From an uncultured Spirochaetaceae bacterium (GTDB taxonomy: Bacteria > Spirochaetota > Spirochaetia > Sphaerochaetales > Sphaerochaetaceae), in assembly GCA_944389115.1 (NCBI GenBank), contig CALXLE010000090.1, forward strand, positions 1 to 53,595: 53,595 nucleotides of DNA. The letters are read 5' to 3'. Below, one piece after another: positions 1 to 53,595 of this stretch (within the stretch, counting starts at the first letter, position 1; the number at the start of each line of letters is the position of its first letter). The notes below the pieces were generated by a model. The model was not told the DNA's origin. It saw only the letters and a program-made list of their open reading frames with translations, and ran no database searches. Position numbers and translations under genes: made by a program.

Positions 1-2
1 GA

Positions 3-215
3 TATGTGGATTTCACTTCAGATGGATGCAGAGGAAAGAAGATAGCAAGGTATCTGGCAGGTGCTGTATCGGCAATGGCTGTGACGGTCATACTCATAAT
101 GCTTCCGGTTCCACATTACAGCAGACAGGTCCTTGCATTCGCAGGACTTGGGCTCTGGGTAACGTTAGGATACCCTGCGGCTGCAGTGAAGCTTGGACTG
201 ATTGGAAGAGCCTAG
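3..215 (+). CDS. C-terminal fragment of a membrane protein, possibly PAP2-type phosphatase
   Basis: The frame is open from the left edge, so only the last ~70 residues are visible. They contain a basic stretch followed by two hydrophobic segments, one of valine, isoleucine and leucine and one containing LAFAGLGLWVTLGYP. The pattern of a last helix with a Trp and a Pro near the C terminus recalls the end of PAP2-family membrane phosphatases, but the catalytic motifs would lie upstream and cannot be seen. The TAG stop overlaps the stop of the convergent exonuclease gene within one CTAG. Membrane location is fairly safe; the family is a guess. Confidence 0.4.
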   Translation, partial: YVDFTSDGCRGKKIARYLAGAVSAMAVTVILIMLPVPHYSRQVLAFAGLGLWVTLGYPAAAVKLGLIGRA

Positions 216-787
216 ATTCTCTTCGGATAGCGCCCGCTCTTCTCTTTATATACTCTGCGGAAGAAGCGCTTCGCCTCCTCATCATCGAAGAGGCTGTTTC
301 CGCATAGCCTGGCAAAAAGACGCCCGCATGTATCGCTATCGGCAAGCGCATTGTGGGCATCATACTCCCATCCCAGAGATTCGGCCAGGGCTGTGAGGCT
401 GTATGAGCGCCGGCCCTTCCAGAGCTTTCTAGAAAGGGAGAGCGTACAGAAATAATCATTATGCGGCGTATCGATTCCCCATGCTGCGGCAGAGGACCTG
501 AGGACATTGATATCAAAAGGTGCATTATGGGCAACAAGCGGGGATAAGCCTATGAATGAGGCAATCTCATCCCATATATCCGCTATCGTCGGCGCCTTCA
601 TGATATCAGCAGGATCGAGATGATGGACTGCCGTGCAATGTGGATCGAATGCAAGGCGCGGCGGCCTGATAAGAGAATAAAAGCTATCAAGCGTAATGCC
701 TTCTGCATCCTTTCTGACAAGACCGATTGCACAGGCAGAATCCGGAGACCCTGATGCTGTCTCGAAATCTATCGCAACATATTCCAT
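212..787 (-). CDS. DEDDh 3'-5' exonuclease, DNA polymerase III epsilon-like
   Basis: A 191-residue protein with the three exonuclease motifs of the DnaQ/RNase T superfamily: AIDFETA near residue 7 (Exo I, two metal-binding acids), HNAPFD near residue 88 (Exo II), and HNALADSD near residue 146 (Exo III, with the catalytic His and last Asp). It should be a metal-dependent 3'-5' exonuclease on DNA or RNA ends. No polymerase, BRCT or UvrC-like domain is attached, so a repair or RNA-trimming role is as likely as proofreading. A TATATT lies ten bases upstream of the ATG and there is no Shine-Dalgarno. Confidence 0.85.
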   Translation of the reverse strand: MEYVAIDFETASGSPDSACAIGLVRKDAEGITLDSFYSLIRPPRLAFDPHCTAVHHLDPADIMKAPTIADIWDEIASFIGLSPLVAHNAPFDINVLRSSAAAWGIDTPHNDYFCTLSLSRKLWKGRRSYSLTALAESLGWEYDAHNALADSDTCGRLFARLCGNSLFDDEEAKRFFRRVYKEKSGRYPKRI

Positions 788-797
788 ACAGCAGAGG

Positions 798-803
798 AAT
801 ATA
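798..803 (-). promoter_or_regulatory. -10-like element TATATT of the exonuclease gene
   Basis: TATATT lies ten bases before the ATG at 787. The 5' leader would be only about 3-4 bases, and there is no purine-rich ribosome binding site in the gap. Confidence 0.45.
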
Positions 804-832
804 GCAGAGAAAGACGGGTGAAACCAGTATCC

Positions 833-2008
833 TCATTGAGATATGGGATCTGGAACCTCAGCGAAGAACACCGTTCCCCTGATGTTTATCCCGTAAGGAG
901 CTGCCGAAGCAGGGATTAGCGCGCACTCGCCCTTCTCAAGCCTCAGACCTTCGCCTTTATAGGAGAATCTCGCTGTGCCCTCTGTAACAAGGGCAAGAGA
1001 CAGCCTTCCACCCTTCACCTCATAACTTCCACTCGATGCACGTCTGAGCACGAAGTTCTCGGAAGGGGTATCATATGACACTCTTCCCGATCCTGTGCGC
1101 TCTATCTGAGCCTTCGCAGCGGAGGATGCATCGAACGACATGATGCGCTCAAGCTCCTCAAGATCGATCCTCTTTCTTGTAAGACCGCCCCTGAGAACAT
1201 TATCAGAGGCATCCATCAGCTCGACGCCATTGCCAAGCACATAGGCATGAAGCGTATCAGGCTTAAGATACAATGCCTCCCCTACCTGCAGATTCACGAT
1301 ATTCATCATATAGGGGAAGATTGCCCCGATATCCCCGGGATACTCCTTCAGGCACTTGAGGGCGATGCCCTTGCGTGTAAGGAAAAGACCGGACCAGCTA
1401 TCATCGGAGCTGTTCTCCAGCGCCTCTGAGAACTCTTTCAGGATACCATCCCTTACGCTGCTATCGAGTGAGTACAGACCAAGGAAGAGCGACTTTATGT
1501 CCGTGGATATATCCTTCAGTATCCCAGCATAGGAAACAGGAATAATCGCAGCGAAGTCAGCCTTCGTTATCTCAATATCCCTGAAGCCGCACATGGCCGT
1601 GATCGGAGAGAGCGCTGCGATAACCTCGGCCTTCTGGTTGGCATCCTGGTAATTGACCGCCTCGCCGCGCTTCCTCTTCTCCTCTTCACGTCTCCAGCCA
1701 TCCTCCGCCTGGATTTTGTCTGGATGGCACTGGAGAGAAAGCGGACTGGCAATCGCAAGAACCTTGAAAAGAAGAGGCAGCTGCCCATGGAATCTCCCGT
1801 AATCCCGCTCTCCAAGGATTGATGCATCCGATGCTATGAGCTCTGAAAGCCTCGTGCCATCCTCTGTATATGACTCACCCGATGGATGTGTCCCGAACCA
1901 GAGCTCGGCCTGCGGCTCTCCTGTATATCCTCCGACAAGGGATGGAATGAAATCATCATTCCCCCATGCATAGTCCTTTACTGTTCCTTTGATCTTCCTG
2001 ATGTCCAT
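833..2008 (-). CDS. manA: Mannose-6-phosphate isomerase, class I
   Basis: A 391-residue cupin-fold isomerase that interconverts mannose-6-phosphate and fructose-6-phosphate in the cytoplasm, using Zn. The N terminus (VKDYAWGNDDFIP), the metal-binding QCHPDK near residue 98, the KAEVIAAL segment and the DTLHAYVLGNGVELM block near residue 252 are those of type I enzymes. Length is normal. The start lies 12 bases beyond the stop of the upstream MATE gene on the same strand, and a TACAAT lies exactly six bases before the ATG with no Shine-Dalgarno. It therefore probably has its own promoter and a leaderless mRNA. Confidence 0.93.
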   Translation of the reverse strand: MDIRKIKGTVKDYAWGNDDFIPSLVGGYTGEPQAELWFGTHPSGESYTEDGTRLSELIASDASILGERDYGRFHGQLPLLFKVLAIASPLSLQCHPDKIQAEDGWRREEEKRKRGEAVNYQDANQKAEVIAALSPITAMCGFRDIEITKADFAAIIPVSYAGILKDISTDIKSLFLGLYSLDSSVRDGILKEFSEALENSSDDSWSGLFLTRKGIALKCLKEYPGDIGAIFPYMMNIVNLQVGEALYLKPDTLHAYVLGNGVELMDASDNVLRGGLTRKRIDLEELERIMSFDASSAAKAQIERTGSGRVSYDTPSENFVLRRASSGSYEVKGGRLSLALVTEGTARFSYKGEGLRLEKGECALIPASAAPYGINIRGTVFFAEVPDPISQ

Positions 2009-2014
2009 GCATCC

Positions 2015-2020
2015 ATTGTA
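2015..2020 (-). promoter_or_regulatory. -10-like element TACAAT of manA, six bases from the ATG
   Basis: TACAAT-GGATGC-ATG. With normal promoter geometry transcription would begin at the A of the start codon. No good -35 is visible, and the site lies between the stop of the upstream pump gene and manA. Confidence 0.5.
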
Positions 2021-3406
2021 TCACAGAGCGTCGCTGTTCTGTATCTTCCCCTGCTCTTTCTGCCTGAGCATCCTGTTGAAGGAGATGAAGAAGAATATTG
2101 CGGCAATGAATGTGATGAAATCACTCAGAGGCTGTGCGATCTCGACACCGAGGATGCCGAGCTTTGATGGAAGCATGAGAATCAGAGGTATGAAGCATAT
2201 GCCTTGCCGTGCCATAGCAAGGATTGTCGCAGGAAGCGCCTGTCCCGTGCTCTGCAGTCCCATATTCGTAGTCGTAACGAGTCCTGTAAGCGGCAGCAGT
2301 ATAGCCTGAAGGCGCAGCGCTGTTACCCCGATTTCCATAACATCGGGATCATCTGCCCTGAAGGCACCTATGATCGGATGGGCAAAGACTATGCAGATAG
2401 CCGCAGCGGCTGTCATTATCACGGTGCCGGTGATGGCTGTGAACCGGACTGCCTCACGCACTCTGCCATAGCGCTCCGCGCCATAGTTGAATGATGCCAC
2501 AGGCTGGAATCCCTGCCCGAATCCGAGCATTGCGCTGAATGCGAACATCGAAACCTTCCCTGCTATGCTCATGGCAGCTACAGCGGCATCGCCGAAAGCA
2601 GCAGCAGCGACATTGAGGGCGATTGATGCGATGCTGGCAAGTCCCTGCCTCATAAGCGTAGGAAGTCCTATCTTCACGATCTGGATATAGGTTTTTACGC
2701 TTCCAGAGATCTTCTTCAATGATATCCTCACACTGCTCTTTCCCCGCAGGAAGAACGAAAGAAGGATGCAGAACGATACAAGCTGGGATAAAGCCGTGGC
2801 CATCGCAGCGCCTGCTGTACCGAATCCGAATGCGAATATGAATATCGGGTCGAGAACGATATTCAGAAGCCCTCCTGTCGTTATTCCAATCATGCCAAGC
2901 ATAGCCTTTCCCTCAGCTCTGAGGTAGTTGTTCATAACGAATGAAAGGCACATTACAGGGCATCCAATGAAGATATACTGAGCATATGCCTCAGCGTATG
3001 GCAGTATTGTCTCAGTAGCTCCGAGCAGTCTCATAAGCGCGGGGCGGAAAGTTATTCCGATGAACGATAGAATCAGAGAAAGAAGGAAAGCGAAAAAGAA
3101 GCCTGAGGAGGCTGTGACCGTCGCTTCCTCATCTCTTTTAGCCCCAAGCTGGCGCGACAGTATGTTTCCCGCTCCCATTCCTATCGTGAATCCTATCGCC
3201 TGGATTATGGCCATGATCGAGAATACTATGCCTACGGCCCCTGCGGCGCTCGTTCCAAGCTTCGCGACGAAATAGGTGTCAGCGGTATTGTATATCGCTG
3301 AGACAAGCATGCTTATAATCGTCGGGACAGCAAGGCGGGTTATAAGGCGCGGCACAGGGGTTTCTGTCATCTTCCTGTAGTGTTCCATACGCTGTTTATC
3401 GTCCAT
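2021..3406 (-). CDS. MATE-family multidrug efflux pump 1
   Basis: An inner-membrane antiporter of about 461 residues with the internally repeated twelve-helix MATE fold, expected to export drugs or metabolites using an Na+ or H+ gradient. The start is taken at ATG 3406 because a perfect AGGAGG lies five bases upstream; a longer version would need a TTG at 3427. The N terminus (MTETPVPRLITRLAVPTIIS) closely resembles that of the pump at 8979, so the two look like paralogues. The substrate cannot be read from the sequence. It is followed closely by manA, which seems to have its own promoter. Confidence 0.9.
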   Translation of the reverse strand: MDDKQRMEHYRKMTETPVPRLITRLAVPTIISMLVSAIYNTADTYFVAKLGTSAAGAVGIVFSIMAIIQAIGFTIGMGAGNILSRQLGAKRDEEATVTASSGFFFAFLLSLILSFIGITFRPALMRLLGATETILPYAEAYAQYIFIGCPVMCLSFVMNNYLRAEGKAMLGMIGITTGGLLNIVLDPIFIFAFGFGTAGAAMATALSQLVSFCILLSFFLRGKSSVRISLKKISGSVKTYIQIVKIGLPTLMRQGLASIASIALNVAAAAFGDAAVAAMSIAGKVSMFAFSAMLGFGQGFQPVASFNYGAERYGRVREAVRFTAITGTVIMTAAAAICIVFAHPIIGAFRADDPDVMEIGVTALRLQAILLPLTGLVTTTNMGLQSTGQALPATILAMARQGICFIPLILMLPSKLGILGVEIAQPLSDFITFIAAIFFFISFNRMLRQKEQGKIQNSDAL

Positions 3407-3460
3407 TTCCGCCTCCTGTGCTTGCAAAAGCAGAGCCTTTGTTATATTCTCATCGCATAT

Positions 3461-3532
3461 GCGACCGTCATATAGTGGCTATTACCTCAGCTTCCCAAGC
3501 TGAAGATGCGGGTTCGATTCCCGTCGGTCGCT
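3461..3532 (+). tRNA. tRNA-Gly, anticodon CCC
   Basis: A full cloverleaf can be drawn. The acceptor arm GCGACCG pairs with CGGTCGC; the anticodon stem TCAGC/GCTGA encloses the loop TTCCCAA, giving anticodon CCC for GGG codons. The T arm CGGGTTCGATTCCCG is standard. CCA is not encoded and must be added after transcription. A terminator hairpin follows within ten bases. Confidence 0.95.
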
Positions 3533-3538
3533 CTGCAG

Positions 3539-3563
3539 GCCCGGATTTATCCGGGCTTTGTTT
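3539..3563 (+). terminator. Intrinsic terminator after tRNA-Gly
   Basis: An eight-base-pair perfect stem, GCCCGGAT with ATCCGGGC, with a two-base spacer that implies slight opening of the top of the stem. It is followed by TTTGTTT. Confidence 0.8.
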
Positions 3564-3604
3564 ATCAGTGATGATTATAATCCCTTTTCACACTATTTTC
3601 ATGC

Positions 3605-3610
3605 TAGAAT
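3605..3610 (+). promoter_or_regulatory. -10-like element TAGAAT of rfbB, six bases from the ATG
   Basis: TAGAAT-CTGTCC-ATG. No Shine-Dalgarno and no strong -35 is visible. It fits the leaderless pattern seen at other first genes in the window. Confidence 0.45.
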
Positions 3611-3616
3611 CTGTCC

Positions 3617-4576
3617 ATGGTCATAGCTGTAGCAGGAGGAGCAGGATTTGTCGGCTCCGCGTTCATAAGATATACGGCAGAGCATCACCCGGAGGACAGG
3701 ATCATATGCTTCGATGCCCTTACTTATGCTGCCGATATGGACAATCTAAGGAATGTGCTGGCTTCCAGCTCTTTTCTGTTCCTGAAAGGGGATATAACCA
3801 GAAAGAATGATGTGGAAAGGCTCTTCTCGTATCACCCTGACATCCTCATCAACTTCGCGGCGGAAAGCCATGTCGACAGATCGATAGACTCGCCTGGCCT
3901 TTTCATCCATACCAATGTCTACGGAACAGGAGTACTTCTTGATGCATGCATAGAGCACGGAATAAAGCGCTTCCACCAGATCTCAACAGATGAGGTATAT
4001 GGGGATCTGCCTCTGGACTATGAGGGAGATGGATTTACGGAGGAGTCGCCTCTCCATCCCAGCTCTCCATACAGTGCTTCGAAAGCAGGAGCAGACCTTC
4101 TGGTGCTTTCCTATATCAGGACATATGGGCTGAAGGCCTCTATATCACGGAGCTCGAACAACTTCGGACCGGGGCAGAACCGTGAGAAGCTGATACCGAA
4201 GACGATATGGAATGCCCTCCATGGAATTGAAGTCCCGATCTATGGCGATGGCCTCAACGTCCGGGACTGGATACATGCTGATGAGCATGCCAGGGCCGTG
4301 GATATGATCATCCGCAGCGGCAGATACGGAGAGATATACAACATAGGGAGCAGGAATGAGATAAGCAACATAGCACTTGTAAGGCACATTCTGGAAGTGC
4401 TTGGGAAACCCTGTTCCATGATAACCTATGTCCCTGACAGAAAGGGCCATGACAGGCGCTATGCAATCAATCCGGGGAAAATCAGCAATGAGCTGGGATT
4501 CAATGCGGAGAGGATGGACTTCGATAATACCATCCTCTCCTATGCAGCTTCATTCGGCAAGCTGACTGATGAATGA
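3617..4576 (+). CDS. rfbB: dTDP-glucose 4,6-dehydratase
   Basis: A 319-residue short-chain dehydrogenase/reductase that converts dTDP-glucose to dTDP-4-keto-6-deoxyglucose, the first committed step towards dTDP-rhamnose and related envelope sugars. Visible motifs are the NAD-binding GGAGFVGS at residue 7, the RmlB-typical NFAAESHVDRSI, STDEVYG carrying active-site Thr, Asp and Glu, YSASKAGAD with the catalytic Tyr-Lys pair, and RSSNNFGPGQ. The partners rfbA, rfbC and rfbD are not in the window. The 3' end overlaps the convergent thioesterase gene by 27 bases. The start lies six bases after a TAGAAT and lacks a Shine-Dalgarno. Confidence 0.93.
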   Translation: MVIAVAGGAGFVGSAFIRYTAEHHPEDRIICFDALTYAADMDNLRNVLASSSFLFLKGDITRKNDVERLFSYHPDILINFAAESHVDRSIDSPGLFIHTNVYGTGVLLDACIEHGIKRFHQISTDEVYGDLPLDYEGDGFTEESPLHPSSPYSASKAGADLLVLSYIRTYGLKASISRSSNNFGPGQNREKLIPKTIWNALHGIEVPIYGDGLNVRDWIHADEHARAVDMIIRSGRYGEIYNIGSRNEISNIALVRHILEVLGKPCSMITYVPDRKGHDRRYAINPGKISNELGFNAERMDFDNTILSYAASFGKLTDE

Positions 4577-4954
4577 CGGAATCTGATGGGGTCTTCTCGT
4601 AACAGATGAGATAAAGGCTATCTTTATATCAAGTTCAGCAAGAAGATCGGAACCACGCATGATGCGCTGATGGACGGTGCATGAGAAGTGCTGCATTTCT
4701 TTTACAGAGGTATGGACCTCAATGATGTCATCAAGGAAACCGGGATTCCTGAATTCAATATTAATCGAGCGCACTACCATGAAAACACCATCTTCTCCCT
4801 TCGATAACTCAGTCTGGGAGTAATCCGGAATCATCTCCCTCAGCATCTCGGTACGCGCATGCTCTGCCCAGTCCAGATACCGTGCATGGTATACGATGCC
4901 CTCTGCATCGGTATCTGAGAAATATACCCTATCTCTGAATATGAACTCTTTCAT
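4550..4954 (-). CDS. YbgC/FadM-type acyl-CoA thioesterase
   Basis: A 134-residue hot-dog-fold protein. The N-terminal block with FSDTDAEGIVYHARYLDWAE is the 4-hydroxybenzoyl-CoA thioesterase family signature; the Asp in this block is the usual catalytic residue. It probably hydrolyses short acyl-CoA or acyl-ACP thioesters in the cytoplasm. The start codon overlaps the end of topB in an ATGA, so it is translated from the topB mRNA. The gene end runs into the convergent rfbB. Substrate is unknown. Confidence 0.85.
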   Translation of the reverse strand: MKEFIFRDRVYFSDTDAEGIVYHARYLDWAEHARTEMLREMIPDYSQTELSKGEDGVFMVVRSINIEFRNPGFLDDIIEVHTSVKEMQHFSCTVHQRIMRGSDLLAELDIKIAFISSVTRRPHQIPSFISQLAE

Positions 4955-7182
4955 TTTCTCTTTGAAGACCTTTCCTTGCTTCTTTCCTGGCTGATGCGGA
5001 AGAAGTCAGCCATTGTACCGCCTCCGAAGTCAGAGGATGAGAATCTGTTCTGGCTCGGCCTCCTGTCCTCATCGGCTCTTCTGTCACGCTTGAAAGCATG
5101 CTTCGATTCCCTCACGACCACGGTCTTTGTCTCATACACAGCCTTGGGTATCTTCACCGACGACTTCTTCGTTATGACAACACGTACCTTTCCGGAAGCA
5201 TCGGTGGAGAACTTCTTCTCAGGAGATGCGCCAGTGGAGACCTTCACCTTCACTTCCTTCTCCTCGTACTGGCAGGATAGCTTCTGGCAGATATAGTGCA
5301 CGGAGCCATCGGCATCGACAGCCTTCATCATATCTGAATGGCAGTAAGGGCACTTCTTCGTATCCTTGAACTTCGGAGAGAAGACCTTATCGCTTCTCTC
5401 GACCTCCCTGACGAGATCAGAGGCCATCTTCTTTATATCCTTAATGAAAGCATCCGGGTCTTCCTTACCCTTGGCAATCTTCTCAAGGCGACCCTCCCAT
5501 ACGCCGGTAAGCTCAGGAGAACGGAGCACCTCAGGGGCAAGACGCACGACCTCCCTTCCCTTTGCCGTTGGGATGAAGTACTTCCCTTCCCTCTCCACAT
5601 ACCTGTTCTGTATGAGTTTCTCAATCATATCGGCACGGGTAGCAGGCGTTCCAAGGCCATTGCCAAGATTTGCCTTCAGCTTATCATCATCGACAAAGCG
5701 CCCAGCATGCTCCATAGCAGAGAGAAGTGTTGCATCTGTATATCTCTCAGGGGGATTGGTAACATTCTTCCTGACCTTTACGGAGTGGAGAGTGACCTCA
5801 TCGCCCTCCTTCAGCGTCATGAGTGCAAAGCTGTTCTCGCTGTCTTCAGTGATGAGCGAAGCGCTCTTTATGCCTGCGCTCTCAGCGGCGGACCTGTATC
5901 CCTTCCTCACAGGGACAGTCAGCCTAGTGCGGAAGAGCTTTCCATCCACATCGATATCGCAGACAGTGGTTTTATATAGATAATCCTCACCGATCACCTC
6001 GAGGAAGCGGAGAGCAATCAGCTGCCAGAGCTTGAGCTCATCGGATGAGAGCTTCTCTGTCTTTACAGGCTCCTCCGTCGGAATTATGGCATGGTGGTCG
6101 GATACGAGGGAATCATTGACGAAGCGGGGATTATCGCTCCTGAAGCCCGACTGGAGATACTCATCGGCCTGGCGGGAGAATATCGTCTGCGACAGCGCCT
6201 TGATGCGCTCAGGAAGCGTAGGGACAATATCCGCAGTGATATACCTTGAATCCGTCCTCGGATAAGTCACGATCTTATGAACCTCATATAGCCTCTGGAG
6301 CGTATCCAGCGTCTCCTTTGCCGAGAAGCCAAGCACGATGTTCGCATCTCTCTGAAGCTCAGTCAGGTCATATGCCTGTGGAACGGGATCGCTCTTCTCC
6401 TCCGATGCAAGTCTGACAACCTTTCCCTTCTTCTCCTTCCACTCGGGGAATTCCGCTGCAAGCGCATCATCGGTGAATCTTACCGTATTGTCCTCTGGAT
6501 AGTAGGATGCGGAGAAGATCCCGAAGTCCCCGCGGGCTGAATAGTAGTACTTACCCTCGAAGCTCTCTATCTCATCCTCCCTGGCTGTCATGAGAGCCAG
6601 AGTCGGAGTCTGAACCCTACCGGAAGAGAGCTTTGCATCGTAATAGCAGGTAAGTGCTCTGGTGACATTCATGCCGACATACCAGTCCGCAGCTGCACGG
6701 CACTCCGCAGCATGGTAGAGATTATCGTAATCGGAGGCCGGCCTGAGATTCTCAAAACCCTCCTTGATCGCCTTCTCTGTCTGGGAGGATATCCACAGAC
6801 GCTCAGCCTTGCCCTCATAACCGGAGAGCTTGAGTATCCAGCGGGCAACGAGCTCTCCTTCACGGCCTGCATCTGTAGCGATGACAACCGATGAGATATC
6901 ATCACGGGAAAGAAGGGAGGAGATCACATCAAACTGCTCTTTCGACTCATCTATGACTACCTGGTCAAGATGCTCAGGGAGCATTGGAAGCGTCTTCAGA
7001 GACCAGCGCTTATAGCTTTCCGAATAATGCTGAGGCTCAGCAAGCTCTACAAGATGGCCCAGCGCCCATGTCACGATATAGTCAGGACCCTCCGTATAGC
7101 CCTTCTCCTTCTGGAAGCATCCGAGGTTCCTTGCTATCTCACGTCCGACAGACGGCTTTTCCGCTATTACGAGTTTCTTCAT
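4951..7182 (-). CDS. topB: DNA topoisomerase III
   Basis: A 743-residue type IA topoisomerase that passes single DNA strands through a transient break, mainly to resolve replication and recombination intermediates. The order is TOPRIM domain (VIAEKPSVGREIA at the N terminus, acidic ATDAGREGELVAR near residue 103), the active-site region VTYPRTDSRYIT with the nucleophilic Tyr near residue 310, then a four-Cys zinc ribbon (CPYC and CQKLSC) near residue 617. A basic tail rich in Lys, Arg and Ser follows. Start ATG 7182 lies seven bases after a TATCAT with no Shine-Dalgarno. It shares a 47-base divergent region with the pump at 7230. Confidence 0.95.
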   Translation of the reverse strand: MKKLVIAEKPSVGREIARNLGCFQKEKGYTEGPDYIVTWALGHLVELAEPQHYSESYKRWSLKTLPMLPEHLDQVVIDESKEQFDVISSLLSRDDISSVVIATDAGREGELVARWILKLSGYEGKAERLWISSQTEKAIKEGFENLRPASDYDNLYHAAECRAAADWYVGMNVTRALTCYYDAKLSSGRVQTPTLALMTAREDEIESFEGKYYYSARGDFGIFSASYYPEDNTVRFTDDALAAEFPEWKEKKGKVVRLASEEKSDPVPQAYDLTELQRDANIVLGFSAKETLDTLQRLYEVHKIVTYPRTDSRYITADIVPTLPERIKALSQTIFSRQADEYLQSGFRSDNPRFVNDSLVSDHHAIIPTEEPVKTEKLSSDELKLWQLIALRFLEVIGEDYLYKTTVCDIDVDGKLFRTRLTVPVRKGYRSAAESAGIKSASLITEDSENSFALMTLKEGDEVTLHSVKVRKNVTNPPERYTDATLLSAMEHAGRFVDDDKLKANLGNGLGTPATRADMIEKLIQNRYVEREGKYFIPTAKGREVVRLAPEVLRSPELTGVWEGRLEKIAKGKEDPDAFIKDIKKMASDLVREVERSDKVFSPKFKDTKKCPYCHSDMMKAVDADGSVHYICQKLSCQYEEKEVKVKVSTGASPEKKFSTDASGKVRVVITKKSSVKIPKAVYETKTVVVRESKHAFKRDRRADEDRRPSQNRFSSSDFGGGTMADFFRISQERSKERSSKRK

Positions 7183-7189
7183 GAGCGCG

Positions 7190-7222
7190 ATGATAGCAGA
7201 AATAAGGTATCTCTGCTATATT
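7190..7222. promoter_or_regulatory. Back-to-back -10-like elements of topB and MATE pump 2
   Basis: On the minus strand TATCAT (7195-7190) precedes the topB ATG by seven bases. On the plus strand TATATT (7217-7222) precedes the pump ATG by seven bases. Both are preceded by GC, giving a roughly symmetric pair. The whole interval between the two start codons is 47 bases, so each -35 region would overlap the other promoter. Confidence 0.5.
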
Positions 7223-7229
7223 TCCTGCC

Positions 7230-8552
7230 ATGGCTGCAAAGGATCTTACAAGGGGCGGCATAACCGGCCCGATGCTCTCTTTCGCTTTACCTTTGATTCT
7301 TGGCAATATGCTGCAGACGCTCTACAATGCCGCGGATTCAATCATCGTCGGTCGCTTTGTCGGTCCTGATGCGCTTGCTGCAGTTGGATCTGCATATTCG
7401 CTAATGACATTCCTGACATCGCTGATGATCGGCCTTTCGATGGGAGCAGGCGTATCCTTCTCCTACTTCTACGGATCCGGAGACAGGAAGAGCCTGAGAT
7501 CCTCTCTCGGGATATCATTTCTGATGATCGGCATCGTCACAGCCCTGATAACACTTCTGTCCTATCTCCTTCTGGACAGAATACTCATAGTTCTCTCCGT
7601 ACCGGAAGGCATAGTTCCAATGATGAGGGAATACCTCCTTGTCATATTCGCAGGACTTCCTGCGCTCTTCCTCTTCAACTTCTATGCATCAGCAGAGCGT
7701 GCTGTTGGGAACAGCCGCATAGCGCTCCTCTTCATGGCGGTATCCGCGCTTATGAATATCGCGCTGGATCTCTTTTTTGTCATATCGCTGGACTGGGGTG
7801 TATGGGGAGCTGCTGTTGCCACCGTGATAGCTCAATATGCGGCGGGGATAGGGATAATGCTCTATACGGTAATTTCGGCAAAGCTCCTGACCTTCTCAGT
7901 CAAGGATATGAAACCGGAGAAGAAGCTCCTGATGGAGATATCATCGCTATCGGTGCTGACATCGCTGCAGCAGTCGATAATGAATCTCGGAATACTCATG
8001 GTCCAGGGACTGGTGAATTCCTTCGGAGCTGGTGTAATGGCGGCATTCGCGGCAGGAGTCAAGATCGACAGTCTTGCTTATATGCCGCTTCAGGAATTCG
8101 GGAATGCATTCTCGACATTCGTCAGCCAGAATATGGGAGCGGGCAGGATGGACAGAGTCAAGAAAGGAATGGCCAGAGCCTTCATGATAGCCGCTATCTT
8201 CGGCCTCCTTGTCTCTATGATTGTATTCATTATCCCCGATCTTCTCATGACTATATTCGTCGATCCATCCGAGAAAGACATCATCGCTATCGGCAGAAGC
8301 TATCTCAGGATCGAGGGATCATTCTATGCCCTAATTGGCTTTCTCTTCCTCTTCTATGGGATATTCCGTGCTATGAAGCATCCAGCCGTATCACTCATCC
8401 TAACGGTAATAAGCCTCGGGCTGCGTGTTGTTCTCGCCTATGCGATGGCTGGTCCGATCGGAGAGACAGGAATATGGATGAGCATTCCTATTGGATGGGC
8501 GATTGCGGACACAGCGGGAATACTCATCTTCAGGATGATGCAGAGAAAATAG
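7230..8552 (+). CDS. MATE-family multidrug efflux pump 2
   Basis: A 440-residue polytopic inner-membrane protein. The start (LTRGGITGPMLSFALPLIL, then LYNAADSIIVGRFVG and VGSAYSLMTFL) is characteristic of the MATE subgroup common in anaerobes, and the sequence repeats this pattern in the second half, as the family does. It should export cationic or amphipathic compounds by ion antiport. It is divergent from topB with no Shine-Dalgarno. A short CGTTT/AAACG hairpin after the stop is too weak to call a terminator. It is more like the pumps at 13415 and 46681 than the two MTETPV-type pumps. Confidence 0.9.
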   Translation: MAAKDLTRGGITGPMLSFALPLILGNMLQTLYNAADSIIVGRFVGPDALAAVGSAYSLMTFLTSLMIGLSMGAGVSFSYFYGSGDRKSLRSSLGISFLMIGIVTALITLLSYLLLDRILIVLSVPEGIVPMMREYLLVIFAGLPALFLFNFYASAERAVGNSRIALLFMAVSALMNIALDLFFVISLDWGVWGAAVATVIAQYAAGIGIMLYTVISAKLLTFSVKDMKPEKKLLMEISSLSVLTSLQQSIMNLGILMVQGLVNSFGAGVMAAFAAGVKIDSLAYMPLQEFGNAFSTFVSQNMGAGRMDRVKKGMARAFMIAAIFGLLVSMIVFIIPDLLMTIFVDPSEKDIIAIGRSYLRIEGSFYALIGFLFLFYGIFRAMKHPAVSLILTVISLGLRVVLAYAMAGPIGETGIWMSIPIGWAIADTAGILIFRMMQRK

Positions 8553-8625
8553 CCTAGTTGTCTTATGCTAACCGTTTTTTAAACGAAAATCCCCCGGAAA
8601 GTACATCAAAAGAACACTATCTCGG

Positions 8626-8654
8626 TTGACGCCGGACAGCCTTCGGAGTAGATT
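8626..8654 (+). promoter_or_regulatory. Promoter of the ferredoxin gene
   Basis: TTGACG (8626-8631), a 17-base spacer and TAGATT (8649-8654). The leader is about 40 bases and contains the AGGAG used by the ferredoxin. Confidence 0.7.
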
Positions 8655-8700
8655 CTAAGCAGATGACAAATGCTGCTTCAGCGGCAGAAGGAGTTAAATT

Positions 8701-8868
8701 ATGGCTTACAAAATCACCGATAGCTGCATCGCATGCGGAACATGTGCTGGAGAGTGCCCAGTTGGCGCAATCAGCGAGGGAGATATCTACTCAATCGATC
8801 CTGATACATGCATCAGCTGCGGAACATGCGCAAGCGTATGCCCACAGGGCGCAATCGAAGAGGAGTAA
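8701..8868 (+). CDS. Small 2[4Fe-4S] ferredoxin, clostridial type
   Basis: A 55-residue protein with two Cys clusters: CIACGTCAGECP and CISCGTCASVCP. Each is CxxCxxCxxxCP and together they bind two [4Fe-4S] clusters. It is a low-potential electron carrier in the cytoplasm, as used by pyruvate:ferredoxin oxidoreductase, hydrogenase or ferredoxin-dependent glutamate synthase. AGGAG lies about eight bases before the ATG. It is a single-gene unit with its own promoter and a terminator 19 bases after the stop. Confidence 0.95.
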   Translation: MAYKITDSCIACGTCAGECPVGAISEGDIYSIDPDTCISCGTCASVCPQGAIEEE

Positions 8869-8886
8869 GAGAACTCTTCACCACTG

Positions 8887-8914
8887 AGGCCGCAACCGGA
8901 AGCGGCCTTTTTTA
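8887..8914 (+). terminator. Intrinsic terminator of the ferredoxin gene
   Basis: Stem AGGCCGC with GCGGCCT and an eight-base loop, followed by a run of T. Confidence 0.9.
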
Positions 8915-8978
8915 TTTAGCATTTTCTTAACATCCGCTTTCTTCTTGCCTTCTGCGGGAGTAATATCAGAGAAAGACA

Positions 8979-10349
8979 ATGAAAGCGCAATCGGCAGAAG
9001 ATAAATTCAAGCAGATGACGGAGACGCCTGTAAAACGGCTGATACTCACGCTCTCTGTCCCTACTGTCATAAGCAACCTTATATCCACGCTATACAATGC
9101 TGCGGATACATTCTTTGTCGGACAGATATCGACAAGCGCATCGGCTGCTGTCGGTGTTGCGCTCTCACTCCAGGCAATAATCCAGGCAATCGGATTCTTC
9201 TTTGGGCAGGGAAGCGGAAACAATATGTCCAGGCGGCTTGGTGCTCATGATGAGAAAGCTGCAGAAGAGCTTGCATCCACCGGTTTCTTCTCCTCGCTGC
9301 TCCTCTCCTCTCTTGTTACGATACTCGGCCTTATATTCCTCCGTCCAATGTCGATATTCCTCGGCTCATCGGAGACAATACTCCCTTACGCCATAGACTA
9401 CATGTTCTGGATACTTCTTGCAGCTCCGTTCATGGCTGCATCGCTTGTGCTCAATAATCAGCTCAGGTTCGAAGGCAATTCCTTCTACTCTATGATCGGG
9501 CTTACGGCAGGAGGGATCCTCAATCTATTCCTAGACCCGCTATTCATCTTTGTCTTCAACATGGGAATCTCCGGCGCAGCACTTGCTACAGCGATAAGCC
9601 AGATCATAAGCTTTGTGATTCTCTTTGTGCTCTCGGAGCGCATCGGCACAGTCAGGATCAGACCAAGGTCGTTCAAGCCTTCATTTAAGATGATAGGTGC
9701 GATAACGAATGGTGGTCTCCCATCGCTATGCAGGCAGAGCGTCGCATCCGTTGCGATGATAGCCCTTAATAATGCGGCGCTTCCATTCGGGGATGCCGCA
9801 ATAGCTGCTATGGCTATCGTGAACAAGATCGGAAACTTCACGAATTCAATACTTATAGGCGTAGGTCAGGGATACCAGCCCGTCTGCGGCTACAACTATG
9901 GCGCAGGCTTGTATAAGCGCGTCAAGGAGGGGTTCTGGTTCTGCGTCAAGCTTATGTCCATCGTCCTTCTCGTGCTTGCCTTCATTGAATTCATATGGGC
10001 ATCCCCTATCGTTGGATTCTTCAGAAAAGGCGATCCAGAGGTCATAGAGATCGGGAATATAGCGCTTCGCCTGAGATGCTTTACGCTGATCCTTTCCTCC
10101 TGGCTTATAATCAGCAACATGCTTCTCCAGACAACAGGGAAGATGTGGAGAGCATCAATACTGGGATTCGCCCGTCAGGGAATAATCCTCATTCCGATAG
10201 TCCTGATACTTCCTCCTCTGATCGGCATATGGGGCATACAGATAGCACAGCCACTTGCAGACATAGTTTCATTCATAATCTCCATACCGATGACTGCAGG
10301 AATACTCAGGGAACTGAATGAGGAAGTCAGGCAGGAAACAGGATTCTGA
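8979..10349 (+). CDS. MATE-family multidrug efflux pump 3
   Basis: A 456-residue MATE antiporter. Its opening block, MTETPVKRLILTLSVPTVIS then LYNAADTFFVGQISTSASAAVG, matches pump 1 at 2021-3406 closely, including the AIIQAIGF segment, so these are paralogues in one 10-kb stretch. A TAATAT sits 12 bases before the ATG, and the only ribosome-binding candidate is a weak GAGAAAG. The gene ends seven bases before an AT-rich repeat that marks the left side of the helicase segment. Confidence 0.9.
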   Translation: MKAQSAEDKFKQMTETPVKRLILTLSVPTVISNLISTLYNAADTFFVGQISTSASAAVGVALSLQAIIQAIGFFFGQGSGNNMSRRLGAHDEKAAEELASTGFFSSLLLSSLVTILGLIFLRPMSIFLGSSETILPYAIDYMFWILLAAPFMAASLVLNNQLRFEGNSFYSMIGLTAGGILNLFLDPLFIFVFNMGISGAALATAISQIISFVILFVLSERIGTVRIRPRSFKPSFKMIGAITNGGLPSLCRQSVASVAMIALNNAALPFGDAAIAAMAIVNKIGNFTNSILIGVGQGYQPVCGYNYGAGLYKRVKEGFWFCVKLMSIVLLVLAFIEFIWASPIVGFFRKGDPEVIEIGNIALRLRCFTLILSSWLIISNMLLQTTGKMWRASILGFARQGIILIPIVLILPPLIGIWGIQIAQPLADIVSFIISIPMTAGILRELNEEVRQETGF

Positions 10350-10356
10350 ATTAGTA

Positions 10357-10382
10357 ATTAATACTTATAAATTAATTATATT
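10357..10382 (+). repeat. Left copy of an imperfect AT-rich direct repeat
   Basis: This 26-base AT-only segment around ATACTT and TTAATTATATT aligns with 13185-13211 with one gap and two mismatches. The two copies flank exactly one gene, the helicase-nuclease. Confidence 0.5.
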
Positions 10383-10485
10383 ATTATGCAATAATAAAAT
10401 ATTGTTATCACTTCTGTTTTATTGCCGATACTGCTCATCGAATAGTCAGGAAAGCTTAAAAATGTGATAAAATCCAATTATAGCC

Positions 10486-13179
10486 ATGAATAGGAAAGAA
10501 CAGCTCATAGTTCTGAAAGGAAAAGAACGCACTGAGGATATTTCTGCTCTCTATTATTCCAATGGCATCTATACACTCAGATTCAAAGATAGCAATACGG
10601 CGTATCATTACAGGAAAGAGGCGATAAGGATATATAAACCGATCTCTATCGATCTTACTGAATGCAGAGTATTTCTTGATGGCAGGGAATTCAAGGATGT
10701 TTCAGGTTTATGGTATTACAGTGAGGCAGGATATTACTATGCTGAAAAGGCTAATGGACGATGGCTTTTCAAGGACTGCCGCATAAAGATCCGCAGATCC
10801 TTGCTTTCTTCCCCTGACTGCTCCGGCCTTATCGCATATCTTAAAGAACTCTCAACGATAAATAAGCTGGGATATGAGGAAGGAGCTTGCATTCTGAGAC
10901 GATACTATGAATCAATTGATTTCATAGATAAGGAATCTGTCCTTGCTGCTTATATCACAGGGAAAACCCGCAGACGGGCAGATAACAAAGTGATTATATT
11001 CCCATTCGGCTGCAACCGAAGCCAGATAGAAGCGGTAAGGAACGCACTCTCTAACCAGGTAAGCATAATCCAGGGCCCTCCGGGTACAGGAAAGACACAG
11101 ACTATACTGACAATTGCGGCGAATCTCATCCTCAGGAATATGACAGCGGAGATTGTCTCGAACAACAACTCCGCCATACAGAATATATATGATAAGCTCA
11201 GTTCATATGGGCTGGACTTCATCCTCGCTCCACTTGGAAGATCGGAGAACGTAAGGAAATTCATTGAATCACAGCATGATCTTCCAGACATGTCCAGATG
11301 TATCAGCAACAACGATCTGGCATCTGCAGAATGCCGGATAAAGAATCTAACCAATGAGCTTTCCACCCTATATGCAATGCAGGAAGAACTGCAGAGGAAG
11401 AAAGCGGAACGAGATGGAATCAGGAGAGAAAGGACATACTTTGAAAGAAGACTATCCGGATCCGAATACAGTTTCTCTGATGATGACATTCCGAAGAGGA
11501 TCCATTCAGAAAAACTTATAGAATACATGGAGGGATACAGACATTCGGTCAAGAATGGTAAACTGACCTTCTTTGGGAGGTTTATAGCGGTATTCATACA
11601 CAGAAGCATGTTCTGGGAATTCTCCGCCTCTCCCTACTCCGATATTGAGTCCTACCTCGGATGGCGATACTACAAGGCAAAGGATGCAGAGCTTTCAGAA
11701 GAAATAGACAGAATCGAAGAAAAAACAGGAACTGGAGATATCGAAGATAAGACACAGGAGCTCCAGAAACTCTCAATGGATGTTCTTTGGGATAATCTTG
11801 CAAAAAGATATAAAGAACATACTGCGCGAAAACGATTCTCTGAAAAGGAAATGCAAAAACATGCTGCTGAATTCCTCCGGGAGTATCCAATAGTAACAAG
11901 TACAGTCTTCTCTGCATCTTCGGCTTTATCCAAAGCAGTCTTTGATTATGTGATAATGGATGAGGCTTCCCAGAGTGATATCGCAGCAGGAGCGCTGGCT
12001 CTCCTCAATGCGGAAAATGCTGTAATCGTCGGGGATCCAAAGCAGCTGCCGAACGTCATCACAGATGATGATAGGAAAGAGGCCATTGAAATATACAGCA
12101 GGCATGCCCCAGGAAAACAGTATTCATATACGGATAGCAGCTTCCTTACATCTATCTGCAGGGTCTTTCCCGATGCGCCCAACACTCTTCTAAAAGAACA
12201 TTATCGATGCCATCCAAAGATCATCGGATTCTGCAATGAGAGATTTTACTCGGGTGAACTAGTGATCATGACTGAAGACAGAAATGAACAGGATGCTATC
12301 GAGCTATACCTTGCACCAGCAGGGAACCATAGCAGGGATCATGCGAACCTCAGACAGGCGGAGATAATCAAAGATGAGATTCTTCCAAATTTAAAACAAT
12401 ATGATAGTTCTGAAATCGGAATAATAACTCCTTATAATAATTCAGCTAGGCTTATACAAAAGCTTTCAGGGACAAACATACGCACATCTACAGTCCACAG
12501 CTTCCAGGGGCAGGAGTTGGAGACAATCATCTATGCATCCTCAGATGATACCGCTACTGAATTCTCTGATAATCCAGCACTCATAAATGTTGCTGTATCC
12601 AGGGCCAAAAGGAAATTCATTCTTGTTGCGACAGATAATAAACAGCCAGCGGGAAGCAATATCGCTTCTCTGATTTCCTATATCTCATACTGCAATTTCA
12701 TAATCAATCGCTCTGGAATACAATCTGTATTCGATCTTCTATACTCAGATGCGGAAGAAAAGAGGAAAGACTATCTCAGGCGGCATAGAAGAATCTCAGA
12801 CTTTGATTCGGAGAATCTAATGTATGCTTTGATTGAAGAAACTCTTGCCTCCTATGCTGATAAACAGCTTTCAATACTTTCACACTATCCTCTTCGGTAT
12901 CTTTTTGAACCAGATGGCAAACTTACAAAAGAGGAAGCAGACTACATCCAAAAAGATGGAACACATACGGATTTCATATTATTCAGAAAAATCGGGAAGG
13001 AACCTGTCCTAGCCATAGAAGTCGATGGATACAATTATCACAAAGAAGGCACCAATCAATACGAGCGGGACAGACTGAAGGATTCAATCTTCAGAAAATA
13101 TAACCTGCCGCTTATGCGATTCAGCACAAATGGAAGTAGAGAAAGGGAACGACTCGATGCCTTCATATCTGAATTATAA
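10486..13179 (+). CDS. Superfamily 1 helicase with C-terminal nuclease-like (DUF2726-type) domain
   Basis: An 897-residue protein. The N-terminal ~190 residues are unassigned. The helicase core follows: Walker A GPPGTGKT near residue 197, a coiled-coil insertion around 285-345, Walker B MDEASQSD near 489, GDPKQLPN near 518, YRCHPKIIGFCN near 570, TVHSFQGQE near 670 and VAVSRAKRKF near 702, as in Dna2/Upf1-type helicases. The last ~80 residues contain HTDFILF and AIEVDGYNYH, like the PD-(D/E)XK-related DUF2726. Its AT-rich base use and flanks differ from the neighbours, suggesting transfer. A single-gene defence or DNA-processing role is inferred. TAAAAT lies 12 bases before the ATG and no Shine-Dalgarno is seen. 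Confidence 0.85.
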   Translation: MNRKEQLIVLKGKERTEDISALYYSNGIYTLRFKDSNTAYHYRKEAIRIYKPISIDLTECRVFLDGREFKDVSGLWYYSEAGYYYAEKANGRWLFKDCRIKIRRSLLSSPDCSGLIAYLKELSTINKLGYEEGACILRRYYESIDFIDKESVLAAYITGKTRRRADNKVIIFPFGCNRSQIEAVRNALSNQVSIIQGPPGTGKTQTILTIAANLILRNMTAEIVSNNNSAIQNIYDKLSSYGLDFILAPLGRSENVRKFIESQHDLPDMSRCISNNDLASAECRIKNLTNELSTLYAMQEELQRKKAERDGIRRERTYFERRLSGSEYSFSDDDIPKRIHSEKLIEYMEGYRHSVKNGKLTFFGRFIAVFIHRSMFWEFSASPYSDIESYLGWRYYKAKDAELSEEIDRIEEKTGTGDIEDKTQELQKLSMDVLWDNLAKRYKEHTARKRFSEKEMQKHAAEFLREYPIVTSTVFSASSALSKAVFDYVIMDEASQSDIAAGALALLNAENAVIVGDPKQLPNVITDDDRKEAIEIYSRHAPGKQYSYTDSSFLTSICRVFPDAPNTLLKEHYRCHPKIIGFCNERFYSGELVIMTEDRNEQDAIELYLAPAGNHSRDHANLRQAEIIKDEILPNLKQYDSSEIGIITPYNNSARLIQKLSGTNIRTSTVHSFQGQELETIIYASSDDTATEFSDNPALINVAVSRAKRKFILVATDNKQPAGSNIASLISYISYCNFIINRSGIQSVFDLLYSDAEEKRKDYLRRHRRISDFDSENLMYALIEETLASYADKQLSILSHYPLRYLFEPDGKLTKEEADYIQKDGTHTDFILFRKIGKEPVLAIEVDGYNYHKEGTNQYERDRLKDSIFRKYNLPLMRFSTNGSRERERLDAFISEL

Positions 13180-13414
13180 TTTCCATTAAATACTTGTATA
13201 TTAATTATATTTAATTAATGAGTTTTATATATTTTATATATATTTTATTATTTATAATAATGTAAATCAGATATCAATATTGCAATGATTACTATCGCTA
13301 CAATCATAAAACATATCTTAAGCTGTTCTATTTATGGAAAATTGTATGGTATATAGCATATTGCTTTACTACCTTTTACTGATATTCATATAGCGGTATT
13401 CGTCTGGTACGATA
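13180..13414. other. AT-rich spacer after the helicase gene
   Basis: About 235 bases, mostly A and T, with short inverted runs of TATA and ATTAAT. It starts with the right copy of the repeat. No gene or clear terminator is visible. A similar AT-rich block at 14821-14905 lies on the far side of the next pump gene. Confidence 0.7.
13185..13211 (+). repeat. Right copy of an imperfect AT-rich direct repeat
   Basis: Twenty-seven bases matching 10357-10382, beginning five bases after the helicase stop codon. Because both copies are AT-only, chance similarity is possible. Confidence 0.5.
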
Positions 13415-14758
13415 TTAAACAGCGGCGCTTCTTATTCTAAAATACCCTACGAGGCATGTAACAAGATAGATTGTCCAGCCCACTGGAACTACATACCAGA
13501 CAACCTCCACGCCATAACGCGGAGCAAGAATCATCGATCCGATTACCCGGAACGACAGATTGAGGATGCTGCCAAGCGTAAACCATTTCATGTGGCCAAG
13601 CCCTCTTAGGACTCCACCGGTCACCATCGCAAAACCAAGGATTGGATAGAACCATCCGAGGAATGCTATATAGTCCTTTCCTGTCTTATAAGCCAGCGCA
13701 GTTCCCTCATCTCCAAGGAACAGTTCCATTATGCCCGAACGGAATATCTGAAGAAGAGAGCAGATCACTATCCCGAATATTACGATATACAGCATGCCGG
13801 ATCTGAAGCCCTTGCCTACCCTCTCATCATTCCCGGCTCCTGCATTCTGTGCTGTATACGGACTCATGGCATTACCCATCGAGCTAAGGGGAACACCTGC
13901 AAGGCTGTCGACGCGTATGGCGGCACTGTAACCTGCAAGGACCTGACTGCCAAAGAGATTGACAACGCTCTGCACAAGCATCATACCAAAAGAGATTGTT
14001 GCCTGCTGTATGACGGAAGGAACGGCGATTGATGACATGCGGCAGAATACTCCGAAGTTGAAAAGGCCTGACCACTTTCCTTCATACCCTCCCATAATCC
14101 TCATAAGGATGATGAATGAAAGCACAGCAGAGACAGCCTGGCTTATAAGTGTTGCCCAGGCCGCTCCTGCAACACCCATTCCAAGCGATACGACAGCGAT
14201 AAGGTCCAGCACGATATTCATCAGCGATGAGAAAATCAGCAGAAAAAGCGGAATCTCAGACTTTCCCAGAGCATTGAAAAGCGAGGACAGGATGTTGTAC
14301 ATGAACAGGAACGGAAGACCAAGGAAGTATATCTGAAGATATACCCCGGCATCCTCGATTATATTCCCGGGTGTCCTCAGCACTGAAAGAATTCTATACG
14401 AAAGAAAGTACCCCGCAGCTGCCAAGAGGAAAGAAAGGATGAGAAACGATACCAGAGCTGTACTGGCAGCAGTTTTCAGTTCATTCCATTTCCTCTCACC
14501 ATATGCATGGCTTACAAGCACGCTAGCTCCATTGCCTCCTCCGATTGCAACAGCAATGAAGACACTAGTAAGCGCATAGGATGCCCCGACTGCTGCAAGG
14601 GCATTCTCACCGACGAAACGCCCGACAATCATTGAATCAACTAGCGTGTAAAACTGCTGGAAGAAAGCACCAAGCATCATTGGAAGACAGAGCGTGAAAA
14701 GAGCTACTGCAGGTCTGTCATTCAAAAGATAGTCATCATCCTTCCTCTTAATGCTCAT
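13415..14758 (-). CDS. MATE-family multidrug efflux pump 4
   Basis: A 447-residue MATE antiporter with FTLCLPMMLGAFFQQFYTLV, DSMIVGRFVGENALAAVG and a second-half repeat containing QNAGAGNDERVGKG. It lies in inverted orientation between two AT-rich spacers and has no operon partner. Its start lies eight bases after a TATAAT with no Shine-Dalgarno. Coding base use is like the housekeeping neighbours and unlike the helicase, so the AT-rich flanks rather than the gene are unusual. Substrate unknown. Confidence 0.9.
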   Translation of the reverse strand: MSIKRKDDDYLLNDRPAVALFTLCLPMMLGAFFQQFYTLVDSMIVGRFVGENALAAVGASYALTSVFIAVAIGGGNGASVLVSHAYGERKWNELKTAASTALVSFLILSFLLAAAGYFLSYRILSVLRTPGNIIEDAGVYLQIYFLGLPFLFMYNILSSLFNALGKSEIPLFLLIFSSLMNIVLDLIAVVSLGMGVAGAAWATLISQAVSAVLSFIILMRIMGGYEGKWSGLFNFGVFCRMSSIAVPSVIQQATISFGMMLVQSVVNLFGSQVLAGYSAAIRVDSLAGVPLSSMGNAMSPYTAQNAGAGNDERVGKGFRSGMLYIVIFGIVICSLLQIFRSGIMELFLGDEGTALAYKTGKDYIAFLGWFYPILGFAMVTGGVLRGLGHMKWFTLGSILNLSFRVIGSMILAPRYGVEVVWYVVPVGWTIYLVTCLVGYFRIRSAAV

Positions 14759-14766
14759 GATTCCGG

Positions 14767-14772
14767 ATTATA
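14767..14772 (-). promoter_or_regulatory. -10 element TATAAT of MATE pump 4
   Basis: A consensus TATAAT eight bases before the ATG, preceded by GC. Transcription would start at or one base before the start codon. Confidence 0.55.
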
Positions 14773-14928
14773 GCTCTGAGTAGTATAGAAGTCACTAAGA
14801 ATCGACAGGAATATCCTATAGCCTAGCAATAGGATTATTATAATTTATTTATATTTAATATAAATCGTATCAATATTTATTTTTAATATAATTTATATAA
14901 CTACATACGCATACAGAAACAGTTTATA

Positions 14929-14957
14929 TTCATTCAGATACTGGACCTCTGAATGAA
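14929..14957 (-). terminator. Perfect inverted repeat after the proA-proB-glycosyltransferase operon
   Basis: TTCATTCAGA and TCTGAATGAA form a ten-base-pair stem with a nine-base loop, 21 bases beyond the glycosyltransferase stop. No U run follows on the minus strand, so it may act as an mRNA 3' end rather than as a full intrinsic terminator. Confidence 0.45.
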
Positions 14958-14977
14958 CAACTGGAATCTGTATGGAC

Positions 14978-15910
14978 TCATTCCTTGTCTGAGCCGGTAT
15001 CCCTAACCTTCCATTTCTCGATAAGCGATGGGAAGTCTGTCTTCTGCAGGATCATCTGTTTCTTCTTTACCTCATCCTGCAGTACATCCTTATCCACGAA
15101 TGGCTTCCATTTCTCAACGACATTCTTTCCTGCAATATGCCTGATGGAAAGCGCCTTGGTGTAGAATCTATTTACGCCATCGCAGAGGGATCTGTCCTCG
15201 ATTATCGAGATTCTCTCTGGGAACTGCACTGCAAGTGAGCGGCAGGTGAAGATCCTGTATCCGAAAAGGAAGCATCTGACGCCGAAATCCATCGACTGGA
15301 AGTACTCTCCCGCAATCTGCTCATCAAAGCCCCTCAGGCGCTGGAACAGGGCACGGTCATAAAGCCCTATCTCCATTACAGGATAGAGATTATCCTCCTC
15401 CGCATCCTCCTCGATTGTCGGAACGAAGGAGAGAGGCTCGACCGTGCGGCCCTTGATATAAGGAGCACGGAGAGTCGGAAGGATATCGCCGGTGGAGGAT
15501 ATCATAACAGGAGTAATGAGCGCAGGATGGTTGTGCTCAGCCATATGGGCCATGAGCTTATCGCCCTCGAATGCAATCAAGACAGCATCTGTCCTCACGA
15601 CAAGGAAGAATGAAGCATAGCACTCATCCGCGAATGCATTGATATACGCGCCGGTTGTCGAGGCATTCTTGAATACGATGAAATTCACATCCTGGAAGCT
15701 GTCCAGGATCTCGCCATCGTCCATACGCTCCGATGTCGTCATCACGTAGATATGTGCACTCATATTCTCCGTGTACCACTTCAGCGTATTCTCAAGATCC
15801 TCTCTTGTCGATAGATCAAGTATGCCTATGGCAAGCTGCTCCTGCCTGTAGAGCGAGGAAATCCTCAGTCCAAGATCCTGGCGGCGATGTATAACCCTGT
15901 ATTCACTCAT
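14978..15910 (-). CDS. Glycosyltransferase family 2-like protein
   Basis: About 310 residues. The N-terminal part has a GT-A-like layout: a strand with IGILDLSTREDLENTLKWY, then AHIYVMTTSE, FIVFKNAS and FLVVRTDAVLIAFEGD. Later RALFQRLRGFDEQI resembles the acceptor-side GFDE motif of family 2 enzymes. A canonical DxD is not obvious, so activity is uncertain. ATG 15910 is preferred over an earlier start because it overlaps the proB stop in ATGAGTGA, typical of translational coupling. Its place behind proBA gives no clear functional link. Confidence 0.6.
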   Translation of the reverse strand: MSEYRVIHRRQDLGLRISSLYRQEQLAIGILDLSTREDLENTLKWYTENMSAHIYVMTTSERMDDGEILDSFQDVNFIVFKNASTTGAYINAFADECYASFFLVVRTDAVLIAFEGDKLMAHMAEHNHPALITPVMISSTGDILPTLRAPYIKGRTVEPLSFVPTIEEDAEEDNLYPVMEIGLYDRALFQRLRGFDEQIAGEYFQSMDFGVRCFLFGYRIFTCRSLAVQFPERISIIEDRSLCDGVNRFYTKALSIRHIAGKNVVEKWKPFVDKDVLQDEVKKKQMILQKTDFPSLIEKWKVRDTGSDKE

Positions 15911-17021
15911 TGTCCATAAAGACAAGATCCTCAGGTCTGAAGATCACGTCCTTCCTCCCTTCTCCGAGTATTGCCGCTATTTCTGAGCTCTTGTGGCCCT
16001 GGACCAGCTCAAGCTCAGTGCTATCGAAATATGGAGCGGCTTTTGCGAAGACTTTCCCTTCCTTATCCATTATAGCGGCGACCTCGCCTGCGGAGAATAC
16101 TCCCTTTACAGCTATTATGCCCGAAGGAAGGAGGCTTTTGTGGCTATGGAGAGCCTGGACAGCACCATCATCGACAACGATAGCCCCTTCATATGTGGTA
16201 TTCAAAAGCCAGCGTTCACGCTGAGTCAGCCTCTTATCAGGATGGATGTAAGTTCCGACATTCTCTCCATTGACAATCTTCAGAAGAACATCATCGACAT
16301 AGCCGGAGGCAATCACGGTCGCGCATCCGCCCTTCTTCGCAATCTCCGCAGCAAGAAGCTTCGTCTTCATTCCACCTGTTGCGAACCTTGAACCAGCGCC
16401 TTTTGCGAAAGACATTACCTCTGGGGTTATCTCCTCGATCTCAGGGATGATCACAGCATCCTTATCTGTCTTTGGGTTCCCTGTATATATCCCATCGATA
16501 TCCGTAAGAAGAACAAGGAGATCCGCATCGATCTTCGATGCAACAAGCGCACTCATCCTGTCGTTATCTCCGAACTGATTGCCGATTTCCGCAGTTGATA
16601 CAACATCGTTCTCGTTGAATATAGGAACAACACCCATCGCAAGGAGCATCGACACCGACTGTCTGAGGTTATTGTAGCTCGTCCTGTTATTGAGTATAGG
16701 GCGGGTTATAAGCACCTGGGCGCATAAAAGCCCATGGCTTTTGAAAGCCTCTCTGTATGCGCTCATAAGCACTGGCTGCCCGATAGCAGCACATGCCTGC
16801 CTCATGCCGATATAGACAACGGGATTGGTATGCCCTAGCGCCTTTGCGCCAAGGCCGACAGCGCCAGATGATACCAGAAGCACCTGATACCCTTTCTCCT
16901 GAAGTGCTGCAATCTGGCTTGCTATGCTCCTTACTCTGTCCATATCTATCCCATCAGGGGATGAGAGAATATTCGTGCCGGCTTTTATGACAATCCTTTT
17001 CAGGCGTGGAATGCTGCGCAT
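15903..17021 (-). CDS. proB: Glutamate 5-kinase
   Basis: A 372-residue amino acid kinase that phosphorylates glutamate to glutamyl-5-phosphate, the first step of proline synthesis. The N terminus has VIKAGTNILSS, followed by VSSGAVGLGAKALG near residue 51. A substrate-site segment NENDVVSTAEIGNQFGDND lies near residue 135. The C-terminal ~100 residues (from the region of RWLLNTTYEGAIVVDDGAV) form a PUA domain, giving the full-length two-domain form. The start overlaps the proA stop by one base (TGATG), so proA and proB are translated in tandem. Confidence 0.95.
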   Translation of the reverse strand: MRSIPRLKRIVIKAGTNILSSPDGIDMDRVRSIASQIAALQEKGYQVLLVSSGAVGLGAKALGHTNPVVYIGMRQACAAIGQPVLMSAYREAFKSHGLLCAQVLITRPILNNRTSYNNLRQSVSMLLAMGVVPIFNENDVVSTAEIGNQFGDNDRMSALVASKIDADLLVLLTDIDGIYTGNPKTDKDAVIIPEIEEITPEVMSFAKGAGSRFATGGMKTKLLAAEIAKKGGCATVIASGYVDDVLLKIVNGENVGTYIHPDKRLTQRERWLLNTTYEGAIVVDDGAVQALHSHKSLLPSGIIAVKGVFSAGEVAAIMDKEGKVFAKAAPYFDSTELELVQGHKSSEIAAILGEGRKDVIFRPEDLVFMDNE

Positions 17022-18301
17022 CAGATAAGCTCCTTATGATGGAACTGCTTCCCGTTCTTCCCGGAGTATTCCGCAACGGTCTCACCATGGCCCGTGAGAA
17101 GCCACTTCGATGTCATGAGTCCGGAAAGCCCTACCGGGCCGCGGGCATGGATCTTCCCCGTCGATATCCCGACCTCAGCGCCAAGTCCGAAGCGGAAACC
17201 ATCGGCGAAGCGTGTCGAGCAGTTGCAGAAGACATCAGCGCTATCAACGTTCTGGAAGAAGAAGCGCTTCGACTCCTCGCTCCCGGTGACAATGGCATCG
17301 GTATGATGGGATGAATGCTCTGCGATATGCTCAACAGCCTCATCAATTGAGGAGACGACCTTCACTGCGCATTCCAGGGAGAGGAACTCCGTATCGAAAT
17401 CTGAAGGAACTGCCTTCTGGGCTTCCGGCATGTACACTATTGCAGTATCATCAGCATGGACCTTCACGCCAAGCTCGGAGAACCTTGCCGCAAGCTTGGG
17501 AAGGAATTCCGGTGCTATATCCTTATGGACAAGGAATGTCTCTGCAGCATTGCAGGCCGCAGGGTACTGTGTCTTGCTGTCGACTGCTATCCTAAGAGCC
17601 ATATCAACATTGGCAGAGGCATCGATATAGACTGCACAGATACCATCAGCATGTCCAATCACGGGAATCCTCGTATGCTCCATCACATAGCGCACGAACG
17701 CATTTGATCCGCGGGGAATGACAAGATCGATATACTTATCCATCCCGAGAAGCGTATTCACATCCTCATGGCTTTCCACGCCAAGGATCCAATCGCTTCC
17801 CGCGGCCTCGGAGATGATGCTGACAAGTGCCCTGTTCGTATTTCTAGCCTCACTGCCGCCTTTCAGGACGACAGCATTGCCAGAGCGCAGGGAAAGACCG
17901 GCAATCTGCACAAGGGCATCGGGCCTTGCCTCGAAGATCATCGCAATGACTCCGATCGGGAATGAGACACGCTCAAGAACGAAACCGGGATCGAGCTCCC
18001 TCTTCTCCAGCGTCCTTCCTATAGGATCGGGAAGCTGGCAGAGCTCTCTGAGTCCCTGTATTGATGAATCTATCTTCTCATCTGTGAATGCAAGGCGCTT
18101 GAGAAGAGCTGGCTGGATACCCCTTTCCTCAGCAGCCTTCAGATCCTCTTCGTTTGCCTTCCTAATGATTTCCCTGCTGCTATCAAGAGCTGATGCAACT
18201 GCCAGAAGCGCATCCTGGCGCTCCTTATCTGACGATGACGAAAGCCTTCCTGCTCCCTTTCTGAGAGCCATGATCATTTCCTGTAGCGTTTTCTCTGCCA
18301 T
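17021..18301 (-). CDS. proA: Gamma-glutamyl phosphate reductase
   Basis: About 426 residues of the aldehyde dehydrogenase superfamily. It reduces glutamyl-5-phosphate to glutamate semialdehyde with NADPH, downstream of ProB. The segment QYPAACNAAETFLVHKD near residue 249 carries the catalytic Cys; the IPRGSNAFVRYVMEHTRIPV and GHADGICAVYID blocks are typical of the family. ATG 18301 is preferred; a longer form would start at TTG 18337. TAAGCT lies seven bases before ATG 18301, with TTGGAA 17 bases further up, so proAB may have a leaderless promoter even though yqeB ends only 36 bases upstream. Confidence 0.93.
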   Translation of the reverse strand: MAEKTLQEMIMALRKGAGRLSSSSDKERQDALLAVASALDSSREIIRKANEEDLKAAEERGIQPALLKRLAFTDEKIDSSIQGLRELCQLPDPIGRTLEKRELDPGFVLERVSFPIGVIAMIFEARPDALVQIAGLSLRSGNAVVLKGGSEARNTNRALVSIISEAAGSDWILGVESHEDVNTLLGMDKYIDLVIPRGSNAFVRYVMEHTRIPVIGHADGICAVYIDASANVDMALRIAVDSKTQYPAACNAAETFLVHKDIAPEFLPKLAARFSELGVKVHADDTAIVYMPEAQKAVPSDFDTEFLSLECAVKVVSSIDEAVEHIAEHSSHHTDAIVTGSEESKRFFFQNVDSADVFCNCSTRFADGFRFGLGAEVGISTGKIHARGPVGLSGLMTSKWLLTGHGETVAEYSGKNGKQFHHKELI

Positions 18302-18308
18302 ACAGTGA

Positions 18309-18337
18309 AGCTTACAACAATATACAGCGATTTCCAA
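18309..18337 (-). promoter_or_regulatory. Possible promoter of proAB
   Basis: TTGGAA (18337-18332), a 17-base spacer and TAAGCT (18314-18309), then seven bases to the proA ATG. The -10 is weak but spacing matches the other leaderless candidates. Confidence 0.4.
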
Positions 18338-19147
18338 TTACCGATTAAGGAAATGGTCCACAGCCTCCAGCACGCCGCCTGCTATCGCCCTGGCCTTATC
18401 CGAAACTGTGAGATAATCGGCATCAGCGCCTCTTGGATCTATATCAGCGATCTTGAAGCCTTCCGGGACATAGAGACCGGATGAGAGAAGCCCTCGGAGC
18501 ATGCCATCGATCGATGCGGCGACAGGAGTGCCAGACACATCCGCTATGACATCCCCCTTTGAGACGATGTCACCAATCGACCTATGCCCATTGAAAACAC
18601 CAGCTACGGGTGAATGGATCACACGCTCAGAGGCATAGCCTGCTATCATGCCAGGAATCCCGGTATTTGCGATAGCGGATCCGGAGTAGATGATCCTGCC
18701 GAGCGAATGCCCTCTCTTCGTTTCAACCACTGCATCCACGTCCTGGCCTGCAATGAATCCCGGGCCGAGAGCTATTGTGAATGGAGCCATGGAACGGTAA
18801 GTCCCTAGGTTACGCTTTGCTATGATCGCATCTACAAGCACCGCTGGATGATAACGATCCAGGATTGACATATCAGGATCGATGAGCACAGGAATATGGT
18901 CCCTGCTGAGGATATCTGGGATGGAATCCAGGCAGCCTTTCTCGGCAGTAACGCCCTCTACTGTCATGATCCCATCATAGATTGCCTGTGCAAACGATAC
19001 AGTGCGCCTGATTACAGTGGGATTCTCCACCTCCAGCGCAACAACCTTGTACCCTGCATTATGAAGACGAAGTATCGTGCCTGTAGCAAGATCCCCGGCA
19101 CCACGGACAACAACCAGCTTCCTGTCTGCCTCATCCAAGCTTCTCAA
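18338..19147 (-). CDS. yqeB: Selenium-dependent molybdenum hydroxylase accessory protein, YqeB family
   Basis: A 269-residue protein beginning KLVVVRGAGDLATGTILRLH, the YqeB/EF2563 family signature with a Rossmann-like GAGDLATG. It also has VDAIIAKRN and ALGPGFIAGQDVDAVVETKRGH, the latter two shared with family members. The family is genetically linked to maturation of selenium-dependent molybdenum hydroxylases; its reaction is not established. No in-frame ATG is near the start, so TTG 19147 (AGGA upstream) or TTG 19138 must be used. It overlaps the end of yqeC. No hydroxylase, selD or molybdopterin gene is in the window. Confidence 0.82.
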   Translation of the reverse strand: MRSLDEADRKLVVVRGAGDLATGTILRLHNAGYKVVALEVENPTVIRRTVSFAQAIYDGIMTVEGVTAEKGCLDSIPDILSRDHIPVLIDPDMSILDRYHPAVLVDAIIAKRNLGTYRSMAPFTIALGPGFIAGQDVDAVVETKRGHSLGRIIYSGSAIANTGIPGMIAGYASERVIHSPVAGVFNGHRSIGDIVSKGDVIADVSGTPVAASIDGMLRGLLSSGLYVPEGFKIADIDPRGADADYLTVSDKARAIAGGVLEAVDHFLNR

Positions 19148-19835
19148 TTATCCTGTCCTCCTTTATTGAGACTGCATAGGCGCTTTCCGGATAGGAAAGG
19201 CCACGAAGCATCGACATATTGTCCCCAGAGAGCTCCTCAGCTCCATTTATTAGGATTGCCTTATTCCCTGTCATGCCCTTGCATAGCCCTTCCGGTGCCG
19301 CCATGTACCATGATAGATAACTGGAATCGACTATGCCTTCACGGCCATCACCGAAGACAGCAGAATAGATCTTATCCCCGATTCCCCAGCCCCCCATGAT
19401 AGCAACAGTCGCAGTCGTGAGCGGATGGATCACCGGATCGCGCTCCGTATGGATCTTCAAAGGAAGCCCCCGCGAACCATCGGCCTCAGCGATGATCACA
19501 TCATAGAAACCATAGAGAGCTGACAACACTTCCATCCGTGGAGAGAGCCACTTCTTCATATCCATCGTGCTCTTCTCCGCATAGAATACAAGCTCGGGCT
19601 TCCGTGGCCTGTAGCCAAGGATGTCCTCACCGCTGAATATCATATCCTGCCCGTATTTATGGAGCCGTGGTGACATGACCTTCGTGGTAGTCGTAATCAA
19701 TACAGAAAGCCCTCTGATCCTGAGATGCTTCCCGAAAGAAGCCATGAAGGAAGTCTTTCCTCCTCCGCCTGTAACGGAAACAAAACCATGTCCGCCGGAG
19801 ATGAGGATCCTCTCCATTTCATCCATAAGTCCCAT
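19131..19835 (-). CDS. yqeC: Putative selenium-dependent hydroxylase accessory protein YqeC
   Basis: About 234 residues with a P-loop-like VTGGGGKTSFMASFGKHL near residue 19, LITTTTKVMSP, and EADGSRGLPLKIHTERDPVI, all hallmarks of YqeC. The pair YqeC-YqeB is normally found with xanthine dehydrogenase-like selenium-dependent hydroxylases and their cofactor genes. The start is ATG 19835, because a consensus TATAAT ends exactly six bases upstream. The much longer open frame to 20426 runs antisense through the metal-transporter gene and is not coding. It overlaps yqeB and is probably cotranscribed with it. Confidence 0.82.
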   Translation of the reverse strand: MGLMDEMERILISGGHGFVSVTGGGGKTSFMASFGKHLRIRGLSVLITTTTKVMSPRLHKYGQDMIFSGEDILGYRPRKPELVFYAEKSTMDMKKWLSPRMEVLSALYGFYDVIIAEADGSRGLPLKIHTERDPVIHPLTTATVAIMGGWGIGDKIYSAVFGDGREGIVDSSYLSWYMAAPEGLCKGMTGNKAILINGAEELSGDNMSMLRGLSYPESAYAVSIKEDRIIEKLG

Positions 19836-19841
19836 GCCATG

Positions 19842-19882
19842 ATTATAATCTTCTTGCCCACATCGATAAAGGTGGATAAACT
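19842..19882. promoter_or_regulatory. Divergent promoters of yqeC and the CDF transporter
   Basis: Minus strand: TATAAT (19847-19842) six bases before the yqeC ATG. Plus strand: TTGCCC (19854-19859), 17 bases, TAAACT (19877-19882), eight bases before the transporter ATG. Neither gene has a Shine-Dalgarno. Confidence 0.55.
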
Positions 19883-19890
19883 CTCGTGTA

Positions 19891-21003
19891 ATGACTGGCG
19901 ACGATAGAAACAGGATACTTAAAAGAACAGCATTGACGGGCATCATCTCCAATGCTTTCATTGCAGCATGCAAGCTTGTGATCGGACTCTTCTCGGGCTC
20001 GGTCGCTATTGTCTCCGATGCAGCGAACAATGCTTCCGACATGCTCTCATCAGTTGTTACGATCATAGGGTTCGATGTAGCGAAACGAAGACCTACCCAC
20101 TCCCATCCGCTCGGGTTTGGGAGGATTGAATACATTTCCGCGCTGTTCGTCGCATTCCTTGTCATATTCACAGGCGCTGCATTCTTCCGCTCATCGGCCA
20201 CTGCGATAAAAGATCCACAGCCAGTGTCTGTATCGCTTCCGATGATGTTCATCCTGCTCATCACGATAGGCATCAAGCTTATGCTGTGGAGGCTGAGTGT
20301 AAGGAACGGGAAGAAGATAAACAGCGAGGCGCTATCAGCATCAGGGTCTGATGCGCTCTCCGATGCGCTGGCAACCACTGTCACGATCATAGCGTCCCTC
20401 ATTGGGCATTTCTCATCCATTCCCATCGATGGCTATGCAGGAATCATAGTGAGCATATTCATTCTGTACTCCGGAGTCAGAAGCATAATCGAGACGGTAT
20501 CGGCAATCGTGGGAGAACGTCCCGAGAAGAAGACCGTGGAGAATCTCAGGGCCATCATCAACAGCCATCCCCCGCTTTCCGGTGGATACGACGTCCAGAT
20601 ACATACCTATGGCCCATCTAGGTCGATCGGGACATGCAATGTCGAGGTTCCTTCCGATTCGATGGCCGAGGAGATTTTCGATGCAATGACCGACGCCCAG
20701 GAGGAGATCATGGCAAAGATGGGCATCTACATGACATTCGGGATGTACGCTGTCAACTCGAAGAACCCCGTTGTACAGCTTATGAAGAAGGAAGTGCTCA
20801 AGGTGCTGAAGGAAGCCTCCCCCGCAGTAATCGGCATTCATGCTTTCCATGTCCACCTGGAAGACTCCCGTGTGCACTTCGATGTCGTTGTCGATTTCAC
20901 TATCCGTGACTATGCCGAATTCAGGAGAACCGAGGAGAAAGCCCTGGAAGCGGCATTCCCGACATACAGCTTCCAGTTCAACATCGATCCAGACTATGCA
21001 TAG
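19891..21003 (+). CDS. Cation diffusion facilitator (CDF) family metal exporter
   Basis: A 370-residue inner-membrane transporter with about six N-terminal helices and a C-terminal cytoplasmic domain from about residue 210. Helix 2 carries SDAANNASDM, where the family has metal-binding Asp/His residues (here N and D), followed by the conserved HSHPLGFGRIEYISAL. Later SDALSDALATTVTI supplies the helix-5 metal site with two Asp. The set of D, N and D sites suggests Mn or another divalent metal rather than a pure Zn HxxxD site, which is an inference. The C-terminal extension is longer than in minimal CDFs and resembles the ferredoxin-like dimerisation domain. Confidence 0.88.
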   Translation: MTGDDRNRILKRTALTGIISNAFIAACKLVIGLFSGSVAIVSDAANNASDMLSSVVTIIGFDVAKRRPTHSHPLGFGRIEYISALFVAFLVIFTGAAFFRSSATAIKDPQPVSVSLPMMFILLITIGIKLMLWRLSVRNGKKINSEALSASGSDALSDALATTVTIIASLIGHFSSIPIDGYAGIIVSIFILYSGVRSIIETVSAIVGERPEKKTVENLRAIINSHPPLSGGYDVQIHTYGPSRSIGTCNVEVPSDSMAEEIFDAMTDAQEEIMAKMGIYMTFGMYAVNSKNPVVQLMKKEVLKVLKEASPAVIGIHAFHVHLEDSRVHFDVVVDFTIRDYAEFRRTEEKALEAAFPTYSFQFNIDPDYA

Positions 21004-21021
21004 CCATTATATTTCTGATAA

Positions 21022-21027
21022 TATAAT
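21022..21027 (+). promoter_or_regulatory. -10 element TATAAT of the ABC operon, six bases from the ATG
   Basis: TATAAT-GGAAGC-ATG. The GGAAG lies too close to the ATG to work as a ribosome binding site. The transcript would start at the A of ATG. Confidence 0.55.
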
Positions 21028-21033
21028 GGAAGC

Positions 21034-22047
21034 ATGAAAACCACAGAGAGAAGACGGAAAGAAGTACTTGCTGCATTGATCGTAATATACCTTGCTGTCT
21101 TCATACTGTCCTTTTCCATAGGACGCTTTCCCGTATCCCCTATAGAGCTCATCCGCATAATGCTATCCAGAATACTGCCTATCGAAAAGACCTGGGCGGC
21201 ACAGGCTGAAGCTGTTGTCTTCAGCATCAGACTTCCCAGAATTGCGGTATCATCGCTGATTGGGGCTGCTCTCGCCCTCTCTGGATACATATTCCAGATA
21301 ATATTCCGCAATCCCATGGTCTCTCCCGATGTCCTCGGGTGCTCTGCAGGAGCAGGATTCGGGGCGGCGTTTGCGCTCCTTCTCGGCATGAGCGGATCCG
21401 GCGTTTCCCTATCTGCATTCATCGCAGGACTTGCCGCTGTCATGATAGTCTGGAGAATAGGCTCTGTAATGAAGGGCAATCATATACTCGGGCTGATACT
21501 CAGCGGCATAATGGTCAGCTCTGTATTCCAGTCCGCGACTAGTTTCGTGAAGCTTGTTGCGGATCCTGAGAATGAACTGCCGGCAATAACATACTTTCTA
21601 ATGGGATCGCTCGCAGGTACAGGCAAGGAAGAGCTTATGCTGATTATCATTCCTATGATAATAGCATTCATACCGGTACTGCTCCTCTCCTGGAGACTGA
21701 ACATCCTGTCACTGCCGGAGGAGGAAGCACTGTCTCTGGGCCTTCCTGTCAGGATGATAAGAGCCATAGCGATCGCATCAGCATCGCTTATGACCGCATT
21801 GACAGTTGCAGTAGCGGGAATGATAGGCTGGGTCGGGCTTGTCATACCTCATATAACGAGGATGACTGCGGGAACGGATGCAAGGACAGCAGTCCCTGCT
21901 TCGATGCTTCTCGGAGCCGCATTCCTCACAGCAGTAGATACGGCATCCCGCAGCATGGCGACATCAGAGATCCCGATAGGCATCCTGACATCATTCATAG
22001 GAGCCCCGTTCTTCCTCTATCTCATAATAAGGGAGGGACAAAGATGA
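21034..22047 (+). CDS. FecCD/BtuC-type ABC transporter permease
   Basis: A 337-residue polytopic permease of the iron-siderophore, haem and cobalamin class, normally a homodimer in the inner membrane. Conserved features are RLPRIAVSSLIGAALALSGY, FRNPMVSPDVLGCSAGAGFG and, near the C terminus, GMIGWVGLVIPHITRM with the usual GxxxFxGL-like loop that contacts the ATPase. The final ATGA overlaps the ATPase start. The substrate cannot be told from the permease alone. Confidence 0.92.
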   Translation: MKTTERRRKEVLAALIVIYLAVFILSFSIGRFPVSPIELIRIMLSRILPIEKTWAAQAEAVVFSIRLPRIAVSSLIGAALALSGYIFQIIFRNPMVSPDVLGCSAGAGFGAAFALLLGMSGSGVSLSAFIAGLAAVMIVWRIGSVMKGNHILGLILSGIMVSSVFQSATSFVKLVADPENELPAITYFLMGSLAGTGKEELMLIIIPMIIAFIPVLLLSWRLNILSLPEEEALSLGLPVRMIRAIAIASASLMTALTVAVAGMIGWVGLVIPHITRMTAGTDARTAVPASMLLGAAFLTAVDTASRSMATSEIPIGILTSFIGAPFFLYLIIREGQR

Positions 22048-22817
22048 GGCTCGAAACAAGAAATATCTCTTTCGGCTATGGCAGGAGAAGAATCCTCTCA
22101 GATGTTTCCCTGCTCATCGAAGGCGGGCATATTGCCTCCCTCATAGGCCGCAATGGAGCTGGCAAGACAACCCTGATCAGGATCATCATGGGCTTTCTCT
22201 CCCCTGACGGAGGATCGGTCCTTGTAGATGGGAAGGATGCAATAATGATGAAAGCAGAGGACAGGGCGAAGGCAATAGCATACATTCCCCAGTATTCATC
22301 GATGGTATACAGATATACCGTTCTCGACTCCGTACTTATGGGAAGAGCACCTCATATCGGGCTGTTTGGACATCCCGGAAAGGATGATATGGATAAAGCC
22401 GCAGAAGCTCTTGCCATGCTTGGCATAGAAGACCTTGCAGACAGGCACTGCGATGAGCTTTCCGGAGGTGAGAGGCAGCTGATGATGATCGCAAGAGCGC
22501 TTGCCCAGGATGCGGGAATCCTCATCCTTGATGAACCGACTTCATCCCTTGATTACCCAAACCAGCTTCTAGTGATGGAAACAATCTCCCGGCTAAGGGA
22601 AAAGGGTTATTCAATACTCTTCTCCACGCATAACCCGGAACATGCCCTGATGGTATCGGACAAGGTAATAATGCTTGGAATGGATGGCAAGGCTGTATCA
22701 AGGAATCCAGAGGAACTTCTTGATGGCTGCGAGCTCTCGTCCCTCTATGGCAGGAAGCTCTGCATATCAAGGATAGAGACAGGAAAAGGAGAACGGATCG
22801 TATGCGTACCGGAGTAG
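22044..22817 (+). CDS. ABC transporter ATP-binding protein, FepC/BtuD type
   Basis: A 257-residue ATPase that powers the preceding permease. Walker A is GRNGAGKTTL near residue 38, the signature is LSGGERQLMMIARAL near residue 139, and Walker B is ILILDEPTSSLD near residue 159, followed by the H-loop FSTHNPEHAL. The YTVLDSVLMGRAPH segment after the Q-loop is typical of the iron/B12 subfamily. It overlaps the permease by four bases and the next gene by 16. Confidence 0.95.
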   Translation: MRLETRNISFGYGRRRILSDVSLLIEGGHIASLIGRNGAGKTTLIRIIMGFLSPDGGSVLVDGKDAIMMKAEDRAKAIAYIPQYSSMVYRYTVLDSVLMGRAPHIGLFGHPGKDDMDKAAEALAMLGIEDLADRHCDELSGGERQLMMIARALAQDAGILILDEPTSSLDYPNQLLVMETISRLREKGYSILFSTHNPEHALMVSDKVIMLGMDGKAVSRNPEELLDGCELSSLYGRKLCISRIETGKGERIVCVPE

Positions 22818-23479
22818 CATGGTGGGACGAGGAGAGAATCATCTGGTACGAGCGTGCGGCGAGGTGCTGCTCATTCCACAAGGAGCTCTCAGAAATCATT
22901 CTGAACCACATTGATATATCAAAGCCTGTCAATGAGATAGGATGCGGACTTGGACATACTGCTGAGATCCTATACAAGCGAGGCGTGGATATATCGGCAT
23001 CAGACAGGGATCCGATGGTCATAAAAGCCGCAAGAGAACGATCCCTCCTCGATATATTCAAACTCCATGATGCAGAGGATGGCATCGAGCCCACCCCACA
23101 GCTCCTGATGATCTTCTTTGGCCGCATTATGGATAACGGTAATCTTGGAAGATATCTGAATAGCGCTGAAAGGATTATCTATATCCTATCCGAACACTCG
23201 GGCCAGGGAATCGATACAGGGAGGAAAGGCTCAATCGGGACCGAGAAGTTCCTCAGAGAATACCCTGGGATGGAGTTCACTGCAGAGCGGTTCATGATAC
23301 CGTTCCCCCAGCCTCTCGCATCCATCGACGAAGCCAGGCATTTCATCGGGAAAAGCTATGGAGAGAACATGGTTGAAACCCTGCTGCCATTCGTCCAGCC
23401 AGCATGCGGAGAATACCCGCTGACATTCATGAACAATAAGAAGTGTACACTTTTCGATATAAAACGGAGGATGATATGA
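22802..23479 (+). CDS. SAM-dependent methyltransferase-like protein in the ABC operon
   Basis: A 225-residue protein with a class I methyltransferase motif I, NEIGCGLGHTAEILYKRG, followed by an acidic strand end DISASDRDP that would bind the ribose of SAM. The rest is not typical of a named enzyme. It overlaps both neighbours (16 bases at the 5' end, ATGA at the 3' end), so it belongs to the transport unit. It may modify the imported compound, for example a metallophore or corrinoid; this is inference. Similar genes next to iron ABC systems have been seen without an assigned role. Confidence 0.65.
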   Translation: MRTGVAWWDEERIIWYERAARCCSFHKELSEIILNHIDISKPVNEIGCGLGHTAEILYKRGVDISASDRDPMVIKAARERSLLDIFKLHDAEDGIEPTPQLLMIFFGRIMDNGNLGRYLNSAERIIYILSEHSGQGIDTGRKGSIGTEKFLREYPGMEFTAERFMIPFPQPLASIDEARHFIGKSYGENMVETLLPFVQPACGEYPLTFMNNKKCTLFDIKRRMI

Positions 23480-24486
23480 GAAAGCTATTGATAGCTGTCA
23501 TGCTGCTGGCAGCAGCCAGCATTTCAGCAGTTCCATTCACGGACTCGCTCGGAAGGATAGTGGATCTTCCAGAGAGGATTGAGAGAATCGTTCCTTCGGG
23601 CAATCTTGCCCAGATGGTCCTCTACTCCCTTGCTCCTGACCGCATCGCAGGATGGTCATCAAAGCTCTCAGGCTCCGCAGAGGAGTACTTCATCCAGGAT
23701 ACGGTCAACCTCCCTGTCTTCGGAACGTTCTATGGAAAGAAGGCCAACCTGAATAAGGAAGCGCTCATGGCAGCTTTTCCCGATGTCGTCATCGACATGG
23801 GAGAGATAAAAGGATCCAGAGAGGCAATGATCAGCGACCTCGACAAGCTCTCCGGAGATATCATGATTCCGGTGATCTTCATTGAAGCGTATCTCGACAA
23901 CACCCCCGATGTTTACAGGACCGCTGGAAAGCTCCTCGGGATGGAGGACAGAGCGGAAGCTCTTGCCCTCTTCGCAGAGGATGCAATCGAAATGGCCGCA
24001 AAGGCCAGGGAGCATATAGCTGATCCAGTCACAGTCTATTACTCCACTTCCCCTGACGGACTCGAGGCGATTGCAGAGGGGAATTTCCATGGCGAGGTCA
24101 TAGAGAAAATCGGCGCAAAGAACATCGTCCCATCATCTTTCGGAGAATCGGGCGGAAGCATATCGATGGAACAGATGTATATATGGAATCCTGAAGTAAT
24201 CCTTTTTCAGGAAGAGGAAGCATACCGCCATGCGATGGAAAGCCCTGAATGGCAGGTTCTCGATGCAGTAGCTAACGGAAATATCTATCTCATCCCATCA
24301 GAGCCATATTCATTCATCGATGCACCTCCTGCCACGAACAGGATCATAGGAATCTACTGGCTTGGCAATCTTCTATATCCGGAGCTGTATCCCGTTGATG
24401 TTATCCAGAAGACAATCGAATACTACAGTCTCTTCTACAGCTATGACCTCACAGAGGAGCATGCAAAGGAGATTCTGCATATCTGA
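23476..24486 (+). CDS. Periplasmic substrate-binding protein of the iron/corrinoid ABC system
   Basis: About 336 residues. Start ATG 23476 is chosen because GGAGG lies five bases upstream and an N-terminal signal peptide follows (MRKLLIAVMLLAAASISA). The mature part begins PFTDSLGRIVDLPERIERIV, the standard opening of class III (FepB/BtuF) binding proteins; no lipobox Cys is present. The two lobes and the connecting helix fit the usual length. Last gene of the operon, with a terminator five bases after the stop. Confidence 0.9.
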   Translation: MRKLLIAVMLLAAASISAVPFTDSLGRIVDLPERIERIVPSGNLAQMVLYSLAPDRIAGWSSKLSGSAEEYFIQDTVNLPVFGTFYGKKANLNKEALMAAFPDVVIDMGEIKGSREAMISDLDKLSGDIMIPVIFIEAYLDNTPDVYRTAGKLLGMEDRAEALALFAEDAIEMAAKAREHIADPVTVYYSTSPDGLEAIAEGNFHGEVIEKIGAKNIVPSSFGESGGSISMEQMYIWNPEVILFQEEEAYRHAMESPEWQVLDAVANGNIYLIPSEPYSFIDAPPATNRIIGIYWLGNLLYPELYPVDVIQKTIEYYSLFYSYDLTEEHAKEILHI

Positions 24487-24490
24487 AACA

Positions 24491-24521
24491 CAGCCCCCGC
24501 AGGAACTGCGGGGCTGCTTTT
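24491..24521 (+). terminator. Intrinsic terminator of the ABC operon
   Basis: CAGCCCC, one bulged C, GCAG / CTGC, GGGGCTG around GAA, followed by CTTTTT. It lies only a few bases from the stop of the convergent Lon-like gene. Confidence 0.85.
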
Positions 24522-24523
24522 TC

Positions 24524-26287
24524 TCAGGCCATCTGCCGCTCATTCACTCTTATATGGGCATGAGGAGGAAAGGTTCTCTCGACAGCCTCCTCGAAAGTGG
24601 AGACGAATACAATATCCACATCGGGAAGGATTGAGGAAGGGACATCCTCGATATCCTTCCTGTTCGCGGCAGGGATGATGACCTTCCTAGCCCCCTGCAA
24701 CGCCGCCCCTGATATCTTTGCGAGCACTCCTCCGACAGGAAGCACGTTCCCTGTAAGGGATACAGCTCCCGTCACCGCGGTGGTCTTCGGCACGGCTATG
24801 CCGGAAAGATCCGAGATGATGGCAAGAGCTGTCGCAAGGGAAGCAGAGTCTCCTCTCTTCTGGATACTGTATGTATAGTTCACCGTCACTGCTTCGAGAT
24901 TCATATCCATATGCCGCTGGGCGTAACTGTCCGCCAGGTCATACGCAATGTTTGCGCTCTCAAGCATGACCTGCTCGACCAGTCCAGTCACCTTCACCTC
25001 CCTCAGGGGAGAATGGACATTCCTTGCCTCGACAGGCAGGATGAATCCCCTGCCTGCCATGACGCTTATTCCGCTGATGACCCCTGGACTATAGATGAAG
25101 TCCTTTGCAAGATCTGGGAACTCCACATTGTGGAATACAGCCTCTCCTATATCATCTTCCCCAACCCTAATCGGCTCAGAGGAATCAGAGGACAGGGCAA
25201 GCTTTGCCTTCGAGGCATAGACCCGGTCTATAGCCTCCTTCAGAGGACGCACGGAAGTGTTTGCACCGAAGCAGGAATATACGAGCCGACGTTTTGCCTT
25301 CTTTGAGAATCCAAGCTTCCGTCTTGCAGTCCTGTTCCTGTCCCTGATTACACGCTCCGCAATCTCCATGAGATCATCGAAGCTGTAATCATCCATCTGG
25401 AATATGGAGAGCCTGTCAAGAAGCGGTGCGGGTATTCCCTGCAGCGTATTTGCAGTAAAGATATACCAGGCATTCGATGCATCGATCGGCAACGCCATGA
25501 AAGCATCGGTGAACAGTATGGCTCGTTCTGGCTGAAGAAGATCCAGAAAGGCGCTGTCAGCACGTGAGTAAGCATCGCTCTGCCCGATTTTATCCAGCTA
25601 ATCGAAGATAATCACAGGACTCATCGACCCCGCCTGCAGAAATGCCTTGAGAATCAGGCCGAATGTGCAGGCCCGCCAGGCCTGATCCACGCCGGAAAGC
25701 TCGAAGGCCGCATCCTTGCCTGCAAGGCTTATCACAGCATGACCTCTTTCAGGGAATGCAGAGGCAAGGCTTATAGCGAGGCTCGTCTTCCCGCACCCGG
25801 GATCCCCCACAAGGAGAATGGGCTTAGGCCTAATGCCATTGGCAACGCTTGATGCAATCTCCTCCAGGAGGAAATCCTTGAGCTTTACCATCCCTGCATG
25901 GCTCCTATCCATTGCTTCTGCGGCCCTCCTGATATCCTCTGCAGTAAATGAATAGACCTTCATCCCGAGGAGCTGCAGAAGCGCAGATCTGCGCCTTGCG
26001 ATTATCTTCTCCTCCGCATTGTCACTCGAAGAATCCATAGTGCTATCCCACATGGATATGATTGCCTCGACCGTCTCCTTGCTGAATGGACAGTCAGAAG
26101 CTGTCAGGCGGCTGATGATTGCCCTATTGGCATCCACATCATCGTCATCTGAATCATCATCCGCTGATGGAGGATTGCAGCTTGAAAGAAACCCTTTTGC
26201 CATGCCGCGGAGCCTCTCAACCTCTGCAGCATCCATCCCATCCTTGAACGAATCGATTATCGTCCCAAGAACATCACCATAGAACAT
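24524..26287 (-). pseudogene. Short Lon-type ATP-dependent protease interrupted by an amber codon at Walker B
   Basis: Read through one TAG (25598-25600), this is a 587-residue Lon-family protein. It has a non-standard acidic N-terminal ~145 residues, an AAA+ module with Walker A GDPGCGKTSL near residue 158, sensor segment FTANTLQGIPAPLLDRLSIF, and a Lon protease domain with the Ser in GDSAS and the Lys in VGGVLAKISGAA. It lacks the N-terminal substrate domain of standard Lon (about 780 residues). The TAG replaces the Walker B Glu: VIIFD, stop, LDKIG. No frameshift is present and the rest is intact, so the change may be recent, a sequence error, or suppressed in vivo. AAGGAGG precedes ATG 26287. 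Confidence 0.85.
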
Positions 26288-26302
26288 ATCAGATCCCTCC
26301 TT

Positions 26303-26395
26303 CTAGCCCAATATGCCAATGACGTGCGAAAGCATGCCATACTCAGAAAGAGAAAGGCATACAACGAAAAGCATGCAGAACGCCTCTGTTCTCAT
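26303..26395 (-). CDS. Small hydrophobic ORF upstream of the Lon-like gene
   Basis: A 30-codon frame with AGGAG five bases before its ATG. The middle is hydrophobic (FCMLFVVCLSLSEYGMLSHV), enough for one membrane span. Its TAG directly adjoins the AAGGAGG of the Lon-like gene, so translation of the two would be coupled. It could be a small membrane protein or a leader peptide. No family is recognised, and short frames like this occur by chance, but the good ribosome site and exact placement support it. Confidence 0.4.
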   Translation of the reverse strand: MRTEAFCMLFVVCLSLSEYGMLSHVIGILG

Positions 26396-26568
26396 AGCTT
26401 CTCCTGAAAATGAATTGAAGATTATCTGTGACTATGCCAGGCTATGGCATAGATTCCCATATACTGGATCAGTACCGGATGCTGGATGGTCTCTGTTTCA
26501 TTGCTATCTCCCTGCATCAATCAGAAAACTACAACTACTACCAAGCGTTTCTTAAAACGAAGCATATA

Positions 26569-26598
26569 ATTATCACACAAAATAGGAGAAAAAGTCAA
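26569..26598 (-). promoter_or_regulatory. Probable promoter of the small ORF and Lon-like gene
   Basis: TTGACT (26598-26593), an 18-base spacer and GATAAT (26574-26569). The leader to the small ORF would be about 165 bases and to the Lon-like gene about 275 bases. Confidence 0.6.
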
Positions 26599-26599
26599 T

Positions 26600-27524
26600 A
26601 ATTTGGAGAAAAAAAAGATAATATACAGGATATGTTCATCTCAATTCTGCTGCAATCATATGCCGTGAGCGCACTTACTACAATCATCGGCATAATGACA
26701 AAACTGGAAACTGGCATGGAATGAACAATACACTTTATTGTTATCAGAACCACACATACTAGCCCAATGTCATTAAGTTAAAGCCCCAATAGAAATAGAA
26801 TGCATAATATGAAATACTAGCTTGCAGGCTGAAATGAATTGATGCTTGAATCACATGGATAACGGCAATGAAAAAACTGGGCAAGGCTATAAGTCTGTTC
26901 AGAAAACCCCAAAAATAATTCCAGTATAAAAAATCAGGCTGCTCTATAGATGAATGGTATGAAATGATTGTTTACGGCATCCCTGACAAAAGACGAACTG
27001 GCTGCAATGTAATATGAACTCCGTGACAAGCTTTTCAATCGTAATGGCCGGGCTTCTCCTGAGAGATAGAATGATTCATACCCCTTCACAGTTGACAACA
27101 ACTCCGGCGTCTTTATGCTTGTTCGATGCCGCTATACTCTTCATACTGTCAGCACAGGCCTTCCTCTCACATCCTTGTTTGCCCAGTTCTGGATCTCGTA
27201 ATCGATGAAGAATCCATCTGGCACTCAGACAGCAGCACTGAGATGCATCTGATTCACCGGCATACTGTGATTCTTATTATATTGGTCAATTCCATTTAAT
27301 CAAAGCAGTTATCATTGAAAGTCATAAACGTTTAACCGAAAAGGACTGGACTTTACTTATGAACTGTACACCACTTGTACATGCAGAAGGGAAAAATACT
27401 CAAAACAAATTGTTTCCATTGATGTGATTATCTGGCTCAGTGATAAATGAAAACTCCCCTACCGTGTAGCATACACATTAGGGGAGAAGCTATTTCTTAA
27501 ATGCTGGGGACGACACTTAATGCT
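26600..27524. other. About 0.9 kb with no recognisable gene, possibly decayed sequence
   Basis: All frames are broken by stops. On the minus strand between about 26930 and 27230 short stretches read like protein (for example an Asp-Tyr-Glu-Ile then Trp-Ala-Asn-Lys-Asp segment) but are interrupted, suggesting the ghost of a gene. At 27454-27486 CTCCCCTA and TAGGGGAG enclose an inner GTGTA/TACAC stem, giving a long hairpin. A short TGTAC/GTACA repeat lies near 27367. No transposase could be identified. Confidence 0.5.
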
Positions 27525-27528
27525 TAAT

Positions 27529-27562
27529 TAAAACTGGGCCGCTATAAAGATATAGAGCCCAG
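27529..27562 (-). terminator. Intrinsic terminator of lipoprotein gene 1
   Basis: Minus strand: CTGGGC, bulge, CTATA / TATAG, GCCCAG, followed by TTTTAATT. It lies about 29 bases after the stop codon. Confidence 0.75.
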
Positions 27563-27590
27563 CTCTGTACTTTGAGGCATACGGAAAGAA

Positions 27591-28625
27591 TTATACTTCC
27601 TGTATCTTTGTACAACCATTTACTACAACAAGATCCATAGCATCTGTCCTATCTGAATCATTCCATACAGCGTGTTCAGTATCAGCAGTCACACCGGAGA
27701 TGTCATTTCCCTCTCCCCAGTTGATTGTTGCACCAGCTGTACATGTAACAAGGACAGCTGCCTTCGTATCTGAAGAGAAAGTTGTACCGGAAACATTCAA
27801 TGTAACAGCCTTTGGGTCATCGACATACTGATCTGCAATCTTGATAGCTCTGTTATCTGCTCCTGTTGTAGAGCTCTTTCCATTGATTTTGCAGTCTTCG
27901 ACAGTTACGGTCTGACCATTGGCCTGAATCCAAAGCATATAAGCATCACCTGTACAATTAACATCAGAGATCGTTGAGTTTTTTATTGTAGCATTCTTTC
28001 CAACAACAATCGCATTGGTTGCTGTAACATTTTCCAAGACAACATTGCAACTGAAGATTATGTCATGACCATTCCAAGTTCCGCCATTAGCATTATATCC
28101 CGAGTTGTCGATAGTGGCGTTCTTGATTGTAAGTACAGCATCTTCATTCTTTGTATAGATTGCATTCCAGTCGGAATCGGTGTTGTTGAATGTAATAGTA
28201 TTTCCTTTACCGTCAATTACAATACTCTCTGTTTCCTCACTGCCAAACACAGACTTATCATTTGTTTCCCATGGAGCAATATCAATTGTGATATCCCCGG
28301 TAAGGATAATCTCTCCTTCTTTCTTTGTTGCCTCTAAGAACGCTTCTCCACTGTTGATATACTGCTCAACCTGTTTATTGCATCTTGTACACTTGCCATC
28401 CGCATCGAGCTCATGGCCAAGAGCCTCAATAGTCTGGGTCTCTGTCTCTGAGCATAATCTACATGTGCGCGTCTTCACGCCTTCCTCTGTGCAGGTTGCG
28501 TCCTTTATGATTGTCCATTCTCCAAATGCATGAACATGCGGCATGAAAATATATCTAGGTTGACATGCTGTGAATGCAAAAAGCATGAGTGTTATTCCGA
28601 TAATCGAGATGACAGTTTTCTTCAT
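27591..28625 (-). CDS. Phase-variable surface lipoprotein 1 with beta-helix-like repeats
   Basis: A 344-residue lipoprotein: signal peptide MKKTVISIIGITLMLFAFTA with Cys after FTA as lipobox. Residues ~30-85 carry a Cys-rich module (ATCTEEGVKTRTC, CRLC, CTRCNKQ), a zinc-ribbon-like motif also found in surface proteins of gut bacteria. The rest has regular short strands with Asn, Thr and Gly ladders (IVIDGKGNTITF, TIKNATIDN, VTVEDCKING), as in right-handed beta-helix proteins. The gene stands alone, with a good GGAGG and a terminator. A tract of 12 G lies between its -35 and -10. It resembles the lipoprotein at 39913 in layout and promoter. Binding partner unknown. Confidence 0.8.
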   Translation of the reverse strand: MKKTVISIIGITLMLFAFTACQPRYIFMPHVHAFGEWTIIKDATCTEEGVKTRTCRLCSETETQTIEALGHELDADGKCTRCNKQVEQYINSGEAFLEATKKEGEIILTGDITIDIAPWETNDKSVFGSEETESIVIDGKGNTITFNNTDSDWNAIYTKNEDAVLTIKNATIDNSGYNANGGTWNGHDIIFSCNVVLENVTATNAIVVGKNATIKNSTISDVNCTGDAYMLWIQANGQTVTVEDCKINGKSSTTGADNRAIKIADQYVDDPKAVTLNVSGTTFSSDTKAAVLVTCTAGATINWGEGNDISGVTADTEHAVWNDSDRTDAMDLVVVNGCTKIQEV

Positions 28626-28651
28626 TCTCTTATATCCTCCATTTGACTACA

Positions 28652-28684
28652 AATGTACCCCCCCCCCCCAACTTCTTTTGTCAA
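28652..28684 (-). promoter_or_regulatory. Poly-G phase-variable promoter of lipoprotein 1 (12 G)
   Basis: Minus strand: TTGACA (28684-28679), then AAAGAAGTT plus 12 G, then TACATT (28657-28652). The spacer is 21 bases, too long for efficient sigma-70-type promoters; eight G would give 17. This suggests an OFF or weak state in this genome. Confidence 0.7.
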
Positions 28685-28704
28685 GAGAAATTAGATGGCT
28701 TTGG

Positions 28705-28727
28705 ATGAAAATAAACTCCTATTTCTA
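28705..28727 (-). terminator. Hairpin upstream of the poly-G promoter, possible insulator terminator
   Basis: Minus strand: CTCCTA-GAAA-TAGGAG followed by TTTATTTT. It would stop read-through from the glnA-glnN side before it reaches lipoprotein 1. The surrounding 28735-28980 stretch shows no gene. Confidence 0.55.
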
Positions 28728-28985
28728 GGAGCAATTTATGAATCCATTAGTTACATCAATGTCCACGTCGGATTGAATTGATTTCATTCTCTATACATTT
28801 CTTATAAACGCTCATAGCATGAATATATGCATATCGGCATATGATTATACAGATTATTCCCACAGTCCTGATAGAAACATAGGCAATGACGACTTTGCTC
28901 TCATGCAGCCATTCATTCTTATATCAAATTATGTGTCGCGGCTTAACTCAATGACATTGAGGCTTCCTGTGGAATGAGTTATAGG

Positions 28986-29023
28986 AAAGTCCGCAGATAG
29001 CCTTTGAATGACTACCTGCGGAC
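28986..29023 (-). terminator. Intrinsic terminator of the glnA-ANTAR-glnN operon
   Basis: GTCCGCAG, G bulge, TAG / CTA, T bulge, CTGCGGAC, followed by TTTCC. It starts seven bases after the glnN stop. Confidence 0.75.
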
Positions 29024-29029
29024 AGATCC

Positions 29030-31105
29030 TCAGACATAGAAGAGGATTTCAGAATATGTAGGAACAGGCCATGAGGATTTATCAGCAAATGTCTCAAGTT
29101 CATCGCTGATTCTCCTCGCAGCTTCCATTGCAGGGATAATCCTGTCAGCTGCATAGAAGGCGGCCTTCTCTGTCTCCTCCGGGCTTGCTGCAACGCATTC
29201 ATCGAGCTCATCGGTCTTGAGCATCAGCTCATCACAGAGCGAGCTGACCTTCGCGCAGAGAGCCTTGTCCGCATTGGCGGCAACGCCTATGCTCTCCTTG
29301 GTCTGTACAGAAGAAGCCAGGGATGCGGAGAAGCGGAGCGAAGCCGGGAGAATCTGCCTCCTCAGCATCTCGATCATCGTGACGGCCTCGATATGTATTG
29401 CCTTCTGATACTCATCAAGCGATATCTCGAGTCTGGATTCCATCTCCTCCTTCGTATATATCCTGTGCCTTCTGAAAAGCTCCACATTCTTGCCGTCGCA
29501 GTAATGGACAAGGGCATCAGGGGTTCTCTTGTAGTTCGAAAGTCCCCTTCTCTCTGCCTCAGCCTCCCATTCCTTGCTGTAGCCATTTCCGTTGAAGAGT
29601 ATTCTCCTGTGCTTTTCCAGCTCCCTTTTTATCAATGCGTTCAGTGATGCATTGAAGTCATCGGAGCCCTCAAGCTCATCGCAGAAATCCTTCAGAGCAT
29701 CGGCCACTGCCGTATTCAGCATGACATTGGTACATGCGATGTTGAATGATGAGCCGGGCATGCGGAACTCGAACTTGTTGCCGGTGAATGCAAACGGGCT
29801 CGTCCTGTTCCTGTCCGAGTTATCGCGGGCAAGCTTAGGAAGGACGCTTGTCCCGATATCAAGACGGGAGGATGATGTCCTGCCTTTGAATGGCTTATCC
29901 TCGATGATCGATTCGATTACCGATTCAAGCTCATCTCCTACGAATATCGATACGATTGCAGGAGGTGCCTCGTTTGCTCCAAGCCTGTGATCGTTACCAG
30001 CGCTGGCAACACTTATACGCAGCAGATCCTGATACTCATCGACAGCCTTTATTACGGCCGTCAGGAAGAGAAGGAACTGTGCATTATCCTTCGGGGTCTT
30101 TCCCGGATCAAGGAGGTTCTCACCCTCATCTGTGCTGAGAGCCCAGTTGTTGTGCTTTCCCGATCCGTTGATGCCCTCAAAGGGTTTTTCGTGGAGGAGG
30201 CATGCAAAGCCATGGCGCTCAGCAACCTTCTTCATCATCTCCATCGTAAGCTGGTTCGCATCGGTTGCCTTGTTGGCATTGTCGAAGATCGGAGCCATCT
30301 CATGCTGGCAAGGGGCAACTTCGTTATGCTCGGTCTTCGCTGTTATGCCAAGCTTCCAGAGCTCCTCATCGAGATCGGCCATGAAAGCCTTGACCCTGGG
30401 CCTGATAGAGCCGAAATAGTGATCCTCCATCTCCTGGCCCTTCGCAGCAGGGGCGCCAATAAGCGTCCTTCCAGTAAGCCTGAGATCGAGACGCTTCTGA
30501 TAGTCGCTCTTGTCGATGAGAAAATACTCCTGCTCGGCACCGATGGTGGCATTCACTCTCTTCACATGCTTACCGAAGAGCGCAAGCGTCCTTACAGCTT
30601 CACTGCTTATCGCATCCATGCTCCTCAGAAGCGGTGTTTTCTTATCGAGGATCTGGCCCGTATATGAGCAGAAAGCAGTGGGGATGCAGAGCGTATCATC
30701 CTTGATGAAGGCATAGCTTGTCGGATCCCATGCAGTATAGCCACGCGCCTCAAATGTCGCCCTGAGACCACCGGATGGGAAGCTGGATGCATCGGGCTCG
30801 CCCTTTGTCAGCTCCTTTCCGGAGAAATCCATTATGACGCAACCGTTCTTGTCTACTGTCAGGAAGCTGTCATGCTTCTCGGCTGTTATTCCTGTCATCG
30901 GCTGGAACCAATGGGTAAAATGCGTTGCGCCCTTGCTTACTGCCCATTCCTTCATCGCGGATGCCACGATATCAGCAACATCCTCATCGAGAGCCTTTCC
31001 TTCCAGCATGGTATTATGCAATGACTGATATACCTTTTTCGGAAGCATTTCCCTCATTACTTGATCGTTAAAGACCATCGAGCCAAACATCTCAGGTACG
31101 TTCAT
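29030..31105 (-). CDS. glnN: Glutamine synthetase type III
   Basis: A 691-residue GSIII, which makes glutamine from glutamate, ammonia and ATP and forms large double-ring oligomers. Diagnostic blocks are VNATIGAEQEYFLID, TAKTEHNEVAPCQHEMAPIF, LLHEKPFEGINGSGKHNNWAL, GNDHRLGANEAPPAIVSIF and KFEFRMPGSS, all present. Length is normal for the type, much longer than GSI. AGGAGG lies six bases before the ATG. It is the third gene after glnA and the ANTAR gene, with an 11-base gap, so it should share the glnA leader. Confidence 0.96.
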   Translation of the reverse strand: MNVPEMFGSMVFNDQVMREMLPKKVYQSLHNTMLEGKALDEDVADIVASAMKEWAVSKGATHFTHWFQPMTGITAEKHDSFLTVDKNGCVIMDFSGKELTKGEPDASSFPSGGLRATFEARGYTAWDPTSYAFIKDDTLCIPTAFCSYTGQILDKKTPLLRSMDAISSEAVRTLALFGKHVKRVNATIGAEQEYFLIDKSDYQKRLDLRLTGRTLIGAPAAKGQEMEDHYFGSIRPRVKAFMADLDEELWKLGITAKTEHNEVAPCQHEMAPIFDNANKATDANQLTMEMMKKVAERHGFACLLHEKPFEGINGSGKHNNWALSTDEGENLLDPGKTPKDNAQFLLFLTAVIKAVDEYQDLLRISVASAGNDHRLGANEAPPAIVSIFVGDELESVIESIIEDKPFKGRTSSSRLDIGTSVLPKLARDNSDRNRTSPFAFTGNKFEFRMPGSSFNIACTNVMLNTAVADALKDFCDELEGSDDFNASLNALIKRELEKHRRILFNGNGYSKEWEAEAERRGLSNYKRTPDALVHYCDGKNVELFRRHRIYTKEEMESRLEISLDEYQKAIHIEAVTMIEMLRRQILPASLRFSASLASSVQTKESIGVAANADKALCAKVSSLCDELMLKTDELDECVAASPEETEKAAFYAADRIIPAMEAARRISDELETFADKSSWPVPTYSEILFYV

Positions 31106-31115
31106 GATATTCCTC

Positions 31116-31667
31116 CTATGATAATTCCCTTATAATGCCCACCGCGGCATCTTCCAGGCTTATGCGGCAGTTCATTGCCTTCTTCTCAATATAGCTATGG
31201 GCTTCTGCCTCGCTCATGCCCCTTCTGCCAGCAAGAAGGCACTTGGCCTCTGTCAGCAGCTTCTCATTCTTAAGCCGGAGAAGAAGCTTTCTGTTCTTCT
31301 CCTCAACCTTCAGGATCTTCTCCCTGGCAACGCTGATTGCTCCCAGTACGGCAGAGAAACTATCCCTGCTTGATCCAGAAACGTACACACCCTGCTTCAT
31401 CATAATCGCAGCCATATGCGAGGAGAGCTCATCCGGCACGATGAGAACCGTATCTGCATCCATGGATGCTGCGAATACAGCGGTATCCTTCGAAGCGCTT
31501 CCTGGAAGCATCGCATCGACGATGACAAGAGATAGCTGGAAATCAAGGAGCTTCATCCTTGCCTCCTTTTCGCTTTCCGCCCTTATGAATGCGTATCCGC
31601 CAGGCCGGAAGAGCCTTTTTATCTCATCGCATCGTGCACGTTCTGCGACCACTAGCACCGTTTCCAT
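31116..31667 (-). CDS. ANTAR-domain antitermination regulator with receiver-like N terminus
   Basis: A 183-residue protein. Residues 1-120 look like a receiver fold with Asp51 in VIVDAML, but the usual N-terminal acidic pair and late Lys are not evident, so it may be a pseudo-receiver. A coiled-coil (residues ~118-135) leads into the ANTAR domain near 130-182: NEKLLTEAKCLLAGRRGMSE then AEAHSYIEKKAMNCRISLED. ANTAR proteins bind paired hairpins with six-base loops (A at 1, G at 4) and block terminators. It lies between glnA and glnN, like clostridial NitR-type regulators beside glnA. The three leaders described here are its likely targets. Confidence 0.88.
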   Translation of the reverse strand: METVLVVAERARCDEIKRLFRPGGYAFIRAESEKEARMKLLDFQLSLVIVDAMLPGSASKDTAVFAASMDADTVLIVPDELSSHMAAIMMKQGVYVSGSSRDSFSAVLGAISVAREKILKVEEKNRKLLLRLKNEKLLTEAKCLLAGRRGMSEAEAHSYIEKKAMNCRISLEDAAVGIIRELS

Positions 31668-31676
31668 AAAAATACC

Positions 31677-32963
31677 CTATATGAATCTGAAATACCTGCT
31701 GATCAGATAGTCATGATTCCTTCCATTTCTTTCGTACTCCACGGCCTCCGAAGCCCTATCCTCCAGATATCCGGAAACAATCCGCTCCGGAATGACCTTA
31801 TGGATGAAAGCGCTTCGCTCCGACTCCGCCACCGCCTCGGAAAGGCTTGCTGGGAGCCTTTCCGAAAGCGGCGAGGAAAGCATATCACCTGCCGCTTCCG
31901 GTTCTGCTTCAAGACCATCTGCGATGCCTTCAAAGCCCGCAGACAGAAGAAGGGAAATAAGGAGGTATGGATTGGCGGCAGGATCGGGGCTTCTGACTTC
32001 CATACGGCAGTCATGGCCTTCTGCTGATGGTATTCTGATGAGAGTTGATCTGTTCTGATGGCTCCACGATATTGTCGATGGCGCCTCAAACTGTCCCAGT
32101 CTCTCGTAGGATGATACAAGCGGATTGGCAAAGGATGTCATCTCCTTCATTCTCCTGAGAATACCTGACATGAACGACATGGCCTTGGGATCCTCTCTCT
32201 CAAAGAGATTCTCCTCATTCTCATAGAGTGACAGATTCATATGCAGGCCATTCCCGCTCTCATTCTCCAAGGGCTTTGGAAGGAATGAGGCGAAAAGCCC
32301 ATGCTGCTGGGCTATAGCCTTGACAGCGGTCTTGAATGTCATAAGATCATCGGCCGCCTTCAAAGGAGAGGAACAGCGGAAATCTATCTCATTCTGCCCA
32401 GGTCCGTGCTCATGATGGCTACGCTCAGGCTTCAATCCCATGTTCTCCAGAGCAAAGCATATTTCACGCCTGACGTTCTCTCCTCTATCAAGAGGAGCAA
32501 TATCGAAATAGCCAGCCTCATCAAAAGGCGTGAGCGTCGGGAAGCCCTTCTCATCTGTCTCAAAGAGGTAGAACTCACATTCAGGACCGACAAGGAATGA
32601 GTATCCTGATTTCCCGCTTTTCTTCTCTATCTCGGAAAGGAGGTATCTCACATCTCCTTCAAAAGGTCTTCTGTCGGGGTACGTGATGTAGCAGTAGAAC
32701 CTGGCAACGGCCCTGTCCGAAGGTCTCCATGGAAGCACGGAAAATGTATCAAGGTCAGGGAAAAGCAGCAGATCGGACTCGCTGATATTGAGAAAGCCCT
32801 TTATCGCGGAAGCATCGAATGAGACACCATGCAGTACCGCATGCTCGAGCTCATCGGCCATTATCGCAATATTCTTCTGTCTGCCGGAGATATCGCAGAA
32901 GGCAAGGCGGATGAACTTGATCTCATACTCCGCCAGCAGTTCTCTGATATCCTTTAAGTCCAT
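31677..32963 (-). CDS. glnA: Glutamine synthetase type I-like
   Basis: About 428 residues. Catalytic blocks seen are VGPECEFYLFE, SHHEHGPGQNEIDF, NESGNGLHMNLSL and STLIRIPSAEGHDCRMEVRS. It makes glutamine from glutamate and ammonia. ATG 32963 is chosen: AGGAGG-like GGAGG lies five bases upstream, and the apparent 31-residue N-terminal extension is the translated RNA leader with its terminator. The adenylylation-site loop of enterobacterial GlnA is not recognisable. First gene of the glnA-ANTAR-glnN operon; expression is probably controlled by antitermination in the leader. Confidence 0.93.
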   Translation of the reverse strand: MDLKDIRELLAEYEIKFIRLAFCDISGRQKNIAIMADELEHAVLHGVSFDASAIKGFLNISESDLLLFPDLDTFSVLPWRPSDRAVARFYCYITYPDRRPFEGDVRYLLSEIEKKSGKSGYSFLVGPECEFYLFETDEKGFPTLTPFDEAGYFDIAPLDRGENVRREICFALENMGLKPERSHHEHGPGQNEIDFRCSSPLKAADDLMTFKTAVKAIAQQHGLFASFLPKPLENESGNGLHMNLSLYENEENLFEREDPKAMSFMSGILRRMKEMTSFANPLVSSYERLGQFEAPSTISWSHQNRSTLIRIPSAEGHDCRMEVRSPDPAANPYLLISLLLSAGFEGIADGLEAEPEAAGDMLSSPLSERLPASLSEAVAESERSAFIHKVIPERIVSGYLEDRASEAVEYERNGRNHDYLISRYFRFI

Positions 32964-32981
32964 ATAGTCCTCCATTAACGG

Positions 32982-33063
32982 AAAAAGCGCCGCAGATACA
33001 TCAATCTGCAGCGCCCTTGCTGTCCATGGCTGAATATTAGGAAAACCAGGACGCAATAGTCAA
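32982..33063 (-). promoter_or_regulatory. glnA leader: promoter, ANTAR-type hairpin and terminator
   Basis: Promoter TTGACT (33063-33058), 18 bases, TAATAT (33039-33034), giving a start near 33027. Hairpin P1 is CAGC-AAGGGC-GCTG (33022-33009), six-base loop with A1 and G4. The terminator stem uses GCGC of P1, then GCAGAT/ATCTGC and GCGC, ending in TTTTT (33014-32982). P1 and the terminator exclude each other. A second canonical ANTAR loop is not evident: the terminator loop is TGATGT. Confidence 0.7.
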
Positions 33064-33116
33064 GTGGTTCCATGCGCGAATCTGCATTTTTATCCGGAAT
33101 ATATTCATGCATACAA

Positions 33117-33198
33117 TTGACAAGCGTCATCCATCTGTCGTAAAAGAACCTCAGAGAACAAGGACGTTCTAAGAAAGATCTTAGTGCGTCCTTTTTTT
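33117..33198 (+). promoter_or_regulatory. Glutamate synthase operon leader: promoter, ANTAR tandem hairpins and terminator
   Basis: Promoter TTGACA (33117-33122), 18 bases, TAAAAG (33141-33146), start near 33153. P1 is GAAC-AAGGAC-GTTC (33156-33169). Directly after it, P2 is TAAG-AAAGAT-CTTA (33170-33183). Both loops have six bases with A1 and G4, the ANTAR rule. The terminator pairs AGGACG (33161-33166, mostly the P1 loop) with CGTCCT (33187-33192) and ends in T7. P1 and terminator are mutually exclusive. Confidence 0.78.
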
Positions 33199-33216
33199 AT
33201 TTCCGGAGGTTTCCGA

Positions 33217-34311
33217 ATGAAGAAGGAAGGAGAAGTCAGGATCAGTTCAGGGTGTGCGATCAGTGGCATATTCTGCAGGGACGGCAGACGCATCACCGGC
33301 GAGGCAATCAAGAAAAGCATTGCCGTAATGCACAACAGATCGAATGGCCTTGGCGGAGGTTTCGCTGCTTATGGGATATACCCTCAGTACAAAGACTACT
33401 TCGCCCTGCATATATTCTATGAATCACAGGCTGCAAGAGAGGAGACGGAGAGATTCCTTGATAAGCGCTTCGACATAATAAACCTCTCTAAGATACCAGT
33501 AAGGCAGACGCCAAGAATCTCGGATGCACCGCTGATCTGGCGCTACTTCATCACCCCGCTCCCACACCTCCTCCAGGACAGCCAGCTCGATGAGGACGAA
33601 TACACATCCAGGGCAACAATCAGGATAAATGATTCGATTACTGGGGCGTACGTTGTCTCCTGCGGTAAGGATATGGGGGTATTCAAGGCTGTTGGATACC
33701 CGGAGGATGTCGCTGATTTCTACAGGATCGAGGAGTATGAGGGCTATTCCTGGACAGCGCACGGGCGCTATCCGACAAACACGCCAGGATGGTGGGCAGG
33801 CTCCCATCCATTCTCTCTTCTCGACCTTACTGTCGTCCATAATGGGGAGATATCATCATACGACGCGAACCGCAGAGCTGTTGAAATGTATGGCTACTCA
33901 TGCAATCTGCTGACAGACACAGAGGTCATTACATACATACTGGACTACCTGACAAGGAAGCAGGGGCTTTCCCTCAAGGAGTGCTCAGAGGTCATTGCTG
34001 CTCCATTCTGGACAACGATTTCCATCAAGGATGAGGAAGAGAAGAAGAGGCTTTCATATCTGAGGAAGATGTTCTCATCGTTCCTGATCACCGGACCGTT
34101 CTCGATCCTTGTCGGATTCAGGGGCGGAATGATGGCACTCAATGACAGGCTGAAGCTCAGGAGCCTTGTCGCTGCGGAGAAAGGAAACACAGTCTACTTC
34201 AGCTCGGAGGAGGCTGCGATAAGGGTCATCGAGGAGAATCCCGACAGAATCTGGGCACCGCGCGGAGGAGAAGCTGTGATTGTCACACTAGATAAGGAGG
34301 CAGGAAGATGA
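33217..34311 (+). CDS. Glutamate synthase, archaeal-type glutaminase (GATase II) subunit
   Basis: About 364 residues. The class II amidotransferase opening is SSGCAISGIF, with the candidate nucleophilic Cys near residue 11 rather than position 2, so a short propeptide would have to be removed, as in relatives of this family. It also contains MHNRSNGLGGGFAAYGIYP, WTAHGRYPTNTPGWWAGSHP and TVVHNGEISSYDANRRAVE. It releases ammonia from glutamine for the synthase subunit. ATG 33217 is chosen for its GGAGG; it follows a leader terminator. It overlaps the next gene in ATGA. Confidence 0.88.
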   Translation: MKKEGEVRISSGCAISGIFCRDGRRITGEAIKKSIAVMHNRSNGLGGGFAAYGIYPQYKDYFALHIFYESQAAREETERFLDKRFDIINLSKIPVRQTPRISDAPLIWRYFITPLPHLLQDSQLDEDEYTSRATIRINDSITGAYVVSCGKDMGVFKAVGYPEDVADFYRIEEYEGYSWTAHGRYPTNTPGWWAGSHPFSLLDLTVVHNGEISSYDANRRAVEMYGYSCNLLTDTEVITYILDYLTRKQGLSLKECSEVIAAPFWTTISIKDEEEKKRLSYLRKMFSSFLITGPFSILVGFRGGMMALNDRLKLRSLVAAEKGNTVYFSSEEAAIRVIEENPDRIWAPRGGEAVIVTLDKEAGR

Positions 34312-35792
34312 GGAGATACAGAATCAGGAAGGATGAGAGCTGCATCTCATGCCTCAGATGCGTGTCTGAATGCTCATTCGGAGCAATCGAGAAAGGAACG
34401 GATAGATCACTGGTTTTCCATCATGACAAGTGCACTGACTGCCAGCGCTGCGTCTCATTCTGTCCGACGGGAGCTATATACATAATGGAGGACGAGAACA
34501 GATTCAGGCAGAACTCTGTATTCAGGGAGGATGACATACGGGAGATACTCCTGCAGGCTGAGACAGGAGGCGTTCTCCTTTCATCCATGGGAGCATCTGG
34601 GAAAAGCGTGCCAATCTACTTCGACAAGCTGCTTCTCAATGCAAGCCAGGTCACAAATCCATCGATTGATCCTCTGAGGGAACCCATGGAAACCGCTGTT
34701 TTCCTGGGACAGAGGCCCGAGGGGATACAGCGTGACCAGAATGGGAATATCGTAGACAATCTTCCCCCGCATCTGGAGCTCAAAACCCCGATAATGTTCT
34801 CAGCGATGAGCTATGGTGCAATAAGCCTTAATGTCCATAAAGCGCTTGCAGCTGCAGCAGAGGAGCTTGGCACATACTGGAATACGGGCGAAGGCGGTCT
34901 TCATGAAAGCCTCTATCCATATAAGGAAAACACTATCGTCCAGGTTGCCTCAGGGCGTTTCGGAGTCCACGGAACATACCTCAATACAGCTGCGGCTATC
35001 GAGATAAAGATAGGACAGGGAGCAAAACCGGGTATAGGTGGACATCTGACGGGAAAGAAGATCATAGGAGATGTCTCGAAGACTAGGATGGTACCAGAGG
35101 GGCTTGATGCTATCAGCCCTGCCCCGCATCACGATATCTACTCGATAGAGGATCTTGCCCAGCTTGTCATGTCGATAAAGGAAGCTACGCACTATACGAA
35201 GCCTGTAATCGTGAAGGCCGCAGCGGTGCACAATATCGCACCGATTGCTTCAGGAATAGCCCGGAGCGGTGCGGATATCATCTCGATTGACGGCTACAGG
35301 GGCGGAACTGGAGCTGCCCCGAAGCGCATCCGAGACAATGTCGGAATCCCGATAGAGCTTGCAATCGCAGCAGTCGACCAGAGACTCAGGGAAGAGAGAA
35401 TAAGGGATAGAGTCAGCATCATAGCATCGGGAGGAATCAGGAACTCATCGGATGCGGTCAAGGCGATAGCACTCGGAGCCGATGCCGTCTCAATCGGGAC
35501 AGCAGCACTATGCGCGCTTGGCTGCCATATCTGCGCATCCTGCCATACAGGGCGATGTGCATGGGGACTTGCGACGCAAGATCCTGTGCTCACAGGAAGA
35601 CTTGATCCAGAAAAAGGCGCAGCGCGGCTTGTGAATCTCGTGAATGCATGGACACGGGAGATCAAGGAGATCATGGGAGGAATGGGAATAAACAGCATCG
35701 AAGCCCTGAAAGGCAATCGCCTAGCACTCAGAGGAGTCGATCTCAATGCGAAAGAACTGGAAGTTCTTGGAATCGGATATGCAGGAGAATGA
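34308..35792 (+). CDS. Glutamate synthase, archaeal-type FMN/Fe-S synthase subunit
   Basis: A 494-residue enzyme that joins ammonia and 2-oxoglutarate to give glutamate, using FMN and iron-sulfur clusters. Residues 1-65 hold two ferredoxin clusters (CISCLRCVSECS, CTDCQRCVSFCP). The catalytic barrel includes FSAMSYGAISLNVHKALAAA, TGEGGLHE, KIGQGAKPGIGGHL, SIDGYRGGTGAAPK and IASGGIRNSSDAVKAIALGA. Near residue 408 is the Cys cluster CHICASCHTGRCAWG. Electrons could come from a ferredoxin or a separate reductase, neither encoded here. Second gene of the operon. Confidence 0.93.
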   Translation: MRRYRIRKDESCISCLRCVSECSFGAIEKGTDRSLVFHHDKCTDCQRCVSFCPTGAIYIMEDENRFRQNSVFREDDIREILLQAETGGVLLSSMGASGKSVPIYFDKLLLNASQVTNPSIDPLREPMETAVFLGQRPEGIQRDQNGNIVDNLPPHLELKTPIMFSAMSYGAISLNVHKALAAAAEELGTYWNTGEGGLHESLYPYKENTIVQVASGRFGVHGTYLNTAAAIEIKIGQGAKPGIGGHLTGKKIIGDVSKTRMVPEGLDAISPAPHHDIYSIEDLAQLVMSIKEATHYTKPVIVKAAAVHNIAPIASGIARSGADIISIDGYRGGTGAAPKRIRDNVGIPIELAIAAVDQRLREERIRDRVSIIASGGIRNSSDAVKAIALGADAVSIGTAALCALGCHICASCHTGRCAWGLATQDPVLTGRLDPEKGAARLVNLVNAWTREIKEIMGGMGINSIEALKGNRLALRGVDLNAKELEVLGIGYAGE

Positions 35793-35793
35793 G

Positions 35794-36486
35794 ATGAAGG
35801 AATTTGATATCAGAAAAGATGGTCATAAGGAGATTATGGTAACGGACTGCCTTGGAGAGAGATATATCGGCTGCGGCATGAAGGACGGGATCCTACATAT
35901 CAAGGGGACGCCTGGCAATGCGCTTGCATCATATCTCGATGGAGGTACGGTGTATGTCGATGGCAATGCCCAGGATGCGGCTGCCGATACGATGAATGCC
36001 GGTCTTCTTGCGATAAAGGGCTCTGCAGGTGATGCCCTTGCATATGGCATGCGCGGAGGTCGGGTCTATGTTCTTGGAGATGCAGGATACAGAGCAGGAG
36101 TCCATATGAAGGCATATGAGGACAAGAAGAGCATCCTTGTCATCGGAGGCAGAGCAGGATCATTCCTTGGAGAATACCTTGCAGGAGGCATCATAATCGT
36201 CCTTGGTCTCGGCTGTGAGGGAAAGAGCATAACAGGTTATTTCTGCGGAAATGGCATGTATGCAGGAACAATCTACCTCAGGACGGACAAAGTCCCCCTC
36301 AACCTCTCCGACAAGCTCATCCGGAGAAATGTCAGTAATGAGGAGAAGGACAGTATCCTCAGCCCCATCATTTCCGATTATGCATCTGTCTTCTCCATTT
36401 CCGCAGAGGATTGCCTCAAGGGAAGCTTCATCGCAATCGAGGCTGACAGATCCAAATCATACAGCCAGCTCTATGCTGCAGTCTGA
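35794..36486 (+). CDS. Glutamate synthase, GXGXG (alpha3) subunit
   Basis: About 230 residues forming a right-handed beta-helix like the C-terminal domain of large bacterial GltB, here a separate gene. Repeats with G at fixed spacing are visible: GGTVYVDGNAQDAAADTM, LAIKGSAGDALAYGMRGGRV and GGIIIVLGLGCEGKSITGYF. It is structural and helps the ammonia tunnel and domain contacts. ATG 35794 is used: AGGAG lies about eight bases upstream and the start is one base after the previous stop. Confidence 0.88.
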   Translation: MKEFDIRKDGHKEIMVTDCLGERYIGCGMKDGILHIKGTPGNALASYLDGGTVYVDGNAQDAAADTMNAGLLAIKGSAGDALAYGMRGGRVYVLGDAGYRAGVHMKAYEDKKSILVIGGRAGSFLGEYLAGGIIIVLGLGCEGKSITGYFCGNGMYAGTIYLRTDKVPLNLSDKLIRRNVSNEEKDSILSPIISDYASVFSISAEDCLKGSFIAIEADRSKSYSQLYAAV

Positions 36487-36494
36487 GGTGCTAT

Positions 36495-38081
36495 ATGTGT
36501 ACAGTATTTGCTTATAGTGGGTCTGCTATCGGACTACCACAGATCAGAGGAATCCTTGAAAGGACACATAGAAGAGGTCCTGATGCTGAGAGGATCATCA
36601 TGCCAGAGAAGGATGTCTACCTTGCCTTCCAGCGGCTCTCGATAATGGGCGTCGATGAAAGGGGGATGCAGCCATTTGAATACAAAGGGAAGTACAGTAT
36701 AACGAACGGTGAAATCTACGGCTTCCGTTCAATCCGCGAGGAGCTTGAGAAGGAAGGCTATATCTTCCACTCAGATTCTGACTGCGAGACAATCCTGTAT
36801 CTCTACGAGAAGCACAGGGAGAAGATGTTTGCTCTCCTCGATGCTGAATATGCGACAGTCATCTATGATAAGGACGATGGATTCATAGCAGCACGCGACC
36901 CGATAGGCATCCGTCCTCTCTTCTATGGCTATGACAGAAATGGAATGATCGCATTCGCAAGCGAAGCATGTCTTCTAACCCCATTCTGCAGCAATGTGCT
37001 GCCCTTCCCTCCCGGCCACTACTGGAAACAAGGGGAGTTCATCTGCTACAGGGATATCTCGAAAGTGCAGGAATATGTTCATGGCAGCGAGGGTGAGATA
37101 GCCGGAAACATACGTGACAAGCTCATAAAGGCCGTTGAGAAGCGTCTTGATTCCGACACGCCTGTGGCATTCCTGCTATCTGGAGGTCTTGACAGCTCCC
37201 TTGTCTGCACGATTGCATCAAGAATCCTCGGGAAGCCCATACGCACATTTTCCATCGGGATGGACAGGGATCCGATAGATTCAAAATATGCAGAACGTAC
37301 CGCAACGTTCCTCGGTTCGGTACATACCAACGTCACGATGACGGAAAAGGATGTCATCACAGTCCTCCCTGAGGTCATAGAAGCACTTGCCACCTATGAC
37401 ATAACAACAATCAGGGCAAGCATCGGAATGTATCTCCTATGCAGATATATCCATGAGAACACCGATGTCAGGGTATTGCTGACGGGAGAGGTCTCCGATG
37501 AGCTCTTCGGATACAAATACACCGATTTCGCCCCAGATGCGGAGGCATTCGAGAAGGAAAGCCAGAAACGGGTGCATGAGCTTTATGCCTATGACGTCCT
37601 TAGGGCAGACAGATGCATTGCCGACAACAGTCTTGAGGCAAGAGTTCCCTTCGGCGATCTCGATTTCGCGTCATATGTACTTTCAATCGATCCAGAGATG
37701 AAGATGAATCGCTCAGGACATGGCAAGTTCCTTCTCCGCAAGGCATTCGAAGGCGGGAACTGGCTCCCTGATGATATCCTCTGGAGGGAGAAGGCGGCAT
37801 TCAGCGATGCTGTAGGACACAGCATGGTAGATGACCTCAAGGCTTATGCTGAGAAGCACTATGAGGGCAGGGATCTGGAAGCTGAATACAGGAAATACCC
37901 GGAGAATGGCAGGCCCTTCACCCCTGAATCGCTCCTGTACCGAGAGATATTCGAGAGCTTCTACCCTGGACAGCACAGGATGATACCCGGCTTCTGGATG
38001 CCGAACAGCAGCTGGCCAGGATGCCAGGTCTCGGACCCTTCCGCAAGGGTATTGTCAAACTACGGCAAGAGCGGAGAGTGA
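36495..38081 (+). CDS. asnB: Asparagine synthase (glutamine-hydrolysing)
   Basis: A 528-residue enzyme that makes asparagine from aspartate, glutamine and ATP. It starts MCTVFAYSG, with Cys2 as the glutaminase nucleophile after Met removal, then THRRGPDAE, SITNGEIYGFRSIREEL and SDCETILYLYE. The ATP-pyrophosphatase half has the P-loop FLLSGGLDSSLV near residue 227 and LLTGEVSDELFGYKY near 332. GAGGTG lies upstream. It ends the glutamate synthase operon, so its expression would share the ANTAR-type leader. It consumes glutamine like its neighbours. Confidence 0.95.
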   Translation: MCTVFAYSGSAIGLPQIRGILERTHRRGPDAERIIMPEKDVYLAFQRLSIMGVDERGMQPFEYKGKYSITNGEIYGFRSIREELEKEGYIFHSDSDCETILYLYEKHREKMFALLDAEYATVIYDKDDGFIAARDPIGIRPLFYGYDRNGMIAFASEACLLTPFCSNVLPFPPGHYWKQGEFICYRDISKVQEYVHGSEGEIAGNIRDKLIKAVEKRLDSDTPVAFLLSGGLDSSLVCTIASRILGKPIRTFSIGMDRDPIDSKYAERTATFLGSVHTNVTMTEKDVITVLPEVIEALATYDITTIRASIGMYLLCRYIHENTDVRVLLTGEVSDELFGYKYTDFAPDAEAFEKESQKRVHELYAYDVLRADRCIADNSLEARVPFGDLDFASYVLSIDPEMKMNRSGHGKFLLRKAFEGGNWLPDDILWREKAAFSDAVGHSMVDDLKAYAEKHYEGRDLEAEYRKYPENGRPFTPESLLYREIFESFYPGQHRMIPGFWMPNSSWPGCQVSDPSARVLSNYGKSGE

Positions 38082-38090
38082 TATGCATGG

Positions 38091-38116
38091 CAGGTGGGGT
38101 TGTATCCCACCTGTCA
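38091..38116. terminator. Shared hairpin between asnB and pyrG
   Basis: GGCAGGTGGG and CCCACCTGTC form a long stem in the 36-base gap between the convergent stops. It has no clear U run in either direction, so it is best seen as a bidirectional weak terminator or mRNA end. Confidence 0.5.
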
Positions 38117-38117
38117 G

Positions 38118-39716
38118 TCAATGAAGAGAAGCCTTAATGAATCCGTCAAAGAGCGGATGCACTCTGTTCGGGCGGCTCTTGAATTCAGGATGGGACTGCA
38201 CGGCGACGAAGAAGCGGCAGGATGGATTCTCCATAGCTTCGACAAGCTTCCCGTCAGGACTTGTTCCGCTGAAGACAATACCGCTATCAGCAATCTGATC
38301 CTGGAATGCAGGAGAAACCTCATAGCGATGCCTATGCCGTTCCTGCACGGTATCCTGTCCATAGAGGCTATGGAGCAGCGTTCCTCTCTGTATTGCGCAG
38401 GGATAGGCGCCAAGACGCATTGTCCCGCCCTTCGCGACGATATTCCTCTGCTCATCCATCAGATCGATCACGCATTCATCACCTTCGGGATCGAATTCCC
38501 TGGAATTGGCATTTTTAAGTCCTGCCAGCGAACGCGCGGCCTCGATTACCGCTATCTGCATGCCAAGGCATATGCCGAGATATGGGACATCATTCTCACG
38601 CGCAAACCTAGCACACTGGATCATGCCCTCGATTCCACGCGATCCAAAGCCTCCTGGAACCAGGATTCCATCGACATCCTTCAGCAGCTGTTCCGGCCCT
38701 ATTTTCTCCACCTCCTCCGTATCGACAAACACAAGCTCGAGGTCAGCATCATTCCAGCTTGCTGCATGGTACAGCGCCTCATTTATCGAAAGATAGGCAT
38801 CAGGCAGTTTCACGTACTTGCCGCAGATAGCGATCCTTACCCTGCGGTCCTTTGGTCTCTCCATGCGTTCGACAGCTGCAGTCCACCCCTCAAGATCGCA
38901 TGGGCCGCAGTTCAGGGATAGCCTCGATACAGCAAAGTCATCAAATCCACGCTCATGGAGAAGCAAAGGAAGCGCATAGATCGGATTGACATTCTCGTTT
39001 CCGATTACCGCTTTCCTGCTGACATTGCAGAACATCGCAAGCTTTGAGAGGATATCATCATCGAGGGTCTTATCGGAGCGGGCAATAATACAGTCCGGCA
39101 TAATGCCCATTCCCTGAAGCTCATGAACAGAATGCTGTCCAGGCTTTGTCTTGTACTCACCGCTGCAGGCAAGGTATGGGACAAGCACAACATGGATGAA
39201 CATCGTGTTATCAACTCCAGCCTCTATGCGGAGCTGTCTTATAGCCTCAAGAAATGGCTGGCTTTCGATATCGCCGATTGTTCCTCCGATCTCGGTTATC
39301 ACGACATCGGCCTCTGTCATCTCTCCAAGAGAATATATCGCAGCTTTTATCTCATCGGTCACATGGGGGATTATCTGGACGGTCTTGCCAAGATACTCCC
39401 CTCGCCTTTCCCTTGTGAGGATATTCCAGAACACCTTTCCGCTAGTGAGGTTGGACTTTCTGTTGAGATTCTCATCGATGAATCTCTCATAATGGCCAAG
39501 ATCGAGATCTGTCTCGGCACCATCCTCCGTCACGAATACCTCTCCATGCTGATACGGGCTCATCGTTCCCGGATCCACATTAAGGTACGGGTCAAGCTTC
39601 TGGGCAGCGACCTTCAGCCCTCGCTGCTTTAGAAGCATTCCAAGACTCGCAGCGCTTACCCCTTTGCCGAGGCCGGATACGACACCACCTGTTACGAATA
39701 TGTACTTGCGATCCAT
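38118..39716 (-). CDS. pyrG: CTP synthase
   Basis: A 532-residue enzyme that aminates UTP to CTP with ATP and glutamine. The synthetase half begins YIFVTGGVVSGLGKGVSAAS and includes KLDPYLNVDPGTMSPYQHGE and EIGGTIGDIESQPF. The glutaminase half has the nucleophile elbow YLGICLGMQIAVIE near residue 377 and the terminal SHPEF block with His and Glu. AGGAGG lies four bases before the ATG. Expression seems to be controlled by the leader terminator described separately; the same leader motif occurs at glnA and the glutamate synthase operon. Confidence 0.97.
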   Translation of the reverse strand: MDRKYIFVTGGVVSGLGKGVSAASLGMLLKQRGLKVAAQKLDPYLNVDPGTMSPYQHGEVFVTEDGAETDLDLGHYERFIDENLNRKSNLTSGKVFWNILTRERRGEYLGKTVQIIPHVTDEIKAAIYSLGEMTEADVVITEIGGTIGDIESQPFLEAIRQLRIEAGVDNTMFIHVVLVPYLACSGEYKTKPGQHSVHELQGMGIMPDCIIARSDKTLDDDILSKLAMFCNVSRKAVIGNENVNPIYALPLLLHERGFDDFAVSRLSLNCGPCDLEGWTAAVERMERPKDRRVRIAICGKYVKLPDAYLSINEALYHAASWNDADLELVFVDTEEVEKIGPEQLLKDVDGILVPGGFGSRGIEGMIQCARFARENDVPYLGICLGMQIAVIEAARSLAGLKNANSREFDPEGDECVIDLMDEQRNIVAKGGTMRLGAYPCAIQRGTLLHSLYGQDTVQERHRHRYEVSPAFQDQIADSGIVFSGTSPDGKLVEAMENPSCRFFVAVQSHPEFKSRPNRVHPLFDGFIKASLH

Positions 39717-39736
39717 GATTCCTCCTGAAAAAAGAG

Positions 39737-39812
39737 AAAAAACGCCTACTCCTGAAAAGAATAGACGTCCTTGTCTTCAGCTGATTATATTGCTTCAGTC
39801 TGTTTTCCTCAA
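39737..39812 (-). promoter_or_regulatory. pyrG leader: promoter, ANTAR-type hairpin and terminator
   Basis: Promoter TTGAGG (39812-39807), 17 bases, TATAAT (39789-39784), start near 39777. P1 is AGAC-AAGGAC-GTCT (39776-39763), loop with A1 and G4, beginning at about +2. The terminator ACGTCTATTC / GAGTAGGCGT (39768-39742, one T-G pair) ends in T6 and uses the 3' arm of P1, so the two exclude each other. No second canonical six-base ANTAR loop is clear. Confidence 0.65.
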
Positions 39813-39828
39813 CAGCATGATTTATAAA

Positions 39829-39846
39829 TCAGAAAACGTTTTCTGA
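39829..39846. promoter_or_regulatory. Perfect 18-bp palindrome, possible repressor operator
   Basis: TCAGAAAACGTTTTCTGA, fully symmetric around CG. It lies between the divergent pyrG promoter (17 bases before its -35) and the poly-G promoter (13 bases before its -35). The AACGTT centre is like LacI-family sites, but no regulator gene is near. Confidence 0.45.
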
Positions 39847-39858
39847 ATTACAAATATC

Positions 39859-39886
39859 TTGACAAACTACTAGGGGGGGGTATGCT
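39859..39886 (+). promoter_or_regulatory. Poly-G phase-variable promoter of lipoprotein 2 (8 G)
   Basis: TTGACA (39859-39864), AACTACTA plus 8 G (39865-39880), then TATGCT (39881-39886). The spacer is 16 bases, near the optimum, suggesting an ON state. Architecture matches the lipoprotein 1 promoter. Confidence 0.72.
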
Positions 39887-39912
39887 CATAACAACGAATC
39901 TAGGAGGATCAC

Positions 39913-40977
39913 ATGAGAAAAACCCTTTTGATTGCATTTGCGATAATCTTTAGCCTTACCGCATGCTCAAATAGACCAGTATTCTGGCTTCCACCAGAAA
40001 TCTTCAATCCAGACCCAGAACCTGTAGAAGAATGCAAGCATATCAATCTGAAAGATGTCTCGGCTTGGTTCGATGGTGAGACTAGCGGACATTACCCCAA
40101 GACCGGCATCTGTGCTGATTGCGGCAAGAAAATCACAAGAAATTCAATAAAAATAGGAAGAGCAGAAGATCTTGCTACATTAGGAAAAGATCTCAGCAAA
40201 TTCTATGACATTGGTTGTTATACAATTTCCATTGTTGATGACATTGATATGACAGGAGAGTCATGGCCATTCATTAAATTGGATGGATATAATTCCGATC
40301 ATTATTATGGTAAGAATTTTGTTATAGACGGCAATGGAAATACAATACGAAATCTTTCTACAGGCAATGAGAGTTCTACAGATGCACAGGGATTTATTGC
40401 TTATGTATGGAGCGCTGTTACCCTGGAAATCCGGGATCTGACATTGGACAATGCTTCAATTGTTGCTTCAAAGACAGCTCCTGCTAATGGTGTAGGCGGA
40501 TTCATAGGATATATTGACTCATCAGCTTCGGTAATCCTTGATGGCTGCCATCTTATCGGGTCTTCTATAACAGGAGGACATTGGGCTGGTGGTATATATG
40601 GTTCCGCAGCAGGAGAAACAACTATTAAAATAAATAATTGCTCAGTCAAGAATACTAAGATTACATCATCAAATGCTTCTATCGGTGGTATTATGGGTCA
40701 TGCAGGCCAAGACGGAAAAACTAAAATCGACGTTTCCGACTCTTCTGTAACAGGATGTACAATTATATCAACAGAAAACAAAAAAGAAGATGGCATCAAA
40801 GCTGGCCATATACTCGGAACCAATGGCGTTGGTGATACAGTATTGAAGAATGTGACATTTGATAATACTAATACCGTAAAATCAAATGATACAGAAGTTG
40901 ACACAGCCTATGGTCGTCTTAAATTCGATGGAGTAGGTTCTCTTACAATTGGTAATGATAAAATTCTAGAAAGCTAA
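39913..40977 (+). CDS. Phase-variable surface lipoprotein 2 with beta-helix-like repeats
   Basis: A 354-residue lipoprotein: MRKTLLIAFAIIFSLTAC gives signal peptide and lipobox. Residues ~35-75 hold paired Cys (ECKH, CADCGKK), a weak version of the Cys module of lipoprotein 1. The rest shows strands and turns of a right-handed beta-helix (NFVIDGNGNTIRNLS, LTLDNASI, VILDGCHLIGSS, SSVTGCTII). AGGAGG precedes the ATG. The gene is AT-richer than its neighbours. Single-gene unit between the poly-G promoter and its own terminator. It is probably surface-exposed; its ligand is not known. Confidence 0.8.
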   Translation: MRKTLLIAFAIIFSLTACSNRPVFWLPPEIFNPDPEPVEECKHINLKDVSAWFDGETSGHYPKTGICADCGKKITRNSIKIGRAEDLATLGKDLSKFYDIGCYTISIVDDIDMTGESWPFIKLDGYNSDHYYGKNFVIDGNGNTIRNLSTGNESSTDAQGFIAYVWSAVTLEIRDLTLDNASIVASKTAPANGVGGFIGYIDSSASVILDGCHLIGSSITGGHWAGGIYGSAAGETTIKINNCSVKNTKITSSNASIGGIMGHAGQDGKTKIDVSDSSVTGCTIISTENKKEDGIKAGHILGTNGVGDTVLKNVTFDNTNTVKSNDTEVDTAYGRLKFDGVGSLTIGNDKILES

Positions 40978-41007
40978 TAATAAAGTTATCTGAAGTTTGA
41001 TACATAC

Positions 41008-41047
41008 ATCCTCCTTGGTCATCCGAGGAGGATATTCTTTCTCTTTT
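41008..41047 (+). terminator. Intrinsic terminator of lipoprotein gene 2
   Basis: ATCCTCCTTGG pairs with CCGAGGAGGAT (one T-G pair) around TCAT, followed by a T-rich tail. Confidence 0.85.
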
Positions 41048-41083
41048 CCTGCTATTTTCGCTTTGATAATTCCTAAGTGGAGA

Positions 41084-41170
41084 AATCGGGCAAGTCTCTT
41101 TCACAAAGCAAAATGTCTCCCTCTAGCTCTATGAAAGTTTACATTGTTCAGCTTAGTTATCTGCCCGATT
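41084..41170. repeat. Nine-base perfect inverted repeat with 69-base interior
   Basis: AATCGGGCA (41084-41092) and TGCCCGATT (41162-41170) lie in the gap between lipoprotein 2 and the convergent operon end. It could be an RNA structure or the ends of a tiny inserted element. No gene lies inside. Confidence 0.35.
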
Positions 41171-41210
41171 AGGATATCACATGGAACAACAGGAAATTAA
41201 GATAGAAGGT

Positions 41211-41570
41211 TCACACACCTGCATTCCTAAGGATCTTCTCAGGATTGCCTCCGTAGGATTTCACAGATGCTGTAAGTGCTTCGACAGACTTCCTGAGCTT
41301 TCTGATCTCCTCATCAGCGCTTATCTGGATTCCCATGTTCTTCAGAAGACTTGGAAATGCCTTTGCGAATTCAGTACAGACTCCATTCCTCCAGTTCTGG
41401 TTCCTGCTTGCGGCGATAAGGACGGAAGCTGCCATCCTAACAACATCCTCGGGAGCAGGATTATTCTGGAAAACGATATTGTAATGCATGTTATCGGTCT
41501 TAAAGACCTGCATCCCAGGCAGTGTTCTTGCCATCTCCGGTGTTATCTTCTGTGCTTCATTGTTCTCCAT
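41211..41570 (-). CDS. Hypothetical protein, 119 residues
   Basis: Not recognised. The protein is soluble: no signal peptide or membrane span. The middle has NNPAPEDVVRMAASVLIAAS and NWRNGVCTEFAKAF; the C-terminal third (ADEEIRKLRKSVEALTASVK) looks like a short coiled coil. AAGGAGGAG lies upstream of the ATG, 18 bases after the MGMT-like gene, so it is the last gene of the operon that starts at hydA. Confidence 0.65.
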   Translation of the reverse strand: MENNEAQKITPEMARTLPGMQVFKTDNMHYNIVFQNNPAPEDVVRMAASVLIAASRNQNWRNGVCTEFAKAFPSLLKNMGIQISADEEIRKLRKSVEALTASVKSYGGNPEKILRNAGV

Positions 41571-41588
41571 ATTATTCTCCTCCTTTCT

Positions 41589-41900
41589 CTATTTCCAGTC
41601 CCATCGGCACTTTGGAAGATCGACATGATCATAATCAGCAAAGGGTACGCCCTCGCCCTCAAGCAATCCATGCTGCTCCTTCCAGCCAGGGACAAGCCGT
41701 CCTGCATGGTTGACTACCCTGTGGCATGGGTATTCGCCATAGTATTCAGAAAGACTGCAGATTCTCCCAATCAGCCTTGAGCGGTTCTCCATACCAAGTA
41801 CCCTTGCGATATCCCCATAGGTTGAGACAAAACCGGGAGGAATTTCCCCGATTGCGGACAGCACTTCGTATATGAGCTCATCGGTAAGAACCTTCCCCAT
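41589..41900 (-). CDS. MGMT-family (alkyltransferase-like) DNA-binding protein
   Basis: A 103-residue protein equal to the C-terminal DNA-binding/active-site domain of O6-alkylguanine-DNA alkyltransferase. IPPGFVSTYGDIARVLG is the helix-turn-helix part, followed by EYPCHRVVNHAGRLVPGW. The PCHRV motif keeps the alkyl-acceptor Cys, whereas true ATL proteins replace it with Trp, so suicide repair is possible; some stand-alone MGMT-domain proteins with this motif have no tested activity. The start overlaps the upstream stop (TGATG). It lies at the end of an envelope-gene operon. Confidence 0.85.
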   Translation of the reverse strand: MGKVLTDELIYEVLSAIGEIPPGFVSTYGDIARVLGMENRSRLIGRICSLSEYYGEYPCHRVVNHAGRLVPGWKEQHGLLEGEGVPFADYDHVDLPKCRWDWK

Positions 41901-42418
41901 CAGAGGTAATCCCTGTATGTCCCTCTGACATAGAAGTCGATATCAAGCAGAGAGAACAGAACAACAACACTGTTGTTTACCGCATCGTACCCCACGGCAG
42001 TTCTGAATAGCCTCTCCCTGCGACCTGAGATAGGGCTTCCGACAGTAAGCGGAGTTACCGATACCATAGGGCCTGCTCCATTGTTGTCCGTGCGGTAGAA
42101 TCCGCCTATGCCTATAAGCGTATTGATTCCGGATCCTGCCACCTTGGATGCCGTGGATCTTGGACCGAGGATCGCTGCTGAGAAGTCTATTCCGAACATG
42201 TTATTGGCAAAAGGCATCGGAAGCAGCTCAGATACCCCCCAGACTTCCATCTCCCAGCGCTCTGAGAGACCTACATTCATCCCATATGAGAAGCTGATGC
42301 CCTTTTCCGGCCATCTGTAGATTCCGTGTCCGATGGATAGGGAGATATCATGATGGTCGCCGGCATGGAGGGAGCCAAGGGAAACAATAAGCATGATGAC
42401 CACAGCTATACGCTTCAT
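41900..42418 (-). CDS. Exported small envelope protein B
   Basis: About 172 residues. ATG 42418 is chosen because GGAGG precedes it and a signal peptide follows (MKRIAVVIMLIVSLGSLHA). The mature part alternates polar and hydrophobic residues with frequent Gly and aromatic residues, as in a small outer-membrane beta-barrel or periplasmic beta protein. No family is recognised. It overlaps both the previous gene (ATGA) and the MGMT-like gene (TGATG). It appears to be a partner of the gene just upstream, which has similar length and layout. Confidence 0.65.
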   Translation of the reverse strand: MKRIAVVIMLIVSLGSLHAGDHHDISLSIGHGIYRWPEKGISFSYGMNVGLSERWEMEVWGVSELLPMPFANNMFGIDFSAAILGPRSTASKVAGSGINTLIGIGGFYRTDNNGAGPMVSVTPLTVGSPISGRRERLFRTAVGYDAVNNSVVVLFSLLDIDFYVRGTYRDYL

Positions 42419-42912
42419 ACAGCACCTCCGAAGAAGCATGAGAACTTCATGACATATATGCCCCAGCCCCACTGCTGCTTAAGGACCTCATAGAGGACAT
42501 ACGGCGAAAAGAACTCGAATGAGTATGCTTTGTCATGGAATGCGAACGGCGAGATTCCCACCACGAGATTGAATTCATTCCCCATTCTGTACTGGAATCC
42601 CGTTCCGATGCGCGGTGACCATATTACAGGATTCGGAAAGAGCGCATTGAATACATGGTCATGGATGAGAAGCATCGGGAGCGATACCTGGATCCTTGCG
42701 CTCTCGAAGAATGTCCCGTATGGGGTGAAATCAGCAGATAGCTCGATATCCCCGGCATGATCGGAATTGAATGAGAGTATTGCAGCCGCTGTGAGACCAC
42801 CATATGGCTCACTGCCGGAGAACTGTCCTACCGGTGCAAGCGAGTAGCCGAACGAGACCGCGTAGAGCGTACATGGAAGAATAAGAAGAACCATCATCAA
42901 AATGCGCTTCAT
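42415..42912 (-). CDS. Exported small envelope protein A
   Basis: A 165-residue protein with a signal peptide (MKRILMMVLLILPCTLYA) and a mature part beginning VSFGYSLAPVGQFSGSEPYG. Alternating strands such as IELSADFTPYG, ARIQVSLPML and NLVVGISPFAF suggest a small outer-membrane beta-barrel; it ends in a hydrophobic segment FSCFFGGAV. GGAGG precedes the ATG, which follows the PLD lipoprotein stop by one base. No family recognised. Confidence 0.65.
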   Translation of the reverse strand: MKRILMMVLLILPCTLYAVSFGYSLAPVGQFSGSEPYGGLTAAAILSFNSDHAGDIELSADFTPYGTFFESARIQVSLPMLLIHDHVFNALFPNPVIWSPRIGTGFQYRMGNEFNLVVGISPFAFHDKAYSFEFFSPYVLYEVLKQQWGWGIYVMKFSCFFGGAV

Positions 42913-42913
42913 C

Positions 42914-44176
42914 CTAACCTCCGTAATACATGAAAAGATACGAGAAGAAATTCCCTTCTTCCTTCTTCAGGCGCACGGCCTCATCCATTGTGAACATATG
43001 CGCTCCCTTCATCACATCCACAGCATGATTCTCCAGTTCCTCTGCCAGCTCCCTGCTGTCGATCACAAGCGCGAGCTCATGGGAAAGTCCCATCGATCTG
43101 TAATTGAAGTTCGATGAACCGATCACAACATACCTGTCATCGACTATCATCAGCTTCTCATGGAGGAGCGGGAGCGCATTGCCCTCCTCGTCCTCGGTGC
43201 TGCTGTATACAGTGACTCCGGTGGCGAGGAGATCGGGAAGGAAGTAATATATTCCTCCTGCAGCGTACCCTCTGAGATCTATCGGCATCACCATCGTTAT
43301 ATCGACGCCACGCCCAGAGGCAGTAGAAAGGCATTTTTCCATATTGCTATCGAGAACGGGAAGATATGGGAAGAGCAGTACCGAATGCTCTGCCGAAGCA
43401 ATCAGGGATGCATACATTCCCGCAATCGAATCGGATCCCATATTGATGAGATAGGCGTCATACACCCCATTGCCATCTTCCGGAACGGGGAAATCATCAT
43501 AGCTTATCTCATCAACCGATGTGCTATTCCATATATCCACGAACTCATTGATGAGCGCACGGGAGAGGTCTGGAGAGCGGAACAGATACATGCTGTCCCT
43601 CTGTGTCTTTCCCTCTCCTGCACCCATCGAGATAAAGTTCATATTCATGCCGCCTATCGCAGCAAGCTCTCCATCTATCACAAAGAGCTTCCGATGGTCC
43701 CTGATTACAAGCTCGGATGGATTAAGGAGCCTTGTCGCTGAAAGGGGGGAATACTCGATGAGATTGATACCGTAATCGCGGAGGAAATATAGCTGAGTCA
43801 TATGATTCCGCGTCTCGGTCATATCGTAGGAGGAGATTCCGTCGATGATGAAATAGACATCGACCCCGCGCTCTGCCGCAGCTATCAGCGCATCATACAT
43901 TCCCTCAAGCGCATCGGAACTCGATCCGAGGAATGTCGAGATGAGGATATAGTCCTCTGCCGAATCTATCAGACCTGTAATCCTCTCAAGCCACTTTGTG
44001 CCATCGAAGAATGTCTCTGGGTAAGGAACGGATACATACTCCGCTCCATAGTATTCAAGCTTCTCCTCAAGCGTCAGGGTGTCATCATAGGAAACACCAC
44101 CTATGAACGCATCTGTAAACGATGCGCAGGAGGCAAGAAGCATGATAAACGGAATAATGAAGGCCAGTCGTCTCAC
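42914..44176 (-). CDS. Phospholipase D-superfamily lipoprotein
   Basis: A 420-residue protein with two HKD motifs: DHRKLFVIDGELAAIGGMN near residue 158 and LHEKLMIVDDRYVVIGSSN near residue 342, as in cardiolipin synthase and phosphatidyltransferases. The N terminus MRRLAFIIPFIMLLASCASF is a lipoprotein signal (LLASC), so the catalytic part faces the periplasm or outside, unlike the membrane-anchored Cls. It could act on phospholipid headgroups in the envelope. It starts with GTG at 44176, three bases after the upstream stop; no Shine-Dalgarno is clear. It is followed by two envelope proteins. Confidence 0.88.
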   Translation of the reverse strand: MRRLAFIIPFIMLLASCASFTDAFIGGVSYDDTLTLEEKLEYYGAEYVSVPYPETFFDGTKWLERITGLIDSAEDYILISTFLGSSSDALEGMYDALIAAAERGVDVYFIIDGISSYDMTETRNHMTQLYFLRDYGINLIEYSPLSATRLLNPSELVIRDHRKLFVIDGELAAIGGMNMNFISMGAGEGKTQRDSMYLFRSPDLSRALINEFVDIWNSTSVDEISYDDFPVPEDGNGVYDAYLINMGSDSIAGMYASLIASAEHSVLLFPYLPVLDSNMEKCLSTASGRGVDITMVMPIDLRGYAAGGIYYFLPDLLATGVTVYSSTEDEEGNALPLLHEKLMIVDDRYVVIGSSNFNYRSMGLSHELALVIDSRELAEELENHAVDVMKGAHMFTMDEAVRLKKEEGNFFSYLFMYYGG

Positions 44177-44179
44177 GGA

Positions 44180-45280
44180 CTAGATTGTATTCAGGGTGAA
44201 TGGTTTCGGCAACAGCTCTGAGAACTTCATCCGGACCTCTTCCGTCCCCGATGACAGAACCACGAGCGTATCGGGATACGCGAACTCTGCAAGGACCTGA
44301 AGACATACAGCGCATGGCGGGGACGGAGGGTTGCTGTCGGTAAAGACCGCGACCATCTCGATGCGGGTCCTTCCTTCTGCAGCTATTGCCGTCGTTACAG
44401 CATTCCGCTCTGCGCATATAGTGGCGCCATATGATGAATTCTCGACATTGCAGCCTGTATATATCTTCCCGGAGGATGTGACAACAGCAGCACCGACCTT
44501 GAATCCTGAATATGGAGCGTATGCATTGATCCTAGCATTCCGGGCAAGTCTCAGGGCATGCTTCACAAGATACTCCGTGATAGGCACACGCTTCTTTTTC
44601 CCTTCCCTGTCCTCTATGGCTGATACAGCATCAAGAGCAGAGGGGAAAGCCGAGAGATCAGAGACTGCGGCATCGGCCCCTGCAGCATAGAGATCCGTCA
44701 CAGGATAAGTAGAACCCGTGCCTATCGCATGGCATCCGGCGCTCTTCGCGCTCTTTATGCCCATGACGGAATCCTCGAATACTATCGCCTCGCTTCCATC
44801 CAAGCCGAGCCTGATCAGGCAGAGTGCATAGATGTCGGGGAACGGCTTATTGCGCTTTATATCCTCGCCAGATGCGATGAAATCGAAATCATCGGGAGAA
44901 AGCCCTATCCCTTTGATATTCATCAGGACCTTCCACCCCGGAGCCGATGATGCGACAGCGGTCATTATGCCTTCGGCTCTGGCGCTCCTCACAATCTCCT
45001 TTGCTCCCGGAAGCGAGATATCGAGACCGGAGGCACGCTTCTCATACTCCTTCCGGAAGAAGGCAGAAGCCTCATGATAGTCATATGGAGAACCCGTCAG
45101 CCCCAGCTCCTTCGCAGGGCCATCGAAGAATATCCGCTCACCACCTCCAAGGTAATCGGAGAATATGGAGCTGTCAGCATCCATGCCTATCGATCTGAAG
45201 TACGAGACCCCGATCGATACAGAGAGCTCCTCGCTCTCCGCAAGCACCCCATCCATATCAAAAAGGAAAGCTTTTATCAT
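44180..45280 (-). CDS. HAD hydrolase-cytidine deaminase fusion
   Basis: A 366-residue two-domain protein. Residues 1-~225 are a HAD phosphatase/phosphomutase of the beta-phosphoglucomutase type: FLFDMDGVLAESE (nucleophile Asp), VASSAPGWK, KRNKPFPDIY and FEDSVMGIKSAKSAG. Residues ~235-366 are a homotetrameric-type cytidine deaminase: YSGFKVGAAV, GCNVENSSYGATICAERNAV and PPCAVCLQVL give the Zn Cys and catalytic Glu. The fusion could dephosphorylate a pyrimidine nucleotide and deaminate the nucleoside; this is inference. The start overlaps the hydA stop in ATGA, consistent with pyrimidine metabolism. Confidence 0.88.
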   Translation of the reverse strand: MIKAFLFDMDGVLAESEELSVSIGVSYFRSIGMDADSSIFSDYLGGGERIFFDGPAKELGLTGSPYDYHEASAFFRKEYEKRASGLDISLPGAKEIVRSARAEGIMTAVASSAPGWKVLMNIKGIGLSPDDFDFIASGEDIKRNKPFPDIYALCLIRLGLDGSEAIVFEDSVMGIKSAKSAGCHAIGTGSTYPVTDLYAAGADAAVSDLSAFPSALDAVSAIEDREGKKKRVPITEYLVKHALRLARNARINAYAPYSGFKVGAAVVTSSGKIYTGCNVENSSYGATICAERNAVTTAIAAEGRTRIEMVAVFTDSNPPSPPCAVCLQVLAEFAYPDTLVVLSSGTEEVRMKFSELLPKPFTLNTI

Positions 45281-46644
45281 CGCTTCACCTTCAGATAGCG
45301 GCCATCGCCAGAGAGCCCGAGATAGATACCATCGCCCATTATGAGCCTTCCGCGGAGGTATGTCATCACAACCTTGCCAGTGACATTCATACCTTCATAC
45401 GCGGTATATCCCGAAGCGCTGTGGATCGTATCCTTTGAGAGCGTCCAGGAGAAGTCAGGATCGAACAGCACGATATCAGCGTCGGTGCCTTCCTCGAGGG
45501 AGCCCTTCTCAGGATAGAGCCCGAAGATCTTCGCAGGGCTTGTCGAGAGAAGATTCACGACCTGGGAGAGAGACAGACTACCAGAGGAGAGAGCGAATGT
45601 ATTCACAAGAGGCAGAAGTTCCTCCGTTCCCGGGATTCCCGGATAGATGGTCCTGCAGTCATTGCTCTCCAGCTTCTGCTCATAGGTGAATGCACAGTGA
45701 TCCGTTGCGATCACCTGTATCTCTCCATTGAGAACAGCATCCTGCAGAGCTTCATTGTCCTCCTTTGTCCTCAGCGGTGGAGTCATGACATACAGAGGAC
45801 CTTTATCGCCCTCAAGCTTCGATTTATCAAGGAAGAGATAATGCGGCGTTGTCTCGCAGATAATCTTCACGCCCCTGCTTCTCATCTCGCGGACAGATTC
45901 CAGGCCAGCCTTCGATGAAAGGTGGACGATATACACAGGCATATCGAGCTCTTCTGCGATTCCTCCGACATACCTTATCGCCTCTGCCTCTGCCTCGGCA
46001 GGACGGAGCGATGCATGATCTATCGGTCTGTATCCGCCCTTCCAGTTCCTGCCAATCTCCGTAATAATGTGGTCATCCTCGGAGTGGACTGTGACCAGAA
46101 GCCCAAGATCCTTTGCAGCGCTGAATATCGCCTTGAGCTCCTCACGTTTCTCCACCAGGTATCCTACATCGCGGTAGGTAGTGAAGATCTTGAGTGTACC
46201 GACACCCGCCTCTGCGATGCTTCTGAGTTCTGCTGCTATATCATCACGGTATGCATATACGCCCTGATGCAGGGTATAATCGATTGCCATTGGGGCCATC
46301 TCCCTGCGCCTTGCATTGAAGGAGGCAAGAAGCGAATGCTTATCGTCATCCGCAAAGTCGACAACTGTAGTCACACCACCGAATGCGGCAAGCCTTGAGC
46401 CCTCTTCGAAGGAATCGGCTGTGACGGTGCCGCGTGAGACGAGATGATAATGAGTATGCGCATCGATGATACCAGGGAGGACGCACAGCCCGGACGCATC
46501 GATGACAACTGTATCGGATGGAAGCTGCGCCTGATCGATGACAGGAGCAACCCTCTTTATCTTCGAACCTTCGATGAGGATATCCTGATGCCTCATCCAC
46601 TCTGTATCAACGAGAAGACCACCTTTGATCAATGTGTATGCCAT
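45277..46644 (-). CDS. Dihydropyrimidinase/hydantoinase-like amidohydrolase
   Basis: A 455-residue amidohydrolase. IIDAHTHYH near residue 56 supplies the metal-binding His pair, TLKIFTTYR carries the Lys that would be carbamylated, and TVHSEDDH, YIVHLSS and ATDHCAF give the other His and the catalytic Asp. It should open dihydropyrimidine or hydantoin rings; allantoinase is an alternative. ATG 46644 is preferred over a start eight codons earlier because a TATCAT ends six bases upstream. It heads a long operon with the HAD-deaminase fusion. Confidence 0.85.
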   Translation of the reverse strand: MAYTLIKGGLLVDTEWMRHQDILIEGSKIKRVAPVIDQAQLPSDTVVIDASGLCVLPGIIDAHTHYHLVSRGTVTADSFEEGSRLAAFGGVTTVVDFADDDKHSLLASFNARRREMAPMAIDYTLHQGVYAYRDDIAAELRSIAEAGVGTLKIFTTYRDVGYLVEKREELKAIFSAAKDLGLLVTVHSEDDHIITEIGRNWKGGYRPIDHASLRPAEAEAEAIRYVGGIAEELDMPVYIVHLSSKAGLESVREMRSRGVKIICETTPHYLFLDKSKLEGDKGPLYVMTPPLRTKEDNEALQDAVLNGEIQVIATDHCAFTYEQKLESNDCRTIYPGIPGTEELLPLVNTFALSSGSLSLSQVVNLLSTSPAKIFGLYPEKGSLEEGTDADIVLFDPDFSWTLSKDTIHSASGYTAYEGMNVTGKVVMTYLRGRLIMGDGIYLGLSGDGRYLKVKR

Positions 46645-46650
46645 GCATAT

Positions 46651-46656
46651 ATGATA
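46651..46656 (-). promoter_or_regulatory. -10-like element TATCAT of the hydA-type operon, six bases from the ATG
   Basis: TATCAT-ATATGC-ATG, with no Shine-Dalgarno before the start. No strong -35 is visible. Confidence 0.45.
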
Positions 46657-46680
46657 CAACGTCAGCAAGAGGAATGGAAA

Positions 46681-48036
46681 TCAGAAATCGCGATGTCTTT
46701 CCGCCGCATGGAGCCAGTCTGTCTTCATCAGGTACAGTATGAAAAGCGTGGAGGAGATCAGCCATGTGATGGGATATGCCGCATACACAAGCTCTACCGT
46801 ATGTGATACTGATAGAGCAACTGTTATGTATATCACCCTGAATATGCACCATGACCCAAGCATTATCATCATGGGTACCGTTGCCTTACCTGCTCCTCTG
46901 AGAACGCCGGCTATACAGTGGGATAGCGCAAGGAAGCAGTAGAAAAGGCTTTCTATCCTCGCCTGCCTGACACCGAATGAAACGACGGCAGGATCGGTAT
47001 TGAACAGTGAGATCAACAAAGGTGCAAAGAGGAAGAAGCTGAGGCCGATGATCTCTGCAAGCGTGATTGAGCAGAGAATCCCGAATCTCATACCCTTCAG
47101 CACTCTGTCGCGTTTTCCAGCACCTATGTTCTGCCCGACGAATGTCGTGAGCGAGAGGGAGAAGCTTGTGATGGGAAGGAACGCAAATCCCTCGATCTTT
47201 GAATAGGCGCCGCTCCCTGCAACGGCAGCTGATGCGAATGTATTGATGTTCGTCTGGACGATGATGTTGGCAAAATTAATGACCGAGTTCTGGATTCCGG
47301 ATGGAAGGCCATAGGAGATGATCCTCCTGAGCATTCCCACATCGATGCGTATATCCCTCAGCCTCACTCTGTAGGGCGTATCATCATGCATAAGCTTTCT
47401 CAGGCAGAGTATGGAGCTTACTGCCTGGGACATGATTGTCGCGAATGCCGCCCCGCTTACTCCTGTATGGACAACTCCGACCAGAAAGAGGTCAAGGAAG
47501 ATATTGATTATCGAGGAGAGGATAAGATAGTACAGCGGATGTCGGCTGTCCCCGATGGCATTCATTATGCCCATCATGATGTTGTAGAGAACGGAGAAGA
47601 TCACACCAAGCGAGTAGATCCGGAAGTAGCGTATGCTCTCAGGTAGCACATCCTCCGGTGTCTGCATCCACCTCAGTATCAATGGGGTGAACACGGTACC
47701 GAGGATGACAAGGACAGCACCCGCTATTATGCCGAATGCTATATCGGTATGGATCGCTCTCCTCAGCTTCTCCATATCCCTTGCTCCGAAGTACCCAGCA
47801 ATGACAACACCAGCACCGATTGCCATCCCATTGAAGAAACCGACCATCATGTTTATCAGTGGGGTCGAGGATGAAACTGCGGCAAGAGCCTCCGCTCCGA
47901 CAAAATTGCCGACGATGACGGAATCTGCGGCATTATAGAGCTGCTGGAAGAGATTGGACAGGAGAAGAGGAACAGCGAAGAGAAGCATGTTCTTCCTGAT
48001 AGGTCCTGCTGTGAAATCTATACCATGCCCTGCCAT
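46681..48036 (-). CDS. MATE-family multidrug efflux pump 5
   Basis: A 451-residue MATE antiporter opening with DFTAGPIRKNMLLFAVPLLL then LYNAADSVIVGNFVGAEAL, close to the common NorM-like anaerobe subgroup. The second half repeats SGIQNSVINFANIIVQTNIN and FVGQNIGAGKRDRVLKG. It lies nine bases after the C_GCxxG_C_C gene and is probably cotranscribed with it. The hydA-type gene further on has its own start site. Substrate unknown. Confidence 0.92.
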   Translation of the reverse strand: MAGHGIDFTAGPIRKNMLLFAVPLLLSNLFQQLYNAADSVIVGNFVGAEALAAVSSSTPLINMMVGFFNGMAIGAGVVIAGYFGARDMEKLRRAIHTDIAFGIIAGAVLVILGTVFTPLILRWMQTPEDVLPESIRYFRIYSLGVIFSVLYNIMMGIMNAIGDSRHPLYYLILSSIINIFLDLFLVGVVHTGVSGAAFATIMSQAVSSILCLRKLMHDDTPYRVRLRDIRIDVGMLRRIISYGLPSGIQNSVINFANIIVQTNINTFASAAVAGSGAYSKIEGFAFLPITSFSLSLTTFVGQNIGAGKRDRVLKGMRFGILCSITLAEIIGLSFFLFAPLLISLFNTDPAVVSFGVRQARIESLFYCFLALSHCIAGVLRGAGKATVPMMIMLGSWCIFRVIYITVALSVSHTVELVYAAYPITWLISSTLFILYLMKTDWLHAAERHRDF

Positions 48037-48045
48037 AGCTCTGTT

Positions 48046-48498
48046 CTACATCCAGTGCCTGCATTCTGCAACACTCTTTGATGGGAATGACTCTTTCAGA
48101 AAGCGATACACGTAGAGTATTGAACGGCATGTAAGCTCCTCGCAGCGATGGGGTGGATCGGATGGGGAAAACCCGCCAGGCCTCAGCTCTGAGCATCGCA
48201 GAGAGCCGAATGATGATTCGAAGAGAGATGCGAACTTCCTGCAGAGCCCCGGGATATCCTCATACCCTTCCAAGCTGGCCACGATGCCAAGGAACATAAG
48301 GGCACCTTCCACAAGTCCGCACTGTGCACCATAGCCACCTGCCCCATGAAGACCGGAAGCTGCCGCCAATGTCTGCTCTTCGATTACAATGCCCGTAAGA
48401 CCGGAAAGAATGCGCAGGGTTGTCCTTGCGCAGTTCTCATCATGCTCCCAGTACAGTCTGTGGACTTCCCTTCTGATATACTCCTCTGCCTTTTCCAT
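48046..48498 (-). CDS. C_GCxxG_C_C family redox-type protein
   Basis: A 150-residue cytoplasmic protein with the family pattern: an N-terminal NCARTTLR Cys, then GGYGAQCGLVEGALMFLG, then FGSLRCSEL, and PPHRCEELTCRSI near the C terminus. These Cys are thought to form a redox or metal site; no activity is established. ATG 48498 is used: a consensus TATAAT ends six bases upstream with no Shine-Dalgarno. It pairs with MATE pump 5. Confidence 0.85.
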   Translation of the reverse strand: MEKAEEYIRREVHRLYWEHDENCARTTLRILSGLTGIVIEEQTLAAASGLHGAGGYGAQCGLVEGALMFLGIVASLEGYEDIPGLCRKFASLFESSFGSLRCSELRPGGFSPSDPPHRCEELTCRSILYVYRFLKESFPSKSVAECRHWM

Positions 48499-48504
48499 AG
48501 TGCG

Positions 48505-48510
48505 ATTATA
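48505..48510 (-). promoter_or_regulatory. -10 element TATAAT of the C_GCxxG_C_C gene, six bases from the ATG
   Basis: TATAAT-CGCACT-ATG. One of the clearest leaderless-type arrangements in the window. Confidence 0.55.
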
Positions 48511-48549
48511 GCACTTGACTGAGTTCGTGTATTGGCGGAGCATTCAATT

Positions 48550-49212
48550 ATGATCAATGTAGGCAATGACTGGCAGCCGCTATTCGATATAGAGCAGAAC
48601 AAACCGTACTATCTGGAGCTCAGGCAGTTCCTGAAATCAGAGTATTCATCAAAGACCATCTATCCTCCGATGAATGAGATATTCAATGCCTTCAGGCTTA
48701 CCCCGTTCAATGGCACGAAGGTCATAATCGTCGGTCAGGATCCATACCATGAGCCTGGACAGGCAATGGGATTGTCATTCTCCGTAAGAGAGGGGACCCC
48801 TGAGCCTCCATCGTTGCAGAACATCAGGACAGAGCTCGAGAATGAAGGATTCAGGGAAGATGGCCGCTGGTCATCCGATCTCTCAAGATGGGCAACTCAG
48901 GGGGTATTGCTCCTGAACAGCACACTTACTGTACAGGCACACAAAGCCGCATCACATGCGGGAAAAGGCTGGGAACGTTTCACTGACAATGCTATAAAAG
49001 CGCTGGGTGATGATCCTCGGCCGAAGGTGTTCATGCTCTGGGGAAGCTATGCGCGCAGCAAGAAGGCACTTATATCCTCCCCTTCCCACCTTATACTTGA
49101 ATCGGCACATCCAAGCCCACTCAGTGCCTACCGTGGATTTTTCGGGAACGGCCATTTCAGGAAGTGCAATGACTTCCTGATTAAAACAGGCCAGTCCCCT
49201 ATTGAATGGTAA
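48550..49212 (+). CDS. ung: Uracil-DNA glycosylase
   Basis: A 220-residue family 1 enzyme that removes uracil from DNA, starting base excision repair. Motifs are IIVGQDPYHEPGQAMGLSFSV (catalytic Asp), VLLLNSTLTV, FMLWGSYARSKK and SAHPSPLSAYRGFFG (catalytic His and the Leu-side loop). ATG 48550 is preferred to TTG 48532; TTGACT (48515-48520) lies 29 bases upstream of the ATG, so a near-leaderless start is possible. Its stop directly abuts that of thrC. Confidence 0.95.
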   Translation: MINVGNDWQPLFDIEQNKPYYLELRQFLKSEYSSKTIYPPMNEIFNAFRLTPFNGTKVIIVGQDPYHEPGQAMGLSFSVREGTPEPPSLQNIRTELENEGFREDGRWSSDLSRWATQGVLLLNSTLTVQAHKAASHAGKGWERFTDNAIKALGDDPRPKVFMLWGSYARSKKALISSPSHLILESAHPSPLSAYRGFFGNGHFRKCNDFLIKTGQSPIEW

Positions 49213-50466
49213 TCAGAAGAGAGCGTGGTAATCCGTTCCGATGCTCTTTGCAGCCGATGGCTTCTGAAGGATGTCAAAAAGCTGCTTCGGAATGGCTACA
49301 GGTCCTCCGATGATGGGCTCTACGATCCTTTCAAACTTGGCAGGATGCGCTGTAGCGACGACTACTGTATCCTCATCTGCGTAATGATCGCGCCTTACGC
49401 GCTCGCCGCAGGCTGTATGCGGGCATATGATATGTCCGCTTTCCCTGTACTCCTCACCGATTGTCCTTCTTATCTCATCATCCGATACGGAGTATGAGGC
49501 AACATTCTCACGGAACTGCTCCACGGAGGGGAACATCGCAAAGAGTCTCTCCATATTCGAGGGAGCACCCACATCCATAGCATTGGCAAGTGTCTCAACC
49601 GAAGGACGCGGCCGGTACTCACCGGTTTCGAGATAATCAGGGATCGTCCTGTTGGCATTCACTGCAAGCACGATGCTCTTTATAGGAGCACCCATCGCCT
49701 TTGCCCAGAATGCGCCTGTAGAGTTTCCTACATTGCCGGAAGGGATGATGAAGACAGCTTCCCTGCCGTATATCTCCTTATAGAGCGATGAGGCATATAC
49801 GTAGTATGCCATCTGAGGAAGAAGACGCCCGAGGTTGATTGAATTGGCGCTGGAAAGACCAGAGAGCGAGGAATCCATGAATGCATCCTTCACCATCTTC
49901 TGGCAGTCATCGAATGTCCCATCCACCTCATAGCTCTCGACATTGCCATCCCAACATGTCAGCTGCTTCTGCTGCCTTTCCGCGACACGCCCCTTAGGAA
50001 AAAGAACCTTGACTGAAAGATGCTTCCTGTTATGGAAGGCAGAGGCAACGGCACCGCCTGTATCACCGGATGTGGCGACAAGGATGCAGAGATCCCTGTT
50101 CCTCTTCTCCAGAAGCTTCTCCATGGAAAATGCGAGGAACCTCGCTCCGAAATCCTTGAATGCGGCTGTAGGACCATAGAAGAGCTCGAGCGTATCCTTT
50201 CCCTCGTTGTGATGGAACGGAACAGGAAATGAGAAGGCATTCTTTGCTATCTCCTCAAGATCCCCTTCCAGCTCATCGCCCTCGAAGTATGGCTTCATCG
50301 CCTGGTACATCGCATACCATGCGCCCTTTGAGAGCGTGAAATCCTCGGGAATACGGGGAATGCTCTCAGGAATGAAGAGACCTCCATCCGGGGCAAGGCC
50401 TTTAAGGATTGCCTCGGATGCTGTAGATTTATCGCCAGTGACTGATCTTGTCGAAACGTACATCAT
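49213..50466 (-). CDS. thrC: Threonine synthase
   Basis: A 417-residue PLP enzyme that converts phosphohomoserine to threonine. It shows YGPTAAFKDFGARFLAFSME with the PLP Lys, VATSGDTGGAVASAF, NSINLGRLLPQMAYYVYAS and FIIPSGNVGN. AGGAGG precedes the start; two ATG codons lie in tandem (50466 and 50463). It follows thrA by 11 bases. Homoserine kinase (thrB), which would sit between the two steps, is absent from this operon. Confidence 0.95.
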   Translation of the reverse strand: MMYVSTRSVTGDKSTASEAILKGLAPDGGLFIPESIPRIPEDFTLSKGAWYAMYQAMKPYFEGDELEGDLEEIAKNAFSFPVPFHHNEGKDTLELFYGPTAAFKDFGARFLAFSMEKLLEKRNRDLCILVATSGDTGGAVASAFHNRKHLSVKVLFPKGRVAERQQKQLTCWDGNVESYEVDGTFDDCQKMVKDAFMDSSLSGLSSANSINLGRLLPQMAYYVYASSLYKEIYGREAVFIIPSGNVGNSTGAFWAKAMGAPIKSIVLAVNANRTIPDYLETGEYRPRPSVETLANAMDVGAPSNMERLFAMFPSVEQFRENVASYSVSDDEIRRTIGEEYRESGHIICPHTACGERVRRDHYADEDTVVVATAHPAKFERIVEPIIGGPVAIPKQLFDILQKPSAAKSIGTDYHALF

Positions 50467-50477
50467 TGTTCTGCCTC

Positions 50478-52886
50478 CTAGATTCTCGAACCGAGATATG
50501 CGCTTAAGCGGAGTATATCGGCAAAGACACCGCCTGCCGTGACCTCGGGGCCTGCCCCTGGCCCTTTTATCACAAGCGGCTCTTTGTTATAGCGTGCTGT
50601 GGTGAATGCGATGACGTTGTCCGTACCGCTTGCCGTGGAGAATGGATGATCAGCAGGATACGCTGCAAGGGAAACGGAGCATACTCCATCCTCTACCTTG
50701 CCGACATATCTCAGCTTCATGTCCTTTGCTGCGGCGCTGTCATACAGCTCCTTGATATGCTCATCCAGCTCCGGAAGACGCTTCATGAACTCATCCTTCG
50801 GAACATTCCTCAGCTCCTCTGGCACAAGGGATTCCACATCGATATCCGAGACCTCCGTCCTGTATCCTAGCTCCCTTGCAAGGATTACGGTCTTCCTTGC
50901 GACATCCATGCCCGAAAGGTCATCCCTCGGATCTGGCTCCGTAAAGCCCTGCTCCTTAGCCTTGAGCACAAGCGATGAGAACGGCATAGAGCCATCATAC
51001 ATCGAGAAGAGCCAGGCAAGCGTGCCAGAGACCATTCCCTCGATTCTGTAGACTGTATCGCCCGTCTCACGGAGATCCTTGAGCGTGCATATTACAGGAA
51101 GCCCGGCACCTACAGTCGTCTCATAGAGGAACTTCCGTCCAGTGCGCTGTGACAGGGCCATCAGCTTCTCATAGTAGTCGTATGGACCTGAACCGGCCTT
51201 CTTATTCGGTGTTATCACATTGAAGCCCATCTCAATGTACTTCCTGTACTGTCTGGAGCGCTCCTCGGAGGAGGTGCAGTCAACAAGAACCGCATGTGGA
51301 TAGTATGCCGCATTGATATGGGATAAGAACACATCCTCATTGTATGCGACGCTCTTTGCAGAGAACTCATTCCTCCAGTTGGAAAGATCTATTCCAGCCT
51401 CCGAAAGAAGCATCTTCTTCGATGTCGCGATTCCCCTTATGCGGATGTCGAGATCGAACTCACGGCGAAGCCTTTCGCTCTCAGCTGCAAGCTGATCAAG
51501 AAGCGTTCCCCCGATATTCCCCGGACCGAAGAGTCCGATTGAGAGCGTCTGGGCTGAGAGGAAGAAAGATGAATGGAGCGATCTCAGGGCCTTGCCGCTC
51601 TCACTGCTCTTTATGACAGCGCTTATGTTCCTTTCGCTTGAGCCCTGCGCAATTGCCCTTATGTTCACACCAGCCCTTGCAAGCGATGAGAAGAACTTCC
51701 CTGCGACACCGACATGGCCTGGCATTCCCTCTCCTACAGCCGCAAGGATTGCGAGGTCTCCCTCCATAGAGACGGAGGCGATGCTTCCGTTGCCGATCTC
51801 CTCGGCGAACTCCCTGCGTATTGTCTTCTCCGCACTCTGCGCCTCCTTCTGGGGAACAGCGAAGCAGATCGAGTACTCCGATGAGGCCTGTGAGATGAGG
51901 ATCACCGAAATTCCCTCACGCCGCAGAGCGGTGAAGAGCCTTGAGGAGAACCCAGGCACTCCTGACATACCCGATCCCTCTACATTGAGCAGGGCAACTC
52001 GGCGTACAACAGAGAAAGCCTTGACTGCTGTCCTATCATCGGGATAGGTATCCTTCGAAATAAGCGTCCCCTTATTCTCTATATCTCCCCAGTACCTAAG
52101 ATTGATTGGGAGCGAGCGCTGCACGGCAGGAAGGAACGACTGCGGATGGATTATCGGGGCACCGAAGAATGAGAGCTCGGTAGCCTCATCGTAGGTCAGA
52201 TGCTCAATCACACTGCTTGCGGGAACATCGCTTCTCGAGGCTGAGCAGAGGAGAGATCTGGAATTCCAGAATGTGAGTGTGCCGCTATGCATCGCGGCAA
52301 TCAGTGAAGCGGTATACTCGCTTGCGCCATCACCATGCACCTTACCCGATGCATCGGCAGACCCCGGAGCTGAATAAAGATTCCCTGATACAAGGACTAT
52401 TCCCGAAGGAAGCGAGCTGCCTTTCACCGCCTCCGCTGCGGTCATGACAATGGAGGTAGCGCCTTTTGACAGGAAGAACTCATTGATGATGAGCGAAAGG
52501 AATGATCCTGTAAGCTCCGAAAGGTGCTTTCTGGCAGCCTCTGGAGCATCTTCAAGAATCCAGAGAGCGCGGAGGATATCCTCAATCTCTGAAAAGGACT
52601 TATCCATGCTATCGGTAACTGCAGCCTCATTGCCATCGCCGAGTATCGCGGAAGCGGTCTCCTCCCATGCATTCTGGCTCTTCTCGAGCCTGGACCAGAG
52701 CTTCTCATCACGGGATGCGGCCGAGGCGATAAGACTATCCATCGAAAGATCGGATGATGCTACCGGGGAAATAACGAATACCTGAGTATCAGCCTTCTCG
52801 CTGCTGTATATACTGAAGAGCTTCGAAGCTCCCTGACTGGATGTGAGCATTGCGCCTTCAAGCGCATGGACATGAACCGATGCCAT
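50478..52886 (-). CDS. thrA: Bifunctional aspartokinase/homoserine dehydrogenase with degenerate kinase N terminus
   Basis: An 802-residue protein. Residues ~1-280 align in layout with aspartokinase but the ATP-binding KFGGTS is missing: the segment reads VHVHALEGAMLTSS. HGDGASEYTASLIAA retains part of the GRNGSDYSA block. Two ACT repeats follow near 305-350 and 385-430 (LISQASSEYSICF, AIAQGSSERNISAV). Homoserine dehydrogenase starts near 455 with GLFGPGNIGGTLLDQL, then VITPNKKAG and YETTVGAGLPVI with the usual catalytic region near GFTEPDPRDDLSGMD. It may be a working dehydrogenase with a kinase domain turned regulatory. AGGAGG precedes the ATG. Confidence 0.88.
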   Translation of the reverse strand: MASVHVHALEGAMLTSSQGASKLFSIYSSEKADTQVFVISPVASSDLSMDSLIASAASRDEKLWSRLEKSQNAWEETASAILGDGNEAAVTDSMDKSFSEIEDILRALWILEDAPEAARKHLSELTGSFLSLIINEFFLSKGATSIVMTAAEAVKGSSLPSGIVLVSGNLYSAPGSADASGKVHGDGASEYTASLIAAMHSGTLTFWNSRSLLCSASRSDVPASSVIEHLTYDEATELSFFGAPIIHPQSFLPAVQRSLPINLRYWGDIENKGTLISKDTYPDDRTAVKAFSVVRRVALLNVEGSGMSGVPGFSSRLFTALRREGISVILISQASSEYSICFAVPQKEAQSAEKTIRREFAEEIGNGSIASVSMEGDLAILAAVGEGMPGHVGVAGKFFSSLARAGVNIRAIAQGSSERNISAVIKSSESGKALRSLHSSFFLSAQTLSIGLFGPGNIGGTLLDQLAAESERLRREFDLDIRIRGIATSKKMLLSEAGIDLSNWRNEFSAKSVAYNEDVFLSHINAAYYPHAVLVDCTSSEERSRQYRKYIEMGFNVITPNKKAGSGPYDYYEKLMALSQRTGRKFLYETTVGAGLPVICTLKDLRETGDTVYRIEGMVSGTLAWLFSMYDGSMPFSSLVLKAKEQGFTEPDPRDDLSGMDVARKTVILARELGYRTEVSDIDVESLVPEELRNVPKDEFMKRLPELDEHIKELYDSAAAKDMKLRYVGKVEDGVCSVSLAAYPADHPFSTASGTDNVIAFTTARYNKEPLVIKGPGAGPEVTAGGVFADILRLSAYLGSRI

Positions 52887-52954
52887 TGTTCCTCCTGGAA
52901 AATCTGTCTAATCGTATACTTTACAGGCTAGGATGAACAAGAGCCTAATAATGC

Positions 52955-52981
52955 AGAAAGCCCCCTGAAAGGGAGCTTTCT
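52955..52981 (-). terminator. Terminator-like hairpin after rpmB
   Basis: AGAAAGC, CCCCT / AGGG, GCTTTCT around GAA. It lies 20 bases after the rpmB stop on the minus strand; the U run is poor. Confidence 0.55.
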
Positions 52982-53000
52982 CAACCAGCGGAGGCAGGTC

Positions 53001-53231
53001 TTATACGACCTTCTCTACAAGTCCGCTTCTCAGGCAGCGTGTGCAGACCTTGATAGTCCTCGGAGTGCCATTGATGAGAGCCTTCACCGAAACAAGATTC
53101 GGCTTGAATGTGCGCTTCTTGGTTACACCGATATGCTGACCGACACCACCCTTCTTCTTAGCCTGTCCCTTGCGGGGTACGACGGATCCGGAAATAGTTC
53201 CCTTGCCGCAGATTTCGCATCTTCTAGCCAT
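53001..53231 (-). CDS. rpmB: Large-subunit ribosomal protein bL28
   Basis: A 76-residue protein starting MARRCEICGKG and ending with CTRCLRSGLVEKVV. Two CxxC pairs make this the zinc-binding (C+) form of L28. ATG 53231 follows AAGGTGG at about nine bases; an in-frame ATG four codons earlier lacks a better site. It is transcribed from its own promoter (TTTACA, 17 bases, TATAGT at 53340-53312), with a leader of about 75 bases that contains a CTGCCA/TGGCAG hairpin. Confidence 0.96.
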   Translation of the reverse strand: MARRCEICGKGTISGSVVPRKGQAKKKGGVGQHIGVTKKRTFKPNLVSVKALINGTPRTIKVCTRCLRSGLVEKVV

Positions 53232-53311
53232 GTTATCATCCACCTTGAATTGAGTTCTATTAAGAGAGGCACACTGCCAGGAGCATGGCAGATACCAGTC
53301 ACAACTCTGAG

Positions 53312-53340
53312 ACTATACCGCAACGGCGTTCTTTTGTAAA
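53312..53340 (-). promoter_or_regulatory. Promoter of rpmB
   Basis: Minus strand: TTTACA (53340-53335), a 17-base spacer and TATAGT (53317-53312), each matching the consensus at five of six positions. Confidence 0.65.
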
Positions 53341-53395
53341 CACCATCTTGACCAACCAGTAGAATCTTCTGAAGATAGCCTTGGAGGCATATATT

Positions 53396-53595
53396 ATGGA
53401 GAGCAATACAGATAACAGAATTGCTGTAATAGGTATCATCATCGAGGATAAAAGCCAGGCTGAGAATGTGAACAGCCTTCTTCATCAATACGCAGAATAC
53501 ATCATCGGAAGAATGGGTCTGCCCTACCCTCAGAGAGGACTGAGCATCATAAGCGTCATCGTCGATGCCCCGAGCGATACGATAAGCGCGCTGTC
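53396..53595 (+). CDS. TM1266-like putative regulator, cut by the window end
   Basis: The first 66 residues are visible and the frame is open to the window edge. NRIAVIGIIIEDKSQAENVN, EYIIGRMGLPYPQRGLSIIS and VIVDAPSDTISAL match the small TM1266 family, which has a ferredoxin-like (ACT/NikR-like) fold and is annotated as an iron-only hydrogenase system regulator. GGAGG lies eight bases before the ATG. The hydrogenase genes it is often linked to would have to lie beyond the window. Confidence 0.8.
   Translation, partial: MESNTDNRIAVIGIIIEDKSQAENVNSLLHQYAEYIIGRMGLPYPQRGLSIISVIVDAPSDTISAL

Follow-up and report, generated by a model that had tools for sequence, protein, structure and literature searches.

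Does the leader of a glutamate synthase (gltS) operon in an uncultured spirochaete carry a full tandem ANTAR motif, as a preliminary description of its sequence proposed, or does its switch depend on one hexaloop hairpin? Leaders with two hexaloops, the A1/G4 rule for their loops, limits on the linker between them and a link to glutamate synthase are already known (PMC3369931). For EutV, both hexaloops were required in vivo, eut linkers span 5–12 nt and a linker of 3 nt fails (PMC3369931), and linkers of 2–25 were used in actinobacterial ANTAR predictions (PMC8164766). The requirement for both hexaloops conflicts with the crystal structure, in which the ANTAR dimer grips one hexaloop at a time. 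Walshe 2022 (PMC8934654) redefined the minimal site as one hexaloop, yet maintained that antitermination needs both; how often leaders use a single hexaloop was left open there. We analysed the whole stretch of 53,595 nucleotides that holds the leader (hereafter the window), together with related leaders in Spirochaetia and Clostridia. The closest named relatives of the source organism are mostly Candidatus Ornithospirochaeta, uncultured Spirochaetaceae or Spirochaetales, and two metagenome-assembled genomes (MAGs) with Treponema-type names.

Architecture of the gltS leader

The gltS leader contains the following elements.
33117..33146, + strand: predicted sigma-70-type promoter of the gltS operon (from sequence; 90 of 104 related leaders have a comparable promoter 5–16 nt ahead of P1)
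33156..33169, + strand: P1, a hairpin GAAC-AAGGAC-GTTC with a hexaloop, proposed to bind ANTAR and to act as antiterminator (stem covariation, A1/G4 loop)
33160..33198, + strand: intrinsic terminator whose 5' arm, AAGGACG, is the P1 loop plus G (folds, conserved pairing)
33170..33183, + strand: P2-like hairpin TAAG-AAAGAT-CTTA, most likely the upper stem-loop of the terminator (loop length and A1 vary)

P1 consists of GAAC (33156–33159), the loop AAGGAC (33160–33165) and GTTC (33166–33169), and the P2-like hairpin of TAAG (33170–33173), AAAGAT (33174–33179) and CTTA (33180–33183) follows with 0 nt between them. These letters, the AxxGxx loops and the zero gap are exactly as previously described. 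The terminator pairs AAGGACG (33160–33166) with CGTCCTT (33187–33193) and runs into U's up to 33198; its 5' arm is indeed mostly the P1 loop, and positions 33170–33183 most likely form its upper stem, in line with the earlier placing of the second hairpin at its tip. The minimum-energy fold of the leader is the terminator (−20.3 kcal/mol, z −4.7). Without the terminator 3' arm, the RNA folds as two small hairpins, P1 and the P2-like one.

The promoter candidate comprises TTGACA (33117–33122), an 18 nt spacer and TAAAAG (33141–33146). It places the predicted start at ~33153, 3 nt before P1, in agreement with the proposal that the element begins within a few bases of the transcription start. A simple promoter and terminator scan of the + strand, run with strict rules, found nothing; it missed this promoter because the final T is absent from the −10 box. 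A promoter of the same type is recognisable in 98 of the 104 related leaders, and in 90 of these 98 P1 starts 5–16 nt past the −10 box.

Scanning both strands of the window for tandem A1/G4 hexaloops gave 5, where 40 Markov shuffles predict 1.0. The gltS site is the only such pair followed by a T-run, for which the expectation is 0.05. Searching Rfam with the whole window at the gathering threshold, and with six leader loci at a permissive E-value, yielded no family that fits.

Conservation of P1 and its competition with the terminator

A covariance model of the terminator form was built and used for scanning. The collection comprises 104 distinct leaders, in which the scan itself partly imposed the loop pattern and stem of P1. 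Over an alignment of 34 leaders, the P1 stem, whose columns lie outside the search pattern, is 98.5% paired, with 32 double changes and compensatory changes in three of its four pairs; columns slid by 1–3 positions as a control are at most 43% paired. The loop reads AANGRC, with A1 and G4 present, in every leader of the alignment. It can pair with the terminator 3' arm, and the two covary; the arm pairing is 95.4% conserved, a value obtained from a set picked in part by a pattern that includes the arm. Consistently, in gltS leaders of the genus the P1 loop shifts together with the terminator 3' arm (AAGGACG/CGTCCTT, AAAGGCG/CGCCTTT and AAGGGCG/CGCCCTT). In 30 leaders from Clostridia, which are independent of model building, the three top, innermost P1 pairs each hold in at least 29. 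On this comparative evidence, P1 is a genuine A1/G4 hexaloop and is mutually exclusive with the terminator.

Deeper members of the genus (G030, G013 and G021; loci L029–L031) have no P1 before gltS and carry an AGGC-AATGAC-GTCT hairpin with a terminator on the opposite strand.

Neighbouring genes and further copies of the element

The leader precedes a four-gene operon and lies opposite a divergent operon with the order GSI-ANTAR-GSIII.
33217..34311, + strand: amidotransferase-type subunit of glutamate synthase, first gene of the operon (Pfam GATase_2/GATase_6)
34308..35792, + strand: glutamate synthase subunit with the FMN/ferredoxin domain (Pfam Glu_synthase, 1e-137)
35746..36486, + strand: glutamate synthase GXGXG subunit (Pfam GXGXG, 3e-25)
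36495..38081, + strand: asparagine synthase, in the glutamate synthase operon (Pfam Asn_synthase, 8e-70)
31677..32963, − strand: GSI-type glutamine synthetase, leading the divergent operon (Pfam Gln-synt_C; start at 32963 from the ribosome-binding site and homologues)
31116..31667, − strand: ANTAR protein of 183 aa with receiver-like domain, coiled coil and ANTAR domain (PF03861; AF2 model)
29030..31105, − strand: glutamine synthetase type III, glnN (Pfam GSIII_N)

Two further attenuators of this kind are found in the window.
32982..33022, − strand: second attenuator, before glnA-ANTAR-GSIII, with P1 CAGC-AAGGGC-GCTG at 33022–33009 (40.6 bits)
39737..39776, − strand: third attenuator, before pyrG (CTP synthase), with P1 AGAC-AAGGAC-GTCT and a terminator (TATAAT at 39789–39784; attenuator conserved ahead of pyrG in relatives)

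In the glnA attenuator the P1 loop and 3' strand make the terminator 5' arm, and there is no second A1/G4 hexaloop. Its stem differs from that of gltS, and the form CAGC-AARGGC-GCTG recurs before glnA as a homologous element in the window and in relatives. Since this attenuator stands before glnA-ANTAR-GSIII, the ANTAR protein would control its own gene. Elsewhere in the genome P1 and a terminator precede amtB, and in relatives they precede asnB, GSIII and amtB. Overall, model matches lie before amtB, GSIII, glnA, asnB, pyrG, a gltD-like gene (L192) and a few transporter genes; the amtB product at L132 (G000:C42) is an ammonium transporter fused to P-II, with Pfam matches to both. Many relatives carry a pyrG leader of the P1 type; in seven others the ANTAR gene is immediately followed by pyrG instead. 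CTP synthesis thus seems to be linked with the nitrogen regulon. Most of the Clostridia leaders listed stand before GSIII, and some others before amtB and glutamate synthase.

At L131 and L137 (G000:C135 and G032:C4), a short reading frame comes after a P1 attenuator, and in the sister species a lipoprotein-like gene with no Pfam match follows it. A weak model match, GAAC-AGAGGC-GTTC (22.9 bits), lies at 26348–26394 on the − strand, within a possible 30-codon reading frame 5' of an unannotated gene of 229 aa.

The ANTAR protein and its co-occurrence with the leader

The ANTAR gene is unique in the genome assembly and lies 1.5 kb from the gltS leader. Its ANTAR domain scores 47.6 bits against PF03861, for which the curated cut-off is 27.3. 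The AF2 model (pLDDT 93) comprises a receiver-like domain, a long helix (coiled coil) and two ANTAR helices, with the three-helix ANTAR fold following the coiled coil, and its best PDB matches are Rv1626, EutV (also in the RNA-bound form) and AmiR. The protein retains the EutV contact residues K149, E160 and M172 but not R142 or K147; in place of Y164 it has His, as AmiR does. A conserved receiver pocket of the EutV type was not found: the phospho-acceptor Asp is present in the window protein and is N, E or V in several relatives. The protein thus looks AmiR-like, and because the phospho-acceptor varies among relatives, its input is probably something other than phosphorylation.

ANTAR genes and leaders occur together in two phyla. 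Among 347 Spirochaetia genomes, the model matched in 63 of 82 with an ANTAR gene and in 5 of 265 without one (Fisher 1e-45, uncorrected for ancestry); among 391 Clostridia genomes, it matched in 67 of 196 with and 3 of 195 without (Fisher 1e-19, likewise uncorrected for ancestry). Gene and leader are jointly absent in G019, G020 and G026. The remaining 129 of the 196 ANTAR-bearing Clostridia genomes gave no match at the strict threshold, so the other ANTAR proteins must either act on different targets or have targets that escape the model.

The Candidatus Avitreponema avistercoris and Candidatus Treponema faecavium MAGs (L156 and L164) encode an ANTAR protein 67% identical to that of the window and carry the same leaders; these MAGs may belong near Ornithospirochaeta.

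One hexaloop or two

An A1/G4 hexaloop is present in the terminator tip of 18 of the 104 leaders, comprising 15 gltS leaders of one clade and 3 others. The leaders of glnA, GSIII, amtB and asnB lack a second such loop nearly everywhere. Two tandem A1/G4 hexaloops exist in the gltS leader of the window, but the second is not conserved as a hexaloop across the regulon, and the designation "full tandem ANTAR motif" lacks support. Nor did we find a separate recruitment hairpin further upstream: within 60 nt 5' of P1, the 104 leaders contain 6 hexaloops against 4.4 expected, no excess over shuffles. Because upstream hexaloops are at chance level and P1 begins so close behind the predicted −10 box, a classical free upstream hairpin is unlikely to be transcribed. 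The earlier assignment to the ANTAR-type attenuators stands as far as a genuine A1/G4 P1 is concerned, but the hairpin called P1 takes the place of the classical P2, and the free upstream P1 is missing. The overlap is reversed relative to the dual-hexaloop rule: here it is the upstream hairpin that supplies the terminator 5' arm, while its downstream partner sits inside the terminator, a departure from published leaders that had been correctly recognised.

We judge it likely that the gltS leader is a single-hexaloop ANTAR attenuator. The alternative that comes nearest is a compact dual site, in which an ANTAR dimer would bind both P1 and P2 in the gltS clade while P1 overlaps the terminator. 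An exact AxxGxx match is seen for P2 both in the window and among 15 of the 23 short-tipped gltS leaders, both hexaloops are required by EutV in vivo, and the tip of the pyrG leader in G045 (L052, another family) can form CAGGA-AAGGAU-UCCUG. In the remaining 8 of the 23, however, the P2 loop has another length or has lost A1, while the six-base P1 loop stays constant. The usual P2 loops, AGAGAU and AGUGAU, can be read as a GNRA tetraloop closed by an A-U pair, and they usually fold in this way (6 bp plus a GNRA-like tetraloop), and in G017 A1 is replaced by G, which still pairs with U6. This pairing argument is weakened by a classical dual-hexaloop leader in G081 (another family of the class; L168, − strand, about 190–262), and it was never used alone. 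That leader precedes eut-like genes, and its neighbours include a kinase-like gene and an ANTAR gene whose product has a full receiver; its short-linker dual motif carries AAAGAU in the second hairpin, so this loop can be a real ANTAR site. Its recovery also indicates that the scan is able to detect dual motifs. Against a dual site in the window stand the scarcity of P2 hexaloops in the rest of the regulon, including the glnA leader of the same genome, and the linker of 0 nt, outside both the eut range and that of the actinobacterial predictions. We consider the dual site unlikely. The P2-like hairpin is probably the upper part of the terminator rather than an ANTAR site, although it may have an ANTAR role in the window species, given its fit to AxxGxx and the AAAGAU loop shared with G081.

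An attenuator of the same shape might instead be read by another RNA-binding protein or a metabolite. The 5 Spirochaetia and 3 Clostridia genomes with a model match and no detected ANTAR gene would fit such a reader, which we regard as very improbable in view of the strong co-occurrence in two phyla, the joint absences, the ANTAR gene inside the regulon and a hexaloop of the same A1/G4 type as in known ANTAR sites. Short A1/G4 hairpins arise often by chance, at about one tandem pair per 54 kb, and an ordinary terminator arm could happen to fall in one. To such a coincidence we give almost no credence: the covariation of the P1 stem refutes it, and the recurrence before nitrogen genes and the tight promoter-to-P1 distance speak against it as well.

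Discussion

Comparative sequence shows that P1 exists and that it and the terminator exclude each other, and it establishes the regulon and the co-occurrence with ANTAR genes. For a single-hexaloop attenuator we infer where transcription starts, that ANTAR binds and antiterminates, in which direction control runs and what signal is read. Transcription would start about 3 nt before P1, and P1 would fold first. An active ANTAR protein (31116–31667), bound to the P1 hexaloop, would bar AAGGAC from pairing with CGUCCUU and so allow readthrough into the glutamate synthase-asnB operon. When no ANTAR protein occupies P1, its loop and 3' strand would be drawn into the terminator, and transcription would stop about 45 nt in. 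ANTAR would not require the P2-like hairpin as a site. Because glnA-ANTAR-GSIII, pyrG and amtB stand behind the same element, they form one glutamine/nitrogen regulon with gltS.

Somewhat more cautiously, we favour the view that glutamine metabolism (GS, GOGAT, AmtB, AsnB and CTP synthase) is governed across Spirochaetia and Clostridia by a large uncatalogued class of ANTAR attenuators, each with one hexaloop only, right at the 5' end of its RNA. If so, the EutV model's recruitment hairpin can be dispensed with. The element also defines for spirochaetes and clostridia a concrete nitrogen regulon that includes CTP synthase and is predicted to be autoregulated. Natural single-hexaloop leaders, set against the natural comparison offered by the dual leader of G081, would provide a direct way to test the conflict between one and two hexaloops. 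In the literature searched, which took in few subscription papers, we found no description of single-hexaloop attenuators or of spirochaete ANTAR leaders; such an element would tend to escape the dual-hairpin models on which published ANTAR searches relied.

The single-hexaloop attenuator would thus be a widespread variant of the known ANTAR switch, with no Rfam match. With the EutV/AmiR/NasR leaders (Ramesh 2012, PMC3369931) it shares an ANTAR protein, a six-nucleotide A1/G4 loop, a hairpin exclusive with the terminator and control of nitrogen genes including glutamate synthase. Those leaders have two hexaloops, whereas here most leaders have one and no separate recruitment hairpin; the RNA opens with the terminator-overlapping hexaloop, whose loop is itself the terminator 5' arm. 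It is also in keeping with the single-hexaloop minimal site of Walshe 2022 (PMC8934654), with the difference that both hexaloops were held necessary there, whereas nature appears to use one here. NitR of Clostridium saccharobutylicum, an ANTAR antiterminator controlling GS/GOGAT (Stutz 2007, as cited in PMC6316151), is probably of the same functional kind, as far as that secondary account goes. The BglG/LicT RAT antiterminators follow the same logic, in which one protein-stabilised hairpin excludes the terminator (comparison in PMC3369936), but their protein and RNA recognition are unrelated to the ANTAR system.
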